DNA from: Arthrobacter sp. zg-Y20
GTDB taxonomy: Bacteria > Actinomycetota > Actinomycetes > Actinomycetales > Micrococcaceae
Reading direction: 5' to 3'
Assembly: GCF_030142075.1 (NCBI RefSeq)
Contig: NZ_CP126241.1
Span: 2,914,001 to 2,978,000, forward strand
DNA length: 64,000 nucleotides
Each line of letters opens with the position of its first letter. Within the stretch, counting starts at the first letter, position 1. The notes beneath the pieces were generated by a model. It was not told where the DNA came from, made no database searches, and was given only the letters and a program-made list of their open reading frames with translations. Below are positions 1-64,000 of the stretch, piece by piece. Made by a program: the position numbers and the translations under genes.

Positions 1-477
1 GGAGGCGCGGCATAGCGGGACCTGGTTGCAGATGGCCGCGCCGTCCACCAGCCAGCCGATTGCCCCCATGTCCGCCCAGGTCAGAGCGGGATAGTTGAAG
101 ATCGACGAGTAGCGGGCCTTGCCGGCAATGAGGCCTTCGGTCATCTGTTCCCTCGGCGTGCCCAGGGTTTCAGCTGCGGAATACAGGTACAGTCCGTGTC
201 CGGCTTCGTCCTGGACCTTGGCCATCAGGATGGCCTTGCGCTTGAGCGAGGGCGCCCGGGAAATCCAGTTCCCTTCCGGCTGCATCCCAATGATTTCCGA
301 GTGTGCGTGCTGGGAGATTTGCCGCACGAGGGTTTTCCGGTATGCATCCGGCATCCAGTCCCGCGGTTCCACCCGTGTGTCGGCGGCGATCAGCCTGTCA
401 AAGTGTTCTTGCCCGCCGGAACCGCTTCCGGTCTCCGCACTGAGAGCTGTCCGGCCCATATTTTCCCCGCTCATCAT
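1..477 (-). CDS. paaA: Phenylacetyl-CoA epoxidase subunit PaaA, N-terminal part (cut by window edge)
   Basis: Catalytic di-iron subunit of the PaaABCE epoxidase, which converts phenylacetyl-CoA to its ring-1,2-epoxide in the cytosol. The visible translation carries the PaaA hallmarks [63 protein letters not shown] (the EAGH region supplies iron ligands) and [30 protein letters not shown], all read directly on the minus strand. The gene runs off the left edge, so about half of the usual roughly 310 residues is present and paaB and later genes would lie outside. The start is uncertain: in-frame ATGs occur at 492, 477, 474 and 459. I chose 477 because the conserved region begins only about 15 residues further in. 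A 15-nt repeat lies just upstream and PaaR-like operators lie at 589-624. Family identity is very secure; the exact start is not. Confidence 0.95.
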
Positions 478-488
478 CCCGACCCCGC

Positions 489-533
489 TCATCCCAACCG
501 CACTCGTCCCAACCGCGTTCGTCCCAACCGCAC
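489..533. repeat. Three tandem 15-nt repeats upstream of paaA
   Basis: Three consecutive copies of the 15-mer CTCATCCCAACCGCA and close variants (489-503, 504-518, 519-533). They lie in the paaA leader or, if translation begins upstream of 492, in an in-frame N-terminal extension, because no stop interrupts that frame here. The length is a multiple of three, so copy number changes would not break the frame. Confidence 0.7.
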
Positions 534-588
534 CCGGTGCAACGCGCCGCAGGCATTGAATCCCCGCCTCAGTGGACGGCAGTATTGC

Positions 589-624
589 TACCGACCGTAT
601 TATTTACCGACCGTTCGTTCAGAA
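589..624 (-). promoter_or_regulatory. PaaR-type operator and direct repeat before paaA
   Basis: The 10-mer TACCGACCGT occurs at 589-598 and again at 605-614. The second copy opens a 20-mer, TACCGACCGTTCGTTCAGAA (605-624), which matches 16 of 20 positions of the reverse complement of the perfect-arm palindrome before paaZ (16830-16849). The first copy shares the 12-mer TACCGACCGTAT with that same site. The position, about 110-150 nt before paaA, fits a repressor site in its promoter. The binding protein is inferred to be the TetR regulator at 13831-14508. Confidence 0.65.
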
Positions 625-698
625 TATGGAGAGTGGATACGAGGGTCAAGACCCTATGGAAAACTGAACACAGAGAGTTCAACGCGGAGAGGATTGAC

Positions 699-1370
699 AT
701 GGGTACCCCCGAACCCGATGCCGGGCGCCGGATACCGGGCGCCCCTGCAGGTGCTGCTCCGGGCGGTGTTGGTCCGGCCGGTGCTGACCTTGCCGGGGCT
801 GACCCGGCCGGTGTTGGTCCGTCCGGTGCTGCCCTTCCCGGACCGCGGCCCGAGGACCGGGAGGAACGGCCGGCCGTTCGTTCGGCAGCGGTGGTCATTG
901 TGCCAACGCTCCTGGGACTGCTGGGCTTTTTCGCCGTGGCGGCCGCGGTGACCTCCGATGCCGCTACCGTCAACGTCACTGCGCCGGGCCTGCTGCTGGC
1001 CTTCACCGCCCTGGTTGTTGCCGGGGTCAGCCCGCTCTACGCACGCAATCCCACCTGGCGTTCCCTGCGGCGTCCGGCCCTTCTCCTGGCAGCCTGCCTG
1101 GTGGTGGAAGCCGTCCTCCTGCTGGCTGCACCGCACTTGGTCCTGTTCTCGCTGCCGGCACTTCCGCTGGCCCTGGCAGGGGGCACCGTCCTGCTGGGCA
1201 CCAGCCTCTGGGGGCAGTTCCGCAAGGGCCCGGCGCCGGAACCGGCACTGCTCCCCCGCCGCGAGATGCCGCCGCGGCCCTTCACCTCGACCCTCCTGGT
1301 CGTGGCGGTGAACTGGCTGCTTTTCCTCAGCGTGGGAGCGCTGTGCGCTTGGTTGCTGCTGGGCGACTAG
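699..1370 (+). CDS. Hypothetical membrane protein with repetitive N-terminus
   Basis: Predicted 223-residue integral membrane protein of unknown function. The start at 699 is preferred over an upstream in-frame ATG at 537 because a purine-rich GGAGAGGA lies just before it. Residues 1-55 are a Gly/Ala/Pro-rich disordered stretch built from six 5-residue units. After a basic/acidic linker there are about four hydrophobic stretches: roughly residues 62-84, 92-112, 125-160 (probably two passes) and 198-222. It is divergent from paaA, and its stop codon overlaps the stop of the convergent XRE gene in a shared CTAG. No family is recognised; its location beside paaA is not enough to assign a role. 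Confidence 0.7.
   Translation: MGTPEPDAGRRIPGAPAGAAPGGVGPAGADLAGADPAGVGPSGAALPGPRPEDREERPAVRSAAVVIVPTLLGLLGFFAVAAAVTSDAATVNVTAPGLLLAFTALVVAGVSPLYARNPTWRSLRRPALLLAACLVVEAVLLLAAPHLVLFSLPALPLALAGGTVLLGTSLWGQFRKGPAPEPALLPRREMPPRPFTSTLLVVAVNWLLFLSVGALCAWLLLGD
750..839 (+). repeat. Six 15-nt tandem repeats inside the N-terminus of the membrane protein
   Basis: Six in-frame 15-nt units (750, 765, 780, 795, 810, 825) such as GGTGCTGCTCCGGGC and GGTGTTGGTCCGGCC encode a (G-A/V-x-x-A/G)n stretch. Unit length preserves the reading frame; units 2 and 5 differ by a single base. Confidence 0.75.
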
Positions 1371-1561
1371 CCCCCGGGCAGGAACAGGTCTTCAATATGC
1401 CGGCCCAACACGCGGGCCAGGCTAAAGGCCAGCGGCAGGGACGGATCAAATTTGCCCTTCTCGATGGAAATCACCGTCTGCCGGGAGACCCCCAGGCGTT
1501 CGGCCAACTGCACCTGTGATAGTCCCAGGCGCAGCCGCTCCTGGGCCACGCGGTTCTCCAT
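1367..1561 (-). CDS. XRE-family transcriptional regulator (short, HTH only)
   Basis: A 64-residue protein consisting almost only of a helix-turn-helix: RLGLSQVQLAERLGVSRQTVISIEKGKFDPSLPLAFSLARVLG is the typical HTH_3 pattern, followed by the C-terminal IEDLFLPGG common in small regulators paired with membrane proteins. The start ATG at 1561 lies 2 nt after the stop of the membrane-protein gene (1564-1998), so the two are surely cotranscribed and translationally coupled. The stop overlaps that of the convergent gene at 1370. By analogy with this regulator type it probably represses its own operon through the palindrome at 2016-2037 (inference). Confidence 0.88.
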   Translation of the reverse strand: MENRVAQERLRLGLSQVQLAERLGVSRQTVISIEKGKFDPSLPLAFSLARVLGRHIEDLFLPGG

Positions 1562-1563
1562 GC

Positions 1564-1998
1564 CTAAGAATTCCGGTGCCGGGCAACGGCATAACGCAGT
1601 GTCCAGGCCCCCAGCCCGGCCGCACAGTACAGCGGCAGCGGCGCGGCCCAACCTGCCACTGCCTGCACCACCACTCCGGCGGCCAGCAGCACTATCAGGT
1701 CCGTGAATGCCGCAGCTGCGGCATCCCGCGTCCAGGAGCGTTCGACGTCGGCGGCTGAGTCCGTGTCCAGCCGGCGGGTTTCCCCGGCGTTCAGCACCAG
1801 CATCCAGAACGCCGCCGCCGCCACCGGGCCCACCGCCGCGGCGAAGACCGGCACATACAGCGCCGGGTCCCCACCGGTCCGCAGCGCCGCGGCCCAGCCA
1901 AGGAGCGCACCGGCGGCCGCACCACTTGCTGCAGCCGCACCAATCGTCAGGAGGCGGGTGCGGCCGCCCTTCGTCTCGGAAGTCATGGCCTGGAGCAT
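1564..1998 (-). CDS. Small multi-pass membrane protein paired with XRE regulator
   Basis: A 144-residue protein with four predicted hydrophobic segments (about residues 17-38, 46-68, 97-116 and 117-136) and a short polar loop containing ETRRLDTDSAADVERSWTRDAA. It is the first gene of a two-gene operon with the XRE regulator. Similar membrane protein plus short XRE pairs are common in Actinobacteria and Firmicutes, but their function is mostly unknown. The start is either the ATG at 1998 or the one at 1986 (MTSETKGG); a CCGGAG lies about 10 nt before 1998. The 22-bp palindrome sits immediately upstream and overlaps the probable ribosome binding region. Confidence 0.75.
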   Translation of the reverse strand: MLQAMTSETKGGRTRLLTIGAAAASGAAAGALLGWAAALRTGGDPALYVPVFAAAVGPVAAAAFWMLVLNAGETRRLDTDSAADVERSWTRDAAAAAFTDLIVLLAAGVVVQAVAGWAAPLPLYCAAGLGAWTLRYAVARHRNS

Positions 1999-2015
1999 GC
2001 CATGCCGACTCCGGA

Positions 2016-2037
2016 GATGTAAAGCGTGCTTTACATC
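2016..2037. promoter_or_regulatory. 22-bp palindrome, likely XRE operator
   Basis: Perfect 10-bp arms GATGTAAAGC and GCTTTACATC separated by GT. It lies 18 nt before the membrane-protein/XRE operon start, where an autorepressor would act. TGTAAAG-N-CTTTACA type palindromes are familiar upstream of such regulator/membrane-protein pairs; the assignment is inferred from position and symmetry. Confidence 0.65.
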
Positions 2038-2132
2038 CCCGCCCGCTGACGCCGGGGGTCCGCGGGCTAAGCCGCGAGCATAACGCCAGCGCGGTCCTTC
2101 GACGCCGCGGCCCGGATGGATATATTCGAAGC

Positions 2133-4310
2133 ATGACTACTCCCCAGCCCCCGGTTGCCAAGAAAGTCCCGACTGAACGCACCCACCACGGTGACACCTT
2201 CATCGACAACTATGAGTGGCTGCGGGAGAAGGAAAACCCCGAGGTGGTTGCCCACCTGACCGCGGAGAATGCGTACGCCACCGAGATCACGGCCGATCAG
2301 GAGCCGCTGCGCGAGGAGATCTTCAACGAGATCAAGAACCGCACTGAGGAGACGGACCTCTCCGTTCCGGCCCGCAAGAAGGGCTGGTGGTATTACACCC
2401 GCACCGAAGAGGGCAAGCAGTACGCCATTCACTGCCGCACCGCCGCCCAAGACACCGGGGACCTCGACGCCGACTGGACGCCGCCCGCCGTCCTGCCGGG
2501 CGTCCCGGTGGAAGGCGAACAGATCCTCGTGGACGGGAACGTGGAAGCCGAAGGCAAGCCGTTCTTCTCCCTGGGCGGACTGGCCGTGACCGAGGACGGC
2601 AACCTGCTCGCCTACTCCGAGGACAACGCCGGCGACGAGCGTTTCACCCTGCGGATCAAGGACCTGCGCACCGGGGAGCTGCTCCCGGACACCATTGCCA
2701 ACGTTTTCTATTCGCTGGCCTTCGCCCCGGACGGCACCCGCGTCTTCTACACCGTGGTGGATGATTCCTGGCGGCCGTACCAGATCAAGGCGCATACCCT
2801 GGGCACCCCGGTGGAGGACGACGTCGTGATCTACCAGGAAGACGACATTGCCATGTGGACCGGCTTCGACCTCTCCGCAGACCGCAGGCAGCTGCTGATC
2901 GGCATTAGCAGCTCCGAATACAGCGAATACCGCGTGCTGGACTTCGCCGATCCCACGGACACGGTCCGCACCCTGATTCCCCGCAGCGCACACATCCTTT
3001 ACGAGGCCGAGCCGCTGACCCTTGACGGCCGCCGCCAGTACCTCCTCACGCACAACCGCGGGGCGCTGAACTCCATGCTTTCGCTGGTGGACGAGGCCGA
3101 ATTCGACAAGCCCCTGGACGAGCAGCAGTGGCGCACCGTGATCGCCCACGACGACACCGTGCGGGTCAACGGCGCAGCCGTCACCGCCACGCATGTGCTC
3201 GTCTCGGTGCGGAAGGACACCACCGAGCGGGTGCAGATCCTCCCGGTTGACGGCCTGGGCACCGGCGCGCAGGGTTCCCCGGTGGAACCGGCCTTCGACG
3301 AGGAGCTCTACACCGCCAACCTGGCCAACGCAGAGTTCGACTCCCCGATCATGCGGCTCAGCTACACCTCCTTCCTTACCCCGCCGCGGGTCTACGACTA
3401 CGTGCTGGCCACCGGCGAATTGGAGCTGCGTAAGGAAACCCCGGTGAAGGGCGGCTACCGGTCCGAGGACTACGTAGCCGAACGTGATTGGGCGACGGCG
3501 GCGGACGGCACCCGCATTCCGCTCTCCGTCATCCGGCGGGCGGACCTGCAGCGGGACGGCAGCAACCCGGCCCTGGTCTACGCCTACGGCAGCTACGAAA
3601 TGAGCATGGACCCGGGGTTCAACGTAGCCCGGCTCTCGCTCCTGGACCGCGGAGTGCTGTACGTGGTGGCGCATGTGCGCGGTGGCGGAGAAATGGGCCG
3701 CTCCTGGTATGACAACGGCAAGAAGCTGCACAAGAAGAACACCTTCACCGACTTCGTGGATGCCACGGACGCGGTGGCGGCGTCCGGGTGGGCGGATCCG
3801 GACCGGATCGCGGCCATGGGCGGCTCGGCCGGCGGCCTGCTGATGGGCGCCGTCGCGAACCTGGCGCCGCAGAAGTACCGCGCCATCGTGGCGCAGGTGC
3901 CGTTTGTGGACGCGCTGACCAGCATCCTTGACCCTGATCTGCCGCTCTCGGCCCTGGAATGGGAGGAATGGGGCAATCCCATCACCGACCCCGAGGTTTA
4001 CCGGTACATGAAGGAATACACGCCCTACGAGAACATCCGGGCCGTGGACTATCCCAAAATCGCCGCCGTCACCAGCTTCAATGACACCCGTGTGCTGTAC
4101 GTGGAACCGGCCAAGTGGGTGGCCCAGCTGCGCGAAACCACCACCGGCAGCGAGCCTATTGTGCTCAAGATCGAAATGGACGGCGGCCACGGCGGGGCTT
4201 CCGGGCGGTACGAGGCCTGGAAGGACCGCGCCTGGGACTACGCATTCATCCTGGCCGCCCTGGGCGCCCGGGACCTGCTGCCGGCGGCCAAACGGGAGAA
4301 CGCCGCCTAG
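2133..4310 (+). CDS. ptrB: Oligopeptidase B-like S9A serine peptidase
   Basis: Cytosolic serine oligopeptidase that cleaves short peptides after basic residues. The 725-residue protein has the S9A layout: an N-terminal beta-propeller (about 1-420) with the early THHGDTFIDNYEWLRE motif, then the alpha/beta-hydrolase domain. The catalytic triad is visible: Ser565 in MGGSAGG, Asp651 in SFNDTRV and His686 in DGGHGG. The spacing of 86 and 35 residues is as expected for oligopeptidase B. The downstream PFVDALTSILDPDLPLSALEWEEWGNP block is diagnostic for the group. The start at 2133 is where homology begins; the frame is open much further upstream only because of high GC. It is a single gene, convergent with cebR, and its stop overlaps cebR's in CTAG. 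Confidence 0.95.
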   Translation: MTTPQPPVAKKVPTERTHHGDTFIDNYEWLREKENPEVVAHLTAENAYATEITADQEPLREEIFNEIKNRTEETDLSVPARKKGWWYYTRTEEGKQYAIHCRTAAQDTGDLDADWTPPAVLPGVPVEGEQILVDGNVEAEGKPFFSLGGLAVTEDGNLLAYSEDNAGDERFTLRIKDLRTGELLPDTIANVFYSLAFAPDGTRVFYTVVDDSWRPYQIKAHTLGTPVEDDVVIYQEDDIAMWTGFDLSADRRQLLIGISSSEYSEYRVLDFADPTDTVRTLIPRSAHILYEAEPLTLDGRRQYLLTHNRGALNSMLSLVDEAEFDKPLDEQQWRTVIAHDDTVRVNGAAVTATHVLVSVRKDTTERVQILPVDGLGTGAQGSPVEPAFDEELYTANLANAEFDSPIMRLSYTSFLTPPRVYDYVLATGELELRKETPVKGGYRSEDYVAERDWATAADGTRIPLSVIRRADLQRDGSNPALVYAYGSYEMSMDPGFNVARLSLLDRGVLYVVAHVRGGGEMGRSWYDNGKKLHKKNTFTDFVDATDAVAASGWADPDRIAAMGGSAGGLLMGAVANLAPQKYRAIVAQVPFVDALTSILDPDLPLSALEWEEWGNPITDPEVYRYMKEYTPYENIRAVDYPKIAAVTSFNDTRVLYVEPAKWVAQLRETTTGSEPIVLKIEMDGGHGGASGRYEAWKDRAWDYAFILAALGARDLLPAAKRENAA

Positions 4311-5359
4311 GCGGACTGCCGGATGACCAGTTCCGGCGGGTAGATAGCCGGTTCCAGGCGCGAACCGGGCTCCTCGATTTCGCGCAGCAGCATTTCGGAG
4401 GCGCGCCGTGCCATCTCGACCATCGGGTTCACCACCGTGGTCAGCCCGGGCTTGCTCGAGGCGGCCAGCTGGTGGTTGTCATACCCCACCAGCGCCACGT
4501 CCCCGGGAACCGACAAGCCCCGCTCGCGCAGGACGGTCAGCACACCCAGGGCCATGAGGTCCGACGCCGCGAAGATGGCGTCAATCCCCGGATCGGCGTC
4601 CAGCAGCCGGGCCGCTGCCGCTGCGCCGCCTTCGGTGGTGAAGTGCCCGGACTCCGCGCCGGCAGAGACCAGCCCTGCCTCAGCGAGTCCGGCACGCCAG
4701 CCCTCCGTGCGGTCCTGCGCAGCGGTCATGTCCGCCGGTCCGGTCACCGTGGCGATCCGGCGGTAACCGCGGCCGGCAAGGTGCCGCGCCGCGAGCAGTC
4801 CGCCGGTGTAGTTGTCCGTATCCACGAACACCAGTCCCTGGCGGCCATGCCACGGCCGGCCGATGAACACGGCCGGCAGCGGCGCGTCCGCCAGTTCGAT
4901 TTCCAGGGCGTCCGCCTTGTGGTGCGAAACAACAATGGCCCCGTCCACGTGGCCGCTGCGCAGGTACCGGATGATCTGGCCCGCTTTCTCCCCCTGCCGG
5001 GCAATCAGCAGCACCAGCTGCACTTCGGTATCAGCCAGCGACTCGGTGATCCCATTGAGGGTCATGGCGAAGAAGGGATCCACCAGGACCCGGCCGTCCG
5101 GTTCGGGAATCACCAGGGCAATCGAGTCGGCACGGCTGGTGGCCAGCGACCGGGCTGCCCGGTTGGGGGTGAAGCCCAGCTCTCCGATAGCGGCGTCAAT
5201 GGCCGCCTGCGTCCGGGCACTGACCCGGGCCCCGCCGTTGATCGCCCGCGACACGGTGGAGCGGGAGACGCCGGAAAGCGCCGCCACATCTTCCAGTGTG
5301 GGACTGCTGCGGCGGGGCTTGACCTGCGTTCCGCGGGTGCCCTGGTTGAGGGAGCTCAC
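4307..5359 (-). CDS. cebR: LacI-family repressor, CebR-like
   Basis: LacI/GalR regulator of 350 residues. The N-terminal HTH reads PTLEDVAALSGVSRSTVSRAINGGARVSARTQAAIDAAIGELGFTPN, including the hinge region, followed by a periplasmic-binding-protein-like sensor domain ending in GYDNHQLAASSKPGLTTVVNP. I chose the GTG at 5359 because it overlaps the bgl stop as GTGA, implying translational coupling. It is the last gene of the cebE-cebF-cebG-bglC-cebR unit. The two TGGGAGCGCTCCCA palindromes before cebE equal the known CebR consensus of streptomycetes, where cellobiose or related oligosaccharides relieve repression; the ligand here is inferred from that match and from the beta-glucosidase neighbour. 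Confidence 0.85.
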   Translation of the reverse strand: MSSLNQGTRGTQVKPRRSSPTLEDVAALSGVSRSTVSRAINGGARVSARTQAAIDAAIGELGFTPNRAARSLATSRADSIALVIPEPDGRVLVDPFFAMTLNGITESLADTEVQLVLLIARQGEKAGQIIRYLRSGHVDGAIVVSHHKADALEIELADAPLPAVFIGRPWHGRQGLVFVDTDNYTGGLLAARHLAGRGYRRIATVTGPADMTAAQDRTEGWRAGLAEAGLVSAGAESGHFTTEGGAAAAARLLDADPGIDAIFAASDLMALGVLTVLRERGLSVPGDVALVGYDNHQLAASSKPGLTTVVNPMVEMARRASEMLLREIEEPGSRLEPAIYPPELVIRQSA

Positions 5360-6816
5360 TGAATCGACGATACGACATCCGGTGCGGCCGCGGAGGACCT
5401 TTCCGGCAAGGCATTGGTACGTGCGGTTTCGGCGAACCACCGGGCGCTGGCCTTCGGGGTGCGGACCTGGGTCTGGTAGTCCACATGGACAATGCCGAAC
5501 CGCTTCGCGTAGCCCCAGGCCCACTCAAAGTTGTCCATGAGCGACCAGGCAAAGTAACCGCGGACGTCGACACCGTCGGCTGCCGCATCGCGGACAGCCT
5601 GCAGGTGCGCTTCGATGAACCCCAGCCGGTCCTCGTCCTGGACCACGCCGTCAACCACAACGTCGTCGTCGAACGCGGCGCCGTTTTCCGTGATGTACAG
5701 CGGCACCCCGGCGGGCCCGGTGTAGTCGCGCTGCAGCCGGAGCAGGAGGCGGTGCAGGCCCTCGGGCTGGATTTCCCACCCCATGTTCGTCACCGGCAGT
5801 CCGCGGGGCACGGAGTAGACCCCGTCCGCGGCGGGATACGGGCTGGCCGACGGCCGCGAAACGGGTGCCTCGGTGCTCCGCAGTGTGGCCGGACGCGTCT
5901 TGGTGACGGCCTCGCCGTGGTAATAGTTCACGCCCAGGAAATCGACCGGTGTGCTGATGACCGCCATATCCCCTTCGCCGATGTGCTGTACCAAACCGTA
6001 TGGGGCCAGATCAGCGAGGACGTCCTCGGGATAACTGCCGCGGAAAACCGGGTCTGCGAACACCCGGTTGAACTGCCCGTCGATCCGGCGGGCGGCGTCC
6101 ACGTCGTCGGGGTTCTCAGGATCCAGCGGATCCGCGACGGTGAAGTTCAGGGTCAGGCCCACGTCCAGGGACGCATCGCGGGCCTTCAGCTCCTGCGCGG
6201 CAAGTCCGTGGCCGAGCAGCAGGTGGTGGTTCGCGGCCACGGCCAGGGACCGGTCCTGCAGTCCGGGTGCGTGCTCGCCGCTTGCGTAGCCGAGATAGGC
6301 GGAGCACCAGGGCTCGTTCAATGTGGTCCATGCCTTCACCCGGTCCCCCAGGGCGTCATGGACGCTCAGGGCGTACTCGGCAAAGCGGTAGGCAGTGTCG
6401 CGGTTGGCCCAGCCCCCGGCGTCCTGCAGCGCCTGCGGCAGGTCCCAGTGGTAAAGGGTCAGCCAGGGCTTTATTCCGGCGTCGAGCAGTTTGTCAGTGA
6501 GCCGGCTGTAGAAGTCCAGGCCGGCCGGGTTCACTGCGCCGCCGTCGGGCCGGATCCGCGCCCAGGAGGTGGAGAAGCGGTAGGAAGCCAGGTTCAGCGA
6601 CTTCATCAGGGCCACGTCTTCATCAAAGCGATGGTAGTGGTCGCAGGCGACGTCTCCGTTCTCGGCGTTGACCACTGCGCCCGGGACCCGGCTGAAGGTG
6701 TCCCAGATGGAGGCCTTGCGGCCGTCTTCCCACGCGCCACCCTCGATCTGGTAGGCGGCGGTGGCCGCCCCCCACAGGAATCCCGTGGGGAAGTTTCCGT
6801 TGGTGTGCTGCGTCAT
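5356..6816 (-). CDS. bglC: GH1 beta-glucosidase
   Basis: Family 1 glycoside hydrolase of 486 residues with no signal peptide, so it should hydrolyse imported beta-glucosides such as cellobiose in the cytosol. The N-terminus FPTGFLWGAATAAYQIEGG is the GH1 signature. The acid/base Glu168 lies in TLNEPW and the nucleophile Glu377 in YITENGA, and the C-terminal YFAWSLMDNFEWAWGY completes the family set. Length is normal. It overlaps the upstream permease gene by ATGA and the downstream cebR gene by GTGA, so the operon is tightly coupled. Substrate is inferred from the CebR-type operators and the sugar ABC transporter. Confidence 0.95.
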   Translation of the reverse strand: MTQHTNGNFPTGFLWGAATAAYQIEGGAWEDGRKASIWDTFSRVPGAVVNAENGDVACDHYHRFDEDVALMKSLNLASYRFSTSWARIRPDGGAVNPAGLDFYSRLTDKLLDAGIKPWLTLYHWDLPQALQDAGGWANRDTAYRFAEYALSVHDALGDRVKAWTTLNEPWCSAYLGYASGEHAPGLQDRSLAVAANHHLLLGHGLAAQELKARDASLDVGLTLNFTVADPLDPENPDDVDAARRIDGQFNRVFADPVFRGSYPEDVLADLAPYGLVQHIGEGDMAVISTPVDFLGVNYYHGEAVTKTRPATLRSTEAPVSRPSASPYPAADGVYSVPRGLPVTNMGWEIQPEGLHRLLLRLQRDYTGPAGVPLYITENGAAFDDDVVVDGVVQDEDRLGFIEAHLQAVRDAAADGVDVRGYFAWSLMDNFEWAWGYAKRFGIVHVDYQTQVRTPKASARWFAETARTNALPERSSAAAPDVVSSIQ

Positions 6817-7760
6817 CCCTTAACCGCTCCCTGCATAATTCCTGCAACCAGGTGCCGTCCTGCGACGGCGAAAACAATAAACAGCGGAATGGTGGAGAGC
6901 ACCACTCCGGCAAGGACCACCGAGTAGTCCACGAAACGAGCCGACTGCAGTTGCGCCAAGGCCACCGGCAGCGTCGGATTCTGCGCGTTGAGCACAATCA
7001 GGGGCCAGAAGAAGTTGGTCCATGTGGCAACGAAGGTGAACAGTGCCAGCATGGCGGCAGCCGGTCGGGCGGCCGGCAGGGCCACGTGCCAGAACGACTG
7101 CCACATGTTCGCGCCGTCCATCCGGACGGCTTCAATCAATTCGTCCGGCAGGGCGTCCTGGAGGTACTGGGTCATCCAGAACACGCCGAACGCGGTGACG
7201 AGCCCGGGAATGATGACGGCGCCCATGGTGCCGGTCCAGCCGAGTTTGGACATCACGATGAACAGCGGAATGACGCCGAGCTGCGTGGGAACGGCCATGG
7301 TGGCCACCACGAAGACCAGCAGCACCTTCGAACCCTTGAAGCGCAGCTTGGCGAAGGCGAAGCCGGCCAGGGAGGAGAAGATCACCACGGAGGCCGCCGT
7401 CACTGTGGAGACAAGGACGCTGTTGCCCAGGGCCCGCCAGAACGGGATGGTGTCGAGCACTGTTGCGGCATTGGCAAAGAAGTTACCGCCGGGGATCAGC
7501 GGCACCCCCTTGGCAATTGCGGTGCTGTCGTGGCTGGCGGCCAGGACGGACCAGAGGATCGGCAGGGCTGAGCCCAGGATCACTGCTCCGAGCAGCCCGT
7601 AGGTGAGGAAGCCGGGCCGCTTGTTGTACCCGCCCGTCTTCGCCGCCCGGACATTGACCCGTCCCGGACGCTGGTCCTGCCCGCCGCGGTCACGGCGTCG
7701 CTTGGCTGCTTCGGCGGCCTTGCGGCCGGCGGTCTGTTCGACCATGGGTACGGAAGTCAT
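6813..7760 (-). CDS. cebG: Sugar ABC transporter permease, CebG/MalG type
   Basis: Inner-membrane permease of a CUT1 carbohydrate importer, 315 residues with six predicted transmembrane segments. The EAA loop, which contacts the ATPase, is seen as DELIEAVRMDGANMWQSFWHVALPAARPA. A basic, charged N-terminal tail (about residues 10-47) precedes the first membrane segment. The start at 7760 overlaps the stop of the partner permease by ATGA, and its own stop overlaps the beta-glucosidase start. No ATPase gene is in the operon; as in streptomycetes, a shared MsiK-type ATPase encoded elsewhere probably energises the system (inference). Confidence 0.9.
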   Translation of the reverse strand: MTSVPMVEQTAGRKAAEAAKRRRDRGGQDQRPGRVNVRAAKTGGYNKRPGFLTYGLLGAVILGSALPILWSVLAASHDSTAIAKGVPLIPGGNFFANAATVLDTIPFWRALGNSVLVSTVTAASVVIFSSLAGFAFAKLRFKGSKVLLVFVVATMAVPTQLGVIPLFIVMSKLGWTGTMGAVIIPGLVTAFGVFWMTQYLQDALPDELIEAVRMDGANMWQSFWHVALPAARPAAAMLALFTFVATWTNFFWPLIVLNAQNPTLPVALAQLQSARFVDYSVVLAGVVLSTIPLFIVFAVAGRHLVAGIMQGAVKG

Positions 7761-8716
7761 TTCCGTCCTCCCTGGGTGGCGATGCGTCGGGTGATGAAGA
7801 AGTTCAGTGCGGCGATGACCACGATGATGACGAACAGCAGCCAGGCCACTGCAGAAGCACGTCCCAGGTTGCGCTGACCCCAACCCAGTTCCCAGATGTA
7901 GATCGTCAGGGTCTGCCATTGGCGGTCTGCACCGCCGAGCCCGTACGTGTCGAAGACGCGGGCCTCGTCGAAGATCTGCAGTCCGCCGATGGTGGCGGTG
8001 ATGACAACGAAAATGACGGTCGGGCGCAGCATGGGCACGGTAATGGAGATGAACTGCCGCCAGCGGCTGGCGCCGTCGATAATCGCGGCCTCGTACATGT
8101 CCCGCGGGATCGCCTGCATGGCGGCCAGGAAGATCAGCGCGTTGTAGCCGGTCCAGCGGAAGTCCACCATGGTCGCAATCGCGACGTGGCTGGCCAGGGA
8201 GTTGGCATGCCAGGGAATGGCCGGGAGTCCGATGGAGGTCAGCGCACCGTTGATGGCACCCGACTGGTCAGCGAAGAGGTTGCCGAAAATCAGGCCCACA
8301 GCTACGGGGGCAACGATGTAGGGCACGAGCACACCCATGCGCCAGAAGGTCTTGGCGCGGAGGTTGGCATCCAGGACAGCAGCAATGGCAATGGCCAGAA
8401 TGATCTGGGGCACTGCGGAGATCAGGAAGATGCTGAAGGTGTTGCCCACCGCATTCCAGAAATACGGCTGGGAGAGCACAAAGGTGAAGTTCTCGACGCC
8501 GGTGAAGCCCTGGTTGCCGCCGATCAGGTTCCAGTTGTGCAGGGAAACCCATCCGGTGTAGATCAGCGGGAACAGCCCGACGATGGCGAAGATGATGAAA
8601 AACGGCGAAACGTAAAGGTACGGGGAGACTTTGACGTCCCAGCGGGCCAGCCGGCTGCTGAACCCTAACCGCCGTACCGGCGTCCGCGCTGCCGGCGGCT
8701 TGACGGTGACAGCCAT
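7757..8716 (-). CDS. cebF: Sugar ABC transporter permease, CebF/MalF type
   Basis: Second permease of the importer, 319 residues with six predicted transmembrane helices starting near VSPYLYVSPFFIIFAIVGLFPLIYTGWVSLHNWNL. The cytoplasmic EAA motif is present as YEAAIIDGASRWRQFISITVPMLRP. The ATG at 8716 is chosen because AGGAAG lies 6 nt upstream; a TTG at 8737 in the same frame has no comparable signal. It follows cebE after about 105 nt and overlaps cebG by 4 nt. Confidence 0.9.
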   Translation of the reverse strand: MAVTVKPPAARTPVRRLGFSSRLARWDVKVSPYLYVSPFFIIFAIVGLFPLIYTGWVSLHNWNLIGGNQGFTGVENFTFVLSQPYFWNAVGNTFSIFLISAVPQIILAIAIAAVLDANLRAKTFWRMGVLVPYIVAPVAVGLIFGNLFADQSGAINGALTSIGLPAIPWHANSLASHVAIATMVDFRWTGYNALIFLAAMQAIPRDMYEAAIIDGASRWRQFISITVPMLRPTVIFVVITATIGGLQIFDEARVFDTYGLGGADRQWQTLTIYIWELGWGQRNLGRASAVAWLLFVIIVVIAALNFFITRRIATQGGRK

Positions 8717-8821
8717 GGCTGACTTCCTAACGTTCAAGGGGGGAAGAAGTTGGGTCCGGTGCCTGCAGCGCCCTCCTGCGGACTACACACAGTGGCAGCC
8801 GCAGGCACCGGAGGTTAGGGG

Positions 8822-10120
8822 CTACTGCAGGGCGTCGACGCTGGCGACGAACTTCTCCCAGGAGGAGTTGGCGTCATCGGTCTTGAGGACATCCACCCGG
8901 TTCAGTGCCTGGGCCATGTTGGTGTTGATGGTGAAGTAGTTCGGACCCTTGAACGGAGTCATGGTGACCGCGTTGGCCCGGTCCACCAGGATCTTGCCGA
9001 CCGGTGCGTCATTGAAGAATTCGTTTGTGGAATTCAGCAGGGTGTCGGACTCGTAGGCCTCAGTCTGGCTGGGGAAGGTGCCCTTGGCTTCGAAGGCCTT
9101 GATCTGCTGTTCAGGGGCGGTGAGCCACTGGGCCAGCTTGATGGCCTCTTCCTGGTTCTTGCCCTGGGTGGGAACGGTCAGGTAGGAACCGCCCCAGTTT
9201 CCGCCGCCGCCCGGGAATACGTTGGCAATGTCCCAGCCTTCAACGCCGGCCGCGTTGCCTTCGATGCTGCCCAGCATCCAGCCCGGGCAGAGGGTGGTGG
9301 CAAAGGCGCCGCTCTGGAAGCCCGCCTCATAGTCATCGGACCACTGTTCCAGGTGGGCGGAGAGGTCCTTATCCACGGAGTTCTCGAGGACCTTGGTGTA
9401 GATCTCCTTCACTTCCGGGTTCTCGGTGGCAATGACTTTGCCGTCATTTTCCTCGTAGGCGTTCTTCACCTGGTTGATCTGGCCCTGGTAGACGGCCATG
9501 GCCGAGTCGTACCACGCGGCGTCGGACTTGGCGGTGAACTGCTCGCCAACCTCGAAGTAGTGGTCCCAGTCGCCCTCGAGCAGCTTGGCAACTTCCTCGC
9601 GGTCGGTCGGCAGGCCGGCAGCGGCGAAGAGGTCCGCCCGGTAGCAGACGCCTTCCGGACCGACGTCGGTGCCGTAGCCGATCAGCTTGCCGTCAACTGT
9701 GGCGTCTTCTTCTTTCCAGTCCAGCCAGCGCCCTTCGACTTCCGGGCTGGCAAGATCCGCGAACTGGTCCGAATACTGCTTCAGCTCCGGCAGCCAGTCA
9801 ACTTCGATGCCTTCAATGTCCGACAGGCCCGACCCGGCTGCCAGCTTGGTGTTCAGGTTGTCATGCGCGTTGTCGGAGGTAGCCTTCTTGTCGTGCACGA
9901 TCTTCACGTTCGGGTTGGCGGCCTCGTACTCCTTGAAGAGATCCTCGTAGCCGAACTCGTTGAACGTGCTGACGCTGAGCGTCACCTTTCCGTCATCTCC
10001 TGATGCTCCGTCGTCGCCGCCTCCGCAGGCGGTGAGCAGAAGGGCTGCGGCTGCGACCGATGCGGCAACCGCGGGACCCCGGCGGCGTGCGCGGCCTGCC
10101 GATGTGGGTTTGGTACTCAT
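8822..10120 (-). CDS. cebE: Sugar-binding lipoprotein, CebE type
   Basis: Extracellular solute-binding protein (family 1) of 432 residues that captures the sugar for the CebFG permeases. It has a basic n-region, a hydrophobic stretch and a lipobox LLTAC with the lipidated Cys32 followed by GGGDDGASGDDG, then the binding domain. It is the first gene of the operon, directly behind the CebR-like operators. The gap of about 105 nt to the next gene is the only sizeable one in the operon, which may allow higher expression of the binding protein. Cello-oligosaccharides are the likely ligand from context, not from residues I can see. Confidence 0.9.
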   Translation of the reverse strand: MSTKPTSAGRARRRGPAVAASVAAAALLLTACGGGDDGASGDDGKVTLSVSTFNEFGYEDLFKEYEAANPNVKIVHDKKATSDNAHDNLNTKLAAGSGLSDIEGIEVDWLPELKQYSDQFADLASPEVEGRWLDWKEEDATVDGKLIGYGTDVGPEGVCYRADLFAAAGLPTDREEVAKLLEGDWDHYFEVGEQFTAKSDAAWYDSAMAVYQGQINQVKNAYEENDGKVIATENPEVKEIYTKVLENSVDKDLSAHLEQWSDDYEAGFQSGAFATTLCPGWMLGSIEGNAAGVEGWDIANVFPGGGGNWGGSYLTVPTQGKNQEEAIKLAQWLTAPEQQIKAFEAKGTFPSQTEAYESDTLLNSTNEFFNDAPVGKILVDRANAVTMTPFKGPNYFTINTNMAQALNRVDVLKTDDANSSWEKFVASVDALQ

Positions 10121-10236
10121 TGCTGACTCCTTTGTCGGATTACGAGTGCACGAGTGCGTGGCGGGTGTTTACGCGCCTGCCGTGCGGTTGCCTAACGGAT
10201 GCGCCCGGGTGCCTGCTCCGGCGGTTGTGCCGGCGG

Positions 10237-10311
10237 TGTGGGAGCGCTCCCACAAGCGATGCCTAAATGCTGATGTGTGGTGCATCACATGTCAAGTGGG
10301 AGCGCTCCCAC
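10237..10311 (-). promoter_or_regulatory. ceb promoter with two CebR-type operators
   Basis: Two near-identical palindromes: TGTGGGAGCGCTCCCACA at 10237-10254 (18 bp perfect) and GTGGGAGCGCTCCCAC at 10296-10311 (16 bp perfect), centres 58 bp apart. On the minus strand a consensus -35 TTGACA (plus strand 10290-10295) directly abuts the upstream operator, and a weak AT-rich -10 lies about 17-19 nt on. The downstream operator then covers the transcription start area. Both contain TGGGAGCGCTCCCA, the established CebR recognition sequence. Two sites bracketing the promoter suggest cooperative or looping repression (inference). Confidence 0.85.
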
Positions 10312-10330
10312 GTTTCACGAAAACTCGCGG

Positions 10331-10708
10331 CAACCGGGTATAACCAGAGGTCAGGGGCAGGTAAGACAGGCTCAGGTTACCGGATTGTTATCTGGATCCC
10401 CGCTCCTGCCATGCCCGGAAGTTGGCCCTCCGCCCGCACCCCCGTCTTGATCGAGCTTCCCGCGAAGATCCCACGTAGTGGTACGGATGTTCCCTGTTGG
10501 GGTATCAGGCGCCCTCCAGTCCCGGTGCGTGGGAAGTTCTGCGCGGCCGGGGGCCGGTGGGCCCGTTTGGCCGCACATCCCTCCCGACCGCGGGGTCCCT
10601 ACCAGCGCGCCCATTTCCCCGGCCCTGACGCCGTGGCGGCCCGGAACTGCCGGGACGCACGGGCACAACGCCGGCACCATGGCGGCCGTTTAGCTCAGCT
10701 GCCCCGGA
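10331..10708. other. Non-coding stretch, no supported gene
   Basis: Spacer between the ceb promoter and the terminator downstream of dedA. Open frames exist on both strands but their translations are Pro/Arg/Gly-rich without domain, signal or conserved motif, as expected from high GC. No tRNA-like fold or other RNA signature was noticed. Confidence 0.5.
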
Positions 10709-10712
10709 CGCA

Positions 10713-10745
10713 CAGAAGGCCCGGACCTGGGGTCCGGGCCTTCTG
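10713..10745. terminator. Strong hairpin downstream of dedA
   Basis: Perfect 15-bp stem CAGAAGGCCCGGACC / GGTCCGGGCCTTCTG with a TGG loop. It lies 48 nt past the dedA stop on the minus strand. There is no T-tract, which is usual for actinobacterial terminators. Confidence 0.75.
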
Positions 10746-10792
10746 CGAAACTCTGCGGGCGGGACTGCTATCCCAGCCTGCGGGCAGCGCGG

Positions 10793-11791
10793 TTAGGAGC
10801 CGCTGCCTTCGGCATCCGCTTTCGGTGCGGAGAAGCGTCCGCCGTCGGCTGCGGCATGCCGGGCCGGACGGCCAGCCGACTCTTGCGCCTGCCGGGCCAG
10901 GGGAGCATCGCCGGCGGCCGGACGGGCAGCGGACTCTTCCGCCTGCCGGGCCCGGGCAGCATCGCCGGCGGCCGGACGGGCAGCGGGGGCTTGTGCGGAG
11001 GCAGCAGCGGCTTGGCCTGATGCAGCTGGGTCGAATGCACCTGGGCCGGATTCCTCGGCGTCTCCGGCAGGGCCGCCGTCGTCGTGCTTGGTGCTGACCT
11101 TACGGGACTGGCGCAATACCTCGATAACGATCGGAATCACCGAAAGCACTACTACGCCCACGAAGATCAGGTCCAGGTTTTCCCGGACAAACGGCACGCG
11201 GTCGCCGAGCACATAACCCAGCAGGGTAACGCCCACGCCCCAGAAGAAGGCGCCGATGACGTTGAAAGTGACGAAGGTTTTGTAGTTCATCTTTGCGACG
11301 CCAGCCACCACGGGCGTGAAGGTCCGCACCACCGGAACAAACCGTGCCAGGATCACGGCCTTGCCGCCGTGGCGCTCGAAGAACACTTCGGCCCGGTGCA
11401 CGTTTTCCTGTTTAAACAGCCGGCTGTTCTCCCGTTTGAAGATAGCCGGGCCGGTCTTTTTGCCGATGTAATAACCGGTCTGGTCGCCTACGAACGCGCT
11501 GACAAAGACCAGCAGGCCCAGCAGCCACACATTGATGTGGATGGTGCCCGTGGCCACCAGCAGGCCCGCGGTGAAAAGCAGGGAGTCACCGGGCAGGAAG
11601 AACCCGATGAGCAGCCCGGTCTCGGCAAAAACAATGCCGCAGACGAGCAGGACAACCCAAGGTCCCAGGGCAGGATTGGCCAGGAATACCTGAGGGTCCA
11701 GCCACTCGGGCAAAAGGGCAGATGTGGGAGGCCTTACGGGCCCGGAAACGGCAGCGGCCGCGGTAAGAGTCACCTCCCTAGGGTACGCCAT
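10793..11791 (-). CDS. DedA-family membrane protein
   Basis: DedA/VTT-domain membrane protein of 332 residues; family members act in lipid carrier recycling and proton-coupled membrane homeostasis. Diagnostic stretches are ETGLLIGFFLPGDSLLFTAGLL and GGKAVILARFVPVVRTFTPVVAGVAKMNYKTF, with the conserved arginines of the re-entrant loops. About four to five membrane segments end near FVGVVVLSVIPIVIEVL. The C-terminal about 85 residues form a long cytosolic Ala/Arg/Glu-rich tail built partly of 18-residue repeats, unusual for the family. The start at 11791 (MAYPREVTL) is chosen; a GTG at 11803 is possible. It is a monocistronic gene, divergent from paaI. Confidence 0.9.
   Translation of the reverse strand: MAYPREVTLTAAAAVSGPVRPPTSALLPEWLDPQVFLANPALGPWVVLLVCGIVFAETGLLIGFFLPGDSLLFTAGLLVATGTIHINVWLLGLLVFVSAFVGDQTGYYIGKKTGPAIFKRENSRLFKQENVHRAEVFFERHGGKAVILARFVPVVRTFTPVVAGVAKMNYKTFVTFNVIGAFFWGVGVTLLGYVLGDRVPFVRENLDLIFVGVVVLSVIPIVIEVLRQSRKVSTKHDDGGPAGDAEESGPGAFDPAASGQAAAASAQAPAARPAAGDAARARQAEESAARPAAGDAPLARQAQESAGRPARHAAADGGRFSAPKADAEGSGS
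10864..10989 (-). repeat. 54-bp tandem repeat in the dedA tail
   Basis: Copies begin at 10864, 10918 and 10972 (last one partial), period 54 bp, encoding RPAAGDAxxARQAxESA units of 18 residues. The phase is in frame, so copy-number change would only lengthen or shorten the tail. Confidence 0.75.
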
Positions 11792-11842
11792 GACCTGCTG
11801 CACCCTCTGGGGACACCGGCAGGCCCGCGGGTGCCCGGGTCC

Positions 11843-11887
11843 TTGACAGCCATCCTCCTGCCGGGATTACCTAATGAACATTCGGTA
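11843..11887 (+). promoter_or_regulatory. paaI promoter with overlapping PaaR-type operator
   Basis: A consensus -35 TTGACA (11843-11848) is followed after 17-18 nt by a -10-like TTACCT. The palindrome TACCTAATGAACATTCGGTA (11868-11887) has arms TACC-AATG / CATT-GGTA and covers the -10 and start region, a classic repressor position. It shares 11 of 20 positions with the paaZ site at 16830-16849, including both outer TAC/GTA ends. Autoregulation by the TetR gene of this operon is inferred. Confidence 0.65.
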
Positions 11888-11905
11888 GATAAAAAGGAGG
11901 GTCCC

Positions 11906-12430
11906 ATGGCTGACACCGGCGTCACCCCGGGCAAATCCCCCGCCCATCCCCTTCTGGTTTTCGATGCCGCCTCGCAGTGGCTGGGCATCGAAGTCCTGGA
12001 GCTCCGGGACGGCGCAGCGCGCATTTCCATGTTGCTGCGCCCGGAAATGCTCAACGGTTTCGGCATTGCGCACGGCGGCATGGTTTTTGCCTTCGCCGAC
12101 ACCGCCTTTGCGCTGGCCTGCAACCCGGAAGCCGGCGGACCGGCCCCGCAGCGGACCGAGGTTACCGTGGCTGCGGGGGCAGACATCACCTTCCTGGCGT
12201 CGGCGCACGCGGGTGACATCCTCACCGCCCACGCCGAGCACCGGGCGGGCAGCGGCCGCAGCGGTGTTTATGACATTGAGGTGCGGGCCGACCGCCCCGA
12301 CGGCACATCCGACGTCGTCGCCCTTTTCCGCGGACGCTCACGCACCATCCGCGGCCCGCTCCCGGACCCGCCCTCCCGTCCCGACGCCGGCCGGGAGCCG
12401 GCCCCGTTCCCGACAGGAAACAGCGCATGA
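11906..12430 (+). CDS. paaI: Hydroxyphenylacetyl-CoA thioesterase PaaI
   Basis: Hotdog-fold thioesterase of 174 residues that releases CoA from stalled phenylacetate-pathway intermediates. The active-site segment is NGFGIAHGGMVFAFADTAFALACN, with Asn50, His56-Gly-Gly and Asp65 in the family positions. A strong AAGGAGG sits 6-7 nt before the ATG. It is the first gene of paaI-paaK-paaR-small ORF and overlaps paaK by ATGA. The C-terminal 25 residues (PDPPSRPDAGREPAPFPTGNSA) are a Pro-rich extension beyond the domain. Confidence 0.93.
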   Translation: MADTGVTPGKSPAHPLLVFDAASQWLGIEVLELRDGAARISMLLRPEMLNGFGIAHGGMVFAFADTAFALACNPEAGGPAPQRTEVTVAAGADITFLASAHAGDILTAHAEHRAGSGRSGVYDIEVRADRPDGTSDVVALFRGRSRTIRGPLPDPPSRPDAGREPAPFPTGNSA

Positions 12431-13785
12431 AGACTTCCCCCGCCAAATCCGCCGCCGCGAATCCCGCCGCCCTGGATCCTGCTTCCCTGGATCCCGAGGA
12501 GCGGATGAGCCGGGACGAACTGGAGGACCTGCAGCTGCGGCGCCTGCAGCAGACGCTGGCCTACGCCTACGAGCGGGTTCCGCTCTACCGGACCAAGTTC
12601 GACGACGCCGGCGTGCACCCCTCGGATTTGCGCGAGCTGGGCGACCTGCGGCTTTTCCCGTACACCACCAAGGAGGACCTGCGTTCAACGTACCCCTTCG
12701 GCATGTTCGCGGTACCGCAGCACCAGGTCTCGCGCATCCACGCGTCCTCGGGAACCACGGGGCGGCCCACGGTGGTCGGCTACACCTCCGGAGACCTGGA
12801 CCGCTGGGCCGCCCTGGTGGCACGTTCGCTGCGTGCGTCCGGGGTGCGGCCGGGCGACAAGGTGCACAATGCGTACGGCTACGGGCTGTTTACCGGCGGG
12901 CTGGGCGCACACTTCGGAGCGGAGAAACTGGGCTGCACCGTCATACCGATCTCCGGCGGGCAGACCGAACGCCAGATCCAGCTGATTCTGGACTTCGAGC
13001 CGGACACCATCCTCTGCACCCCCACCTATCTGCTGGCGATCGCCGACGCGATGGCGGCCGCCGGCATTGATCCCCGGTCCACGTCGCTTCGAACCGCGGT
13101 GCTGGGTGCCGAACCATGGACAGAGGAAATGCGGCATGAACTCGAAACCCTGATGGACCTGGATGCCTGCGACATTTACGGCCTCTCCGAGGTGATGGGC
13201 CCGGGCGTGGCCGGCGAGTGCGTGGAGAGCAAGGACGGTGCACACATCTGGGAGGACCACTTCCGCCCCGAGATCATCGATCCCTTTGATGACACCCGGG
13301 TGCTCAACGACGGCGAGCCCGGGGAACTGGTCTTCACCTCCCTGACCAAGGAAGCGCTGCCGATCATCCGCTACCGGACCCATGACCTGACCCGCCTGCT
13401 GCCCGGCACGGCGCGGCCGTCCATGCGCCGGATGGGCAGGATCACCGGCCGGAGCGACGACATGGTCATCTTGCGCGGCGTGAATCTCTTCCCCACCCAG
13501 GTCGAGGAAATCGCGCTGCGCCTGCCGGCCCTCAGCCCGCACTTCCAACTGGAAATCACGCGGCCGGAGCGGATGGATGAACTCACCGTGCGGATCGAGC
13601 GGCGGGAAGAGACCTCCGCACCGGAGGCCGCCACCGCCGCCGTCGAGTTGGCGGCGCAGATCAAGGTCCATGTCGGCTCCTCCTGCACTGTGGAGGTGGT
13701 GGAACCGGGCACGCTGGCACGCTCCAGCGGCAAGCTGCGCCGGATCTACGATCTGCGCCGGCAGCCCGGCGCCGCGCCGTCGTGA
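12427..13785 (+). CDS. paaK: Phenylacetate-CoA ligase
   Basis: AMP-forming ligase of 452 residues that activates phenylacetate to phenylacetyl-CoA, the entry step of the pathway and the source of the usual inducer of the pathway's repressor. The ATP-binding loop SSGTTGRPTVVGYT is at about residues 107-120. YGYGLFTGGLGAHFGAEKLGCTVIPISGGQTERQI, YGLSEVMGPGVAGEC and RTGRSDDM-type C-terminal motifs (GRITGRSDDMVILRGVNLFPTQVEEI) are all typical for PaaK. The start overlaps the paaI stop. Length is normal apart from an Ala/Pro-rich N-terminal 25 residues. Confidence 0.96.
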   Translation: MKTSPAKSAAANPAALDPASLDPEERMSRDELEDLQLRRLQQTLAYAYERVPLYRTKFDDAGVHPSDLRELGDLRLFPYTTKEDLRSTYPFGMFAVPQHQVSRIHASSGTTGRPTVVGYTSGDLDRWAALVARSLRASGVRPGDKVHNAYGYGLFTGGLGAHFGAEKLGCTVIPISGGQTERQIQLILDFEPDTILCTPTYLLAIADAMAAAGIDPRSTSLRTAVLGAEPWTEEMRHELETLMDLDACDIYGLSEVMGPGVAGECVESKDGAHIWEDHFRPEIIDPFDDTRVLNDGEPGELVFTSLTKEALPIIRYRTHDLTRLLPGTARPSMRRMGRITGRSDDMVILRGVNLFPTQVEEIALRLPALSPHFQLEITRPERMDELTVRIERREETSAPEAATAAVELAAQIKVHVGSSCTVEVVEPGTLARSSGKLRRIYDLRRQPGAAPS

Positions 13786-13830
13786 TGAACGGCCCGACGC
13801 CGGTGCGCCCCGGCGTGGGAAAATGGCGCC

Positions 13831-14508
13831 ATGCCTGATGCCGCCCCCGATCCCGCTGCTGCCCCCGATCCCGCTGCTGCCCCCGATGCACCTGCTGCTG
13901 CTGTTCCCGGCCGCCGCGGCCGCCCCGGCTATGACCAGCAGAGTGTGCTGAACGTGGCCGTGGACGTGTTCAACCGGCACGGGTACGAAGCCACGTCCAT
14001 GGGCATCCTCGCCGAGAACCTGGGCATCACCAAGTCAGCCATTTACCACCACGTCCCCTCCAAGGGCGAGCTGCTCCGCCTGGCCCTCGACCATGCCCTG
14101 GACGGGCTGGAGGCGGTGCTGGATGACCCGCGGGCCTCCGACGGTGCGGCCGACGTCCGGCTCGAATTCGTGCTGCGCGGCACCATTGAGGTGCTGACCG
14201 AGCGGCTGCCGTTTGTGACCCTGCTGCTGCGCCTGCGCGGCAACACCGAGATTGAGCGCACCGCGCTGGCCCGCCGCCGCGAGTTCGACCACCGGGTGGC
14301 GGACCTGGTGGACGCGGCGCGGCGTGAAGGCTCGGTGCGCAGCGACATTGATCCGCGGACCACCACCCGGCTGCTTTTCGGCACCATCAACTCGATTGTT
14401 GAGTGGTATCGGCCGGGCGGTCCACTGCCCGCGCAGAAGCTCGCGGACAACATCATCACCATGGTTTTCGACGGGCTGCATACCCGCCTGGATCCAGGCT
14501 CGGCCTGA
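13831..14508 (+). CDS. paaR: TetR-family regulator, probable PaaR
   Basis: TetR/AcrR repressor of 225 residues. After a low-complexity N-terminus of DPAAAP repeats (about residues 1-28), the HTH reads YDQQSVLNVAVDVFNRHGYEATSMGILAENLGITKSAIYHHVPSKGELL, followed by an all-helical ligand domain with a TetR_C region. It sits 45 nt downstream of paaK and is probably cotranscribed. Related TetR proteins next to paa genes (PaaR in Corynebacterium and Thermus) respond to phenylacetyl-CoA. Palindromes before paaA, paaI and paaZ fit as its targets, so naming it PaaR is a context-based inference; the TetR assignment itself is certain. Confidence 0.88.
   Translation: MPDAAPDPAAAPDPAAAPDAPAAAVPGRRGRPGYDQQSVLNVAVDVFNRHGYEATSMGILAENLGITKSAIYHHVPSKGELLRLALDHALDGLEAVLDDPRASDGAADVRLEFVLRGTIEVLTERLPFVTLLLRLRGNTEIERTALARRREFDHRVADLVDAARREGSVRSDIDPRTTTRLLFGTINSIVEWYRPGGPLPAQKLADNIITMVFDGLHTRLDPGSA
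13843..13896 (+). repeat. 18-nt tandem repeat in the paaR N-terminus
   Basis: GCCCCCGATCCCGCTGCT occurs at 13843-13860 and 13861-13878, with a third diverged copy at 13879-13896. In frame, encoding APDPAA units ahead of the DNA-binding domain. Confidence 0.75.
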
Positions 14509-14648
14509 TGGGGAAGCGCCGGCTGCTGTGGGCGGCCCTGGCAGTTGCAGGGCTCGTCCTGGCCGCTTACGGCGTGGTGGTGGTCAGCGACGTCCTCAGC
14601 CAGGACACCGTCTGCGACTGGGCAGTACGCCGCAGCAGCTGCCCGTAA
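14508..14648 (+). CDS. Small single-pass membrane protein coupled to paaR
   Basis: A 46-residue ORF starting with ATG that overlaps the paaR stop as TGATG, so it is translationally coupled. The sequence is MGKRRLLWAALAVAGLVLAA followed by a short polar tail with two cysteines (QDTVCDWAVRRSSCP). A basic n-region and one hydrophobic helix (about residues 6-27) put the Cys-containing tail outside if inserted as a signal anchor, with the two cysteines perhaps disulfide-bonded. I do not recognise a family. It ends 18 nt before the convergent paaZ stop. Confidence 0.55.
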   Translation: MGKRRLLWAALAVAGLVLAAYGVVVVSDVLSQDTVCDWAVRRSSCP

Positions 14649-14666
14649 CCCAGCGTCCCCCGGCAG

Positions 14667-16739
14667 CTATTTGGCCACCAGGGTCAGCACGTCGTAGGTG
14701 GCTACCAGCTCATCGTCCTGGTTGGTGAGCACCGCGTCCCACGCCACTTCGCCGTAGTCGTCGGTCTCCCGCGGCGTGATTTTCTTGGCGGTCAGCGTGA
14801 CCCGGATGGCGTCGCCCGCAGCCACAGGAGTGATGAAGCGCAGGTTCTCCAGCCCGTAGTTCGCCAGTACCGGACCGGGCGCCGGGTCCACGAACAGGCC
14901 CGCACCCCAGGACAGCAGCAGGTAGCCGTGCGCCACAATGCCCGGGAAAAACGGATTGGCCTCGGCCGCGGCCTGGTCGGTGTGGGCGTAGAACGTGTCG
15001 CCGGTGGTCTCGGCGAAGGCACTGATGTCCGCCCGGGTCACCGTGCGCAGCCCGGAGCGCACGGCGTCGCCCACCCGCAGCTCGCTCAGCGGCTTGCGGA
15101 AGGGATGGCCGGCGTCGAACCGCTGGTCCGCACCCGTGTGCCAAATGCCGGTGAGGGCGGTGAGCATGTTCGGCGAGCCCTGCACGGCGGTGCGCTGCAT
15201 GTAATGCAGCACCGCGCGGATGCCGCCCAGCTCCTCTCCCCCGCCCGCCCGCCCGGGACCGCCGTGGACCAGGTGCGGCACCGGGGAGCCGTGGCCGGTG
15301 GAACTCGCCGCATCCTCCCGGTTCAGGATCAGCACCCGCCCATGGTGCCCGGCAATGCCGGCGAGCACTTCGGCGGCCACCTGCGGATCATTGGTGCAGA
15401 CGGTGGCCACGAGCGACCCGCCCCCGCGGGCAGCCAGCCGGACGGCGTCGGCCACACTGTCATAGCCGACCACCGACGCAACGGGTCCGAAGGCCTCCAC
15501 ACTGTGCAGTGCGTCCGCGTCCTTGTTGTCCCAGGTCAGCAGCACCGGTTCCATAAAGGCGCCCGACGGCGCCGGGCCGGTACTGCCGTCGGCAAGTACG
15601 ACGTCGGGTGCCTCCAGCGAGCCGAGCGCCAGCGTCCCGCCGGCGGCGAGCAGTTCACGGACGGCACCGCGGACACCGTCGAGCTGCTCGGTGGACGCCA
15701 GCGGCCCCATGGTCACCTGCGCGGCCCGTGGATCGCCCAGCACCACCCGCTCCCGGATGCGGTCCGCGGCGGCGGCTACGACGTCGTCCACCAGTTCCCG
15801 CGGCACCAGGGCCCGGCGGATGCTGGTGCATTTCTGGCCGGCCTTGACCGTCACCTCGGTGACCAGCGATTCGATGTAGGCCTCGAACTCAGGGGTGCCG
15901 GGCACGGCGTCGGGTCCCAGGATGGCGGCGTTGAGTGAATCCGTTTCGGCCGTGAAACGAACGCCTCCCACCGCCACATTGGGATGCGCACGCAGCTTTT
16001 CGGCGGTGGACGCCGAGCCGGTGAAGGAGACCAGGTCCCGGTAGTCCAGGTGGTCCAGCAGGTCCCGCGCCGGGCCGGAGATCAGCTGCAGCGACCCGGG
16101 AGGCAGGATCCCGGACGCCACGATCAGCCGCACGGCTGCGGCGGCCAGGTAGCCGGTGGGCGTGGCGGGTTTGACGATGCTCGGCACCCCCGCGAGGAAG
16201 GCCGGCGCCAGTTTTTCCAGCAGGCCCCATACCGGGAAGTTGAAGGCGTTGATCTGCACGGCGGTGCCGGGCAGGCGGGTGTAGATGTGTTCGCCAAGGA
16301 AAGACCCGTCCCGGGACAGCCGTTCCACCGCGCCGTCGGTGATGACCGTGGCGTTGGGCAGCTCGCGGCGCCCCTTGGACCCGTAGGCGAAGAGCACTCC
16401 GATGCCGCCGTCAATGTCCACCAGGGAGTCCTTGCGGGTGGCCCCGGAGCGGGCGGACACCTCGTACAGTTCCTCCCGGCGGGCGTTGAGGAAACCGGCC
16501 AGTTCCTTGAGCAGCAGGGCCCGCTGGTGGAAGGTGTACTTCCCCAGTTCGGTCTGGCCGGTGCTGCGGGCATGTTCGACGGCGGCGGCCGTGTCCAGCC
16601 CGTCCGTACTGACCCGGGCCAGCAGCTCCCCGGTGCTGGCGTCCCGCACCTCGGTTCCGGGCCCGCCGTCACGGGGAGACCACCAGGCGTCCCGGACGTA
16701 GCTGGGTACGTAGTCAACGTCGAGGGCTGTTGCCGTCAT
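14667..16739 (-). CDS. paaZ: Bifunctional oxepin-CoA hydrolase / semialdehyde dehydrogenase PaaZ
   Basis: PaaZ of 690 residues opens the oxepin-CoA ring (C-terminal enoyl hydratase of MaoC fold) and oxidises the aldehyde product with NADP (N-terminal aldehyde dehydrogenase). The dehydrogenase has the general base Glu265 in FTAETD and nucleophile Cys304 in GQKCTSIRR. The hydratase carries the Asp581/His586 dyad in GDTFYAHTD, followed by FFPGIVAHGY. The fusion is intact. The ATG at 16739 has GAAAGG 7 nt before it. The gene is transcribed alone, convergent with the paaI-paaK-paaR operon, behind its own operator at 16830-16849. Confidence 0.96.
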   Translation of the reverse strand: MTATALDVDYVPSYVRDAWWSPRDGGPGTEVRDASTGELLARVSTDGLDTAAAVEHARSTGQTELGKYTFHQRALLLKELAGFLNARREELYEVSARSGATRKDSLVDIDGGIGVLFAYGSKGRRELPNATVITDGAVERLSRDGSFLGEHIYTRLPGTAVQINAFNFPVWGLLEKLAPAFLAGVPSIVKPATPTGYLAAAAVRLIVASGILPPGSLQLISGPARDLLDHLDYRDLVSFTGSASTAEKLRAHPNVAVGGVRFTAETDSLNAAILGPDAVPGTPEFEAYIESLVTEVTVKAGQKCTSIRRALVPRELVDDVVAAAADRIRERVVLGDPRAAQVTMGPLASTEQLDGVRGAVRELLAAGGTLALGSLEAPDVVLADGSTGPAPSGAFMEPVLLTWDNKDADALHSVEAFGPVASVVGYDSVADAVRLAARGGGSLVATVCTNDPQVAAEVLAGIAGHHGRVLILNREDAASSTGHGSPVPHLVHGGPGRAGGGEELGGIRAVLHYMQRTAVQGSPNMLTALTGIWHTGADQRFDAGHPFRKPLSELRVGDAVRSGLRTVTRADISAFAETTGDTFYAHTDQAAAEANPFFPGIVAHGYLLLSWGAGLFVDPAPGPVLANYGLENLRFITPVAAGDAIRVTLTAKKITPRETDDYGEVAWDAVLTNQDDELVATYDVLTLVAK

Positions 16740-16829
16740 GGGAAAACCTTTCGCACGGGACGCGTCCTGCCGGGCACCGTTGCCCGGGACTGCTGGAATG
16801 TACCGACGGGCCTGCAAGAAGCCAGCGAT

Positions 16830-16849
16830 TACTGACCATACGGTCGGTA
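16830..16849 (-). promoter_or_regulatory. PaaR-type operator before paaZ
   Basis: TACTGACCATACGGTCGGTA is a 20-bp palindrome with arms TACYGACC / GGTCRGTA, 90 nt before the paaZ start. It shares the exact 12-mer ATACGGTCGGTA (reverse complement) with the site before paaA and is the best-formed member of the set. It resembles the ACCG-N-CGGT type operators of PaaR regulators in other actinobacteria. Confidence 0.7.
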
Positions 16850-17046
16850 TATCGCCAGCGTAGCGCAGAGGTGCATTGCGCCACACCCCTCCGGGCAGCA
16901 TTCCGGCCGCTCATGCTGCCCGGGTTATCGATGGAAAACCTGCCGCCAGGGAACCGGATACGGGATTGGCGATTGCCGCATGCCCTGCGCTGGGAAAGAC
17001 TGTCCGCCTTGGAGCCGTTGATTCCGCTGCCCGAAGGAGTGCAAAG

Positions 17047-18090
17047 ATGAGCCCTCGCCCAGGTCTTTACCGCCGTTCACCCGGTGTCCCTTTCCGCAGT
17101 CCGTTCCGCCTCCCGTTCCGCCGTTCATTCCGCGGCGGGAGGCTCGGTGTCCTGGCCCTGGCTGCGGCGGCGCTCCTGGCCGGCGGTGCGTCGTCCGCCG
17201 CGGCAGACGGTCCGGCAGGCGGCTCCCCGGGCAACTTCGGCGGGGACTCCGTGCAGCACCGGGGCGGAGACGGCCACGGGCACGGCCGGGGCCACGGCGG
17301 CGGGCACGGCGGCGGGCACGGCTGGGGCCGCGACGTCGACTATGTGGCCTTCGGAGACTCCTATGCCGCCGGCTACGGCGGCGGTCCCGTGCTGGATGCC
17401 TGCGGCCGCACGGAACAGGGCTATCCCGCGCTGCTGGACGCCCGGCGGCGCGTGGATCTGGAAGCCGATGCCACCTGCGCCGGCGCCACCGCCCTGACCA
17501 CCCCGGCTGACGCACCGGTGGACCTGCCCGAACAGATCAGCAACGCGGCGGCCAGCGGCACGCTCAACGACCGGACCGACGTCGTGACCGTGACCATCGG
17601 CGGCAACGACGTCCGGTTCGGCACCGTGGTGGCCGCCTGCGCCGGGACCCAGCTTCCGGCCACCTGCGCACCGGCCATCGAGCAGGCCAGCACCTACGCC
17701 TCGACGGTCCTGGCTCCCCAGCTGGCGGCGGAATTCGCCCGGATAGCCGAGGCAGCCCCGCGCGCCACCCTGGTGGTCACCGGATACCCGCACCTGTTCG
17801 AAACCGGTGCGCCGGGCCCGCTCAGCGCGGAGGCGCAGGCCCTGTTCAACGCCGGAACCGACGCCCTGAATGCGGTCATCGCCGGACAGGTTCCCGAGGA
17901 CGGCGTTTTTGTGGACGTGGTGGACGAATTCGCCGGACACGGAGTGGGATCCGCCGATTCCTGGATTCGCTTCGAAGGCGGCCCGTTCGACCTGCATCCC
18001 ACCGAGACCGGTTACCGGGACGGCTACACCGCGGCCATCCTGGCGGATGCCGGCAGCGAATTCCGGACCGGGTGCCGGGGCCGCGGCTAG
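17047..18090 (+). CDS. Secreted SGNH/GDSL hydrolase
   Basis: Exported esterase/lipase of 347 residues. The first 31 residues are a very basic stretch that could be a Tat-like or long Sec n-region, followed by a hydrophobic core LGVLALAAAALLAGGASSAAA with cleavage near residue 53. Residues 62-95 are a Gly/His-rich linker (GHGHGRGHGGGHGGGHG) that could bind metal. The SGNH blocks follow: nucleophile Ser105 in FGDSYAAG, the GGND block in VTIGGNDVRF and the C-terminal DLHPTETGY with the catalytic His. The ATG at 17047 is chosen from the GAAGGAG just upstream. The stop is 9 nt from that of the convergent ligase. Confidence 0.9.
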   Translation: MSPRPGLYRRSPGVPFRSPFRLPFRRSFRGGRLGVLALAAAALLAGGASSAAADGPAGGSPGNFGGDSVQHRGGDGHGHGRGHGGGHGGGHGWGRDVDYVAFGDSYAAGYGGGPVLDACGRTEQGYPALLDARRRVDLEADATCAGATALTTPADAPVDLPEQISNAAASGTLNDRTDVVTVTIGGNDVRFGTVVAACAGTQLPATCAPAIEQASTYASTVLAPQLAAEFARIAEAAPRATLVVTGYPHLFETGAPGPLSAEAQALFNAGTDALNAVIAGQVPEDGVFVDVVDEFAGHGVGSADSWIRFEGGPFDLHPTETGYRDGYTAAILADAGSEFRTGCRGRG

Positions 18091-18099
18091 TCTTCGCAG

Positions 18100-19167
18100 C
18101 TAGCTGCCCAGCACGTCCGCCAGGTCGAACTTCACGGGTTCCTCCAGCTGGGCGTAGGTGCAGGACTCCGGCGAGCGGTCAGGCCGCCAGCGCACGAAGC
18201 TCGCCACATGCCGGAACCGATTCCCTTCCATGTGGTCGTACTTCACCTCCACCACCCGCTCCGGACGCAGCGGCACAAAGGAGAGATCCTTCTTGCCGCT
18301 CCAGCGGCTGCCTTCCGAGTTGCGGGGCGTGCGGGTGCCGGCCTCCTGCTCCTCCGACGCCCAGGGGTGCCCTTCTTCGCCCGCCACCAGCGGCTGGAGC
18401 TCCTGGAACAGCTCCCGGCGCCGGTCCATGGAGAAGGCTCCGGCAACGCCCACGTTGGTGAGCTCGCCGTCGTCGTTGTAAATGCCCAGCAGCAGCGAAC
18501 CGATGAGGTCCGGGCCGGACTTGTGCACCCGGTAGCCGGCCAGCACGCAGTCAGCGGTGCGCTCATGCTTGAGCTTGGCCATGGTGCGCTTGTTCGGGGC
18601 ATACGCAGCATCCAGCGGCTTGGCAACCACTCCGTCCAGCCCGGCACCTTCGAACCGGTCAAACCAGTCCCGCGCCTGCTCCGGATCATCCGTGGCGGCG
18701 GTGACGGACACCGGTGCCTGCGCCGTTTTCAGCGCCTGGACCAGGGCCTCGCGGCGTTCGGCGAACGGTTTGTCCGTGTAATCCGTGTCTCCCAGGGCCA
18801 GCAGGTCGAAGGCCACGAACCGGACCGGGGTCTGCTCCGCAAGCAGTTTCACGCGGCTGGCGGCCGGGTGGATACGCTGCTGCAGCAGCTCGAAGTCCAA
18901 CCGTTTACCGTCGGGCGCCACCATCACAATTTCCCCGTCCACCACGCACCGCTCGGGCAGGTTGGCCTTGAGTGCCGCCACCAGTTCGGGGAAGTAGCGC
19001 GTCATCGGCTTCTCGTTGCGGGAGCCGATCTCGACGTCGTCGCCGTCCCGGAAAATGATGGACCGGAACCCGTCCCATTTGGGCTCGTAGAGGTACTCGC
19101 CTTCAGGCAGGGAGCTGGCGGCTTTGGCCAGCATGGGCGCAATGGGAGGCATCACCGGAAGTTGCAT
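18100..19167 (-). CDS. ligC: ATP-dependent DNA ligase, LigC type
   Basis: Stand-alone ATP-dependent DNA ligase of 355 residues, the LigC group of actinobacteria; these act in accessory repair such as base excision or end joining. The nucleotidyl-transferase motif KWDG (adenylated Lys30) is followed by EIGSRNEKPMTRYFPEL, VVDGEIV, VRFVAFDLL and GLDGVVAKPLDAAY. An OB-fold domain contains KLKHERTADCVLAGYR and EVKYDHMEGNRFRHVASFVRWR. There is no fused polymerase or nuclease domain, so it is not LigD. The ATG at 19167 is where homology begins. Confidence 0.92.
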   Translation of the reverse strand: MQLPVMPPIAPMLAKAASSLPEGEYLYEPKWDGFRSIIFRDGDDVEIGSRNEKPMTRYFPELVAALKANLPERCVVDGEIVMVAPDGKRLDFELLQQRIHPAASRVKLLAEQTPVRFVAFDLLALGDTDYTDKPFAERREALVQALKTAQAPVSVTAATDDPEQARDWFDRFEGAGLDGVVAKPLDAAYAPNKRTMAKLKHERTADCVLAGYRVHKSGPDLIGSLLLGIYNDDGELTNVGVAGAFSMDRRRELFQELQPLVAGEEGHPWASEEQEAGTRTPRNSEGSRWSGKKDLSFVPLRPERVVEVKYDHMEGNRFRHVASFVRWRPDRSPESCTYAQLEEPVKFDLADVLGS

Positions 19168-19177
19168 GTGCCCATTC

Positions 19178-19759
19178 TTATCCGATTGCGGCCCGTTCCC
19201 CCAGCCCCGCGGTGAACGCGGTGAGCAGGTCGCGGCCCTGTTCCCAGTAGCCCACGCCGCTCTTTTCGTTGATGTGCGCCAGCTCGCCGGCATTGATGAA
19301 CGGCAGTTTCCAGGCCGCTGCAATGACCTCTGCCGCCGGCAGCGCGCAGTACGGGTCGCTCTCACTGGCGATCAGCAGGCCCGGAACAGGCAGTTCCTGC
19401 AAGCGCGGGTTCCGGAACGTCCCGGCCGGCTGCGGGAAGGAGGCGGCTACGGGATCCGGCGGGCTGACCAGGAAGACCCCGCGGGCGCCGTCGGGGTTGC
19501 GCAGCAGCCATTCCGCCGCGGCCAGGCAGCCCAGGCTGTGGGCCACGAGCACGGTGTTCCCGTGCTGTGCCCCGGCGGCTTTGTCCAGCGCGGACATCCA
19601 GTCCTCCAGCTCCGGCTCGTCCCACGACGACGGCGCGATGCGGGTGACGTCCGGCAGGTCGGCTTCCCACCGGCTCTGCCACTGCTCCGGCGGTGAGCCC
19701 TGATAGCCCGGGACCAAGGTGATGTGCACTGTTCCTGCTTCCTTCCGCTGCGTTTCCAC
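19178..19759 (-). CDS. RBBP9/YdeN-family serine hydrolase
   Basis: Small alpha/beta hydrolase of 193 residues. The family signature VPGYQGSPPEQWQSRWE opens the protein, the nucleophile elbow is VAHSLGC, and the catalytic aspartate lies in IASESDPYC. The usual GHIN near the end is here AHIN, followed by GYWEQG. RBBP9/YdeN proteins are putative carboxylesterases of unknown physiological substrate. It lies 10 nt upstream of ligC and may be cotranscribed with it, with no obvious functional link. Divergent from the luciferase-like gene at 19824. Confidence 0.85.
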   Translation of the reverse strand: METQRKEAGTVHITLVPGYQGSPPEQWQSRWEADLPDVTRIAPSSWDEPELEDWMSALDKAAGAQHGNTVLVAHSLGCLAAAEWLLRNPDGARGVFLVSPPDPVAASFPQPAGTFRNPRLQELPVPGLLIASESDPYCALPAAEVIAAAWKLPFINAGELAHINEKSGVGYWEQGRDLLTAFTAGLGERAAIG

Positions 19760-19823
19760 GTGCCCGGCCCGGAAGTCCGGGGAGGACGGGAATACGGCCG
19801 AACCTTACGGCGCTGAGGCTGAT

Positions 19824-20843
19824 ATGAAACGAATAGGGTTCCTGTCCTTCGGACATTACCGGAATGCGCTCGGCTCACGGACCCCCAGCGCACGTGACGC
19901 ATTGCTGCAGCAGGTGGAGCTGGCCGTCGCAGCCGAGGAAATCGGCGTCGACGGCGCGTACCTGCGGGTGCACCACTTCGCCCCGCAGTTCTCCGCCCCC
20001 TTCCCGCTGCTCGCAGCCATGGCCGCGCGGACCAGCAGGATTGAGCTGGGCACCGGCGTGATCGACATGCGCTATATGAATCCTCTTTCAATGGCCGAGG
20101 ATGCCGCGGCCACGGACCTGATCAGCGGAGGCAGGCTGCAGCTGGGCATCAGCCGGGGATCCCCCGAGCCGGCCCTGCGCGGATATGAGTCCTTCGGTTA
20201 CGTGCCGGGGCCGGAATCCACCGACGCCGACATGGCCCGGCAGCACACCGAAGTGTTCCGGGCCGCGATTGCCGGTGCCGGCGTCGCCCAGGCGGATCCG
20301 GCCATGACCGGCAGCACCGGAGCCATGCCCATCGATCCGCTGTCCCCCGGCCTGCCCGAGCGCATCTGGTGGGGATCCGGCACCCGGGCCACAGCCAAGT
20401 GGACGGGCGAGCAGGGCATGAACCTGATGAGCTCCACCCTGCTGACCGAGGACACCGGTGTCCCGTTCGACCAGCTGCAGGCCGAGCAGATTGCCGTGTA
20501 CCGGCAGGCCTGGGCCGACGCCGGCCACCAGGGCACCCCGCGGGTCTCCGTCAGCCGCAGCATCATCCCGTTGGTCACCGGGGAGGACCGGCATTATTTC
20601 GGGCTCCGTGCGCAGGCCGAGGGACGGGACCAGGTGGGCCATCTCGACGGCGGTTTGGCGCGGTTCGGCAAGAGCTACATCGGCGAACCGGATGTCATCG
20701 CTGCTGAACTGGCCGCCGACGCCGCCGTGCAGGAAGCCGATACCGTGCTGATTACCGTGCCGAACCAGCTGGGCGTGGACTACAACGCGCAGCTGCTGGA
20801 AAGCGTCGTGAAGCTGGTGGCGCCGGGGGCCGGCTGGCGGTAA
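19824..20843 (+). CDS. LLM-class flavin-dependent oxidoreductase
   Basis: Luciferase-like monooxygenase of 339 residues with the bacterial luciferase TIM-barrel pattern: MKRIGFLSFGHY, EEIGVDGAYLRVHHFAPQFSAPFPLLAAMAARTSRIELGTGVIDMRYMNPLSMAEDAAATDLISGGRLQLGISRGSP, and a C-terminal IGEPDVIAAELAADAAVQEADTVLITVPNQLG. It uses reduced flavin (FMN or F420, not decidable from sequence). The start at 19824 has homology from the first residues. A structured repeat element begins 47 nt after its stop. Confidence 0.9.
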   Translation: MKRIGFLSFGHYRNALGSRTPSARDALLQQVELAVAAEEIGVDGAYLRVHHFAPQFSAPFPLLAAMAARTSRIELGTGVIDMRYMNPLSMAEDAAATDLISGGRLQLGISRGSPEPALRGYESFGYVPGPESTDADMARQHTEVFRAAIAGAGVAQADPAMTGSTGAMPIDPLSPGLPERIWWGSGTRATAKWTGEQGMNLMSSTLLTEDTGVPFDQLQAEQIAVYRQAWADAGHQGTPRVSVSRSIIPLVTGEDRHYFGLRAQAEGRDQVGHLDGGLARFGKSYIGEPDVIAAELAADAAVQEADTVLITVPNQLGVDYNAQLLESVVKLVAPGAGWR

Positions 20844-20890
20844 CTCTTTCGCTGGCTTTGACCGGCCTCGCTGGGAACGTGGGCACCTAC

Positions 20891-20969
20891 GGGGCCTGGC
20901 TCCGGCGGCAACGAAACTCCCCGCTCGCAGAACTCGCGGGAAGTATTAAAGCCGCCTCCGCCAGGCCCC
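20891..20969 (+). repeat. Structured dispersed element, copy 1
   Basis: A long imperfect palindrome. The outer arms GGGGCCTGGC / GCCAGGCCCC (20891-20900 / 20960-20969) are 10 bp perfect. They are followed by tcc/tcc, the invariant GGCGGC / GCCGCC (20904-20909 / 20951-20956) and a 6/6 loop AACGAA/ATTAAA. Next is a 9-position helix ACTCCCCGC / GCGGGAAGT (one mismatch) and an 11-nt loop TCGCAGAACTC. Two other copies in the window have the same 53-nt core geometry with different but pairing arms. It is intergenic, between the LLM gene and the sigma factor gene. Confidence 0.85.
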
Positions 20970-21074
20970 TTCGCATGTCCGTTGCCTATGCGCAGAGCGG
21001 GGCAGCGCACGTGTCGGGGAAAGTTGCGTGCACCGCCTGGTTACACTTTTGAGGCTGCCGGACATTAACAGGGC

Positions 21075-21599
21075 ATGAGTGTACAAAGCTTCCGGAAGGA
21101 ACAACGGGACGTGGACAGGGAGAAGTGTTTCCTGGCCGCCCACGCCGCCGGACATGACCGCATCTACCGCTACTTCCGGCGTCGAACCGAAAACGCCGCC
21201 ACCGCCGAGGACCTGTGCGCCGAGGTCTTTCGGATCGCCTGGGAAAAGACCGGGCAGGAGGAAAGCCTTTCGGTCATGGTGCTGTTCGGGATCGCGAAAA
21301 ACGTCCTCCGCAACCATGACCGGTCCGCTTCCCGGTCCGCGAGCCTCCTCGGAGCCCTCCAGCTGGAACGGGACCACGAGCGGAACGACGACGACTCCCG
21401 CATCCATGAGGCGCTCGCCCGGCTCGGGCCCGATGAGCGGGAGGTCCTCCTCCTGACGTACTGGGACGGTTTCAGTTCCAGCGAGGTCTCGGACCTGCTC
21501 AACACCAGCGCCACCGCCGTCAGGATGCGTTTGCACCGGGCACGCAAGGCGCTCGGCCGCCTGCTGGACACGGAATCACTTTCAGAAGGAGCGAAATGA
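21075..21599 (+). CDS. RNA polymerase sigma factor, ECF-like
   Basis: Sigma-70 family factor of 174 residues. Region 2 is seen as HDRIYRYFRRRTENAATAEDLCAEVFRIAWEK and region 4 as ALARLGPDEREVLLLTYWDGFSSSEVSDLLNTSATAVRMRLHRARKALGRLL, the promoter -10 and -35 recognition parts; there is no region 1.1 or 3. It overlaps the next gene by ATGA, a CU044_5270-type membrane protein that is regularly paired with such factors. An in-frame GTG at 21111, preceded by GGAAGGA, is an alternative start that would remove 12 residues. The two-gene module is flanked by structured repeat copies 1 and 3 in inverted orientation. Confidence 0.9.
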   Translation: MSVQSFRKEQRDVDREKCFLAAHAAGHDRIYRYFRRRTENAATAEDLCAEVFRIAWEKTGQEESLSVMVLFGIAKNVLRNHDRSASRSASLLGALQLERDHERNDDDSRIHEALARLGPDEREVLLLTYWDGFSSSEVSDLLNTSATAVRMRLHRARKALGRLLDTESLSEGAK

Positions 21600-22714
21600 T
21601 GAACAATGCCAATCTGCCCGTCGGCCTGGACCGCGCACTTGCTTCCGCTGACCCCGCACGCTCCGTTCACGAAAACGAACTGGCCGGCAGCCGCGCCAGG
21701 TCGCTCGCCGTGATGGACGCTCCGCAGGCGGCACAAAGCACTTCACCCTCCCGCCTGCACCCCGTTCCTCCGCTGAACGCCCGCCGCGCCGGAGGCCCGA
21801 GGACCACGCCGCCCCGCGCCCGACGCCGTCTCTTGCTTGCATCCGCCGCTGCAGCTCTGCTGGTGGGAGGCATAGTGGTGGCCGACGTCGTCCGGCCCGG
21901 CAGTCCCGGCGCCACCGCTGAGGCGGCAGAAGTCCTGAACGCCGCAGCCGACGCTACTATCCGCACCTCCGATCCCGTGGTGGGCCCCGGCCAGTACCTG
22001 AAAATCGACACAACCGAGCTGACCTGGGGCGGCAAGCAGATGGCTGACGGCAGCGACCTTTCCTGGCAGGAAACCGTCAGCGATCAGCTCTACATACCGG
22101 CAGACAGGAACGGTGAATGGGTCTGGGACCGCGGAGAGCGGATTCCCCTCGAGTCCTCGTCCGACGCCGCCAAGAAGGCGGCCGCCGAGATCGCCCAGCT
22201 GCCGCCGAAGGGTGGGGTGCCGAACCCGACGGTCGGAATCCAGCGCGGCCCGGGCGGAGCTTTCTACGGGCAGGCGCCGATGGTCATCATCGGCACCTCC
22301 CTCGACGAAGCCGGAAGCCTGCCCCGGGATCCCCGGGAACTGCTGGACCTCATTTACGAGCGCACCGAGGGAGCCGGCAAAACGCCGGAAACCGAGGCCT
22401 TTGTAACCATCGCTGACGGTTTGCGCACCGGGGCCGTCCCCGCCGACCTGCGCGCAACCATGTATCGGGCCGCTGCACTGATCCCCGGCGTGGTCATGAG
22501 CGACAAGCAGGCAACAGTGGACGGTAGGACAGGCATCGCCATCGGAATCCCCCACCCAGGAGGAACGTCGCGGACCGACATCATCATCGATCCTGACTCA
22601 GGCCTGGTCATCGGCGAACAGGACGTACTGCTGCAGGACTTCCCCAACGCTCCTGCCGGCACCGTTCAGGCATGGACTTCGGTTAGAACCTCCGTGGTGG
22701 ATTCCGCCCCGTAA
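21596..22714 (+). CDS. CU044_5270 family membrane protein, putative sigma-factor partner
   Basis: A 372-residue protein with a long cytosolic N-terminus rich in Pro/Arg (1-77), one transmembrane helix RRRLLLASAAAALLVGGIVVADVV (about 76-98) and a large outside domain. That domain has features of the CU044_5270 family, such as AAEVLNAAADATIRTSDPVVGPGQYLKI, a WVWDRGERI-like strand and a C-terminal GIPHPGGTSRTDIIIDPDSGLVIGEQDVL. Translational coupling with the sigma factor (ATGA) suggests that it acts as its anti-sigma or sensor partner; no zinc-binding HxxxCxxC motif is present, so the mechanism is open. Confidence 0.82.
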   Translation: MMNNANLPVGLDRALASADPARSVHENELAGSRARSLAVMDAPQAAQSTSPSRLHPVPPLNARRAGGPRTTPPRARRRLLLASAAAALLVGGIVVADVVRPGSPGATAEAAEVLNAAADATIRTSDPVVGPGQYLKIDTTELTWGGKQMADGSDLSWQETVSDQLYIPADRNGEWVWDRGERIPLESSSDAAKKAAAEIAQLPPKGGVPNPTVGIQRGPGGAFYGQAPMVIIGTSLDEAGSLPRDPRELLDLIYERTEGAGKTPETEAFVTIADGLRTGAVPADLRATMYRAAALIPGVVMSDKQATVDGRTGIAIGIPHPGGTSRTDIIIDPDSGLVIGEQDVLLQDFPNAPAGTVQAWTSVRTSVVDSAP

Positions 22715-22740
22715 AGCTCTCTCCGACGCCTTTCGGGGCG

Positions 22741-22893
22741 GGGCACCGGACGGGCCGGGGACTGGGGCACCGGACAGGCGGTGCGGCACCAGGGCCGGAC
22801 GGGCCGGGTTGGGCGGTGCGGCACCAGGGCACCGGACGGGCCGGGTTAGGCGCGGTGCGGCACCAGGGCACCGGACGGGCCGGGTTAGGCGGC
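22741..22893. repeat. Tandem GC-rich repeat array, about 5 copies
   Basis: Units of about 27-39 nt beginning at about 22741, 22765, 22792, 22827 and 22866, sharing the core GGGCACCGGACGGGCCGGG and the end CGGTGCGGCACCA. The last unit runs directly into structured element copy 3 and supplies one of its outer arms. It lies between the CU044_5270-type gene and the ORF at 23187. No gene is supported. Confidence 0.8.
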
Positions 22894-22951
22894 TTTATTA
22901 ACTTTCGCGAGCTCTGCGAGCGGAAGTTTTCGTTGCCGCCGTTCCGGCCCG
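22876..22951 (-). repeat. Structured dispersed element, copy 3 (minus strand)
   Basis: Read on the minus strand: outer arms CGGGCCGG / CCGGCCCG (8 bp perfect), then GGCGGC / GCCGCC, a 6/6 loop AACGAA/AATAAA, the helix AACTTCCGC / GCGAAAGTT (8 of 9 pairs) and the loop TCGCAGAGCTC. The core is 53 nt, exactly as in copies 1 and 2, yet both outer and inner helices have other sequences. It is oriented against both flanking genes. Confidence 0.85.
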
Positions 22952-23186
22952 CCCGGCGCCCCGCCGGGACCCGGCCCGGGACCCGAGAACAAGAGCCCCT
23001 GTCGAAATGTCGGCGCCCTCCGCTACAGTAGTTTTCAGCTTCACGAGATGTGGCCTTCGCCCGGTTCGCCGGGCATAAAAGCTCCGACTGGCCCCACACC
23101 AACCCCACTGTTCGGCGGGTGGTTCGGATGACGAAGCGGCCTGCTTCATCCGCTGCAGGCAAGGACAACCTGAAAAGGAACCCACT
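22952..23186. other. Non-coding leader region before the ORF at 23187
   Basis: GC-rich start followed by a more AT-rich part (TACAGTAGTTTTCAGCTTCA) that may hold the promoter of the next gene. Small inverted repeats such as GCCCGGTTCGCCGGGC are present. No ORF with coding features was seen. Confidence 0.4.
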
Positions 23187-23621
23187 GTGAGCATTTCCAG
23201 TGTCAGTAACTCCGGCTTCAACAACCCCGACTTCAGCAGTTCCTCCCCGAGCAACTGCACCGGTTTCGCTCCGGGCCACAACATCCATTGGATTCACGGC
23301 CGCCGGCTTCAGGGCTGGGAGCACTGGGCCGACGTCGCCGTCACCGCGGATCCGCAGCTGGACCTCATCTACCTGGTTATCGACGGGCAGCAGCAGTTGA
23401 TGTGGTTCCACAATGTCGGTGCGGTCGCAACCGCATTGGAAGCCGCCGTCGACACGCCTCAGTGGTGCCAGCGGTATTCCACGCTGATGGTGCCCGGCGG
23501 GTTTGGCTCCGAAGCCCGGAGCTCTTTTTTCTACTTGGCCCGGCCGGAGCGGGTACTGCCATGCAACGGCGCTCCGGTCCGGGCACCCGAAAATGAGCGG
23601 CTCGAGAAGCCCGGCTCCTAG
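23187..23621 (+). CDS. Hypothetical protein, unrecognised
   Basis: A 144-residue ORF starting with GTG and preceded by AAAAGGA. The first 27 residues are Ser/Asn-rich (SISSVSNSGFNNPDFSSSS), the rest looks globular: GHNIHWIHGRRLQGWEHWADVAVTADPQLDLIYLVIDGQQQLMWFHN, then YSTLMVPGGFGSEARSSFFYL. The many aromatic residues and the lack of charged repeats argue for a real soluble protein rather than a high-GC shadow, and its base composition is less GC-rich than the neighbours. No signal peptide, membrane segment or known domain is visible. Possibly recently acquired; function unknown. Confidence 0.6.
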   Translation: MSISSVSNSGFNNPDFSSSSPSNCTGFAPGHNIHWIHGRRLQGWEHWADVAVTADPQLDLIYLVIDGQQQLMWFHNVGAVATALEAAVDTPQWCQRYSTLMVPGGFGSEARSSFFYLARPERVLPCNGAPVRAPENERLEKPGS

Positions 23622-23686
23622 CTTGCGGACGGTAGCTGGCCGCAATTCGGAGCTGCGGGTGATTCGGCGGTCCTAGGCTCTGGGCC

Positions 23687-24121
23687 ATGACGAACATACA
23701 GATCTGCGTAGACTGCACCGATGCCCACGCTCAGGCCGATTGGTGGGCGGAAACCTTGGGCTGGACGTTGGAGCCCACGGACCAGGGCTTCATCTCGTCC
23801 TTGCTGGACCAGGGCTTCGCAAAACCCGAGGACGTGATTGAGCACAACGGTGTCCGGGTCTGGCGTGACGGCGCAGCTATCTGCCCTGCCGATCAGGTGG
23901 GACAGGAGGACCGGCTGCGCATCCTGTTCCAGCCCGTCCCCGAGCCCAAGACCGTCAAGGATCGAATCCACCTGGATGTGCGGCTGGAGGGCAGGGACAA
24001 GGACGAAGCCCGGGCCGCATTGGAAGGTCGAGGTGCATCCTTCCTGTACGAGGCCAGTCAGGGCCCGCACTCCTGGTACACGATGGCCGATCCCGAGGGC
24101 AACGAATTCTGCATCAGCTGA
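23687..24121 (+). CDS. VOC (glyoxalase/bleomycin resistance) family protein
   Basis: A 144-residue protein with the two-module beta-alpha-beta-beta-beta pattern of the VOC superfamily: IQICVDCTDAHAQADWWAETLGW in the first half, and DRIHLDVRLEGRDKDEARAALEGRGASFLYEASQGPHSWYTMADPEGNEFCIS in the second. The ending DPEGNEFC is the usual family tail. The first-strand metal ligand is not an obvious His, as in many glyoxalase-like proteins of unknown substrate. Monocistronic; a long inverted repeat follows. Confidence 0.85.
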   Translation: MTNIQICVDCTDAHAQADWWAETLGWTLEPTDQGFISSLLDQGFAKPEDVIEHNGVRVWRDGAAICPADQVGQEDRLRILFQPVPEPKTVKDRIHLDVRLEGRDKDEARAALEGRGASFLYEASQGPHSWYTMADPEGNEFCIS

Positions 24122-24140
24122 CGCGCACCTGCTCTTCCAG

Positions 24141-24197
24141 CTTCTGTACAGCTGATGCGGCGTGGAAGGGCCAATACCCGCATCAGCTGTACAGAAG
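24141..24197. terminator. Perfect 20-bp inverted repeat, probable bidirectional terminator
   Basis: CTTCTGTACAGCTGATGCGG (24141-24160) and its exact reverse complement (24178-24197) enclose a 17-nt loop. It lies between the convergent VOC gene and CPBP protease gene, so termination in both directions is plausible. There is no T-tract. The 3' end of the VOC gene itself contains a third copy of GCATCAGCTG (24112-24121). Confidence 0.6.
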
Positions 24198-24231
24198 GCG
24201 TCCGCGGAACCCCCAAAACGGCCGTGAGACC

Positions 24232-24990
24232 CTACTGCTGCAGCAGCTCCGGCGGCACGGCGTAGATGATCAGGACGCTAAGCAGGTTCTTCGCGGCATG
24301 CACCCCGTAGGACAGCATGAAGTTGTTCCCGGCCCAGACGTACATGCCCACCAGCACGGCGCCGGTGGCCAGATAGGGCATCAGTACCGGCAGGGACAGC
24401 GACTCCTTGCCCACAATGTGGATGGAGGCGAACAACAGGACCGACAGGATGCAGCAGGCCCAGGTGTTCCAATAGCGGCTGAGCTTGCCGATCAGCAGGT
24501 GGCGGAAAATGTACTCCTCGACGAAGGGCGCCAGCACCACCACCAGGGGCACCACAAGCCAGGGCGACATCTGCGTAACCAGGCCCTGCACGGCCTCCTG
24601 GTTCACGGCGGTCTCCGCCTCGCCGGTGATGATCAGGCCCACCATGGAGGCGATGATGGTCAGGATCACGCCGATCGGAATCAGCGCCGCTGAAAGGACC
24701 GGCCGGGTAGCGAGGATCCTTGCTTCCCGTGCCGCATAGGCCCGGGCTGCGATGAGGGCCAGGACGCCGCCCACCGCGTAGAAGGCCAGGTTGATCACAT
24801 ATGCGGCCACCAGCGGATCCGGGATCAGCGCGGACAGGCCCGGAATGTCGATCGGCACAAAGCTGAGCAACAGCAGGAACAGGACGTAGTAGCCCGCCGC
24901 CACGGCATCACTGCGGGTGAAGCGGTACGCCAGCCAGGGGATTTGCGCCGGCGGGCGGCCGGACGGGGCCCGGTATTCGTTAGCTGTCAT
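24232..24990 (-). CDS. CPBP-family intramembrane metalloprotease
   Basis: CAAX-protease/bacteriocin-processing (CPBP, Abi) membrane protein of 252 residues with about seven hydrophobic segments. The catalytic motifs are complete: EEYIFRH (Glu158, Glu159, Arg163, His164), FASIH (His191) and HAAKN (His231, Asn235). Bacterial members cleave membrane or peptide substrates, sometimes conferring bacteriocin self-immunity; no bacteriocin gene is visible beside it. It is transcribed alone on the minus strand upstream of the inverted repeat. Confidence 0.9.
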   Translation of the reverse strand: MTANEYRAPSGRPPAQIPWLAYRFTRSDAVAAGYYVLFLLLLSFVPIDIPGLSALIPDPLVAAYVINLAFYAVGGVLALIAARAYAAREARILATRPVLSAALIPIGVILTIIASMVGLIITGEAETAVNQEAVQGLVTQMSPWLVVPLVVVLAPFVEEYIFRHLLIGKLSRYWNTWACCILSVLLFASIHIVGKESLSLPVLMPYLATGAVLVGMYVWAGNNFMLSYGVHAAKNLLSVLIIYAVPPELLQQ

Positions 24991-25035
24991 CAGTTAAGGA
25001 TAGGAGCCCGAAGCGGCCCCGGGCAGCCTGCTCCC

Positions 25036-25917
25036 CTAGTTCAGCTCCGCGATCACCGGGGGCATGGCTTCCAGCAGCTCGCGCGCCAGGAAACTGAGCG
25101 GGCCGCGCGACGCCGAGAGCCGGTCCCCCGACACGGCATGCAGGTAGGTGCCCCAGCATGCGGCCTGCTCCGGCGTGGCACCGCGGGCCAGGAAACCGCC
25201 CACCGCACCGGCCAGGACATCACCCGAACCGGACGTACCCAGGCCTGGATTCCCGGCGGGCACTTCCCAGCTGGAACCGTCCGGCGCCGTGATGAGGTTC
25301 TGCGCGGTGACTACGGCCGAATACTTGCGGGCCACCTCGGCCGAGGCTTCGGCCAGGTCAAGGGACTCCTCGTCCGCGTCTTCATCCCCCAGCAGGTGCA
25401 GGATCTCTGTGCGGTTAGGGGTCAGGACCAGCCGTCCGGCCAGTGCCTCTGCGAGCTTCGGCTGGCCGGGCAGCACACCCAGCGCGTAGGCATCCAGCAC
25501 CACCCGGGTCTTCTCCCCCAACAGCGGCACCACGGACTGCAGCAGGGCCGCAGTCTGTTCGGCGTCGGCCATTCCCGGGCCAATCACCACCGCAGCTGCA
25601 GACTCCAGGTCCGCCGCGAGAAGCCCGCCTGCGGCACCGCCGTCTATGCCGCCGTCGGCTTCCGCGAGTCCCACCACACCGGATTCGGGAATGGCAACGG
25701 CTACGGCCACGGCAACGGAGTCCGCCACGCCCATGGTCAGCCGGCCGGCGCCCACGCGCAGGCCCGCAAGGCCGGTCAGCATCACGGCTCCGGGGGTGCG
25801 GCGTTCCCCGCCGATCACCACTACGGTGCCGCGCTCCTCCTTCCCGGCAGTGTCGGTGGAGAGCTGCCAGTCGCGCAGCAGTGCGGGGGTAACGAGTTTA
25901 GCGGGGGTGGACGTCAT
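25036..25917 (-). CDS. nnrD: ADP-dependent NAD(P)H-hydrate dehydratase
   Basis: Repair enzyme of 293 residues that dehydrates damaged NAD(P)HX back to NAD(P)H using ADP. Ribokinase-like CARKD motifs are visible: GTVVVIGGERRTPGAVMLTGLAGLRVGAGRLT near the N-terminus, VVIGPGM, VVLDAYALGVL, VLTPNRTEILHLLG and the catalytic NPGLGTSGSGDVLAGAVGGFLARG. The epimerase domain (NnrE) is not fused here. ATG 25917 is chosen because GGAG lies 6 nt upstream; ATG 25923 is adjacent to that GGAG and less likely. The gene overlaps the upstream phosphatase gene by 20 nt. Confidence 0.93.
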   Translation of the reverse strand: MTSTPAKLVTPALLRDWQLSTDTAGKEERGTVVVIGGERRTPGAVMLTGLAGLRVGAGRLTMGVADSVAVAVAVAIPESGVVGLAEADGGIDGGAAGGLLAADLESAAAVVIGPGMADAEQTAALLQSVVPLLGEKTRVVLDAYALGVLPGQPKLAEALAGRLVLTPNRTEILHLLGDEDADEESLDLAEASAEVARKYSAVVTAQNLITAPDGSSWEVPAGNPGLGTSGSGDVLAGAVGGFLARGATPEQAACWGTYLHAVSGDRLSASRGPLSFLARELLEAMPPVIAELN

Positions 25918-26638
25918 GCTCATCTCCAGAATGTTCGGTAACGGGTGCTCCGCTGTCCTGCAGGTGGAGCACACTGTTGAAGGTGTGCGCTTTCCACGGT
26001 CCGGTTCCGGACGGCCGCACCAGGCGGGTGACCGAGCCGTTGCGAACGCTGTTGGCCGCAGCGAGATCCAGCAGTTCCTGCTCGCTCAGCCGTTCGCAGA
26101 TGTAGCGGATCAGCATAATCACTGCGTCGTGGCAGACCACTGCCACCCGCTTGCCGTCCTCCTCGTCGTCGAGGTCGCGGAAGACGGAACGCAACCGCAG
26201 GGCGACGTCGGCCCAGGACTCCCCGCCCGGCGGCCGGTACACGAATTTCCCCAGCCAGGCCCGCCGCTCTGCTTCCTCCGGGTAGCGGGCGGCGACGCCG
26301 GCGCTGGTCAGCAGGTCCAACACGCCCAGTTCACGGTCGCGGAGGCGTTCATCGAGGCGCATCGGCCCGGCGAGTCCAGGCAGTCCGGCCAGTTCTGCGG
26401 TCTGCTGTGCGCGCAGGTACGGCGAGCACCACACCGAATCCGGCAGGTCCCCGGCGGGCAGCTCAGCGAACCAGCGGCCCAGCGCCGCGGCCTGCTCCTC
26501 GCCGTCGGGACTGAGCGGGACGTCCGGGTCCCGCCAGGCAATGTCAATACGTTCGGCACCAACACGTCCGGCGCGGGTGGCGGCTACGTTGCCCGCGCTC
26601 TCGCCGTGGCGGATCAGGATCAGTTCGGTTGCACCCAT
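25898..26638 (-). CDS. Histidine phosphatase family protein
   Basis: Phosphoglycerate-mutase-like phosphatase of 246 residues. The catalytic His11 is in LILIRHGESAGN; the downstream CSPYLRAQQTAE, RELGVLD and VVCHDAVIMLIRYI complete the family pattern. The second catalytic histidine is in VVCHDAV. Substrate unknown. The start at 26638 (MGATELILIRHGE) removes a Pro/Arg-rich extension that is not expected. It overlaps nnrD by 20 nt, so the two form an operon, perhaps for metabolite repair. Confidence 0.9.
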   Translation of the reverse strand: MGATELILIRHGESAGNVAATRAGRVGAERIDIAWRDPDVPLSPDGEEQAAALGRWFAELPAGDLPDSVWCSPYLRAQQTAELAGLPGLAGPMRLDERLRDRELGVLDLLTSAGVAARYPEEAERRAWLGKFVYRPPGGESWADVALRLRSVFRDLDDEEDGKRVAVVCHDAVIMLIRYICERLSEQELLDLAAANSVRNGSVTRLVRPSGTGPWKAHTFNSVLHLQDSGAPVTEHSGDEHDVHPR

Positions 26639-26678
26639 GCACCCGACTGTACGCCCGCCGCCGGCCGGACGCCGGTTT

Positions 26679-27911
26679 TCAGGTACGCGTCCGCTCATCC
26701 ACCCGCCCGCCGTTGCGCACCGTAAAGGTCAGCAGGAACGCGACGGCGGCAAAAGCGGCCAGCAGCAGCAGCCCCACAAAGTAACTGCGGCTTTCCGGAT
26801 CATAGGTGGCCCCCATAACCAGTGGCGGGAAGTATCCGCCAAGCCCGCCGGCGGCGGCAATGATCCCGCCAATGGTGCCGACGTCCTGCGCCGGGGCGGC
26901 ACGCCCTACCCACGCAAATACGCCGCCGGTGCCCAGCCCCAGGAAAAGCGCCATCAGGATGAACGCGGTACCGTACACCCGTTCCTCCTCCGGCCGCAGT
27001 GCCACGATCACGGCCAGCACCACCGTTCCGGCGAGGGAGGCCAGGGTGACCAGCTTCGGCCCCACCTTGTCCGCAATAGTCCCGCCAATGGGCCGGGCAA
27101 TGACGGCGGCCACCGCAAACCCGGCGGTCCGGGTCCCGGCCGCGGTTGCGTCATAGTCGTACACGTTGCCCAGATACGTGGGCAGATAGTTCGAGAACGC
27201 CACGAAAGCCCCGAACACCACCCCGTACAGGAAGCACAGCTGCCAGGTGACCCGCAGCGTGAAGGCGTGGGTGATCTTGGGCAGCACCGGTTCCGTGGGG
27301 GCGGACCAGGCCGGGGACTCGCGCAGGACCAGCCAGCTGATCACGGCCATGACGGCCACCACGACGGCGATGGTGATGTGCGCGCCCATGTAGCCGACGG
27401 CGTCGACCAGCCTTGGGGTGAAGAAGGCGGACACGGCGGTGCCCACCATCCCGGCGCCGAAAACACCGGTGGCGAAACCCTTCCGGCTGCGGTCATACCA
27501 GGCCGAGCAGAACGGGATACCGATGGCGAACACCGTCCCGGCAATGCCCAGGAAGAAGGCGATGACCACCAGGAACGGGAAGTTGCCCAGCCGTCCCACT
27601 ATTCCGGTCAGCAGCACCAGGGGCGCGGTGACACCCAGGATGACGGTGAACATGATCCGCCCGCCGTACCGGTCCGTCAGGGCACCCACCGGGATGCGGG
27701 CCACCGAACCGACGAGGATGGGCATGGCCACCAGGACGGAGGTCTGGCCTGCGCCCAGGTCCATGTCGGCGGCGTAACGGCTGGAGAGCGGCCCGATGAT
27801 GGTCCAGGCCCAGAAGCCGACTGTGGAGGCAATGGTCGCGACTATCAGGTTCCGCAGCTGGCCGGATTTCAGGTCCGCCCCTGCGGCCGGCGAGGTAGAT
27901 GCTGTAGACAT
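26679..27911 (-). CDS. narK: Nitrate/nitrite MFS transporter NarK
   Basis: NNP-family transporter of 410 residues with twelve predicted helices. Family marks are MPILVGSVARIPVGALTDRYGGR (the MFS loop 2-3 signature), GIAGTVFAIGIPFCSAWYDRSRKGFATGVFGAGMVG (the nitrate signature) and its second copy GTIGGIIAAAGGLGGYFPPLVMG. It imports nitrate and/or exports nitrite for the respiratory reductase encoded directly upstream. The gap to narI is 26 nt, so it is most likely the last gene of narGHJIK. Confidence 0.94.
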   Translation of the reverse strand: MSTASTSPAAGADLKSGQLRNLIVATIASTVGFWAWTIIGPLSSRYAADMDLGAGQTSVLVAMPILVGSVARIPVGALTDRYGGRIMFTVILGVTAPLVLLTGIVGRLGNFPFLVVIAFFLGIAGTVFAIGIPFCSAWYDRSRKGFATGVFGAGMVGTAVSAFFTPRLVDAVGYMGAHITIAVVVAVMAVISWLVLRESPAWSAPTEPVLPKITHAFTLRVTWQLCFLYGVVFGAFVAFSNYLPTYLGNVYDYDATAAGTRTAGFAVAAVIARPIGGTIADKVGPKLVTLASLAGTVVLAVIVALRPEEERVYGTAFILMALFLGLGTGGVFAWVGRAAPAQDVGTIGGIIAAAGGLGGYFPPLVMGATYDPESRSYFVGLLLLAAFAAVAFLLTFTVRNGGRVDERTRT

Positions 27912-27937
27912 GGGTGCCTGCCTTCAGGAGGGAGAAC

Positions 27938-28816
27938 TCAGTTCCGCGGAACGCCGCGGCGGTCGCGGTCCGGGGTGCCCACCGGCGCCCAGCCGCGGGG
28001 CGGAGGCGCAGCCCCGGGAAGAGGCCGCTTCCCCCGGGAGCGGTAGACAATGTAGGGCCGGAACAGGTACTGCAGCGGCGCGGTGAACGCGTGCACCAGC
28101 CGGGTGAACGGCCAGAGGGAAAACAGCACCAGGCCGAACAGGGTGTGGATCTTGAAGGACACCGAGGCCGCGGTCATGCCCAGGATGTCCGGCTGAAGGA
28201 TGAAGATCGACCGGAACCAGGGCGACACAGTGTCCCGGTAATTCACGATGTTCGTGTCGAAGACGGAGAAGACGGTGGTGGCCAGCCCGGTGAGGATTGC
28301 GGCGAGCAGGAAGATGTACATCAGCTTGTCGTTGCGGGTGGTGGCCATAAACACCGGACCGGTGGTGCGGCGCCGGTAGATCAGCAGCACGATTCCCACC
28401 AGGGTGGCGATGCCGGCCAGGGTCCCGACGCTGAGGGCGAAGAAATGGTAGGTGTCCTCGTTCAACCCGATGGCGTCCATCCAGGTCTTGGGAATCACCA
28501 GTCCCACAAAGTGACCCACAATCACCGCGAGGATGCCGAAGTGGAACAGCGGCGAGGCAATGCGCAGCAGCCGGGATTCATACAGCTGGGAGGACCGGGT
28601 GGTCCAGCCGAACTTGTCATACCGGTAGCGCCAGATGGAGCCCAGGATCAGGACGGCGAGCACCAGATAGGGCAGCACTCCCCAGAGCATCACGTCGTCC
28701 AGGCCCACCTGCACATTCCCCGGCGGCGGCACGTCCAGCGGCACGGTTGCTTCCGGCACAATTGCTTCCGGCACGGTTGCTTCCGGCATTTCCGCCCGTA
28801 GATCCACTGCGATCAT
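27938..28816 (-). CDS. narI: Respiratory nitrate reductase gamma subunit
   Basis: Membrane cytochrome b subunit of 292 residues that takes electrons from menaquinol and feeds NarGH. Five predicted helices include LLRIASPLFHFGILAVIVGHFVGL and SVSFKIHTLFGLVLFSLWPFTRLVHAF, where the paired histidines bind the two hemes b. The start at 28816 overlaps the narJ stop by ATGA. The N-terminus carries three copies of a 5-residue unit (PEATV/PEAIV) before the first helix, encoded by 15-nt repeats, and the C-terminus ends in a Pro/Arg-rich tail; both are longer than in typical NarI. Confidence 0.95.
   Translation of the reverse strand: MIAVDLRAEMPEATVPEAIVPEATVPLDVPPPGNVQVGLDDVMLWGVLPYLVLAVLILGSIWRYRYDKFGWTTRSSQLYESRLLRIASPLFHFGILAVIVGHFVGLVIPKTWMDAIGLNEDTYHFFALSVGTLAGIATLVGIVLLIYRRRTTGPVFMATTRNDKLMYIFLLAAILTGLATTVFSVFDTNIVNYRDTVSPWFRSIFILQPDILGMTAASVSFKIHTLFGLVLFSLWPFTRLVHAFTAPLQYLFRPYIVYRSRGKRPLPGAAPPPRGWAPVGTPDRDRRGVPRN
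28740..28787 (-). repeat. 15-nt tandem repeat in the narI N-terminus
   Basis: Three units of the type GGCACGGTTGCTTCC (plus strand) at about 28740-28784, in frame and encoding PEATV-like pentapeptides at the periplasmic end of NarI. Confidence 0.7.
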
Positions 28817-29511
28817 GGGCTGTTCCTTTCACTCACCGGCAGCAGCCGCGAACTGTAGGGTTCCAGGCCCACGGTTTCGGTGGGCGGCCCGTAGCCCGCG
28901 GTACGCATCACCGCAGCGGCATCCTCGGGAGAGACACCGGGCAGCGTGGTGCACAGCAGGGTCAGCACACCCTCATGGGGCAGCCCGTCATCGCGGAGGG
29001 CCAGGCGCAGCAGTTCCACGGACGGCCGGTAGCGCTGCAGCAGCTCGTAGCCGTCCTGCGGTGAGACTTTGGCGGCGAACTCGAGCACCAGCGGCAGGTA
29101 GTCCGGGAGCTCGGTGCCCTCGGGCAGGACTCCGTGCGAGCGGTAGATCTCCTTGAAGGCTGCGAGCGCTTCGCCGCGGCGCCGGGTGTCGCCGTCGGTC
29201 CAGTAGGTCAGGTGCAGGCTGTGCCGCTTGGAGAGGTCGAATTCCTGCACGTAGGCCGACTGCACGTCCCGCAGGGGCGTGTCGGCGAACCAGCCAAACA
29301 GCGGGTCCAGCTCGCTGCTGCCGGCGCCGGCTTCGGCCAGGGCCGAGCGGATGGCCGGCACCAGGTCCAGCAGCTGCCGGTCCGGATACTCCAGCAGCAG
29401 GGCAGCTGCCTGCCGAATGGCCCGGCTGCGCGCGGGGTGCTGGTCGGCGTACGGCTCGGGGGCCAGCGTGCCCTTGCCCGGTTTGCCCAGCAGCTTCTCC
29501 AGCAGGCTCAC
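28813..29511 (-). CDS. narJ: Nitrate reductase assembly chaperone NarJ
   Basis: TorD/NarJ-type chaperone of 232 residues needed for molybdenum cofactor insertion into NarG before docking to NarI. Recognisable segments are AALLLEYPDRQLLDLVPAI, VQEFDLSKRHSLHLTYWTDGDTRRRGEALAAFKEIYRSHG and LPDYLPLVLEFAA. Overlaps both neighbours by 4 nt (ATGA), giving tight coupling within narGHJI. Confidence 0.93.
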   Translation of the reverse strand: MSLLEKLLGKPGKGTLAPEPYADQHPARSRAIRQAAALLLEYPDRQLLDLVPAIRSALAEAGAGSSELDPLFGWFADTPLRDVQSAYVQEFDLSKRHSLHLTYWTDGDTRRRGEALAAFKEIYRSHGVLPEGTELPDYLPLVLEFAAKVSPQDGYELLQRYRPSVELLRLALRDDGLPHEGVLTLLCTTLPGVSPEDAAAVMRTAGYGPPTETVGLEPYSSRLLPVSERNSP

Positions 29512-31301
29512 GGGCGGACCCCCGGTCCGGAGGAGGGTGGCTCGGGACCGTTCCGCCCGCCGGAGTCCGACGCCGGTCCGTCGCCTTCGGCTTGGTCGTA
29601 CCCCGCGCCTTTGCCCTCGGCGGCGTCTGCATCCGCTGCCCCGCGGTTGTTGTTGGCGGGGAACAGTCCGCGCGGTGTTCCCCGCCCGTCCCAGTTGAGC
29701 AGGTTCACCCGGCCGCCCAGGTTGCCGTTTCCGGTGGGGTCCTCCCCGCGCTGCCGCGCCTGCAGCGCGTCGAAGTTTTCCACCGCCACCGGCGTCGGCC
29801 GGCCTGAGGCTTCACCGAACACCCCGGTCTGTCCCATGCCCGGCCCGCCCTCCACATCCAGGGAGCAGCCGATTTCCTCGAGGTTGTGGGCGTCCTCCAG
29901 GTGCGCAGTGGGGATGACGTACCGCTCCTCGTACTTGGCCACGGCCATCAGCCGGTACATAGCCACAATCTGCTCACCTGTCATCCCGACGTCGGCCGCA
30001 ATCCGCTCGTCGGGAGCGTCACCGAGGGTGATGTCGCGCATGTAGGCGCGCATGGCAGCGAGCTTGCGCAGCACCCCGGTCACCAGGTCGGTGTCCCCGG
30101 CGGTGAACAGTTCGGCCAGGTATTCCACCGGGATCCGCAGCGCCTCGATGGCGCCGAAAAGATTGTCCGCGCTCTCGCCGTCGTGCCCCTGCTCGTTGAG
30201 CACATCCACGATCGGGGACAGCGGCGGCACGTACCAGACCATGGGCATGGTCCGGTATTCCGGATGCAGCGGCAGCGCCACCCGGAACGTCTTGGCCATG
30301 GCGTAGACCGGCGAGCGCCGGGCCACATCAATCCAGTCCTCCGGGATCCCCTCTGCCCGGGCGCCGGCAACCACTTCCGGATCATTGGGGTCCATCATCA
30401 GGTCCAACTGTGCCTCGTACAGGTCTTGAACGTTGGGGGTGGAGGCGGCCTCAGTAACCTTGTCGGCGTCATACAGGAAAATCCCGATGTACCGCAGCCG
30501 GCCCACACAGGTTTCCGCGCAGACCGTGGGGATACCAACCTCGATGCGCGGATAGCAGAAGGTGCACTTCTCGGCCTTGCCGGAGCGGTGGTTGAAATAC
30601 ATCTTTTTGTACGGGCAGCCGGTGACGCACTGCCGCCAGCCGCGGCAGCGGTCCTGGTCCACCAGCACAATGCCGTCCTCTTCGCGCTTGTAAATGGCTC
30701 CGGACGGGCAGGAGGCCATGCAGGAGGGGTTCAGGCAGTGCTCGCAGATCCGCGGCAGGTAGAACATAAACGTGTTGTCGAAGTCCGCCTTGACCTTCTC
30801 CTCGGCCTCGCTGCGCAGCTTCTGCAGCACCGGGTCCTGCCGGTTGGTGCGCTCCGAACCGCCCAGGTCGTCATCCCAGTTGGCGGACCAGCGGATATTC
30901 ATGTTCTCGCCGGTGATCAGGGACTTGGGCCGGGCCACCGGGAAGTCCTTGCCGGCCGGGGCGTTGATCAGGTTCTCGTAGTCGTAGGTCCAGGGCTCGT
31001 AGTAGTCATTCAGCTCCGGCTGGACCGGGCTGGCGAAGATGCCGAAGAGTTTGGCCAGCCGTCCGCCGGCCTTCAGCTTCAGCTTCCCGCGGCTGTTCAG
31101 TTCCCAGCCGCCTTTCCACCGTTCCTGGTCCTCGTACCGGCGGGGATACCCCTGCCCGGGACGGGTTTCCACGTTGTTGAACCACACGTATTCGGTGCCG
31201 GCGCGGTTGGTCCACGCCTGCTTGCAGGTCACCGAACACGTATGGCAGCCAATGCACTTATCCAGTGCCATCACCATTGCGGTCTGGGCCATGATGCGCA
31301 T
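29508..31301 (-). CDS. narH: Respiratory nitrate reductase beta subunit
   Basis: Iron-sulfur electron-transfer subunit of 597 residues. The first cluster motif CIGCHTCSVTC (Cys16, 19, 22, 26) is followed by CEHCLNPSCMASCPSG, CRGWRQCVTGCPYKKMYFNHRSGKAEKCTFC (the Trp-containing [3Fe-4S] motif) and CAETCVGR, as in NarH of other bacteria. The last roughly 80 residues form a Gly/Asp/Pro-rich tail beyond the conserved domain. The ATG at 31301 overlaps the narG stop (TGATG). Confidence 0.97.
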   Translation of the reverse strand: MRIMAQTAMVMALDKCIGCHTCSVTCKQAWTNRAGTEYVWFNNVETRPGQGYPRRYEDQERWKGGWELNSRGKLKLKAGGRLAKLFGIFASPVQPELNDYYEPWTYDYENLINAPAGKDFPVARPKSLITGENMNIRWSANWDDDLGGSERTNRQDPVLQKLRSEAEEKVKADFDNTFMFYLPRICEHCLNPSCMASCPSGAIYKREEDGIVLVDQDRCRGWRQCVTGCPYKKMYFNHRSGKAEKCTFCYPRIEVGIPTVCAETCVGRLRYIGIFLYDADKVTEAASTPNVQDLYEAQLDLMMDPNDPEVVAGARAEGIPEDWIDVARRSPVYAMAKTFRVALPLHPEYRTMPMVWYVPPLSPIVDVLNEQGHDGESADNLFGAIEALRIPVEYLAELFTAGDTDLVTGVLRKLAAMRAYMRDITLGDAPDERIAADVGMTGEQIVAMYRLMAVAKYEERYVIPTAHLEDAHNLEEIGCSLDVEGGPGMGQTGVFGEASGRPTPVAVENFDALQARQRGEDPTGNGNLGGRVNLLNWDGRGTPRGLFPANNNRGAADADAAEGKGAGYDQAEGDGPASDSGGRNGPEPPSSGPGVRP

Positions 31302-34300
31302 CAGTAGGCCACCTCCTGGGAACGCTTGCGGACAACGGAGACGATGTCGCGCTGGTTGCCCGTGGGGCCGAGATAGTTGAAGGCCCAGGACAGCTGCGCG
31401 TAGCCGCCGATCATGTGTGTGGGTTTAACCAGGATCCTGGTCACCGAATTGTGGATGCCGCCGCGCCTGCCGGTGGCTTCGGACTTGGGCACGTCAATGA
31501 TCCGTTCCTGTGCGTGGTAGACGTACAAGACCCCCGCGGGCATTCGGCTGCTCACGATGGCCCGGCCCACCAGGACACCGTTGGTGTTTACACATTCCAC
31601 CCAGTCGTTGTCGGAGACCTCGATAAGGGCGGCGTCCTCCTCGCTCATCCACACCGAGGTGCCGCCGCGGGAAAGGGAGAGCATCAGCAGGTTGTCCTGG
31701 TACTCGGAGTGAATTGACCACTTGTTGTGCGGCGTCAGGTACCGTACGGCCACGGATAACTCGCCGCGGGTACCCAGGGCGGGCTCGCCGAACAGCCGGT
31801 GCATGTCCAGCGGCGGCCGGTACACAGGCAGCGCCTCACCCATGTCTTGGATCCAGTCGTGGTCCAGGAAGAAGTGCATCCGTCCGGTCAGTGTGTGGAA
31901 AGGCTTGAGCCGTTCGATGTTGATGGTGAACGGGGCGTATCTCCGGCCGCCGGTCTCCGAACCGGACCACTCCGGGGAGGTAATGACCGGTGTGGGCCGG
32001 TCCTGCGTGTCCCGGAAGGTGATCTGCCGGTCCTCCGCGCCTTCGGCCAGGTCCGCCAGGGGAATCCCGGTCCGTTTTTCGAGGGTCCGGAAGCCCTGCA
32101 CCGCCAGTTCCCCGTTGGTGGTGCCGGAAAGCAGCAGGATCGCTTCGGCCATCCGGGCATCGGTATCCACGGCCGGCCTGCCCGCTGCCGCTCCCCGGTC
32201 AAAGACGCCGTGCTTACGGGCCAGCTGGACCAGCGGCCGGGAGACATCGTATTTGACGTACTTGGTGGTGAAGCCCAGCTTCTCAGCCAGCGGGCCGACA
32301 GCGGTGAACTTCTCCCCGATGGCGGTGTAGTCCCGTTCAACCACCGCGAGCGAGGGCAGATTCTGCCCCGGGACCGCCGGGATGTCCGTGCCTTTCCAAT
32401 CCGGCGCGTGCCCGCCGGGCTGGGCGATTTCCCCGGGGGTGTCATGGGTGAGTGCCGTGGCTACCATGTCCTTGCGCACCCCCAGGTGCGTGGCCGCCTG
32501 GCGGGAGAATTCCTCGGCGAGCAACCGGAACAGGTCGTAGTCCGTTTTCGCTTCCCAGGGCGGGGCGATGGCCGGGGTGAAGGCGTGGACGTACGGGTGC
32601 ATGTCGGTGGAGGACAGATCGTACTTTTCGTACCAGGTGGCGGCGGGGAACACGACGTCGGAAAGCAGCGTGGAGCTGGTCATCCGGAAGTCCGCGGACA
32701 CCAGCAGGTCCAACTTCCCCTGCGGGGCGTCCTGGCGCCACACCACGTCTTTGGGCCGGGCGTCGGCGTGGTCCTTGCCCATGACGTTGTTCAGCGTGCC
32801 CAGCAGGTGCTTCTGGAAGTATTCCTCGCCCTTGGCCGAGGAGCCCAGGAGGTTCGAACGCCACAGGATCAGGGTGCGCGGCCAGTTCCCCGGGGCGTCC
32901 ACATCCTCCACAGCAAACCGCAGTTTTTCCTCCTTCAGCTGCCGCGCAACCCACCCCGCTTCGGTATCCGCTTCACCGCGCGCAACGGCGGCGGCGGCGT
33001 CGTCGGCAACGTCCAGGGAGTTCCGGGCATCGAACTGCGGGAAGAACGGCATCCAGCCCATCCGGGTGGACTTCGCAATGACGTCGGCGGTGTGCATTCC
33101 GCGCAGGTGCCCGGAGGCCAGCGGGGACTGCATGGCGTCCGACGAATACCCGTCGGAACGGAACTGGTCCGTATGCATGTACCAGAACGCGGTGCCGACC
33201 ATGAACCGTGGCGGCCGGTTCCAGTCCCCCGCAGAGGCCATGGCCGCCCACCCCGTGATGGGCCGGCACTTCTCCTGTCCCACATAGTGGGCCCAGCCGC
33301 CGCCGTTCCGGCCCTGGCATCCGCACAGCATCAGCATGGCCAGGATGGCACGGTAGGTGACGTCGCCGTGGTACCACTGGCAGATGCCCGCGCCGAGGAT
33401 GATCATGGACCGGCCATTGGATTTCTCCGCGTTGGCCGCGAAGTCCCGGGCAGTGCGGATGACGGCTTCGGCACCCACATTGGTGATTTCCTGCTGCCAG
33501 GCCGGGGTGTACGCAGTGGCGGCGTCCTGGTAGCCGGCGGCCCACTGGCCGGGCAGCCCGTCCCTGCCTACCCCGTACTGCGCCAGCATCAGATCGAAAA
33601 CGGTGGTGACGGTCCGGCCGGCCACTTCCAGCACGGGCACTCCGCGCTGCACCACCGATCCGACGCCGGACGGATCGGTGAAGGCGGGCAGGTCCACGCG
33701 GCTAACCTGCTGGCCGTAGGAGGAGGCATCCACCACCGACAGGGCCGGCACCACGCCCTGCAGGTCGAGGTTCCACTTGCCGGCGTCGGCCTCGTTGTAG
33801 CGGAAACCCACGGAGCCGTTGGGCACCACCGGGGTGCCGGCATCACGGTCCAGCAGCACGGTCTTGAAAGCGGCGTCCGAGACCTTCTTCTGGCTGCGGC
33901 CCAGATCCGCCGCGGTCAGGAACTTTCCCGGCACCACCGTCCCGTCATCCCGTTCCTCCAGGTGAACCAGGAACGGCAGGTCCGTGTACTGCACCACGTA
34001 GTCCTCGAAGAACGGAACCCTCCGGTCCACGAAGTTTTCCTTGAGGATCACATGCCCCATCGCCATGGCGAGCGCCGCGTCGGAACCGGCGGCGGCCGGC
34101 AGCCATTCATCGGCGAACTTGGTGTTGTCCGCGTAATCCGGGCTGACGGAAACCACCTTGGTGCCCCGGTACCGGCCCTCCACCATCCAGTGCGCGTCCG
34201 GGGTACGGGTCACCGGGATGTTCGAGCCCCACATCATCAGGTAGGTGGCATCCCACCAGTCGCCGGATTCCGGGACGTCCGTCTGGTCGCCGAAAACCTG

Positions 34301-35020
34301 CGGGCTGGCCACCGGCAGGTCCGCGTACCAGTCGTAGAAGCTGTTCATCACCCCGCCGATCAGGTTGATGAACCGGGCCCCGGCGGCGTGCGAGACCATG
34401 GACATGGCAGGGATGGGTGAGAACCCGGTGCAGCGGTCCGGCCCGTAATTCTTGATGGTGGAGACGTGCGCGGCGGCAGTCATCTCCAGGGCCTCGGCCC
34501 AACTGGAGCGCACCAGCCCGCCCTTGCCGCGGGCCTGCTGGTAGGTTCGGCGGCGCTCGGGGTCGTTGATGATCTCTTCCCACGCCAGCACCGGATCCTT
34601 TGTGCGGGCCTTGGCGTCCCGGTACATTTCCAGCAGCACTCCGCGGATGTACGGGAACCGGACCCGGGTGGGGGAATACGTGTACCAGGAGAAGGCCGCA
34701 CCGCGCGGACAGCCGCGGGGTTCGTATTCGGGGCGGTCCGGGCCCACCGAGGGGTAGTCGGTCTCCTGCGCTTCCCAGGTGATGATCCCGTCCTTGACGT
34801 AGACCTTCCAGGAGCAGGAGCCCGTGCAGTTCACCCCGTGGGTGGACCGCACCACCTTGTCGTGGCTCCAACGGTTGCGGTAGAAGGCGTCCCCCTCCCG
34901 GCCGCCCTCGCGGAAAACCGCCCGGCCGTCATCGGTTTCATCCCATCGGGTGAAGAACCGGCCAAACTTGAGCATTGCATCTGATGCGGGGCCATCTATC
35001 CCCGGAACGGAGCCAGCCAT
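31301..35020 (-). CDS. narG: Respiratory nitrate reductase alpha subunit
   Basis: Molybdenum bis-MGD catalytic subunit of 1239 residues that reduces nitrate to nitrite on the cytoplasmic side of the membrane. The N-terminal HGVNCTGSCSWKVYVKDG holds the His61/Cys65/Cys69 ligands of the FS0 cluster, and EWYADLPVASPQVFGDQTDVPESGDWWDATYLMMWGSNIPVTRTPDAHW-like sequence (here beginning YDWYADLP) surrounds the Asp ligand of molybdenum. ATG 35020 (MAGSVPGIDG) is chosen from an AAGG about 8 nt upstream; the frame continues further only as an open shadow. It begins the narGHJIK operon; menB lies divergently 158 nt away. Confidence 0.97.
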   Translation of the reverse strand: MAGSVPGIDGPASDAMLKFGRFFTRWDETDDGRAVFREGGREGDAFYRNRWSHDKVVRSTHGVNCTGSCSWKVYVKDGIITWEAQETDYPSVGPDRPEYEPRGCPRGAAFSWYTYSPTRVRFPYIRGVLLEMYRDAKARTKDPVLAWEEIINDPERRRTYQQARGKGGLVRSSWAEALEMTAAAHVSTIKNYGPDRCTGFSPIPAMSMVSHAAGARFINLIGGVMNSFYDWYADLPVASPQVFGDQTDVPESGDWWDATYLMMWGSNIPVTRTPDAHWMVEGRYRGTKVVSVSPDYADNTKFADEWLPAAAGSDAALAMAMGHVILKENFVDRRVPFFEDYVVQYTDLPFLVHLEERDDGTVVPGKFLTAADLGRSQKKVSDAAFKTVLLDRDAGTPVVPNGSVGFRYNEADAGKWNLDLQGVVPALSVVDASSYGQQVSRVDLPAFTDPSGVGSVVQRGVPVLEVAGRTVTTVFDLMLAQYGVGRDGLPGQWAAGYQDAATAYTPAWQQEITNVGAEAVIRTARDFAANAEKSNGRSMIILGAGICQWYHGDVTYRAILAMLMLCGCQGRNGGGWAHYVGQEKCRPITGWAAMASAGDWNRPPRFMVGTAFWYMHTDQFRSDGYSSDAMQSPLASGHLRGMHTADVIAKSTRMGWMPFFPQFDARNSLDVADDAAAAVARGEADTEAGWVARQLKEEKLRFAVEDVDAPGNWPRTLILWRSNLLGSSAKGEEYFQKHLLGTLNNVMGKDHADARPKDVVWRQDAPQGKLDLLVSADFRMTSSTLLSDVVFPAATWYEKYDLSSTDMHPYVHAFTPAIAPPWEAKTDYDLFRLLAEEFSRQAATHLGVRKDMVATALTHDTPGEIAQPGGHAPDWKGTDIPAVPGQNLPSLAVVERDYTAIGEKFTAVGPLAEKLGFTTKYVKYDVSRPLVQLARKHGVFDRGAAAGRPAVDTDARMAEAILLLSGTTNGELAVQGFRTLEKRTGIPLADLAEGAEDRQITFRDTQDRPTPVITSPEWSGSETGGRRYAPFTINIERLKPFHTLTGRMHFFLDHDWIQDMGEALPVYRPPLDMHRLFGEPALGTRGELSVAVRYLTPHNKWSIHSEYQDNLLMLSLSRGGTSVWMSEEDAALIEVSDNDWVECVNTNGVLVGRAIVSSRMPAGVLYVYHAQERIIDVPKSEATGRRGGIHNSVTRILVKPTHMIGGYAQLSWAFNYLGPTGNQRDIVSVVRKRSQEVAY

Positions 35021-35178
35021 AGCTACTACCTTGGAGCAGGATGCCCTGCAGAGAACAGGGGTGCGGCGGATTAAGCGGCTGCGGCCGGCAACACAGCCCG
35101 GGGCACGGGAGGGTTGCGGTGCGTTCCGGACTGCCCGGGTTGTCGGGAACGAACCGCGCCGGGCGATAAACTCGGTTT

Positions 35179-36132
35179 GTGAGCACAGAACTTCCAGCAC
35201 AGGTGTCCGATATTTTCGACCCGCAGCAGTGGCGTCTTGTATCCGGCTTCGAAGACCTGCAGGACATGACCTACCACCGGCAGGTGGAGCGCGACGCCGA
35301 CGGCGCCGTCCTGCGCGACCTGCCGGCCGTGCGGATTGCCTTCAACCGGCCCGAGGTACGCAATGCCTTCCGCCCCGGCACCGTGGACGAACTGTACCGG
35401 GCCATGGACCACGCCCGGATGACCCCCGACGTCGCCACCGTCCTGCTCACCGGCAACGGCCCCTCCCCCAAGGACGGCGGCCACTCGTTCTGCTCCGGCG
35501 GCGACCAGCGGATCCGCGGCCGTGACGGCTACCGCTATGCAGAAGGGGAAACCAAGGAGACCATTGACCCGGCACGCGCGGGGCGGCTGCACATCCTGGA
35601 AGTCCAGCGGCTCATCCGCACCATGCCCAAGGTGGTTATTGCCGTGGTGAACGGCTGGGCCGCCGGCGGCGGGCACAGCCTCCACGTGGTTGCCGATTTG
35701 ACCATCGCTTCCCGCCAGCACGGAAAATTCAAGCAGACCGACGCCACAGTGGGCAGCTTCGACGCCGGATACGGCTCGGCCCTGCTCGCCCGGCAGATCG
35801 GCCAGAAAAAAGCCCGCGAAATCTTCTTCCTCGCCCGTGAATACTCCGCCGAGGACATGGTGGCCATGGGTGCGGTCAATGAAGCCGTGGACCACGAGGA
35901 CCTCGAAAAAACGGCGTTGGAGTACGCTGCCGATATAGCCCGGCAGTCCCCGCAGGCCATCCGGATGCTGAAGTTCGCCTTTAACCTGGCCGACGACGGC
36001 TTGGCCGGGCAGCAGGTCTTCGCCGGCGAAGCCACCCGGTTGGCCTATATGACGGACGAGGCGGTGGAGGGCAAGGAAGCATTCCTGGCCAAACGCGACC
36101 CGGACTGGTCCTCATTCCCCTACTACTTCTAG
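35179..36132 (+). CDS. menB: 1,4-dihydroxy-2-naphthoyl-CoA synthase
   Basis: Crotonase-fold enzyme of 317 residues that closes the second ring of the menaquinone head group from O-succinylbenzoyl-CoA. Signature regions: RIAFNRPEVRNAFRPGTVDELYRAMDHAR, GGHSFCSGGDQRIRGRDGY, VVIAVVNGWAAGGGHSLHVVADLTIASRQHGKFKQTDATVGSFDAGYGSALLARQIGQKKAREIFFL, with the long A-loop typical of actinobacterial MenB, and the terminal WSSFPYYF. It starts with GTG. It heads a menB-menE-menA set that supplies the quinone used by the neighbouring nitrate reductase. Confidence 0.96.
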   Translation: MSTELPAQVSDIFDPQQWRLVSGFEDLQDMTYHRQVERDADGAVLRDLPAVRIAFNRPEVRNAFRPGTVDELYRAMDHARMTPDVATVLLTGNGPSPKDGGHSFCSGGDQRIRGRDGYRYAEGETKETIDPARAGRLHILEVQRLIRTMPKVVIAVVNGWAAGGGHSLHVVADLTIASRQHGKFKQTDATVGSFDAGYGSALLARQIGQKKAREIFFLAREYSAEDMVAMGAVNEAVDHEDLEKTALEYAADIARQSPQAIRMLKFAFNLADDGLAGQQVFAGEATRLAYMTDEAVEGKEAFLAKRDPDWSSFPYYF

Positions 36133-36139
36133 GACCGCA

Positions 36140-37276
36140 TTGGAACTGCTCCCAGTCCTCATCAGGCCCGGCTTCGACGCCGGCATGCTGCTTGCCCCGC
36201 TGGCCGACGCGCTGGCCGGGGAAGGCCCCGCCGTCGCGCCGCACACCGACCCGGGCCAGGCGTTCGAGGGCGAGCTGCCCAATGATGACATTGCCCTGGT
36301 GATCAGCACCTCCGGGTCCACCGGCACCCCCAAGCAGACCATGCTCACCAGCGATGCCCTGGCCGCCTCCTCCATGGCCACTGCGGTGGCGCTGGAAGCG
36401 GACGGCCAGTGGCTGGCGGCCCTGCCGGTGAACTACATTGCCGGCATCCAAGTCCTGGTGCGGTCCCTCTACGCCGGGACTCAGCCGGTCTTTATGGACC
36501 TGTCCGTCCCGTTCACCGCGGAGGTCTTCACCCGCGCCGCCGAAGACATGACGGACCGCAACCGCTTCACCTCGCTGGTGCCCACCCAGCTGCACCGGTT
36601 GCTGCAGGATCCTGCCCCGGAGACGCTGCGCGTGCTGCGGCGTTTCAATGCGATCCTGCTCGGCGGAGCTCCGGCCGGTGCTGCGCTGCTGGAAAAGGCC
36701 GGCAGCCTTGGGCTGAACGTGGTCACCACCTACGGCATGAGCGAAACCTGCGGCGGCTGCGTCTACAACGGGCTTCCGCTGCCCGGCGTCGACGTGATCC
36801 GCGAAGACGGCCGGCTGTGGATAGCCGGTGACGTGCTCGCCGACGGGTACATGGGCCGTCCGGAGCTTACCCGGGACCGTTTCCGGTTCAACTCCGGCCG
36901 GCGCTGGTTCCGCACGGATGACACCGGGACGGTCGACGGCGAGGGACGGGTCAGCGTATCCGGCCGGCTGGATGACGTAATTGTCAGCGGCGGCGTCAAG
37001 GTTTCCGCGCAGGTGGTGGCCGAAGCGGTCGAAACCGTGGCCGGGGTGGAACAGGCCTTTGTCCTGGGCCTCGAGGACGCCGAGTGGGGCGCCCGGGTGG
37101 GCGCCGCCGTCGTTGGCAGTGTTGACCCTGAACTGGTCCGTGAGGCCGTCCGCGCCCGGCTGGGCGCTGCGGCAGTGCCGAAGGTGGTCCTGCTGCTGGA
37201 ATCCCTGCCCCTGCTGCCCAACGGCAAGGCGGACCGGATGACCCTGCTGCGGTTGCTCGCCGCCGCACGGCACTGA
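36140..37276 (+). CDS. menE: O-succinylbenzoate-CoA ligase
   Basis: Adenylate-forming ligase of 378 residues, short as in other actinobacterial MenE proteins. ATP-binding STSGSTGTPK is at residues 56-65, followed by YGMSETCGGCVYNG, the hinge region RWFRTDDTGTVDGEGRVSVSGRLDDVIVSGGVKVS and the catalytic-lysine segment LPLLPNGKADR near the C-terminus. A TTG start at 36140 with AGGA 6 nt upstream fits; it lies 7 nt after menB. Provides the substrate for MenB. Confidence 0.93.
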   Translation: MELLPVLIRPGFDAGMLLAPLADALAGEGPAVAPHTDPGQAFEGELPNDDIALVISTSGSTGTPKQTMLTSDALAASSMATAVALEADGQWLAALPVNYIAGIQVLVRSLYAGTQPVFMDLSVPFTAEVFTRAAEDMTDRNRFTSLVPTQLHRLLQDPAPETLRVLRRFNAILLGGAPAGAALLEKAGSLGLNVVTTYGMSETCGGCVYNGLPLPGVDVIREDGRLWIAGDVLADGYMGRPELTRDRFRFNSGRRWFRTDDTGTVDGEGRVSVSGRLDDVIVSGGVKVSAQVVAEAVETVAGVEQAFVLGLEDAEWGARVGAAVVGSVDPELVREAVRARLGAAAVPKVVLLLESLPLLPNGKADRMTLLRLLAAARH

Positions 37277-37325
37277 ACCGCCGGGTATAACTCTCCACAA
37301 CCGAAGAAAATTAAGGATTACAACT

Positions 37326-38210
37326 GTGGCTACAGCCGCCCAATGGATAGAAGGCGCCCGGCCCCGGACGCTGCCGATGGCAGTCGCGCCGGTGATTATC
37401 GGCTCCGCCGCCGCCTATGACCTCGGAGCCTTCTCGCCCCTGCGTGCCGTACTGGCTGCACTGGTTGCCGTCCTGCTGCAGATAGGCGTCAACTACGCCA
37501 ATGACTATTCCGACGGCATCCGCGGCACCGACGACAACCGGGTGGGACCGCTTCGCCTGACCGGCTCCCGGCTGGCGACCCCCAAGCAGGTCAAGTACGC
37601 GGCCTTCGGGTGCTTCGGCGCAGCAATGGTCGCCGGTCTGGGCCTGGTGGTGCTCTCCTCCACGTGGTTCCTGATCCTGGTCGGGATCGGCTGCGTGGCG
37701 GCAGCCTGGGGCTACACCGGCGGCAAAAACCCTTACGGCTACATGGGCCTGGGCGACGTGTTCGTCTTTGTGTTCTTCGGCCTGGTGGCCACGCTGGGCA
37801 CCACCTACACCCAGGCACTGGAAATCAACGCTGCCGCCGTGCTGGGCGCCGTAGGCACCGGACTGATTGCCGTGGCACTGCTGATGGCCAACAACGTCCG
37901 GGACATTCCCACGGACCGGGTGGCCGGCAAGCGCACCCTGGCAGTCCGGCTGGGCGACGGTCCGGCCCGGATCAGCTACGTCATGATGCTGGCGGTGGCC
38001 CTGCTGCTGCCGCTGTTTATTGTCGGCAGTTACCCCTGGCTCCTGCTGGTGCTGCTGCTGGTGCCGGCCTGCATCCTGCCTGCCGGGCTGATGCTCACCG
38101 GCAAGACCGGCCGCAGCCTGGTTCCTGTGCTGAAACACACGGGCTTGATCAACCTGGGCTTCAGCGTGCTTTACGCCGCGGGACTGGTGATCACCCGCAT
38201 CCTGGCCTAG
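37326..38210 (+). CDS. menA: 1,4-dihydroxy-2-naphthoate octaprenyltransferase
   Basis: UbiA-family membrane prenyltransferase of 294 residues with about eight helices. The first Asp-rich motif NYANDYSDGIRGTDDNR binds prenyl diphosphate and the second motif is NNVRDIPTDRVAGKRTLAVRLG. It attaches the isoprenoid tail to give demethylmenaquinone. The start is GTG at 37326 with AAGGA 8 nt upstream. It follows menE by 49 nt in the same direction. Confidence 0.95.
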   Translation: MATAAQWIEGARPRTLPMAVAPVIIGSAAAYDLGAFSPLRAVLAALVAVLLQIGVNYANDYSDGIRGTDDNRVGPLRLTGSRLATPKQVKYAAFGCFGAAMVAGLGLVVLSSTWFLILVGIGCVAAAWGYTGGKNPYGYMGLGDVFVFVFFGLVATLGTTYTQALEINAAAVLGAVGTGLIAVALLMANNVRDIPTDRVAGKRTLAVRLGDGPARISYVMMLAVALLLPLFIVGSYPWLLLVLLLVPACILPAGLMLTGKTGRSLVPVLKHTGLINLGFSVLYAAGLVITRILA

Positions 38211-38247
38211 GCCGGGTCAGGACGGTGCAGCCTAAGCCGTTGCGGGG

Positions 38248-38553
38248 CTAGGCGTCGCGGCGGCGGTCCGCGTCGGTTTCGACGCCGGGACGGTCCGCCA
38301 CCATGCCGTCCTCCGCCGCGGCGTCGTCAAGTTCGCCGCGGTTGCGCTTGGGTGCGCGTTCCTGGGTGAACCGGCGCTGTACCGTGCGTGCGGCTTCGTC
38401 GCGCATGTTGCGTGCAAACAGATAGGTCACGCACCAGGCGATAACCGCGGCCGCCAGCGCCGAGGGCACAATGCCCAGCCCCAGCCACATGCTGATCGCA
38501 AAGAAAACGGCCACCAAACCAAGGCGGAGTGCAGTAAATTTCCAGAAAGCCAC
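38248..38553 (-). CDS. DUF4229-type small membrane protein
   Basis: A 101-residue protein with two closely spaced hydrophobic helices (about residues 8-27 and 30-46: LRLGLVAVFFAISMWLGLGIVPSALAAAVIAWCVTYLF), followed by RNMRDEAARTVQRRFTQERAPKRN and a polar acidic/basic tail. This arrangement matches DUF4229 proteins, which sit next to menA in many actinobacteria; function unknown. Convergent with menA. Confidence 0.8.
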   Translation of the reverse strand: MAFWKFTALRLGLVAVFFAISMWLGLGIVPSALAAAVIAWCVTYLFARNMRDEAARTVQRRFTQERAPKRNRGELDDAAAEDGMVADRPGVETDADRRRDA

Positions 38554-38637
38554 GCCTTCATTCTAGGCGCTGGGTACCCCTGCTGTTCCTTTCGCCGCCA
38601 AAGGACCGGGCAGGCGCCCCTCCTCTACACTGTTGGT

Positions 38638-39024
38638 ATGCCCCGTCTTGTGTTGTTCGGCGTCATTATTGTCGCTGCCGTGATCATCTACGCCGTCATC
38701 GAGTGCATCATGTCCCGCTCGAACGAAGTGCGCAGCATCTCCAAGGTTTCCTGGCTGTTCGCCATCGTTCTGGTCCCGGTCCTCGGCGCCCTGCTGTGGT
38801 TCCTGTTCGGCCGTCCCACCGGCGGGGGTTCCGGGCCCAGGGAGCCGCGCCGTCCTACCGCCCCCGACGACGACCCGGACTTCCTGCGCAACTTGGAGAG
38901 CCGCCGCCGTCAGGCACAGAAAGAGGCCGCGCGCCGCGAAGCGGAGCTGAAAGCACGCGAGGAAGGCAGCGGCAAGCAGAATGACAGCGGCAAGCAGAAC
39001 GACGACGGCCTGCCGGGCGCCTAG
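38638..39024 (+). CDS. PLDc_N-domain membrane protein
   Basis: A 128-residue protein with the PLDc_N (phospholipase D N-terminal) domain: two helices, residues 4-25 and 40-60, the second being SKVSWLFAIVLVPVLGALLWFLFGRP. No phospholipase catalytic HxK motifs follow; instead there is a basic/acidic coiled tail (LRNLESRRRQAQKEAARREAELKAREEG) ending in two SGKQND repeats. Family members of this size are frequent in actinobacteria near cytochrome maturation genes and have no known function. Confidence 0.85.
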   Translation: MPRLVLFGVIIVAAVIIYAVIECIMSRSNEVRSISKVSWLFAIVLVPVLGALLWFLFGRPTGGGSGPREPRRPTAPDDDPDFLRNLESRRRQAQKEAARREAELKAREEGSGKQNDSGKQNDDGLPGA

Positions 39025-39080
39025 GCTGCACGCCCCTTTTCAGCCGCAGCGCCCCGGCAATGCCGGAACCCTGTAACGCA

Positions 39081-39116
39081 GAAGGCCCCGCCCCGGAGAT
39101 CCGGGACGGGGCCTTC
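39081..39116. terminator. Strong hairpin between convergent genes
   Basis: A 16-position stem GAAGGCCCCGCCCCGG / CCGGGACGGGGCCTTC with one internal mismatch and a short AGAT loop, between the PLDc_N gene and the ccsB 3' end. It can terminate both. Confidence 0.8.
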
Positions 39117-39162
39117 CGCGTTGGTGCGTTATTGACCGTTGGTGCGTTAGGGCTTCAGTGCC

Positions 39163-40185
39163 TTACAGGCCGGAGTAGCTGTGCAGGCCGGAGAAGAACA
39201 CGTTGACGATTCCGAAGTTGAAGATCACGCACAGGTAGCCGACGATCGACAGCCAGGCAGCGCGGGTTCCGGTCCAGCCGCGGGTGGCGCGTGCGTGCAG
39301 GTAGCCGGCGTAGACCACCCAGATCACGAAGGTCCACACTTCCTTGGTGTCCCAGCCCCAGTACCGGCCCCAGGCCTGCTCGGCCCAGATGGCCCCGGCC
39401 ATCAGCGTGAAGGTCCACAGCACAAAGGCCACGGCGTTGATGCGGTAGGACAGGTTCTCCAGGCTCTGCGCGGACGGAACAATGCGCATGAACGCCATCC
39501 GTGCGGGCCGGCCGGAGCGGATACGGGATTCACGGTCCGCCTGCAGCAGCTGCAGTACGGACATGGCGAACGTCAGGGTGAAGAGCGACGAAGCCAGCAC
39601 GGCCACCGACACGTGGATGATCAGCCAGTAGCTCTGCAGGGCGGGTACCAGGTGCGCCACCGGGGTGGGGAAACCGATGGTGGCGGCCATCATCATGACC
39701 AGGACCAGCCCCAGCACGAAGGTGCCCAGGAAGCGCAGGTCTCGGCGGGTGATCACCAGCAGGAAGACCACGGCCACCACCAGGGCGCCGGTGGTGCAGA
39801 ACTCGTACATGTTGCCCCACGGCACGCGGTGGGCCGCCATGCCGCGGCACAGGACAGCGGCTGCGTGGATGGCGGCAGCCAGCACGGTCAGGGCAACGCC
39901 CACCCGTGCGGCGTTGCGCCGCGGACCGCCGTAGCCCATGCCTGCGTCTGCGGTCTGCGAACCCCGGCTTGCCTCGGCATCCCAGTCCCGGGCGTTGCCG
40001 TTGCCGGCGGGAACTGTTTCACGCACTGCGTTCTTCTGCTCCACCCGGTTCTCCACCGTCTGGATGATCTTGCTGCTCTTGGCCAGGTCCCACGCAAAGG
40101 CCAGGAAGGCGACCGTGTAGGTGAAGGCCGCAAGCAGCATAAACAACTCGCTGTAGCGCGCGAGGTCGTAATCGATGGGGTCCAT
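39163..40185 (-). CDS. ccsB: Cytochrome c biogenesis protein CcsB (heme handling)
   Basis: Membrane protein of 340 residues with about eight helices, the heme-delivering part (CcsA/ResC type) of the System II cytochrome c maturation machine. The tryptophan-rich WGRYWGWDTKEVWTFVIW motif is diagnostic, flanked by conserved histidines in YWLIIHVSVAVLASS and YLHARATRGW. A polar loop of about 60 residues after the first helix is longer than usual. Its start overlaps the resB stop as TAATG, so the two are translated together. Confidence 0.93.
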   Translation of the reverse strand: MDPIDYDLARYSELFMLLAAFTYTVAFLAFAWDLAKSSKIIQTVENRVEQKNAVRETVPAGNGNARDWDAEASRGSQTADAGMGYGGPRRNAARVGVALTVLAAAIHAAAVLCRGMAAHRVPWGNMYEFCTTGALVVAVVFLLVITRRDLRFLGTFVLGLVLVMMMAATIGFPTPVAHLVPALQSYWLIIHVSVAVLASSLFTLTFAMSVLQLLQADRESRIRSGRPARMAFMRIVPSAQSLENLSYRINAVAFVLWTFTLMAGAIWAEQAWGRYWGWDTKEVWTFVIWVVYAGYLHARATRGWTGTRAAWLSIVGYLCVIFNFGIVNVFFSGLHSYSGL

Positions 40186-41927
40186 TACCGGTCCTTACCT
40201 GGTTCATCATTCGATGCGGGGGGTGCGGGGTTCCCGGCCTCGTGGCCGGACTCCGCCGCCGTGTTTGCGGATACGTCGGCCCGCTCAACATTTTGTCCTT
40301 CAGTGCCCTGCGGCACCAGCCACTTTTCGGCCAACAGGCCACGGATAGCAGCTGCTTCACCGGTCAGCCGGGGATCCTCGCCGCGGGCAAGCAACCCGTA
40401 CTCGACCATGGTACGGCCGTCCGGGTGTGCTCCCGCGCGAACCCATACCCGTCGCCGCGCCAGGAACAGCGAAGCGGCCAGGCCGGAAAGGGACAGCACC
40501 GAGAACACCAGTGCCCCGGTCTTTCCCGGATCGTAGTGGATATCCAGGGCGGCGTAGCGCTTGAGCCCGTCGAAGGTGATGGAGCCCTTGCCGTCCGGCA
40601 GCTCGTACGTCTCGTTGGCGTCGAGCACAATGCCGCCGGCAGGCAGGTCGCGGTTGTTCAGCGGGGTCAGGTCCTCGGTCTCCAGCACGTAGACGTTGGA
40701 CGGGACACCTTCGTCCAGGCCCAGGTCACCGTAGTAGGAGTTCAGGTTCAGCTGCGGTTCCAGCGGATCCGGATCATAGGAATAGCTCACGCCGGTCTCG
40801 TCCATGGCTGCACTGGGCAGGAAGAAGCCCACAAAGCCCAACTGGTCCGGCTTGGCGTCGGGTGCCTTGATAACGGCCAGCGAGGTGTACACGCCGTCGG
40901 TGGGCACGGCGACAACCGGGCCCTCCAGCGCCACGTTGCCCTCGCCGTCGCGCACCGTGACCATGGGCGCATAGCCGTTGCCCACCAGGTACACGCGGGT
41001 GCCGCCCAGGGTCAGGGGTGAGTTGACCTTCAGGACCTGCTTCTGCTCCTCGGCGTCGGGGCCGTCCTTCACGGTCATGCTGGCGGTGAAGTCCAGCGGC
41101 TGGCCGAAGTGCGTCTCGGATTCGCGGTCGAACTCGACGTCGAACTTGTCCAGGGTCAGCGAGTAAGGGCTCAGCTGGTTTTCGCTGAAATTGGAGCCCG
41201 GGGTGAAGGTGTCGTAGCTGACCAGGGTGTTCACGAAGGACTCACCCTCCACCACGATTTTCTGGCCGCTGTAACCGAACAAGCCGCCCACGGCCACCGA
41301 GGCGAGGACCCCGATCAGGCAGGTGTGGAACATCAGGTTGCCCAGTTCCTTCGCGAAGCCGCGCTCGGCACTGACCGAGGGCCGTTCCCCGTCTTCATCC
41401 CGGATATCCACCCGGTAGCCGCGCCGGCGCAGGATCTTCGCGGCGTCCCGCACCGCTTCGGCAGGGGTGAGCGAACCGGCGGGAATCGCCATGGTGCCGT
41501 ATTCGGGCATCCGGGAAAGCCTGCTCGGGGTGCGCGGCGGCTTGGAACGCAGTGCCTTGTAGTGCGCTTTGGCCCGCGGAATAACGCAGCCGATCAGGGA
41601 GATGAACAGCAGCAGGTAGATTGCCGAGAACCAGACGGAGGAGTACACGTCGAAAAGCTGGAAGCGGTCCAGCCAGGGCCCGGTGCCGGGGTTGTCCTTG
41701 ATGTACTGCGTCACCACTGACGGATTTGCCGGGCGCTGCGGGAACAGGGATCCCGGAACGGCGGCCACTGCCAGCAGCAGCAGCAGGAACAGTGCCGTCT
41801 TCATGCTGGTCAGCTGGCCCCAGGCCCACCGCAGCGTCCCCCACACGCCCAGGGCGGGCAGCGCGACGTCGTCCCTGCGGCCCTTCTGCGGGCGGGACTT
41901 GGACGGGCGGTCCTTCAGTGCTTTCAC
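40185..41927 (-). CDS. resB: Cytochrome c biogenesis protein ResB
   Basis: ResB/Ccs1 of 580 residues, partner of CcsB in the heme lyase complex. Typical parts: LTSMKTALFLLLLLAVAAVPGSLFPQR (first helix and loop), YSSVWFSAIYLLLFISLIGCVIPR (second helix), KELGNLMFHTCLIGVLASVAVGGLFGYSGQKIVVEGESF (third helix and start of the outside domain), and a last helix ALVFSVLSLSGLAASLFLARRRVWV. The C-terminal 60 residues are a charged, low-complexity tail. Lies 67 nt downstream of ccdA in the same direction. Confidence 0.94.
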   Translation of the reverse strand: MKALKDRPSKSRPQKGRRDDVALPALGVWGTLRWAWGQLTSMKTALFLLLLLAVAAVPGSLFPQRPANPSVVTQYIKDNPGTGPWLDRFQLFDVYSSVWFSAIYLLLFISLIGCVIPRAKAHYKALRSKPPRTPSRLSRMPEYGTMAIPAGSLTPAEAVRDAAKILRRRGYRVDIRDEDGERPSVSAERGFAKELGNLMFHTCLIGVLASVAVGGLFGYSGQKIVVEGESFVNTLVSYDTFTPGSNFSENQLSPYSLTLDKFDVEFDRESETHFGQPLDFTASMTVKDGPDAEEQKQVLKVNSPLTLGGTRVYLVGNGYAPMVTVRDGEGNVALEGPVVAVPTDGVYTSLAVIKAPDAKPDQLGFVGFFLPSAAMDETGVSYSYDPDPLEPQLNLNSYYGDLGLDEGVPSNVYVLETEDLTPLNNRDLPAGGIVLDANETYELPDGKGSITFDGLKRYAALDIHYDPGKTGALVFSVLSLSGLAASLFLARRRVWVRAGAHPDGRTMVEYGLLARGEDPRLTGEAAAIRGLLAEKWLVPQGTEGQNVERADVSANTAAESGHEAGNPAPPASNDEPGKDR

Positions 41928-41994
41928 GTCAACCGATTCCGGGGTCTAGGTGTTCTCATGGTTCCTCTGGTCTCACTGTCTGTCTTGGAGTGCA

Positions 41995-42792
41995 TCAGAT
42001 CGGCAGGGTCACGTTACCCAACCAACCTTGGAGCTGGTTGATCCACATGTTCCAGACGCCGCTGATCATCAGCACGCCCAGGATGATCAGCATGCCTCCG
42101 CCGAAACGCTGCAGCGCGAGCCGGTGCCGCCGGAAGATTCCCAGGGCGCCCATGCCCCGCCGGAATCCGACGGCTATCAGCAGGAACGGCAGCCCCAGGC
42201 CCAGGCAGTAGACGAAGGTCAGCAGCGCACCTTTGGCGGCGCTGGCGTCGCTGCCGGAAAAGGACAGCAACTGCACGGCTGAAAGGGTCGGGCCGATGCA
42301 CGGTGCCCAGCCCAGACCGAAGGTGATGCCCAGGACGGGCGCACCCCACAGGCCGGCCGGGGGCTTTGCCTCGATCTTGCGGTCACGCTGGAACCAGCTC
42401 ATGCCGCCCATAAAGACAACGCCCAGCAGCACTACCACCACGCCCAGGACCTGCGGGATCCAGCCCTGTTCGGAGCCCTTCAACCAGGCGCCGAGCTGGC
42501 CGATCCCGGCACCCAGGGCAACGAAGACCGCGGAGAAACCAAGCACGAACAGGCCGATACCCGCGAACATGCGGCCGCGGCGCTGCTTTTGCAGGTCCAC
42601 ACCGGTGAGTCCGGTGACGTAGCCGAGATACCCCGGAACGAGGGGAAGCACACACGGGGACAGGAAGGAGACGAGGCCGGCCAGGGCAGCCACGGGGATA
42701 GCCAGCAGCACGGACCCGTTCAGCACCGTGTCGGCAAAGGCGTTGGCGGTGGACTCAGCGGCAGGAGCCAGTGCGGCGGGAAGGAAGGACAC
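41995..42792 (-). CDS. ccdA: Thiol-disulfide transporter CcdA
   Basis: DsbD/CcdA membrane protein of 265 residues with about six helices. It passes electrons from cytosolic thioredoxin to extracytoplasmic thiols for reduction of apocytochrome c. The two redox cysteines are in LSPCVLPLVPGYLGYVTGL and WAPCIGPTLSAV. It lies 5 nt after the thioredoxin-like gene and upstream of resB-ccsB in the usual actinobacterial order. Confidence 0.95.
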   Translation of the reverse strand: MSFLPAALAPAAESTANAFADTVLNGSVLLAIPVAALAGLVSFLSPCVLPLVPGYLGYVTGLTGVDLQKQRRGRMFAGIGLFVLGFSAVFVALGAGIGQLGAWLKGSEQGWIPQVLGVVVVLLGVVFMGGMSWFQRDRKIEAKPPAGLWGAPVLGITFGLGWAPCIGPTLSAVQLLSFSGSDASAAKGALLTFVYCLGLGLPFLLIAVGFRRGMGALGIFRRHRLALQRFGGGMLIILGVLMISGVWNMWINQLQGWLGNVTLPI

Positions 42793-42797
42793 GGCCC

Positions 42798-43427
42798 TTA
42801 CGCAGCCAGCGCGTCGCTGATCAGGGCCTTCAGGGTGCCCTTTTCAGCGAGTCCGAGGATGCGGGCTGCCACGCGGCCCTGCCGGTCCAGCACCAGGGTG
42901 GTGGGCACGGCCTGCGGCGGGACATAGCTGGTCATGGCCAGCAGCACGCCGCCGTCCTTGTCCATGAAGCTCGGGTAGGGAATGTTGAAGTTCCGTTCGA
43001 AGGCCTCGGCCGTGGCCGCCTCGTCCCGGATGTTCACGCCGTAGAAACGCGCACCCTCGGGCTCAAAGGTATTGTGCAGCTCAACCAGGTCCGGGGCTTC
43101 CTTCCGGCACGGGGCGCAGGCCGCGTACCAGAAGTTGAGGACCACGACGTCGCCGGCCCAGTCAGCGGAATTCACTTCGGTGCCGTCAAAAAGTGTGGCA
43201 CTGAACTCCACGGCATCACCGCGGTCGCCGGGGGCGTACTCGGTGACTGAGCCGTCTCCGGCAATGTAGTTCTTGTTGTCTCCGGCGTTGGCCTGCTCGG
43301 CCAGGGGGTCATCCGTGGAGCAGCCGGCGACGGCAGCGGCAAAGGGGACGCTGAGGGCTAGTCCGGCGCCGAGGCGCAGGAACGAGCGGCGGCCTAGGTC
43401 CCCCGCAGGGCTCTGACGGTTCTTCAA
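42798..43427 (-). CDS. TlpA/ResA-like thioredoxin, probable Tat lipoprotein
   Basis: Extracytoplasmic thioredoxin-fold protein of 209 residues that should keep apocytochrome cysteines reduced with electrons from CcdA. I take the TTG at 43427 as start because GGAAA precedes it and the signal sequence begins here; no in-frame ATG precedes the domain. The signal has a twin-arginine-like GRRSFLRLG (residues 12-20) and a lipobox AVAGC with Cys36. The active site is CAPC (Cys104/Cys107) in VVLNFWYAACAPCRKEAPDLVEL. Normal TlpA length. In the operon with ccdA-resB-ccsB; a histidine phosphatase gene lies just upstream, as in mycobacteria. Confidence 0.88.
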   Translation of the reverse strand: MKNRQSPAGDLGRRSFLRLGAGLALSVPFAAAVAGCSTDDPLAEQANAGDNKNYIAGDGSVTEYAPGDRGDAVEFSATLFDGTEVNSADWAGDVVVLNFWYAACAPCRKEAPDLVELHNTFEPEGARFYGVNIRDEAATAEAFERNFNIPYPSFMDKDGGVLLAMTSYVPPQAVPTTLVLDRQGRVAARILGLAEKGTLKALISDALAA

Positions 43428-43486
43428 GGATTTCCAGCTTTCATCGCGGCACGGAGAAGCCACTTCTACAACGCGTAGTAATTCTA

Positions 43487-44149
43487 TTATGCGCCGGGCA
43501 CGTTTGCAGCACCGGGCAGCAGGTCGGCACTGGGCTCGGCGTACCGCACACCCGTCAGGACCGCGCCGTCGAAGTCCAGGGTGGTGACGGAAGTGAGAGT
43601 ACATTCACGCTGGCGCGGGTCATGCCAGAGCTTCTTGCCTTCCGCAGCGAGGCGGGTCACCCAGATGGGCAGCTGGTGGCTGACCAGGATCGCCTCCGCG
43701 TTGTCCCCGCCCACTTCCACCGCACGCATCCGCGCGTCGTCGACGGCGGCCATCACGCGCGCCACCTGCTTGGCATACGGTTCGCCCCAGGACGGACGCA
43801 TGGGATTGCGCAGCAGCGGCCAATAGCGGGGGTTGCGCAGCTTGCTCTGGATGCGCGACATTCCCTCGAAGCGGTTTTCGGCTTCAAGGATCCGCTCTTC
43901 CGTGACGATCTCCAGTCCAAGGGCGGCCGCAATCGGGGCAGCGGTTTCCTGGGCACGGGTCAGCGGGGAAGCAACCAGGTGGACCAGGTTGGCCCCTTGG
44001 CTGCGCTGGTCGCTGAAGTGTTCCGCCACACGGTCCGCCATCCGGCGGCCCAGATCGGACAAGTGGAACTCCGGCAAGCGCCCGTAGAGAACCTTGTCCG
44101 GATTAAAGACTTCACCGTGGCGTACGAGATGTATGGATGAGCGGGACAT
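43487..44149 (-). CDS. Histidine phosphatase family protein beside ccs genes
   Basis: A 220-residue phosphoglycerate-mutase-like protein with catalytic His11 in IHLVRHGEVFNP, then VASPLTRAQETAAPIA, NRFEGMSRIQ and the second His in AILVSHQLPIWVTRL. Orthologues precede the TlpA-CcdA-ResB-CcsB genes throughout actinobacteria (Rv0525 in M. tuberculosis), but a biochemical link to cytochrome maturation is not known. It is the first gene of this minus-strand cluster. Confidence 0.88.
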   Translation of the reverse strand: MSRSSIHLVRHGEVFNPDKVLYGRLPEFHLSDLGRRMADRVAEHFSDQRSQGANLVHLVASPLTRAQETAAPIAAALGLEIVTEERILEAENRFEGMSRIQSKLRNPRYWPLLRNPMRPSWGEPYAKQVARVMAAVDDARMRAVEVGGDNAEAILVSHQLPIWVTRLAAEGKKLWHDPRQRECTLTSVTTLDFDGAVLTGVRYAEPSADLLPGAANVPGA

Positions 44150-44213
44150 GTGTCCCAGTTTCGCAGAGTTGGAGCCAGCCGCTAAATTATCGGAGATCAG
44201 GAACCCAATTAAC

Positions 44214-44225
44214 TTGAACGTTTAA
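44214..44225. promoter_or_regulatory. Possible MarR-like palindrome before yceI
   Basis: TTGAACGTTTAA is a 12-bp near-palindrome (TTxAACGTTxAA) about 83 nt before the YceI gene, in the only AT-rich part of the intergenic region. YceI genes are often adjacent to MarR regulators that bind such AT-rich palindromes; no MarR gene is next to it here, so the assignment is weak. Confidence 0.35.
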
Positions 44226-44307
44226 CCAAACCGTGCAACACTAAATGCAAATGCATGAAGATGCTCCGGGAGCCCTCCCGCGGCACTGTCACAGAAGGAG
44301 TTCTCCC

Positions 44308-44847
44308 ATGATCCCCAGCGGCCTCACCACCGGAACCTGGAACTTTGATGCTTCACACAGCGAAGTCGGCTTCACCGTCCGCCACGCGGGCATCAGCAAG
44401 GTCCGCGGAAACTTCGACAAGGTGGACGCTACCCTGACCATCGGCGAGACCCTGGCGGACACCGCCGTAACCGCCGTCATCGCAGCGGATTCCTTCAACT
44501 CCAATGACGCCAACCGCGACGGCCACGTCAAGAGCGCCGACTTCTTCGATGCCGAGCAGTTCCCGGAACTGACCTTCGCCGCCACCGGCATCGAGGGTTC
44601 CGGGTCCGATTACAAGGTCACCGGCGACCTCACCATCAAGGGCATCACCCGCACCGTGGTCCTGGACACCGAATTCAACGGCGTTGCAGTGGATCCCTTC
44701 GGCGCCACCCGCTCCGGCTTCTCCGCCAGCACCGTGATCAGCCGCAAGGACTTCGGCCTGACCTGGAACGCCGCCCTGGAAACCGGCGGCGTGCTGGTGG
44801 GAGACAAGGTCACCATCAACGTGGACGCTGCCTTCATCGCAGCGTAA
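44308..44847 (+). CDS. YceI-family protein
   Basis: Lipocalin-like YceI protein of 179 residues that may bind isoprenoid or quinone-like lipids. The N-terminal GTWNFDASHSEVGFTVRHAGISKVRGNFDKVDATL, central DANRDGHVKSADFFDAEQFPELTF and C-terminal RSGFSASTVISRKDFGLTWNAALETGGVLVGDKVTI are classical. No signal peptide, so it is cytosolic, unlike the E. coli protein. An AGAAGGAG lies 8 nt before the ATG. A good terminator follows. Confidence 0.93.
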   Translation: MIPSGLTTGTWNFDASHSEVGFTVRHAGISKVRGNFDKVDATLTIGETLADTAVTAVIAADSFNSNDANRDGHVKSADFFDAEQFPELTFAATGIEGSGSDYKVTGDLTIKGITRTVVLDTEFNGVAVDPFGATRSGFSASTVISRKDFGLTWNAALETGGVLVGDKVTINVDAAFIAA

Positions 44848-44894
44848 CCGCCCGGCACCACCGCGTTAGCCATACGGCGCAGGGCAATACCGCC

Positions 44895-44933
44895 AGGCAG
44901 CCCCGGACCACGTCGGTCCGGGGCTGCCTTTTT
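44895..44933 (+). terminator. Rho-independent terminator after yceI
   Basis: A 15-bp perfect stem AGGCAGCCCCGGACC / GGTCCGGGGCTGCCT, a 5-nt loop and a run of five T. A textbook intrinsic terminator 48 nt past the stop. Confidence 0.9.
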
Positions 44934-44943
44934 GCTGTCTGGT

Positions 44944-45012
44944 TGCTGTTTAGCGCCTGACTGCTGTTTAGCGCCCGGTGCCGTTTAGTACCCGGTGCCG
45001 TTTACCTGCCGG
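44944..45012. repeat. Four 17-18 nt tandem repeats
   Basis: Units starting at 44944, 44962, 44979 and 44996 follow TGCYGTTTAGYRCCCGG. Non-coding, between the yceI terminator and the membrane protein at 45156. Confidence 0.75.
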
Positions 45013-45155
45013 CGACCATCGGGCTTTCAGCGACCCCTGACCCCGCAGCCGCTGCCGCGATAGGCTGGAGGCTCGGCTGGGGGGCGCCCCGGCCGCCCCT
45101 GCCGGAGCAACAAACCGCCCAGCCGCCTAAGACTCCAACCAGTTAGCAGGCGGAC

Positions 45156-45830
45156 ATGACTACACCTGAGAACGCTCCCGAGCCAGGTCGCGAAAACAAC
45201 CCTCCACCCGCCGGTGCCCCCGGCACTCCGAACCCTTACGGATCCCCGCAGCCGGGAGGCGGCACGCGCCCCGAGCCCCAGTACGGCCAGTACGCCTCCG
45301 GGCCGTACGGATACCAGGCGGCACAGCCCTCCGGGTACGCCTATCCCGGCGGCGGTATGGGTAAACGTGCTCCCAAGGGACCGGCTCCGCGGGAAGTGGT
45401 GATCGGATCCTGGCTCATCCTCGCTGCCGGCGTCCTGAGCCTGATCAACAACATCATTACTTCCTTCAGCCTGCCCTCGCTGCTCACGCCCGAAGAGCAG
45501 CAGACACTCACAGACTCGGGCATGACTCCCACCAGCGTGAATTCCTTCCTGGTGAGTTTTGGCATTGTGGTCGCCCTGATCGGTTTCGGCTTCTACATCC
45601 TGATAGCCGTCTTTGTCCGGAGGGGGAAAAACTGGGCCCGGATCCTGGGGACCGTGTTCGCTGCCTTCGCCCTGATCGGCATTATCACCATGGCCGCCAC
45701 GTACTTCACCTCACCGCTGGGGCTGCTCTCACTGCTCTCCAGCCTGCTGGGCATTGCGGGCATTGTGATGCTCTATCTCGCCCCTTCCAACCCTTATTTC
45801 CGCACCACACCCCTGTACCCGCCGTATTGA
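45156..45830 (+). CDS. Proline-rich membrane protein, unknown
   Basis: A 224-residue protein whose first 75 residues are a Pro/Gly/Tyr-rich cytosolic domain (PQPGGGTRPEPQYGQYASGPYGYQ). Four membrane segments follow at about residues 82-103, 130-154, 163-182 and 185-205. The layout is common in actinobacterial DUF4190/DUF-like small membrane proteins, but no named family is certain. Transcribed alone, with a terminator 52 nt downstream. Confidence 0.75.
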   Translation: MTTPENAPEPGRENNPPPAGAPGTPNPYGSPQPGGGTRPEPQYGQYASGPYGYQAAQPSGYAYPGGGMGKRAPKGPAPREVVIGSWLILAAGVLSLINNIITSFSLPSLLTPEEQQTLTDSGMTPTSVNSFLVSFGIVVALIGFGFYILIAVFVRRGKNWARILGTVFAAFALIGIITMAATYFTSPLGLLSLLSSLLGIAGIVMLYLAPSNPYFRTTPLYPPY

Positions 45831-45881
45831 CCCGGCGAGTCCAGGAAGGGCCCCCGGAAGTCCCCGGACTGCAATATGGAT

Positions 45882-45909
45882 AGTCCCGCCGGTTTGCGGC
45901 GGGACTTTT
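45882..45909 (+). terminator. Rho-independent terminator
   Basis: A 9-bp stem AGTCCCGCC / GGCGGGACT with a 7-nt loop and a TTTT tail, 52 nt after the membrane protein gene. Confidence 0.8.
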
Positions 45910-46045
45910 CCCTTCCCGCAGCGGGTTCAGTGCAGGGGTGGTCACACGGCTTCAGTGCCCGCGTAGCGTTAGGTATTCTCCCGGAAGCGCGGCGCTGCCC
46001 GCAGTCGCCTCCGGAGACGCCGTTTCCGCCGCGAAGGGGATCACC

Positions 46046-47545
46046 ATGGCCTCACTTCTTCCTAACCGCCGACGCCAAAACCATCAGGGGCAACTGACAG
46101 AACCGGTGAATGATTTCACCTTCCCGGCTCCCCCGCCGCATCCGCCGTCGCAGAATCTGCCGAAGGGTATGGATAACAGCAATGCCCTGGACAGCAACGC
46201 TCTGGACAGCGCTGCCGCAGCCGGAGGCCCCTCACGGAACGAGGAAGAAGTATTGGCCTTGTGGTTCCGGAAAGGAGTCCTGGGACTTACTGCTTGGCTG
46301 GCCGCCGGGGCCAGGGGGGTGGGCCGGTGGCTCCTCGCCGGAGCACGGGGACTCCAGGCGTGGCTCCGCATCGGGTTGCACATAGCGGCGCTTCGGCTGC
46401 GCGCAGGTGCCGAGCGGGCCCAAGCAGGCGCCCGCACCGGAGCACACCGAGTACAGACAGGCGCCCAAACTACCTCACGCCACATTCACGCCGGGGCACA
46501 CGCAGCATCCCTGCGCATCCAAGCCGGCGCCCACGCCACCACCAACACAGCCCGCGCCGGAGCACACCGAGTCCAATCCGGTGCCCAAACCACCTCACGC
46601 CACATCCACGCCGGCGCACACGCAGCATCCCTGCGCATCCAAGCCGGCGCCCACGCCACCACCCGCACCGCCCGCGCCGGAGCACACCGAGTCCAATCCG
46701 GCGCCCAAACTACCTCACGCCACATCCACGCCGGCGCACACGCAGCATCCCTGCGCATCCAAGCCGGCGCCCACGCCACCACCCGCACAGCCCGCGCCGG
46801 AGCACACCGAGTCCAGGTCAGCGCCCAAACCACCTCGCGCCACATCCACGCCGGCGCACACGCAGCATCCCTGCGCATCCAAGCCGGCGCCCACGCCACC
46901 ACCAACACAGCCCGCGCCGGCGCCCACCAGGTCCAGACCGGTGCCCGGACCGCTGCTGCTCAGACGCGGGCCGCGGCCCGGTGGATGCGAAAAAAGCTCC
47001 CCTCTGCCACGGGCAACCCGGCGCCCTTCATCGCAATTTCCTGTACTTGTGTTGCCGGTGCCGGCGCGCTCAACCTCGGTGACACCTTCTCAGCGGTTTC
47101 CCGCCTTCCCGTGCCGGAGTCCCTGCCGGGGGTGCTGTCCATCCTCGAACGGTTCGGCGTCAACGGTTCGCAGTACGTCAGGGCCGTGGCGATCGTGGAA
47201 GTGGCCTACGCCCTGGTGTTCTTCGGCGTCGCGCTCCTGCTTGCCGTCTGCATTTGGGAAAAACGCCGCTGGGCCCAGGTGACGGCGGCCGTACTGGCAG
47301 TCGCAGCTCTGGCGTACGCCATCCCGGCGGGCACAGGCGTTCAGACGGCCGCCGCAGCAGCCGCCGCCCTGGGGGCTGGCTTGACCTTCACCAAGGGCGC
47401 GGCTCCATGGTTCCGTTCCCCGCGCCGCAGCGCCGCACAGGTCGACGCGCAGCAGGACTACACCGCAGGTCACGGAATGGATAACCCGGAGCCCGGCGTC
47501 GTATCTCCGGGCCGGACAGAGCCGGCCCGCCCGGACGCTGTTTAG
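46046..47545 (+). CDS. Repeat-rich membrane protein with 40-residue (11-mer based) repeats
   Basis: A 499-residue protein starting at 46046 (AAGGGG 7 nt upstream). Layout: Pro-rich polar N-terminus (1-65), an amphipathic stretch (LALWFRKGVLGLTAWLAAGARGVGRWLLAGARGLQAWL, about 74-112), four near-identical 40-residue repeats and a partial fifth (about 132-300), then three to four membrane helices (about 331-350, 375-410 and 415-440) and a polar tail. Each 40-residue unit parses as 11+11+11+7 residues, ending in AGA/TGA: for instance QTTSRHIHAGA, HAASLRIQAGA, HATTNTARAGA. Eleven-residue periodicity is known from amphipathic, membrane- or stress-related helices such as group 3 LEA proteins. I do not recognise a family. 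Convergent with rex, sharing stop bases. Confidence 0.75.
   Translation: MASLLPNRRRQNHQGQLTEPVNDFTFPAPPPHPPSQNLPKGMDNSNALDSNALDSAAAAGGPSRNEEEVLALWFRKGVLGLTAWLAAGARGVGRWLLAGARGLQAWLRIGLHIAALRLRAGAERAQAGARTGAHRVQTGAQTTSRHIHAGAHAASLRIQAGAHATTNTARAGAHRVQSGAQTTSRHIHAGAHAASLRIQAGAHATTRTARAGAHRVQSGAQTTSRHIHAGAHAASLRIQAGAHATTRTARAGAHRVQVSAQTTSRHIHAGAHAASLRIQAGAHATTNTARAGAHQVQTGARTAAAQTRAAARWMRKKLPSATGNPAPFIAISCTCVAGAGALNLGDTFSAVSRLPVPESLPGVLSILERFGVNGSQYVRAVAIVEVAYALVFFGVALLLAVCIWEKRRWAQVTAAVLAVAALAYAIPAGTGVQTAAAAAAALGAGLTFTKGAAPWFRSPRRSAAQVDAQQDYTAGHGMDNPEPGVVSPGRTEPARPDAV
46441..46950 (+). repeat. Four 120-bp tandem repeats plus a partial fifth
   Basis: Period is exactly 120 bp: 46441-46560, 46561-46680, 46681-46800, 46801-46920 and a fading copy to about 46950. 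Copies differ at only a few positions, so duplication is recent or kept uniform by recombination. All six reading frames are largely free of stops across the array because of the low-A/T codon set. Confidence 0.97.
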
Positions 47546-48309
47546 CGTGCCAGACGGGCCCGCGCGTCGGATGCGATCTCCGATACCTGGGCCCGCTGGG
47601 CGTGGTAGGCCAGGATCTGCAGTTCCGTAGCCATATCCACCTTGCGGATCTGGACGTTCGGCGGTGCCTGCAGCACCACCGGCGCGAAGCTGAGGATGCT
47701 GGTGATGCCGGACGCCACCAGCCGGTCGCACAGTTCCTGGGCGACGTCGGCCGGGACGGAGAGCACCGCCATGTTCGCCCGCGTTTTCACCAGCACGGTT
47801 TCGAGCGACTGGATGGGGCTGATCTTCAACCAGCCGACCTCCTGGCCGATTACCATCTGGTCCGCATCGAAAAGGGCCACCACTTCGAAGCCGCGGCTGC
47901 CGAAACCGGGATAGCCGGCCAGTGCACGCCCCAGGTTGCCTGCACCCACTATCGCCACCCGCCAGTTCAGCGTCAGTCCCAAGGCCGCAGAGATCTGCCC
48001 GCTCAGGTACGGCACGTCGTATCCCACCCCCCGGGTCCCATAGGAGCCCAGGTAGGAGAGGTCCTTGCGCAGCTTCGGGGAGTTCACTCCCGCTGCCTCA
48101 GCCAGCTCCTCGGAGGACACCCGCTCTATGCCGTCAGCGAGCATCACGGACAAGGCACGCAGATAAATGGTCAGGCGGGCCAGCGACGCCGGAGGGATAT
48201 GCCGCTGGGTTCCGGGCCTGGCGGCCGGCGGGGCCTGGTCGCTGTTTGCGGTTTCCCGTTCCATAGCGGTCTGCTCCTCGGCTGAGCGGGCTTCTTCCGG
48301 CATCATCAT
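47542..48309 (-). CDS. rex: Redox-sensing repressor Rex
   Basis: NADH/NAD+-sensing repressor of 255 residues. The N-terminal winged helix reads LYLRALSVMLADGIERVSSEELAEAAGVNSPKLRKDLSYLGSYGTRGVGYDV-like (here TIYLRALS), followed by the Rossmann nucleotide-binding part with VAIVGAGNLGRAL. The first 35 residues are a polar extension. It overlaps the glutaredoxin gene at the ATGATGATG start, so the two are coupled. Rex would be expected to control respiratory genes such as those in this window, but I found no clear Rex site (TGTGAA-N-TTCACA type) upstream of them. Confidence 0.95.
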   Translation of the reverse strand: MMMPEEARSAEEQTAMERETANSDQAPPAARPGTQRHIPPASLARLTIYLRALSVMLADGIERVSSEELAEAAGVNSPKLRKDLSYLGSYGTRGVGYDVPYLSGQISAALGLTLNWRVAIVGAGNLGRALAGYPGFGSRGFEVVALFDADQMVIGQEVGWLKISPIQSLETVLVKTRANMAVLSVPADVAQELCDRLVASGITSILSFAPVVLQAPPNVQIRKVDMATELQILAYHAQRAQVSEIASDARARLAR

Positions 48310-48557
48310 GCCCCCAGCAGCCGTCTGAGGCGCGTTTCATCGATGGTCCAAAAATCCCTTTGCACACCGTCGATGAACAGCACCGGTATCTCCTCGCCGA
48401 AACGGGCCGCGAGTTCGGGGGCTTCCTCGGCATTTTGCTCCTGCCATGGCACGCCCAGTTCCCCGCCCACGCGCTTGAGCACTAACCGGGCCTCTTCACA
48501 CAGGTGGCAGCCCGGTCGGGTCAGGAGGACAACTTCGGGTCCGGCGGATTCGCTCAT
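48306..48557 (-). CDS. Glutaredoxin-family protein
   Basis: A small thioredoxin-fold protein of 83 residues with the active site CHLC (Cys17, Cys20) in VVLLTRPGCHLCEEARLVLKRV and the cis-Pro segment EIPVLFIDG. This DUF836-like glutaredoxin is found directly upstream of rex in actinobacteria (Rv0508 in M. tuberculosis). Overlaps rex by 4 nt. Divergent from the HAD phosphatase gene. Confidence 0.9.
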   Translation of the reverse strand: MSESAGPEVVLLTRPGCHLCEEARLVLKRVGGELGVPWQEQNAEEAPELAARFGEEIPVLFIDGVQRDFWTIDETRLRRLLGA

Positions 48558-48623
48558 AGTTCCAAAATAGCGCCAAACCTCGCGATTTCCGCGCCCGGGC
48601 CTGGATTTGCGTAGACTCGGAAT

Positions 48624-49436
48624 ATGCCCCGATCCACCGCAGTCCGAGCCAGCGGGACCACGTCTGCAGCGGGCAAGCCGGGCGAGGCGGCCTTCTTCGA
48701 TGTGGACAACACGCTGATGCGCGGAGCCAGCCTGTTCCATGTGGGCCGCAAGTTGCACCAGCGGAAAGTCTTTACCCTGCGGGAAGCCGCCGGCTTTGCC
48801 GGCAAGCAGCTGCGTTTCATGCTCCAGGGCGAGAACCTCAAGGACGTCCACTCGGTCCGGGACGCGGCACTGGCCTTCGCCATCGGACTGTCGTCGGAAG
48901 ATGTCCGCACGCTTGGTGAAGAGGTCTACGACGAGATGATCGTCTCAAAAATATGGCCCGGCACCCGCGCCCTGACCCAGCAGCACATGAAGTCCGGCAG
49001 GCCGGTATGGCTGGTGACCGGAACCCCGGTGGAGGTCGCTTCGGTGATCGCGTCGCGGCTCAACCTCACGGGTGCCCTGGGCACGGTCAGCGAGGTCACC
49101 GACGGCCTCTATACCGGGCGGCTGGTGGGCGAGTTCCTCCACGGGCAGGCCAAGGCCGACGGCGTTTTGGCACTGGCGGAAAAGGAAGGCCTGGAGCTGG
49201 AAAACTGCTGGGCCTACAGCGACTCCTATAACGACGTTCCGTTGCTGAGCATGGTGGGTCATCCGGTAGCCATCAACCCGGACGCCCGGCTGCGCCGTCA
49301 CGCCCGCGAACGCAACTGGCCCGTTTATGACTTCCGCTCCGGCCGCAGGGCAGCAACCCTGGGCCTGAAGTCCGCAACCGTGGCCGGCGCCGCCTACGGC
49401 CTCTGGCGGGGCTTCACCCGGGTCCGCGGCCGCTGA
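48624..49436 (+). CDS. HAD-IB family phosphatase (SerB1-like)
   Basis: A haloacid dehalogenase hydrolase of 270 residues. Motif I is FFDVDNTLM (nucleophile Asp26, Asp28), motif II VWLVTGTP, motif III the lysine in HGQAKADGV and motif IV YSDSYNDVPLLSMVGHPVAINPDARLRRHA. The final 25 residues form a basic stretch with a possible hydrophobic helix (SATVAGAAYGLWRGF). Orthologues are annotated as SerB1 in mycobacteria; the true substrate, serine phosphate or a lipid phosphate, is uncertain. Confidence 0.9.
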   Translation: MPRSTAVRASGTTSAAGKPGEAAFFDVDNTLMRGASLFHVGRKLHQRKVFTLREAAGFAGKQLRFMLQGENLKDVHSVRDAALAFAIGLSSEDVRTLGEEVYDEMIVSKIWPGTRALTQQHMKSGRPVWLVTGTPVEVASVIASRLNLTGALGTVSEVTDGLYTGRLVGEFLHGQAKADGVLALAEKEGLELENCWAYSDSYNDVPLLSMVGHPVAINPDARLRRHARERNWPVYDFRSGRRAATLGLKSATVAGAAYGLWRGFTRVRGR

Positions 49437-49460
49437 GCCGAAACACGCCTTAAAAGCCGA

Positions 49461-49489
49461 AGCCCGCCGTCCCGGAAGACTGGCGGGCT
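49461..49489. terminator. Hairpin between convergent genes
   Basis: An 8-bp stem AGCCCGCC / GGCGGGCT with a 13-nt loop, between the HAD gene and the bS22 gene. No T-tract. Confidence 0.6.
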
Positions 49490-49546
49490 CTGCCACAGCG
49501 GACCGGCAAACTGCACGGGACGCTGACAGCGGTCGCGGAGAAGTGG

Positions 49547-49645
49547 TTACTTCTTATTGCGGCGCTGGTGGCGGGTCTTGCGAAGCAGCTTGCGGTGCTT
49601 CTTCTTGGCCATACGCTTGCGGCGCTTCTTGATTACTGAACCCAC
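49547..49645 (-). CDS. bS22: Small ribosomal protein bS22
   Basis: A 32-residue, very basic protein, GTG-started, reading [20 protein letters not shown] and then [12 protein letters not shown]. It matches the actinobacterial ribosomal protein bS22 (33 residues in mycobacteria, beginning [20 protein letters not shown]), which sits in the decoding-centre side of the 30S subunit. GAGGA lies 4 nt before the GTG. It is too short for the usual length cut-offs of ORF callers. It lies downstream of the excisionase-like gene, exactly as Rv0500B follows Rv0500A. Confidence 0.93.
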   Translation of the reverse strand: [32 protein letters not shown]

Positions 49646-49812
49646 AGAGTCCTCACAAACTAATTAGGAGTCACCGGTATCCATCCCCTGCGGCCCAGGG
49701 CCGCAGGGAGTGCACGCCGGTAGTTACTTGCGACGATTAAAACGTTCCTTAACAGGGTACAGCGTCGGCGCTGCGGTAATTGACAGCATGGAACCGCTGG
49801 CGTGCTGCTTCC

Positions 49813-50025
49813 TCACGCGGTGTCGGAACGCCGGTCAATGACGGCGTCTCGAAGCACCTTCTGCACGGCCGACTCCGGAACCCGGTAGGACCGGCCAAAG
49901 CGGACCGCCGGCAGCTCACCTGAGTGGACCAGCCGGTAGACCGTCATTTTGGAAACGCGCATGACATCGGCGACTTCCGACACCGTCAGAAACCGCACAT
50001 CCGAGAAGTTTCCCTCGTCTGCCAT
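49813..50025 (-). CDS. Excisionase-like helix-turn-helix protein
   Basis: A 70-residue protein consisting of a MerR-like/excisionase winged HTH: RFLTVSEVADVMRVSKMTVYRLVHSGELPAVRFGRSYRVPESAVQKVL. Despite the family name this is not a phage gene: the near-identical actinobacterial protein (Rv0500A in M. tuberculosis) is chromosomal and conserved with bS22. Regulatory target unknown. About 170 nt separate it from bS22 on the same strand. Confidence 0.9.
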   Translation of the reverse strand: MADEGNFSDVRFLTVSEVADVMRVSKMTVYRLVHSGELPAVRFGRSYRVPESAVQKVLRDAVIDRRSDTA

Positions 50026-50211
50026 TTATCCCTGTCCCTTTGCTCATTAGCTGCCGCTCCCGCAGCCCGGCATTGGAGAATACTGAGCTGAAAGACATCG
50101 CGTAATACGCCACGGCGACGTGAGTCCGGCCCCGTTTGTCCCTACTGTAGTGGCTGGAGTAACCATAGTGGAAGTTCTTTCCCTCCACGATGCCCGGCAG
50201 GAACGGAACAG

Positions 50212-51591
<1,380 letters not shown>

Positions 51592-51649
51592 CTAGTCCGG
51601 CGGGTGCCCTGACGCGATGCGCGCGTAACGAACGGGCCGCACGTCACCC

Positions 51650-52129
51650 CTACGGGCGGCGGCGGCGGAATTTGGGCAGCTGTCCGAACAGGTCCGCGGC
51701 ACGCTCTGCAGCACGGCCGACGGTACGGCCCAGGTTCTGGACACCGGCGTCCAGGGGCAGCGGACGGGCCTCCGCAGCACCGGGAACGAGGGCACCGGCG
51801 GCAGCCGCCGCCGCGGTGGTGCGCGCGGTTCCCACGGAAGCCAGGCGCGGTGTATGCCCGCTCAGGGAAGACAGTTCGAAGGCCCGCAGCCAGAGCACGA
51901 GCTCCTCCAGGGGGGCGGCCTGCAGCGAGTAATAACGGCGCTGCCCTTCAGCGCGCATGGTGACGAGTCCTGCGTCGCGGAGCACCTTCAGGTGCTTGGA
52001 CACCGTGGGCTGGCTGACCTCCAGCTCCTCCACCAGCGTCCCTACGGACTTGTCCCCGGTACGCAGGGCACCGAGGATTTCGCGGCGGGTGCCTTCCGCG
52101 ATTACAGCAAATACATCGTCACAGACCAT
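51650..52129 (-). CDS. ArsR/SmtB-family transcriptional regulator
   Basis: A 159-residue regulator. The winged helix is seen as DDVFAVIAEGTRREILGALRTGDKSVGTLVEELEVSQPTVSKHLKVLRDAGLVTMRAEGQRRYYSLQAAPLEEL, with a C-terminal Ala-rich tail and a basic end (FRRRRP). The metal-binding CxC pattern in the recognition helix is absent, so it belongs to a non-metal subgroup that senses another signal. It lies between gdhA and acuC on the same strand, with a 47-nt gap to acuC; possibly in one transcript with acuC. Confidence 0.88.
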   Translation of the reverse strand: MVCDDVFAVIAEGTRREILGALRTGDKSVGTLVEELEVSQPTVSKHLKVLRDAGLVTMRAEGQRRYYSLQAAPLEELVLWLRAFELSSLSGHTPRLASVGTARTTAAAAAAGALVPGAAEARPLPLDAGVQNLGRTVGRAAERAADLFGQLPKFRRRRP

Positions 52130-52176
52130 GGATTTACCCTAACCGCATACGGGTGCCCGGGCATCTTCGGGCTCAG

Positions 52177-53385
52177 CTAATCGAACCAGGGATCCAGCCC
52201 GTGCAGCGGGAAAAGCTCCTTGCGGGTGGCCATCACCGTGCGGTCGATCCCGTCATTTGGGTCGTATCCCACTTCCCAGGAACGCCACCACAGGTCCGCC
52301 CCGTCCCCCATGACGTCCGTGCATTTGACACCGTGTTTTTCCAGCACGTAGTCCCGCCAGGCCGCGGGCACGGGCGTTGAGGGACGCACCCGCCCGTTGG
52401 CGGCCACGGAAATGAGCAGGGCCCAGGAGCGGGGCACCACGGATGCCACGTTGTAGCCGCCCCCGCCGGTGGCAATCCAGCGGCCTTCGCACAGCCGGCC
52501 GGCCAGGTCACTGATGGTCAGCGCAACCTGCCGCTGCGCCTCAACGCTGATGCGCAGGTTGGTCAGCGGATCGTCCTTGTGGCTGTCGCACCCGTGCTGG
52601 CTGACAATCACTTCCGGGGCAAACGCCTCGGTCAGCTGCGGAACCACCGCGTGGAAGGCCCGCAGCCAGCCGGCGTCCGTGGTGCCGGCAGGAAGGGCGA
52701 TGTTCACGGCCGTGCCCTCCGCGCCCTTTCCTCCGGTCTCGTTGGCGAACCCGGTGCCGGGGAAAAGGGTCAAACCGCTTTCGTGCAGCGAAATGGTCAT
52801 CACCCGGGGATCGTCCCAGAAAATGTTCTGCGTTCCGTCGCCGTGGTGGGCGTCGACGTCGATGTACACCACCCGCTGCACGCCCCGGTCGAGGAGGCGC
52901 GCGACGGCGGCCGCGGCGTCGTTGTACACGCAGAACCCCGCCGCCTTCTCACGGCCGGCATGGTGCATTCCCCCGGAAAAGTTCACTGCGTGCAGCACAC
53001 TGCCCGAAAGCACGGCGTCCGCGGCCGCCAGCGAACCGCCCACCAGCCGTGCGCTGGCCTCATGCATGCCTGCAAAGGCCGGGTTGTCTTCGGTGCCAAG
53101 GCCCATGGCCGCATTGCAGTCCGACGGATCGGCACTTGCGGCCTGCACGGCACTGACGTAATCAAAGCTGTGCACGGTCAGCAGGTCCGCGGCGTCGGCA
53201 ACGTAGGGCTGTTCCAGACGGACGCCCTCCACGTCGAAAAGCCCCAGTTCCCGGACCAGCCGTGCAGTGAGGTCCAACCGGTGCGGGCTCATGGGATGGC
53301 CTGCACCGAAGTTGTAGGCCAGCAGCGATTCATCCCACACAATGCACGTTGGCATGACGGGAAGGCTGAGCCCGGAACTGATCAT
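52177..53385 (-). CDS. acuC: AcuC-type histone deacetylase-like amidohydrolase
   Basis: Class I deacetylase fold of 402 residues that removes acetyl groups from protein lysines; in Bacillus AcuC deacetylates acetyl-CoA synthetase. Zn-site and catalytic motifs: NFSGGMHHAGREKAAGFCVYNDAAAAVARLL, RVVYIDVDAHHGDGTQNIFW, SLHESG and VSQHGCDSHKDDPL, all in order, and GGGGYN near the C-terminus. Start ATG 53385 (MISSGLSL) or 53355 (MPTCIVWDES) cannot be decided: neither has a clear ribosome binding site, and a leaderless start is possible. Divergent from trkH. Confidence 0.93.
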   Translation of the reverse strand: MISSGLSLPVMPTCIVWDESLLAYNFGAGHPMSPHRLDLTARLVRELGLFDVEGVRLEQPYVADAADLLTVHSFDYVSAVQAASADPSDCNAAMGLGTEDNPAFAGMHEASARLVGGSLAAADAVLSGSVLHAVNFSGGMHHAGREKAAGFCVYNDAAAAVARLLDRGVQRVVYIDVDAHHGDGTQNIFWDDPRVMTISLHESGLTLFPGTGFANETGGKGAEGTAVNIALPAGTTDAGWLRAFHAVVPQLTEAFAPEVIVSQHGCDSHKDDPLTNLRISVEAQRQVALTISDLAGRLCEGRWIATGGGGYNVASVVPRSWALLISVAANGRVRPSTPVPAAWRDYVLEKHGVKCTDVMGDGADLWWRSWEVGYDPNDGIDRTVMATRKELFPLHGLDPWFD

Positions 53386-53530
53386 GCAGACAGGGTACGT
53401 GATCCGGGGGTTACTCTGATATTGGGGTCCGTGCCCGGCTGCCGGATCAAACCCTTTAGCGCGCTCTGCTGGATTATGGTTGCTGTGCTGAATCACCGCG
53501 GACAAGAACGGAAACTGGAACCAAGAGACC

Positions 53531-54940
53531 ATGGCACTTCCTCGGCAGCCACTCCTGCAAATGAACCCCCGAAGCGAACGTTCGTTCCTTTCCGCAGCCC
53601 GCGAATTCGTCGACAACATGGTCAGCGGCCGTCCGGCGCGCCTGGCACTGACGGTCTTCGCCCTGGTCATCCTGCTCTTTACCGCCCTCCTGAGCCTGCC
53701 GGTGGCCTCCACCAGCGGCGAGGCCACCCCCCTGCACGATGCCCTGTTCACTGCAGTATCGGCTGTGTGCGTCACCGGCCTGACCGTGGTCTCCACGGCC
53801 ACCTACTGGTCAACGTTCGGGCAGGTGCTGATCCTGATCGCCATCCAGGTGGGCGGCCTGGGCATCCTGACACTCGCTTCCCTCCTGGCGCTGGCCGTGA
53901 ACAAGCGCCTGGGCGTGCGCGGCAAGCTTCTCGCCCAGGAAAGCATGAACACCGGGCGGCTGGGCGAAGTAGGCCACCTCCTGCGCATTGTCTTCAGCAC
54001 CGCCGTCGTCATTGAACTGGCCCTGGCCGCGGCCATGGCGCCGCGGTTCATGATCCTGGGCGAATCCTTCGGGCAGGCAATCTGGCACGCGGTGTTCTAC
54101 TCCATCTCAGCCTTCAACAATGCCGGCTTCACCCCGCACTCGGACGGCCTGGTCCCCTATGAGGAGGACCTGTGGATCCTGGTTCCGCTGATGCTGGGGG
54201 TGTTCATTGGCTCCCTCGGCTTCCCGGTGATCATGGTCCTGCTGCGGACCCGCCACCGCCTCAGCAAATGGAACCTCCACACCAAGCTCACCGTCCTGGT
54301 GTCCCTGATCCTGCTGGTGGTGGGAGCAGTGGTGTGGGGTGCCTTCGAATGGTTCAACACCCGCACCATCGCTGACCTGTCCTTCTCGGACAAGATCATC
54401 CACTCCCTGTTCGCCTCGGTCATGACCCGCTCCGGCGGGTTCAACCTCGTCTCCATGTCGGACCTGGATTCCAGCACCCTGCTCGTCACCGACATGCTGA
54501 TGTTCGCCGGCGGCGGCTCGGCCTCCACCGCCGGCGGCATCAAGGTCACCACCATTGCCGTGCTGTTCCTGGCCGTGGTGGCCGAAGCCCGCGGCGACTC
54601 GGACGTCCGGGCCTTTGGCCGGACCATCCCGCAAAGCGCCATGCGGGTGGCCATTTCGGTGACCATCCTGGGCGCCACCCTGGTCTCCGTAGCCACGCTC
54701 GCCCTGCTGGTCATCACCAACGAAACCCTGCAGCCGGTACTGTTCGAAGTGATCTCCGCGTTTGCCACCGTGGGCCTCAGCACGGGCCTCAGCGAGGTCC
54801 TGCCGCCGTCGGGCAAGTACGTGCTCTCCCTGCTGATGTTCGCCGGACGCGTCGGCACCATTACCCTTGCCGCGGCCCTGGCCGTGCGCCAGCGCAACAC
54901 CCTGTACCACTACCCCGAAGAAAGGCCGATCATTGGCTGA
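53531..54940 (+). CDS. trkH: Potassium uptake protein TrkH/KtrB
   Basis: Membrane subunit of a Trk/Ktr potassium transporter, 469 residues. Its four P-loop/M2 repeats carry the selectivity glycines in AVCVTGLTVVSTATYW, SISAFNNAGFTPHSDGL, VMTRSGGFNLVSMSDL and AFATVGLSTGLSEVLPP, and the gating loop is visible as GGGSASTAGGIKVTTIAVL. The N-terminal 35 residues are basic. The stop overlaps the trkA start region by 8 nt, so the pair is coupled. Confidence 0.95.
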   Translation: MALPRQPLLQMNPRSERSFLSAAREFVDNMVSGRPARLALTVFALVILLFTALLSLPVASTSGEATPLHDALFTAVSAVCVTGLTVVSTATYWSTFGQVLILIAIQVGGLGILTLASLLALAVNKRLGVRGKLLAQESMNTGRLGEVGHLLRIVFSTAVVIELALAAAMAPRFMILGESFGQAIWHAVFYSISAFNNAGFTPHSDGLVPYEEDLWILVPLMLGVFIGSLGFPVIMVLLRTRHRLSKWNLHTKLTVLVSLILLVVGAVVWGAFEWFNTRTIADLSFSDKIIHSLFASVMTRSGGFNLVSMSDLDSSTLLVTDMLMFAGGGSASTAGGIKVTTIAVLFLAVVAEARGDSDVRAFGRTIPQSAMRVAISVTILGATLVSVATLALLVITNETLQPVLFEVISAFATVGLSTGLSEVLPPSGKYVLSLLMFAGRVGTITLAAALAVRQRNTLYHYPEERPIIG

Positions 54941-55601
54941 CAGACCTCCACACAACGCCCCGGTACTGGTGATCGGCCTGGGCCGCTTCGGTGCCGCTAC
55001 CGCCGAACAGCTGGTCCGGCAGGGACGCGAAGTCCTGGCCGTGGAACGCGACCCCGCGCTGGTGCAGAAAGCCTCCGGCATCCTCACCCACGTGGTGCAG
55101 GCCGACGCCACCAACATCGAGGCGCTCAAGCAGCTGGGCGCCGAGGACTTCTCCGCCGCCGTCGTGGGCGTGGGCACCTCCATCGAGTCCAGCGTGCTGA
55201 TCACCGTGAACCTCGTGGACCTGGGCATCGAGCACCTCTGGGTTAAAGCCATCACTCCGGCGCACGGCAAGATCCTTACCCGGATCGGCGCCAACCACGT
55301 CATCTACCCGGAGGCCGACGCCGGCCGCCGCGCAGCACACCTGGTGGGCGGCCGGATGCTGGACTTCATTGAATTCGACGACGGCTTCGCCATCGTGAAA
55401 ATGTACCCGCCCAAGGAGACGCAGGGCTTCACCCTGGGCGAGGCCAATGTACGGGCGAAGTACGGAGTGACCGTGGTAGGCGTGAAGTCGCCGGGCGAGG
55501 ACTTCACCTACGCCCAGCCGGACACCAAAGTCTCCAGCCGGGACACCCTGATCGTGGCCGGGCACGTCGATCTGCTCGAGCGGTTCGCGGCACGGCCGTA
55601 G
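54933..55601 (+). CDS. trkA: TrkA-type potassium channel regulatory subunit
   Basis: Cytosolic RCK/TrkA regulator of 222 residues. The N-terminal RCK_N domain has VLVIGLGRFGAATAEQLVRQGREVLAVERDP (dinucleotide binding) and VQADATNIEALKQLGAEDF. The TrkA_C domain begins at about residue 145 with QGFTLGEANVRAKYGVTVVGVKS and ends in DTLIVAGHVDLLERF. The TTG start at 54933 is chosen from AAAGG 8 nt upstream and its overlap with trkH. Together with TrkH it forms a nucleotide-gated K+ uptake system. Tandem repeats begin 20 nt after its stop. Confidence 0.93.
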   Translation: MADRPPHNAPVLVIGLGRFGAATAEQLVRQGREVLAVERDPALVQKASGILTHVVQADATNIEALKQLGAEDFSAAVVGVGTSIESSVLITVNLVDLGIEHLWVKAITPAHGKILTRIGANHVIYPEADAGRRAAHLVGGRMLDFIEFDDGFAIVKMYPPKETQGFTLGEANVRAKYGVTVVGVKSPGEDFTYAQPDTKVSSRDTLIVAGHVDLLERFAARP

Positions 55602-55620
55602 GGTCTGGTTCCCCGCCGGT

Positions 55621-55740
55621 GGCTTGGTTCGGCTCCCGCCTTCGGGCGTGGCGCCGGTTCAGCTCCCGCCTTCGGGCGTGGCTCCGGCTCGGCTACCGGC
55701 TTCGGGCGTGGCTCCGGCTCGGCTACCGCCTTCGGGCGTG
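55621..55740. repeat. Four 30-bp tandem repeats beside element copy 2
   Basis: Exact 30-bp period (55621, 55651, 55681, 55711), each ending in CTTCGGGCGTG; a fifth start GCTCCGGC at 55741 leads straight into the GGCGGC of structured element copy 2. Between trkA and proC; no gene is supported on either strand. Confidence 0.9.
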
Positions 55741-55810
55741 GCTCCGGCGGCAACGAAATTCCTCGCTCGCAGAGCTCGCTTGGAATATTAAAGCCGCCTC
55801 CGCCACACCC
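55734..55810 (+). repeat. Structured dispersed element, copy 2
   Basis: Outer arms GGG-GTGGC / GCCAC-CCC (one mismatch) around tcc/tcc, then the invariant GGCGGC / GCCGCC (55746-55751 / 55793-55798) and a 6/6 loop AACGAA/ATTAAA. These enclose the helix ATTCCTCGC / GCTTGGAAT (7 of 9 pairs) and the loop TCGCAGAGCTC. Core 53 nt, as in copies 1 and 3. Compared with copy 1 the outer and inner arms are changed on both sides so that pairing is kept. Confidence 0.85.
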
Positions 55811-56140
55811 TGCGGCGGTACGGGTCTTCTCCCCGTCTCATCTGCAGGGTGCTACCGGAACGCCCCCTCGGGGCGAAGCGCACCAACTGTGAGGCCATTC
55901 GACCGGAAACGAAGAGCCCCGAACCTCAGGGATGCGGGCCGTTCCCGGAAAACCCTGCGGTTTGGGTGAAACCCCTCGTTTTGTGCAATTCCCCGCGCTG
56001 CGCGGCGCAGGGAATGCCACAATCCGCAGGGAATACGACAAACCGCAGGGTCCCGGGGCGCCGTGCTGGACTTGCAGCGGCCGGACCCGGCGGATGCAAA
56101 GGCGTAATCGACCGCCCGGAGGCAAGTCAGCGGGCCAGGG
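55811..56140. other. Non-coding trkA-proC spacer with inverted repeats
   Basis: No ORF with coding features. It holds a 12-bp perfect inverted repeat ACCCTGCGGTTT (55952-55963) / AAACCGCAGGGT (56040-56051) and between them TTCCCCGCGCTGCGCGGCGCAGGGAA, itself hairpin-forming (about 55987-56012). Together they can form a nested stem-loop of about 100 nt. Role unknown; termination downstream of proC (minus strand) is possible. Confidence 0.45.
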
Positions 56141-56986
56141 CTAAGCCGTCAACTGCTTCGTGATTTCTTCGGCGCGGGCCGTCGCTGCCCGGGCACCGGC
56201 TTCGATGATGGCCGGAAGGCCGCGCTCGTCGAAGGTCTTGATGGCTGCCTCCGTGGTGCCGTTGGGGCTGGTGACGCCGCGGCGCAGGGCCGTGGCGTCG
56301 GCGTCGGGCTCGGCCAGCATGTAGCCGGCACCGGCGACCGTTTCGCGTGCGAGCAGGGCGGAAAGGTCCGGGTCCAGGCCCAATTCCACACCGGCACGCG
56401 CCATCGCCTCAGCCAGGTAGAACGCGTACGCCGGGCCGGAACCGCTGATGGCGGAAACGGCGTCGACCTGTTCCTCGGGCACCTCCACCACTGTTCCGGT
56501 GGCCGCGAGGACCCGGCGGGCCAGTTCCATCGCTTCGGAGCCGGCCGAGGTGCCGGCAGAAATGGATACGACGCCGCGGCCCAGCCGGGACGGCGTGTTC
56601 GGCATGGCGCGGACTACCGGCTGTCCGGCAGGAAGCAGTGATTCCATCAGCTCCAGCGGTACGGCCGCGGCGACGCTGAGCACGACGGCGCCCCGGGGCA
56701 GCGCGTCAGCGACTTCGCGCAGCAGGTCAGCCACCCCCACGGGTTTGACGCCCACAATGACCAGGTCCGCTCCCGCTACGGCCTTTCGGTTCGACTCGGC
56801 GTCCTCGCCGCCGGCCAGCACCGTGATGCCGTGCGCGGCGCGCAGCTCTTCCGCCCGCTCCGGGCGCCGGACCGTGGCGGTGACCTGCTCAGCGGGCAGT
56901 CCGCCCGCGAGGATCCCGCCAAGGATCGCTTCGTTCATTGAGCCGCAGCCCAAAAATGCCAGTCGGGGATTCGATGCACTGTCCAT
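56141..56986 (-). CDS. proC: Pyrroline-5-carboxylate reductase
   Basis: Last enzyme of proline synthesis, 281 residues. The N-terminal Rossmann fold opens with RLAFLGCGSMNEAILGGIL, followed by VIVGVKPVGVADLL and RAMPNTPSRLGRGVVSISAG, and the ProC signature at the C-terminal domain (AISGSGPAYAFYLAEAMARAGVELGLDPDLSALLARETVAGAGYML, then SPNGTTEAAIKTF). Length and start normal. It starts 35 nt after the stop of the TIM-barrel gene and is probably cotranscribed with it and ppx. Confidence 0.96.
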   Translation of the reverse strand: MDSASNPRLAFLGCGSMNEAILGGILAGGLPAEQVTATVRRPERAEELRAAHGITVLAGGEDAESNRKAVAGADLVIVGVKPVGVADLLREVADALPRGAVVLSVAAAVPLELMESLLPAGQPVVRAMPNTPSRLGRGVVSISAGTSAGSEAMELARRVLAATGTVVEVPEEQVDAVSAISGSGPAYAFYLAEAMARAGVELGLDPDLSALLARETVAGAGYMLAEPDADATALRRGVTSPNGTTEAAIKTFDERGLPAIIEAGARAATARAEEITKQLTA

Positions 56987-57021
56987 GGCTTCGATTCTGT
57001 CATGGACCTTCCACGGACCGG

Positions 57022-57897
57022 TCAGGCGCCGAGACTGCTGCTGGGGCCGCCGACCGGCGCTTTGGGACGCAGGTGCTCCCGGGCGAAGTCCAGGGTCTGT
57101 TTCAGCTGCTCTTCGCGCTCCCCTGCTCCCCTGCTTCTCCGGGTGCTGACCTCGATGGCCACCACACCCTTGAAGCCGGCGCCGGCAAGGTAGGAAAGGG
57201 CTTCGGCGCAGCGCTGCGTACCTTCGCCCGGGAGCAGGTGCTCATCCTTGCCGTTGGGGGTTCCGTCGGTCAGGTGGACGTGGCTGAGCCGGTCACCGAG
57301 TTTGCGGATCTGTTCAAAGGAGTCCATGCCCGCAATCGCTGCGTGGGAGAAGTCCCACGTCACGTGCTCGTAGGGTTCCGGAACCGGGTTCCAATGCGGC
57401 AGGTATGCCTTCGCCTCACGGCCGCGGACGCGCCACGGGTACATGTTCTCCACCGCGATGGTGACCCCGTACTGCTCCGCGATGGTCTTGACCCCTTCGG
57501 CGAAGTTCTCGGCATAACCGGTCTGCCAGCGGAACGGCGGGTGCGTCACCACGGTGGAGGCACCAACCTCGGCAGCCATGGCCGCAGACATCTCAATCTT
57601 GGTCCAGGCTTTGCCCCAGACCTGCTGGGTCAGGAGCAGGGTGGGTGCGTGGATGGCGAGGATGGGTTGCTGGTACCGCTCGCTCAGGTCACGGAGGGTG
57701 TCCGGGTTTTGGCTGATGGAGCTGTTGGTGACCATGATTTCGACGCCGTCATAGCCGAGGTCATGGGACACGGCGAAGGCATCGTGCACCGAGAGCGGAT
57801 ACACGGAGGCACTCGAAAGCGCGACCGGGATTTCAGTCGGTGCGGTCAGCGGCTGCACGGCGGCCGTCGAGGGGACGGCGGAAGGTGACGGAGTCAT
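57022..57897 (-). CDS. Sugar phosphate isomerase/epimerase (TIM barrel)
   Basis: AP-endonuclease-2-like TIM-barrel protein of 291 residues. Recognisable: ALSSASVYPLSVHDAFAVSHDLGYDGVEIMV, IGAPTLLLTQQVW-like AIHAPTLLL, VTHPPFRWQ, IAVENMYPW, HVTWDFSHAAIAGMD and SHVHLTDGTPNGKDEHLLPGEG, where conserved Glu/His/Asp residues would bind metal. The substrate is unknown; the mycobacterial orthologue (Rv0498) also lies beside ppx and proC. The overlap of only 2 nt with ppx suggests an operon. Confidence 0.88.
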   Translation of the reverse strand: MTPSPSAVPSTAAVQPLTAPTEIPVALSSASVYPLSVHDAFAVSHDLGYDGVEIMVTNSSISQNPDTLRDLSERYQQPILAIHAPTLLLTQQVWGKAWTKIEMSAAMAAEVGASTVVTHPPFRWQTGYAENFAEGVKTIAEQYGVTIAVENMYPWRVRGREAKAYLPHWNPVPEPYEHVTWDFSHAAIAGMDSFEQIRKLGDRLSHVHLTDGTPNGKDEHLLPGEGTQRCAEALSYLAGAGFKGVVAIEVSTRRSRGAGEREEQLKQTLDFAREHLRPKAPVGGPSSSLGA

Positions 57898-57899
57898 TT

Positions 57900-58922
57900 T
57901 CAGCTGTGCTTTCCGTTGGTGGAAGGAGCGGCTCCCGCAGGGACGAGGAACTCCTCGCCTTCCGCGGGGCCGCGGGGAAGGTCCCCGGTGGTTTCAAACC
58001 GCAGCGTATCGAAACGCCGCAGGATTAGGCCCTCGCGGAGCGCCCAGGGGCAGATCCGCAGGACGGGCACGTCAAAGGCTTCCATGGCGGCCTGGGCTAC
58101 CAGTGCCCCGGCAAGCATCTGCGGTGCCCGCAGCGCGGAGACCCCGTCCAGTTCCGCACGGTCCCGGGAACTCATCGCTCCCAGCCGCTTGGTCCAGAGG
58201 GACAGGTCCTCCAGCGTGAGCCGGCGGGGCACAAAAGGTCCGGCGGCCGACGGCGCGGCCCCGGCAATGCGCGCAAGCGAGCGGAAGGTCTTGGATGTTC
58301 CGGTCACCAGGTCCGGGCGCCCGACGGCGGCGAACTCCTCCGCCGCGTCGCCGACCAGCCCGCGGATGTACTTGCGCAGCTTCTTGATGCTCTTGGGGGT
58401 GGGCGGGTCATCGGGCAGCCAGTCCCGGGTCAGGCGGCCGGCGCCCAGGGGCAGGGACCGGGCAATCTCGGGCAGCTCATCATGGCCCATCGCCATCTCG
58501 AAGGAGCCGCCGCCAATGTCCAGGTCCAGGATGGTTCCCGCTCCCCAGCCGTACCAGCGGCGGGCAGCCAGGAACGTCATGGCCGCTTCGTCGCCGCCGG
58601 ACAGTTCTTCCAGCCGGACGGGGGTCTCGCGGTGCACCCGGGCCAGGACCTCGGCACCGTTGGCTGATTCCCGGATGGCCGACGTGGAGAACGCCAGAAG
58701 GTCCTGGGCGCCGTGCCGGCGGGCAAAGTCCCACGCCTCGCTGACGAACCCGACCAGCTCATCCTGCCCCGCTTCGCTGATCGCGCCGTCGGGGTCCAAA
58801 TAGGACACCAGCTGCAGGGGACGCTTGTGCGAGGCGAAGGGAGACGGGCGGGCACCGGGACGCGCGTCCACCAGCAGCAGGTGGACGGTATTGGACCCTA
58901 TGTCGAGGACGCCTAGGCGCAT
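57900..58922 (-). CDS. Ppx/GppA phosphatase family protein
   Basis: Exopolyphosphatase or pppGpp phosphatase of 340 residues, with the actin-like ATPase fold. The N-terminus RLGVLDIGSNTVHLLLVDARPG holds the phosphate-1 loop, and FSTSAIRESANG and LDLDIGGGSFEMAMG are the connecting and phosphate-2 motifs. It lacks the C-terminal HD domain of long Ppx proteins, as do the actinobacterial short forms (Rv0496), which are reported as polyphosphatases. First gene of the ppx-isomerase-proC unit. Confidence 0.93.
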   Translation of the reverse strand: MRLGVLDIGSNTVHLLLVDARPGARPSPFASHKRPLQLVSYLDPDGAISEAGQDELVGFVSEAWDFARRHGAQDLLAFSTSAIRESANGAEVLARVHRETPVRLEELSGGDEAAMTFLAARRWYGWGAGTILDLDIGGGSFEMAMGHDELPEIARSLPLGAGRLTRDWLPDDPPTPKSIKKLRKYIRGLVGDAAEEFAAVGRPDLVTGTSKTFRSLARIAGAAPSAAGPFVPRRLTLEDLSLWTKRLGAMSSRDRAELDGVSALRAPQMLAGALVAQAAMEAFDVPVLRICPWALREGLILRRFDTLRFETTGDLPRGPAEGEEFLVPAGAAPSTNGKHS

Positions 58923-58949
58923 GTTTCCATTATGGACTCTACCCGTCCC

Positions 58950-61688
58950 CTACTTCTTCGCCGCGGCCTTCTTCGGAGCCGCCCGCTTGCGCACCGGCTT
59001 CTTGGCGGCCGGGGCCTTCTCCCGCTTCTCTGCGAGCAGTTCGATCGCCTGCTCGCGGGTCAGTTCCTCGATGGCCGTGGACCGGGGCACCGTGATGTTG
59101 GTGATGCCGTCTGTGATGTAGGGGCCGAACCGGCCGTCCTTCACCACAATGGGCTTCTCCGACACCGGGTCAACACCGAACTCGGCCAGCGGAGCCGCTG
59201 CCTGCCGGCCGCCGCGCTGCTTGGGCTGGGAGTAGATCTCCAGTGCCTGCTCCAGGGTGATCGTGAAGATCTCCTCTTCCGAACCGATGGAGCGCGAATC
59301 GGAACCCTTCTTCAGGTACGGCCCAAAACGGCCGTTCTGCACGGTGATCTCGTTGCCCTCGGCGTCGGTACCCAGGACGCGCGGCAGCTTCATGAGCTTC
59401 AGCGCCTCCTCCAGGGTGACCGTCTCCACGCTCATGGACTTGAACAGCGAACCGGTGCGCGGCTTCGCCTTCACGGGCTTCTTCGGCGGCTTGGGCTTGC
59501 CGTTCTTGTAGTACTCCACCGGCTGGTTGGCCAGGTCCTCTTCGGTGGGCTCCGGGATCAGCTCGATCACGTACGGACCGTAGCGGCCGTTGCGGGCCAC
59601 GATGGTCCGCCCGGTCTCCGGGTCGGTGCCGAGCACCCGTTCCTCGGGAGCCGCCGTCTCCATCAGTTCGATGGCCTTTTCGGCGGTGAGTTCGTCCGGG
59701 GCAAGGTCCTCGGGCACGTTCGCCCGCTCCGGCTCGGTTCCCTCCGGGGCGTCCGCGGGCAGCGGGCGCTCCAGGTAGGGACCGAACTTGCCCACGCGCA
59801 GCATGATGCCGTCGGCAATTTCGATGGAGTTGATGGCCTTGGCATCGATTTCGCCGAGGTCGTTCACGATGGTGTGCAGGCCGGTTTCAACCCGGTCGCC
59901 GTAGTAGAACTGGTTCAGCCATTCCACGCGTCCGGCTTCGCCGCGGGCAATGCGGTCCAGGTCTTCTTCGAGTTCTGCGGTGAAGTCGTAGTCCACGTAG
60001 TCCGTAAAGTGCTCTTCCAGCAGGCGGACCACGGAGAACGCAATCCAGCTGGGCACCAGGGCCTGTCCGCGGCTGCTCACGTAGCCGCGGTCCATGATGG
60101 TGGAAATGGTGGCGGCGTAGGTGGACGGACGGCCGATGCCGAGCTCTTCGAGCATCTTCACCAGCGACGCTTCAGTGAACCGCGGCGGCGGGGAGGTTTC
60201 GTGGCCGCCGGCGGCAATGTCCGCAGCGGTCAGCCGGTCCTCGGCTTTCAGCACCGGCAGGCGCGCACCCTCGGTGCCCTCGGCGTCGTCGTCCTCGCGC
60301 ACGGCGTCGCGGCCCTCTTCATAGGCGGCCATGAAACCGCGGAAGGTTATGACCGTACCGGAGGCCGAGAACTCGGCGTCGCGCCCGTCGGTGGAAACTG
60401 CGCCGATGCGCACGGAGGCGGTGGAACCCTTGGCGTCGGCCATCTGGGAGGCGACGGTGCGCTTCCAGATCAGTTCGTACAGCCGGAACTCATCGCCGCG
60501 CAGCGAGGACGCCACCTGGGCGGGGGTGCGGAAGGAGTCACCGGCGGGCCGGATGGCTTCGTGGGCTTCCTGGGCGTTCTTGGACTTGCCCTTGTACACG
60601 CGCCGGGCCTCGGGCACGTACTCGGGGCCGTACAGTTCCGAGGCCTGCCGGCGGGCGGCGTTGATCGCCTGGTCCGACAGCGCCGGGGAGTCCGTACGCA
60701 TATAGGTGATGTAACCGTTTTCATACAGCCGCTGGGCCACCTGCATGGTCACTCGGGAGGAGAAGCGCAGCTTACGGCCGGCCTCCTGCTGCAGGGTGGA
60801 GGTGGTGAACGGAGCGGCCGGACGGCGCGTGTAGGGCTTGGTGTCCACGGAGCGGACCGTGAACGCAGCCGATTCCAGGCCGGCGGCCAGGGACACGGCC
60901 GAGGCTTCGTCCAGGTGCACGGCGGTCTTGGATTTCAGCTCCCCGCGGTCGGTGAAGTCCTTGCCGGTGGCTACGCGGGCGCCGTCAACGGCCACGAGGC
61001 GGGCCTTGAACCTCTCGGCAGCCTCGGTGGCGAAGGCGCCCACCAGGTCCCAGTACGACGCCGGGCGGAACGCCATGCGTTCCCGCTCGCGTTCGACCAC
61101 CAGGCGGGTGGCAACGGACTGAACACGCCCGGCGGACAGGCCGCGGGCCACCTTGCGCCAGAGCACGGGGGAAATTTCATAGCCGTACAGCCGGTCAAGG
61201 ATGCGGCGGGTTTCCTGGGCGTCCACCATGGCCACGTCAACGTCGCGCATTTCCAGCAGCGCACGCTGGATGGCTTCGCGGGTGATTTCCGGGAAAGTCA
61301 GGCGGTGCACGGGCACCTTGGGCTTGAGGACCTGCAGCAGGTGCCATGCAATGGCTTCGCCCTCGCGGTCACCGTCAGTTGCGAGATAGAGCTCGTCGGC
61401 GTCCTTCAGGGCGGCCTTGAGCTCGGCCACCTTTTTCCTCTTGTCCGGGGACACCACGTAGTACGGCTCGAAGTCCTTGTCGAGGTCCACGGCGAACTTG
61501 CCCACAGCTGTCTTCTTCAGCTCTGCGGGCAGGTCGGAGGGCTGCGGAAGATCGCGGATGTGCCCCATCGACGCCGTCACCTCGAAGCCTTCGCCCAGGT
61601 ACCCGGCGATGGTCTTGCCCTTGGCCGGAGACTCGACAATTACAAGCTTCTTCTTGCCGGTCTTCTTGTCCGTTGCCTTAACTGGCAC
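58950..61688 (-). CDS. topA: DNA topoisomerase I
   Basis: Type IA topoisomerase of 912 residues that relaxes negative supercoils. The Toprim domain shows VIVESPAKGKTIAGYLG (Glu19) and DGDREGEAIAWHLL (Asp105, Asp107, Glu109 for Mg2+); the active-site Tyr329 lies in YITYMRTDS. The C-terminal region has repeated TopA_C units of the GPYV/FGPYLKKG type (NGRYGPYVIEL, NGRFGPYLKKG, DGRFGPYITDG) and ends in a basic tail (KKPVRKRAAPKKAAAKK) as in other actinobacterial TopA proteins, without zinc fingers. Transcribed alone. Confidence 0.97.
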   Translation of the reverse strand: MPVKATDKKTGKKKLVIVESPAKGKTIAGYLGEGFEVTASMGHIRDLPQPSDLPAELKKTAVGKFAVDLDKDFEPYYVVSPDKRKKVAELKAALKDADELYLATDGDREGEAIAWHLLQVLKPKVPVHRLTFPEITREAIQRALLEMRDVDVAMVDAQETRRILDRLYGYEISPVLWRKVARGLSAGRVQSVATRLVVERERERMAFRPASYWDLVGAFATEAAERFKARLVAVDGARVATGKDFTDRGELKSKTAVHLDEASAVSLAAGLESAAFTVRSVDTKPYTRRPAAPFTTSTLQQEAGRKLRFSSRVTMQVAQRLYENGYITYMRTDSPALSDQAINAARRQASELYGPEYVPEARRVYKGKSKNAQEAHEAIRPAGDSFRTPAQVASSLRGDEFRLYELIWKRTVASQMADAKGSTASVRIGAVSTDGRDAEFSASGTVITFRGFMAAYEEGRDAVREDDDAEGTEGARLPVLKAEDRLTAADIAAGGHETSPPPRFTEASLVKMLEELGIGRPSTYAATISTIMDRGYVSSRGQALVPSWIAFSVVRLLEEHFTDYVDYDFTAELEEDLDRIARGEAGRVEWLNQFYYGDRVETGLHTIVNDLGEIDAKAINSIEIADGIMLRVGKFGPYLERPLPADAPEGTEPERANVPEDLAPDELTAEKAIELMETAAPEERVLGTDPETGRTIVARNGRYGPYVIELIPEPTEEDLANQPVEYYKNGKPKPPKKPVKAKPRTGSLFKSMSVETVTLEEALKLMKLPRVLGTDAEGNEITVQNGRFGPYLKKGSDSRSIGSEEEIFTITLEQALEIYSQPKQRGGRQAAAPLAEFGVDPVSEKPIVVKDGRFGPYITDGITNITVPRSTAIEELTREQAIELLAEKREKAPAAKKPVRKRAAPKKAAAKK

Positions 61689-61867
61689 TGTTCTCCTACG
61701 TAACGGGGTTCAAAATTATCGGGGACGCCTTGCGCCCTGGGTGTCCGGTGCATCCACGCCCCGGCCATCACAGTCCGGTTCATCCACAGACAGTATGCGC
61801 GATGCCCCAGCACTAGGGTAACCATAAAGCACCGCCGGCACTGACCTGCAACAGGATCGGCCGGGAC

Positions 61868-63490
61868 CTATCTGTAAAGCGGAACGAGGAAGCCGTCCAC
61901 CACCAGATTACGCACTTCCCGGACCAGGTCGGAGCCGAACTCAGGATCGGAGCGGTCCAGCAGTGCTGCCAGGGCGGAGGTAATCTGCCCGACGGACAGC
62001 TCGCCGTCGCAGGCGGAAACGAAGCCGGTGAGCTCCGTGCTCATCAGATTGGTCCGGCGCAGCCCGGCGCCCTGGCGGAGCAGGATCACACCCGGGTGTT
62101 CGGCGCCGGGACGCTGGTGGCGTTCCTCGGTCACGTCGTCGGCCACGGTCAGATGCGCGGAAGACAAATCGGCCTGCGCTCCCGCCCAGTCGAAACGCCG
62201 CACCGCGGCGTCCAGGTGCGGGCCCATGGGCTGCTCCACGGGATGGGTGATCTCCTCGAACCGGCGCAGCGGTTCGGCGCCGGCCTTGCGCCGGCGGCGC
62301 AGCCACAGTGAGCCGAAGCCCACAGACCCGACGCCGCGCGAGGCGAAGTCTGCCAGGTAACCGGCATAGGCGGCCGTGTATTGCTCCCGGTCCCGGCCCT
62401 GGGCAGCATCCCGCAGCCACATTTCGGCGTACTCGGCCGGGGTCAGCGTCTCGCGCTGGATCACCCAGGCGTCGGTGCCCTCGGGCAGCCACTGCTCGAT
62501 GCGCGCATACCAGTTCTCCTCCTCGCCGGCAGGAATCTCCCAATTGCCCAGCATCTGTGCGGTGCCGCCCGGACGCAGCACCTGCTCCAGACCGGAAACC
62601 AGCGCGGACACGATGCCGTCACCGGCAAGCCCTCCGTCGCGGTAGGTGAAGCGGTCATCTTCAGAGCCGGCGCCCGTGCGCGGCGTGATGACGAACGGGG
62701 GGTTGGACACCACCAGGTCGAATTTCTCGCCGGCCACCGGCTCCAACAGGCTGCCCAGCCGCAGCGTGAACCGGTCTTCCGGCTGGTCCGGGTCGATGTC
62801 CAGCTGGGCGGCGTTGAGCATCAGGTTGAAGCGGGCGAAGCCCAGCGCGCGTTCGGACACATCGGTGGCGGTGACGTGGTCCGCGTGGCGGAGCAGGTGG
62901 AAAGCCTGGATACCGCAACCGGTGCCGAGGTCCAGGGCCCGGCCCACGGGATTGCGCACCGTGAGCTGCGCAAGGCTCAGGGAGGCCTGGCCGATGCCCA
63001 GCACATGGTCGCGGCGCAGCACGCCGGGGCGCTGGTGGCTGCCCAGGTCGCTGGCGACCCATAGATCAGCGTCGGGGTTCCCCTCGGTGGGCGTGCCGCC
63101 GTCGTCAGCGCCGTAGGGCCGCAGGTCCACCGCCGCACGGAAGGTGCCGAAAATGAGGCCGCGCTCAATGAGCCCGAGTTCCAGCAGGCCTTCGGTGCCC
63201 GTGCGCGGCATGGCAGCATCCAGCTGTGCCCGCTCCACGGTCTCCCCCAGCAGCCAGAGCAGCACCGGCAGTGCTACCCGGCGCGGTTCTGCCGCATCGG
63301 CCGCGGCACGGCAGGCCAGCAGCGCCGGCACCAGTTGGTCCCGCTGCAGGGCCGCAGACGCTTCCTCGCCGAGGAACCCTGCCACACCGTCCACGGTGTA
63401 GCCCGCCTCCCCGAGGTCGGCGGCGAGCGCCTTAAGCAGCCAGGTATCCCGGCTGCGCGGCGCGGAGGGCACGAAAGAGAAATCAGTCAC
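61868..63490 (-). CDS. Class I SAM-dependent methyltransferase, RsmC/PrmC-like
   Basis: A 540-residue protein with an N-terminal helical part (about 1-150), a Rossmann methyltransferase core and a C-terminal domain of about 180 residues. SAM motif I is ALDLGTGCGIQAFHLLRHADHVTATDVSERAL and the substrate-binding motif is DLVVSNPPFVITP, the NPPF tetrad of enzymes that methylate an exocyclic amino or amide nitrogen in nucleic acid or protein. Large actinobacterial members of this type (DUF7059-DUF7782 domains) have no established substrate. Monocistronic downstream of the flavoprotein gene. Confidence 0.88.
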   Translation of the reverse strand: MTDFSFVPSAPRSRDTWLLKALAADLGEAGYTVDGVAGFLGEEASAALQRDQLVPALLACRAAADAAEPRRVALPVLLWLLGETVERAQLDAAMPRTGTEGLLELGLIERGLIFGTFRAAVDLRPYGADDGGTPTEGNPDADLWVASDLGSHQRPGVLRRDHVLGIGQASLSLAQLTVRNPVGRALDLGTGCGIQAFHLLRHADHVTATDVSERALGFARFNLMLNAAQLDIDPDQPEDRFTLRLGSLLEPVAGEKFDLVVSNPPFVITPRTGAGSEDDRFTYRDGGLAGDGIVSALVSGLEQVLRPGGTAQMLGNWEIPAGEEENWYARIEQWLPEGTDAWVIQRETLTPAEYAEMWLRDAAQGRDREQYTAAYAGYLADFASRGVGSVGFGSLWLRRRRKAGAEPLRRFEEITHPVEQPMGPHLDAAVRRFDWAGAQADLSSAHLTVADDVTEERHQRPGAEHPGVILLRQGAGLRRTNLMSTELTGFVSACDGELSVGQITSALAALLDRSDPEFGSDLVREVRNLVVDGFLVPLYR

Positions 63491-63597
63491 AAACCCAGTC
63501 TATGACCGTGCGGGCCGCAGTCCGTGCAGGGCCCGGCTGCGCCTGCTCGGACTCCGGCGGCACCCGGCCTCAGCCGGACCCTTTCCTATGCTTTTCC

Positions 63598-64000
63598 CTA
63601 TCCTGCCGCCGGTTCCAGCGGCTCCGCGGAGGTGCCGCCGGAACCCGTGGAGTGTGCTGATGGGAGCGCAGCGGCCTGCCCTTCGGATGCCGTTCCGGCA
63701 GCGGGCGCCACCGCCGCATGCCGGGCGGCACGGTAGCCAAAGACGACGGCCGGGGCAATGGTGGCCCCCGCCCCGGGATATGTGCGGCCCATGACCGACG
63801 CCGTGGTGTTGCCGGCCGCGTAGAGGCCGGACATCACGCTGCCGTCCTCCCGCAGCACCCGGGCATCGGCATCCGTGAGCAAACCGCCCTTGGTGCCCAG
63901 GTCTCCGGGGTACAGGCGCACGGCGGAGAACGGCCCCTTCTCCAGCGGTCCGAGGTTCGGGTTGGGCTTGACCCGCGGATCGCTGTAGTAGTTGTCGTAC
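63598..64000 (-). CDS. FAD-dependent dehydrogenase, KstD-like, C-terminal part (cut by window edge)
   Basis: Only the last roughly 133 codons are in the window. [95 protein letters not shown] is the C-terminus of the 3-ketosteroid delta1-dehydrogenase-type flavoproteins (LYAAGN with the FAD loop, then the tyrosine-containing [14 protein letters not shown]). An unusual Ala/Ser-rich tail of about 30 residues (from PAAGTASEG) follows. The steroid substrate is a family-level guess, as the rest of the protein lies outside. Confidence 0.82.

Follow-up and report, generated by a model that had tools for sequence, protein, structure and literature searches.

The REP and BIME sequences of Escherichia coli and its relatives are dispersed extragenic hairpins, found often after genes and inside operons and in both orientations; E. 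coli has BIMEs that bind gyrase. REPs are shorter than the element considered here, carry a conserved foot (GTAG-type) beside the hairpin, and go with Y1 (RAYT) transposases. Long irregular hairpins with an internal loop also lie between cistrons as RNase III signals, for example in the early region of phage T7. The accessible text of PMC2267715 counts 92 stem-loop repeat families in 40 genomes, and the word Arthrobacter is absent from its main text.

The element described here is a hairpin family in some members of the Micrococcaceae. The family is real, its spread is REP-like, its placement resembles that of message ends and intercistronic boundaries, and it has no match in Rfam; it is apparently under selection. 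It adds a repeat family in which the stems drift and the loop is fixed, within highly conserved actinobacterial operons. Literature searches, confined mostly to papers outside subscription, returned no description of this element, and none stands in the accessible parts of PMC12306157, PMC2267715, and PMC3820800.

The Three Copies in the Window

The window (the whole stretch of 64,000 nt that was analysed) contains three copies, whose parts and immediate neighbours are as follows.

19719..20843, + strand: host gene of copy 1, luciferase-like monooxygenase (PF00296, E 6.6e-30); open reading frame, true start uncertain
20891..20969, + strand: copy 1; outer stem GGGGCCTGGC/GCCAGGCCCC, TCC/TCC loop
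20904-20909 and 20951-20956, + strand: lower stem of copy 1, GGCGGC/GCCGCC
20910-20915 and 20945-20950, + strand: internal-loop strands of copy 1, AACGAA and ATTAAA
20916-20944, + strand: inner stem and tip of copy 1
22778..22891, - strand: 39-bp unit present three times; extends into copy 3, whose 3' outer arm it includes
22871..22956, - strand: copy 3; outer stem of 13 bp (one G.T), AAC/TAAC loop, AATAAA replacing ATTAAA in the core
54969..55601, + strand: host gene of copy 2, TrkA-like (PF02254, E 5.8e-24); true start perhaps further upstream
55629..55748, + strand: 30-bp unit present four times; extends into copy 2, whose 5' outer arm it includes
55734..55810, + strand: copy 2; outer stem GGGCGTGGC/GCCACACCC with one C.A mismatch, core as in copy 1

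The original prediction, made from the window alone, had placed copies at 20891-20969 (+), 55734-55810 (+), and 22876-22951 (-), which was confirmed for place and strand; its 9-position arms, with 8, 7, and 8 of 9 positions paired, were correct on a recount by eye. Of the outer arms, which it described as different and as pairing perfectly or nearly so, that of copy 2 is longer than it gave and those of copy 3 span 13 bp, which puts the hairpin of copy 3 at 22871-22956. The pattern AACGAA-N9-TCGCAGARCTC, with up to three mismatches, matches the window at exactly the three copies (shuffled sequences give a mean of 0.15, and 0/100 reach three). All three are recovered (E 7e-15 to 4e-14) by the covariance model R2, which has no window copy in its training set, and up to E 5 this model has no further match in the window. 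The sense-strand RNA of each is predicted to fold into one long hairpin, with folding z-scores of -6.4, -3.4, and -6.3 for copies 1, 2, and 3.

Copy 1 starts 47 nt past the stop of the luciferase-like monooxygenase gene and copy 2 starts 132 nt past that of the TrkA-like gene, each on the strand of its host gene. Copy 3 lies 156 nt past a + strand gene (stop at 22714) in the opposite orientation, upstream of a SAM-IV aptamer, and is an exception to the sense 3'-end placement described below. By eye, no T-run directly follows any of the three hairpins; a terminator scan of 19700-24200, which covers copies 1 and 3, found one site at the elements, inside copy 3.

The SAM-IV riboswitch lies at 23039-23171 (+), and also at 4358-4490 of locus L101, just 5' of a small open reading frame (23187-23621) that has no Pfam match; the aptamer and the adjoining antisense hairpin copy are both also present in genome G007. 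Elsewhere in the window, 46430-46946 (+) holds a 120-bp unit repeated 4.3 times with 92% matches, within an open frame (45938-47545) that likewise has no Pfam match. In G000, copies 1 and 3 enclose (window 21075-22714, +) a Sigma-70-like gene (PF08281) and one more gene, for which Pfam gave no match; in G007 these two genes are not between its two matching copies, both of which lie in one intergenic region. No claim is made for a mobile cassette bounded by the inverted copies (window 20891/22951), because the G007 pair lacks the two intervening genes and some other pairs of copies come from convergent genes with a copy each (e.g., L107 and L108).

Anatomy and Covariation

The hairpin is about 77-95 nt in size (~85 letters). 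From the outside inward it consists of a variable outer stem, a small asymmetric loop, a lower stem, a fixed internal loop (AACG/AAA), two A-U pairs with a bulged A, an inner stem, and a changeable tip; this anatomy is kept across genera, where the loop letters are nearly invariant. The outer stem, of roughly 9-16 bp, differs from locus to locus and is common within subfamilies. The loop between it and the lower stem is 2x4 or 3x4, or 3x3 in the type to which window copies 1 and 2 belong. The lower stem is mostly GGCGGC/GCCGCC, with GGGCC/GGCCC, GCGGCC/GGCCGC, GGCGC/GCGCC, and GACGGC/GCCGTC as other forms. A K-turn reading of the internal loop was dropped in favour of the two A-U pairs plus bulge, which fit better, because the outer A-U pair beside the bulge becomes U-A in a few copies by correlated change (AACGAT with AATAAA) and the pyrH copies lack the bulged A; two copies combine AACGAA with AATAAA, at odds with that pair.

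Most copies have GCTCGCAGAGCTCGC as the tip, and others have GGCCG-loop-CGGCC or a CTCGTTCCTC-like sequence; all three types occur in genome G081, at three loci. A tip of the kind CTCGCTTCAGCTCGC replaces CTCGCAGAGCTCGC at L160 (G004), L136 14130-14223 (G007), L344 (G011), and L361 (G027), and at L346 (G011:C10:76966-77065) the tip is tandemly expanded by repetition of GAGTTCGCA, which is consistent with slippage at the hairpin. Seven genomes contain the 14-nt tip 38 times, 36 times in full copies and twice in loop-less palindromes of G201. These two palindromes (L214 938-1017 and L213 3096-3175, on the small contigs C19 and C20) have neither strand of the fixed loop, and L214 carries a resolvase gene and a helix-turn-helix gene. 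The copy behind a fadJ-like gene in two genomes (G005 and G024) is without loop and tip.

Two covariance models were used to search for copies. R1 was built from 49 copies (alignment A1), including the three in the window; A1 began with 59 copies, of which 50 remained after removal of near-identical ones, L005 was left out, and L040 is cut by a contig end. R2 was built from 24 copies of the common register, 22 from other genera and two from the window's own genome outside the window. For covariation, alignment A3 comprises 40 rows (a diversity sample of parsed copies plus L205, L207, and L212), and A4 comprises 24 rows of the common outer register, with other registers left out; 23 of these are among the 40 of A3, and one is from the same place with one more base.

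In A4, 93.1% of cells are paired, vs. 70.4% after shuffling and at most 48% with slid partners; two-sided changes occur in 20/24 pairs, and 0/500 shuffles reach any of five measures. The outer-stem figure of A4 is favoured, because its rows were selected for the common outer register. For the core alone, in all 40 rows of A3, 96.7% of cells are paired (85.7% shuffled, at most 50% slid), with two-sided changes in 9/13 pairs and again 0/500 shuffles. Among 88 distinct copies, outer arms score 11.0 with their own partners and 5.0 with swapped ones; these outer-arm counts, like the G.T and A.C mismatch counts below, omit 17 of the 134 copies in the study set (13 unparsable by loop anchors and four too low-scoring) and count near-identical arms once.

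These significant covarying pairs and the conserved loop letters bear out the original prediction that paired positions vary and unpaired positions are conserved. The check that it had proposed, a covariance-model search of Micrococcaceae genomes, gave many copies with significant covarying pairs, nearly all intergenic; neither of the outcomes that it had named as refutation, an absence of covariation or copies that are all identical, came about.

Distribution

The window's own genome has 11 copies by R1 and 10 by R2. With R1 the element is present in 29/29 genomes of the genus, at 2-21 copies each, and in 29/197 genomes of the family (7/32 genera), with fewer copies in some other genera. R2 finds it in 34/197 family genomes (9/32 genera), some by weak matches only, and the element is thus dispensable in the family, since 163/197 genomes have no copy by this model. 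Five genomes in an order-wide sample of 297 match, all Micrococcaceae and none outside the family. A strict core scan of named genomes gave 39 stretches, all in Arthrobacter-titled records, which include A. citreus (Micrococcaceae according to NCBI), A. luteolus, A. gandavensis, A. mobilis, and A. hankyongi. The study set of 134 copies was taken from the R1 match lists (E 0.01) and covers 29 genomes; 12 of these, with 94 copies, belong to the window's genus, and the remaining 17, with 40 copies, to other genera; a few of its weakest copies are degenerate or doubtful.

A phage, plasmid, or viral origin was considered and rejected, as the core query had no match in plasmid, phage, and viral contig collections. 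At gathering score, SAM-IV is the sole Rfam match in the window, away from the elements, and L101 and L245 give just one more SAM-IV match, in L101 and likewise away from any element; L106, L176, and L187, scanned up to E 5, have five weak matches, all of them outside the elements. No known Rfam RNA thus matches the elements in the scanned sequences, in agreement with the original prediction, which had recognised no known family.

Placement Relative to Genes

Genes were called by simple codon usage, which makes starts unreliable and may have missed small genes. Two of the 134 copies lie inside a called gene. The 5' neighbour is on the same strand for 112 copies and ends at most 150 nt upstream for 103, and the median distance from stop codon to model start is 29 nt. 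A stop codon faces the copy within 150 nt in 113/134 cases, the closest being sense in 93 and antisense in 20. When copies were grouped by host gene (48 groups, 132 copies; two copies without a host gene were left out), 35 groups were all sense, seven all antisense, and six mixed (p 7.5e-6 for 35 vs. 7). Thirty-four copies are flanked by a pair of co-directional genes, the first ending at most 150 nt before the copy and the second beginning at most 200 nt after it.

Pfam confirmed rpoB-rpoC (L118), dnaK-grpE-dnaJ (L183), and gyrB-gyrA (L188) at one locus each; at L119 it identified an amino-acid-kinase gene, taken as pyrH, before frr. Of the 12 copies in the grpE group, from 12 genomes, 11 are sense and one is antisense; in the rpoB group, 20 genomes contribute 20 copies, 15 of them sense and five antisense (G024, G087, G201, G213, and G233). 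Outer arms are similar between G213 and G106, which suggests that the rpoB-rpoC hairpin was turned in place. Among the best 30 matching rpoB-rpoC loci from 61 genomes, 28 had a readable gap (L242 and L243 were dropped), and inspection by eye found the element in six, an unrelated GC-rich hairpin in 16, and neither in six; by these counts the element is one version of a common rpoB-rpoC hairpin. The gap of L228 (G078) has a long hairpin with similar lower-stem flanks (GGGAC-GGCG ... CGCC-TTCC), a different interior, and neither AACGAA nor ATTAAA, and is possibly a second hairpin family.

Retention and Unit of Spread

All 76 R2 copies were compared in two pairs of close genomes (G011 and G027; G008 and G026). 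All 18 copies of G027 share the upstream flank with a copy of G011, and 16 share both flanks. Identities by part were counted at 15/16, 14/15, 14/17, and 17/17 loci over four genome pairs, with unparsed loci skipped; the rpoB group was excluded, as exchange of its copies between species seems to have occurred, the rpoB-rpoC allele of G011 resembling that of G026 and the allele of G027 that of G008.

Between G011 and G008 (15 loci) the two strands of the loop are 100 and 99% identical, those of the lower stem 97 and 98%, the inner stem 100 and 91%, and the outer stem 88 and 93%, and the next 40 nt outside the hairpin are 62 and 65% identical with gaps allowed. Between G027 and G026 (14 loci) the corresponding values are 99 and 96% (loop), 100 and 96% (lower), 99 and 84% (inner), and 89 and 90% (outer), with 61 and 70% in the next 40 nt, gaps again allowed. 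The closer pairs G011-G027 and G008-G026 are 91-100% identical in all parts and 77-82% in the next 40 nt. Within the core, the 3' strand of the inner stem is the least conserved part in these comparisons. Between the two pairs, identity in the mostly coding upstream flank is about 86-98%; the hairpin thus changes about as slowly as coding DNA in close surroundings that are scrambled, so that selection seems to keep the orthologous copies.

Copies within one genome were compared in six genomes; the set of G004 includes one tandem pair with more shared flank. Counted in 6-nt bins outward from AACGAA/ATTAAA, identity is 0.40-0.86 in the fourth bin, falls to 0.21-0.42 in the fifth and sixth on both sides, at the hairpin base, and is near background beyond, which indicates that the hairpin is the unit that spread. 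The one absent site that was examined is an apparent loss with arm remains and not a clean empty site.

RNA or DNA Level

In the outer stems of the 88 distinct copies, G.T mismatches number 44 and A.C mismatches 39, among related copies in which single positions recur. Next to the loop the counts (G.T/A.C) are 6/22 in 8 bp, 23/22 in 10 bp, and 37/33 over 16 bp; counted as distinct events they are 41/36 in the outer stem, 6/8 in the inner stem, and 28/35 by subfamily, and A4 has 13 G.T and 9 A.C overall. Control hairpins, found with an equal penalty for the two mismatches, gave 60 G.T and 22 A.C in 69 hairpins at 444 ordinary gene ends of the same genomes, and 14 and 2 in 25 hairpins upstream of genes. 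The difference between 60/22 and 44/39 has a Fisher p of 0.0097, on small counts and related copies. Pairing in the element accordingly has no visible sense-RNA signature, as G.T is about as frequent as A.C, unlike in ordinary 3'-end hairpins, and the mismatch counts lean away from a simple RNA constraint. The antisense strand is also predicted to fold more stably in 104/117 distinct copies. The sense bias and 3'-end placement, on the other hand, point toward the RNA level.

Covariation by itself does not separate RNA from DNA, and here the expected G-U excess is missing. The original prediction of a structured RNA or a palindrome recognised by its fold is thus upheld as to covariation and fixed unpaired letters; the mismatches give no sense-RNA signature, and the palindrome option stands.

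Models for the Function of the Hairpin

The best explanation, which has about an even chance of being right, is that the element is a REP-like dispersed hairpin that would act as an mRNA 3'-end or intercistronic boundary and be read through its fixed loop; fold, covariation, placement, sense bias, retention, and the hairpin-sized unit of spread are observed, and action as RNA is presumed. Transcription would put the hairpin at the start of the 3' untranslated or intercistronic RNA, where it would fold and mark or protect the end of the upstream message either as a barrier to 3'-5' decay or as a cleavage point between cistrons. A putative host protein would read the constant internal loop (AACG facing AAA, the two A-U pairs, and the bulged A), and the stems would merely hold that loop. 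This explanation is weakened by the inverted rpoB-rpoC copies (5/20), which would show the loop to an RNA reader as its reverse complement, by copy 3, which is away from a sense 3' end, by the 20/113 stop-facing copies that are closest to an antisense stop, by the missing G-U excess, by the more stable predicted fold of the antisense strand, and by the 163/197 family genomes that have no copy by R2. A palindrome recognised as DNA is a serious rival.

An unlikely form of that rival is a REP-like mobile DNA palindrome, in which an enzyme acting in trans would recognise the folded single strand by its fixed unpaired letters and copy the hairpin; the sites after genes would be tolerated or targeted insertions, and any host role secondary. 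The drop of within-genome identity at the hairpin base on both sides in six genomes, pairing that is strand-symmetric where that of the ordinary hairpins is not, inverted copies with similar outer arms at one site, and the loop-less palindromes of G201, which share the 14-nt tip and sit on two small contigs, one of them bearing a resolvase gene, all agree with it. Against it, the Y1 transposase domain PF01797 was found in 0/29 genus genomes at E 0.001 (a control search found it in 5/14 well-known genomes), the core query has no match in the plasmid, phage, and viral collections, and there is little recent movement, given the 18/18 copies of G027 that share upstream flanks with G011 and the apparent loss at the absent site; orthologous copies that change far more slowly than their close surroundings are unexpected for a decaying selfish insert.

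Quite unlikely is a site behind transcribed genes at which a nucleoid, topoisomerase, or recombination protein would bind duplex DNA, much as gyrase binds BIMEs in E. coli. Strand-symmetric mismatches, inverted copies at one site, and locations behind core genes such as rpoB, gyrB, and grpE suit such a site, but the fixed letters are those that are unpaired in the fold and the stems are free to change, which a reader of duplex DNA does not require, and the sense bias is strong.

That the element is an intrinsic transcription terminator that happened to be duplicated is improbable. It is a stable hairpin close behind stop codons, and unrelated hairpins occupy the same rpoB-rpoC gap in other genomes; however, the window hairpins lack a T-run, 34/134 copies lie between co-directional genes, rpoB-rpoC included, and the fixed internal loop would be left unexplained. 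It is most improbable that the covariation is mutational, with the arms of the palindrome held identical by template switching and the fold free of selection. Such switching is described in yeast, at imperfect inverted repeats (accessible text of PMC3820800), and agrees with the single arms repeated in tandem next to copies 2 and 3 and with the strand-symmetric mismatches. It would also remove the non-complementary loop, but few parts are as well conserved as this loop across genera and between orthologues; template switching may still contribute to the outer arms.

A doubtful but more specific proposal is that a dedicated RNA- or hairpin-binding protein of these Micrococcaceae reads one fixed loop (AACG/AAA plus the bulged A), held by stems that are free to change, and that this protein thereby defines the 3' boundary of core messages in large number (those of rpoB, gyrB, grpE, and pyrH and dozens of others), as a tagging system common to several genera. 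Such a reader, if found, would explain the separation of the rpoB and rpoC messages in these high-GC bacteria, and the hairpin would provide a portable 3'-end part.

Comparison with Known Systems

Integron attC sites are defined by a complementary core box; an attC-like reading of the element was dropped on this definition, since the element opposes AAC to AAA and shows no such box. Pairs of DUS or USS sequences that double as terminators are also repeated inverted sequences behind genes (the DUS case is in the accessible text of PMC2267715), but the stems of the element contain no short constant word, and its outer stems differ from locus to locus. The ERIC, BOX, and SLS families, as far as the same text describes them, are likewise intergenic repeats with a common predicted fold, whereas the element combines compensatory variation in its stems with a loop that is fixed in several genera. 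The likeness to RNase III signals is one of predicted form: the element, too, is long and irregularly paired, has an internal loop, and occurs between cistrons. Membership of the RAYT/REP system was rejected, there being no Y1 transposase match in the 29 genus genomes, and in the six genomes compared no conserved foot accompanies the hairpin, identity being near background outside its base. As with REP and BIME sequences, the element is a dispersed extragenic palindrome that lies after genes and within operons in both orientations; it differs from them in its unit of about 77-95 nt without a fixed flank and in its conserved internal loop.
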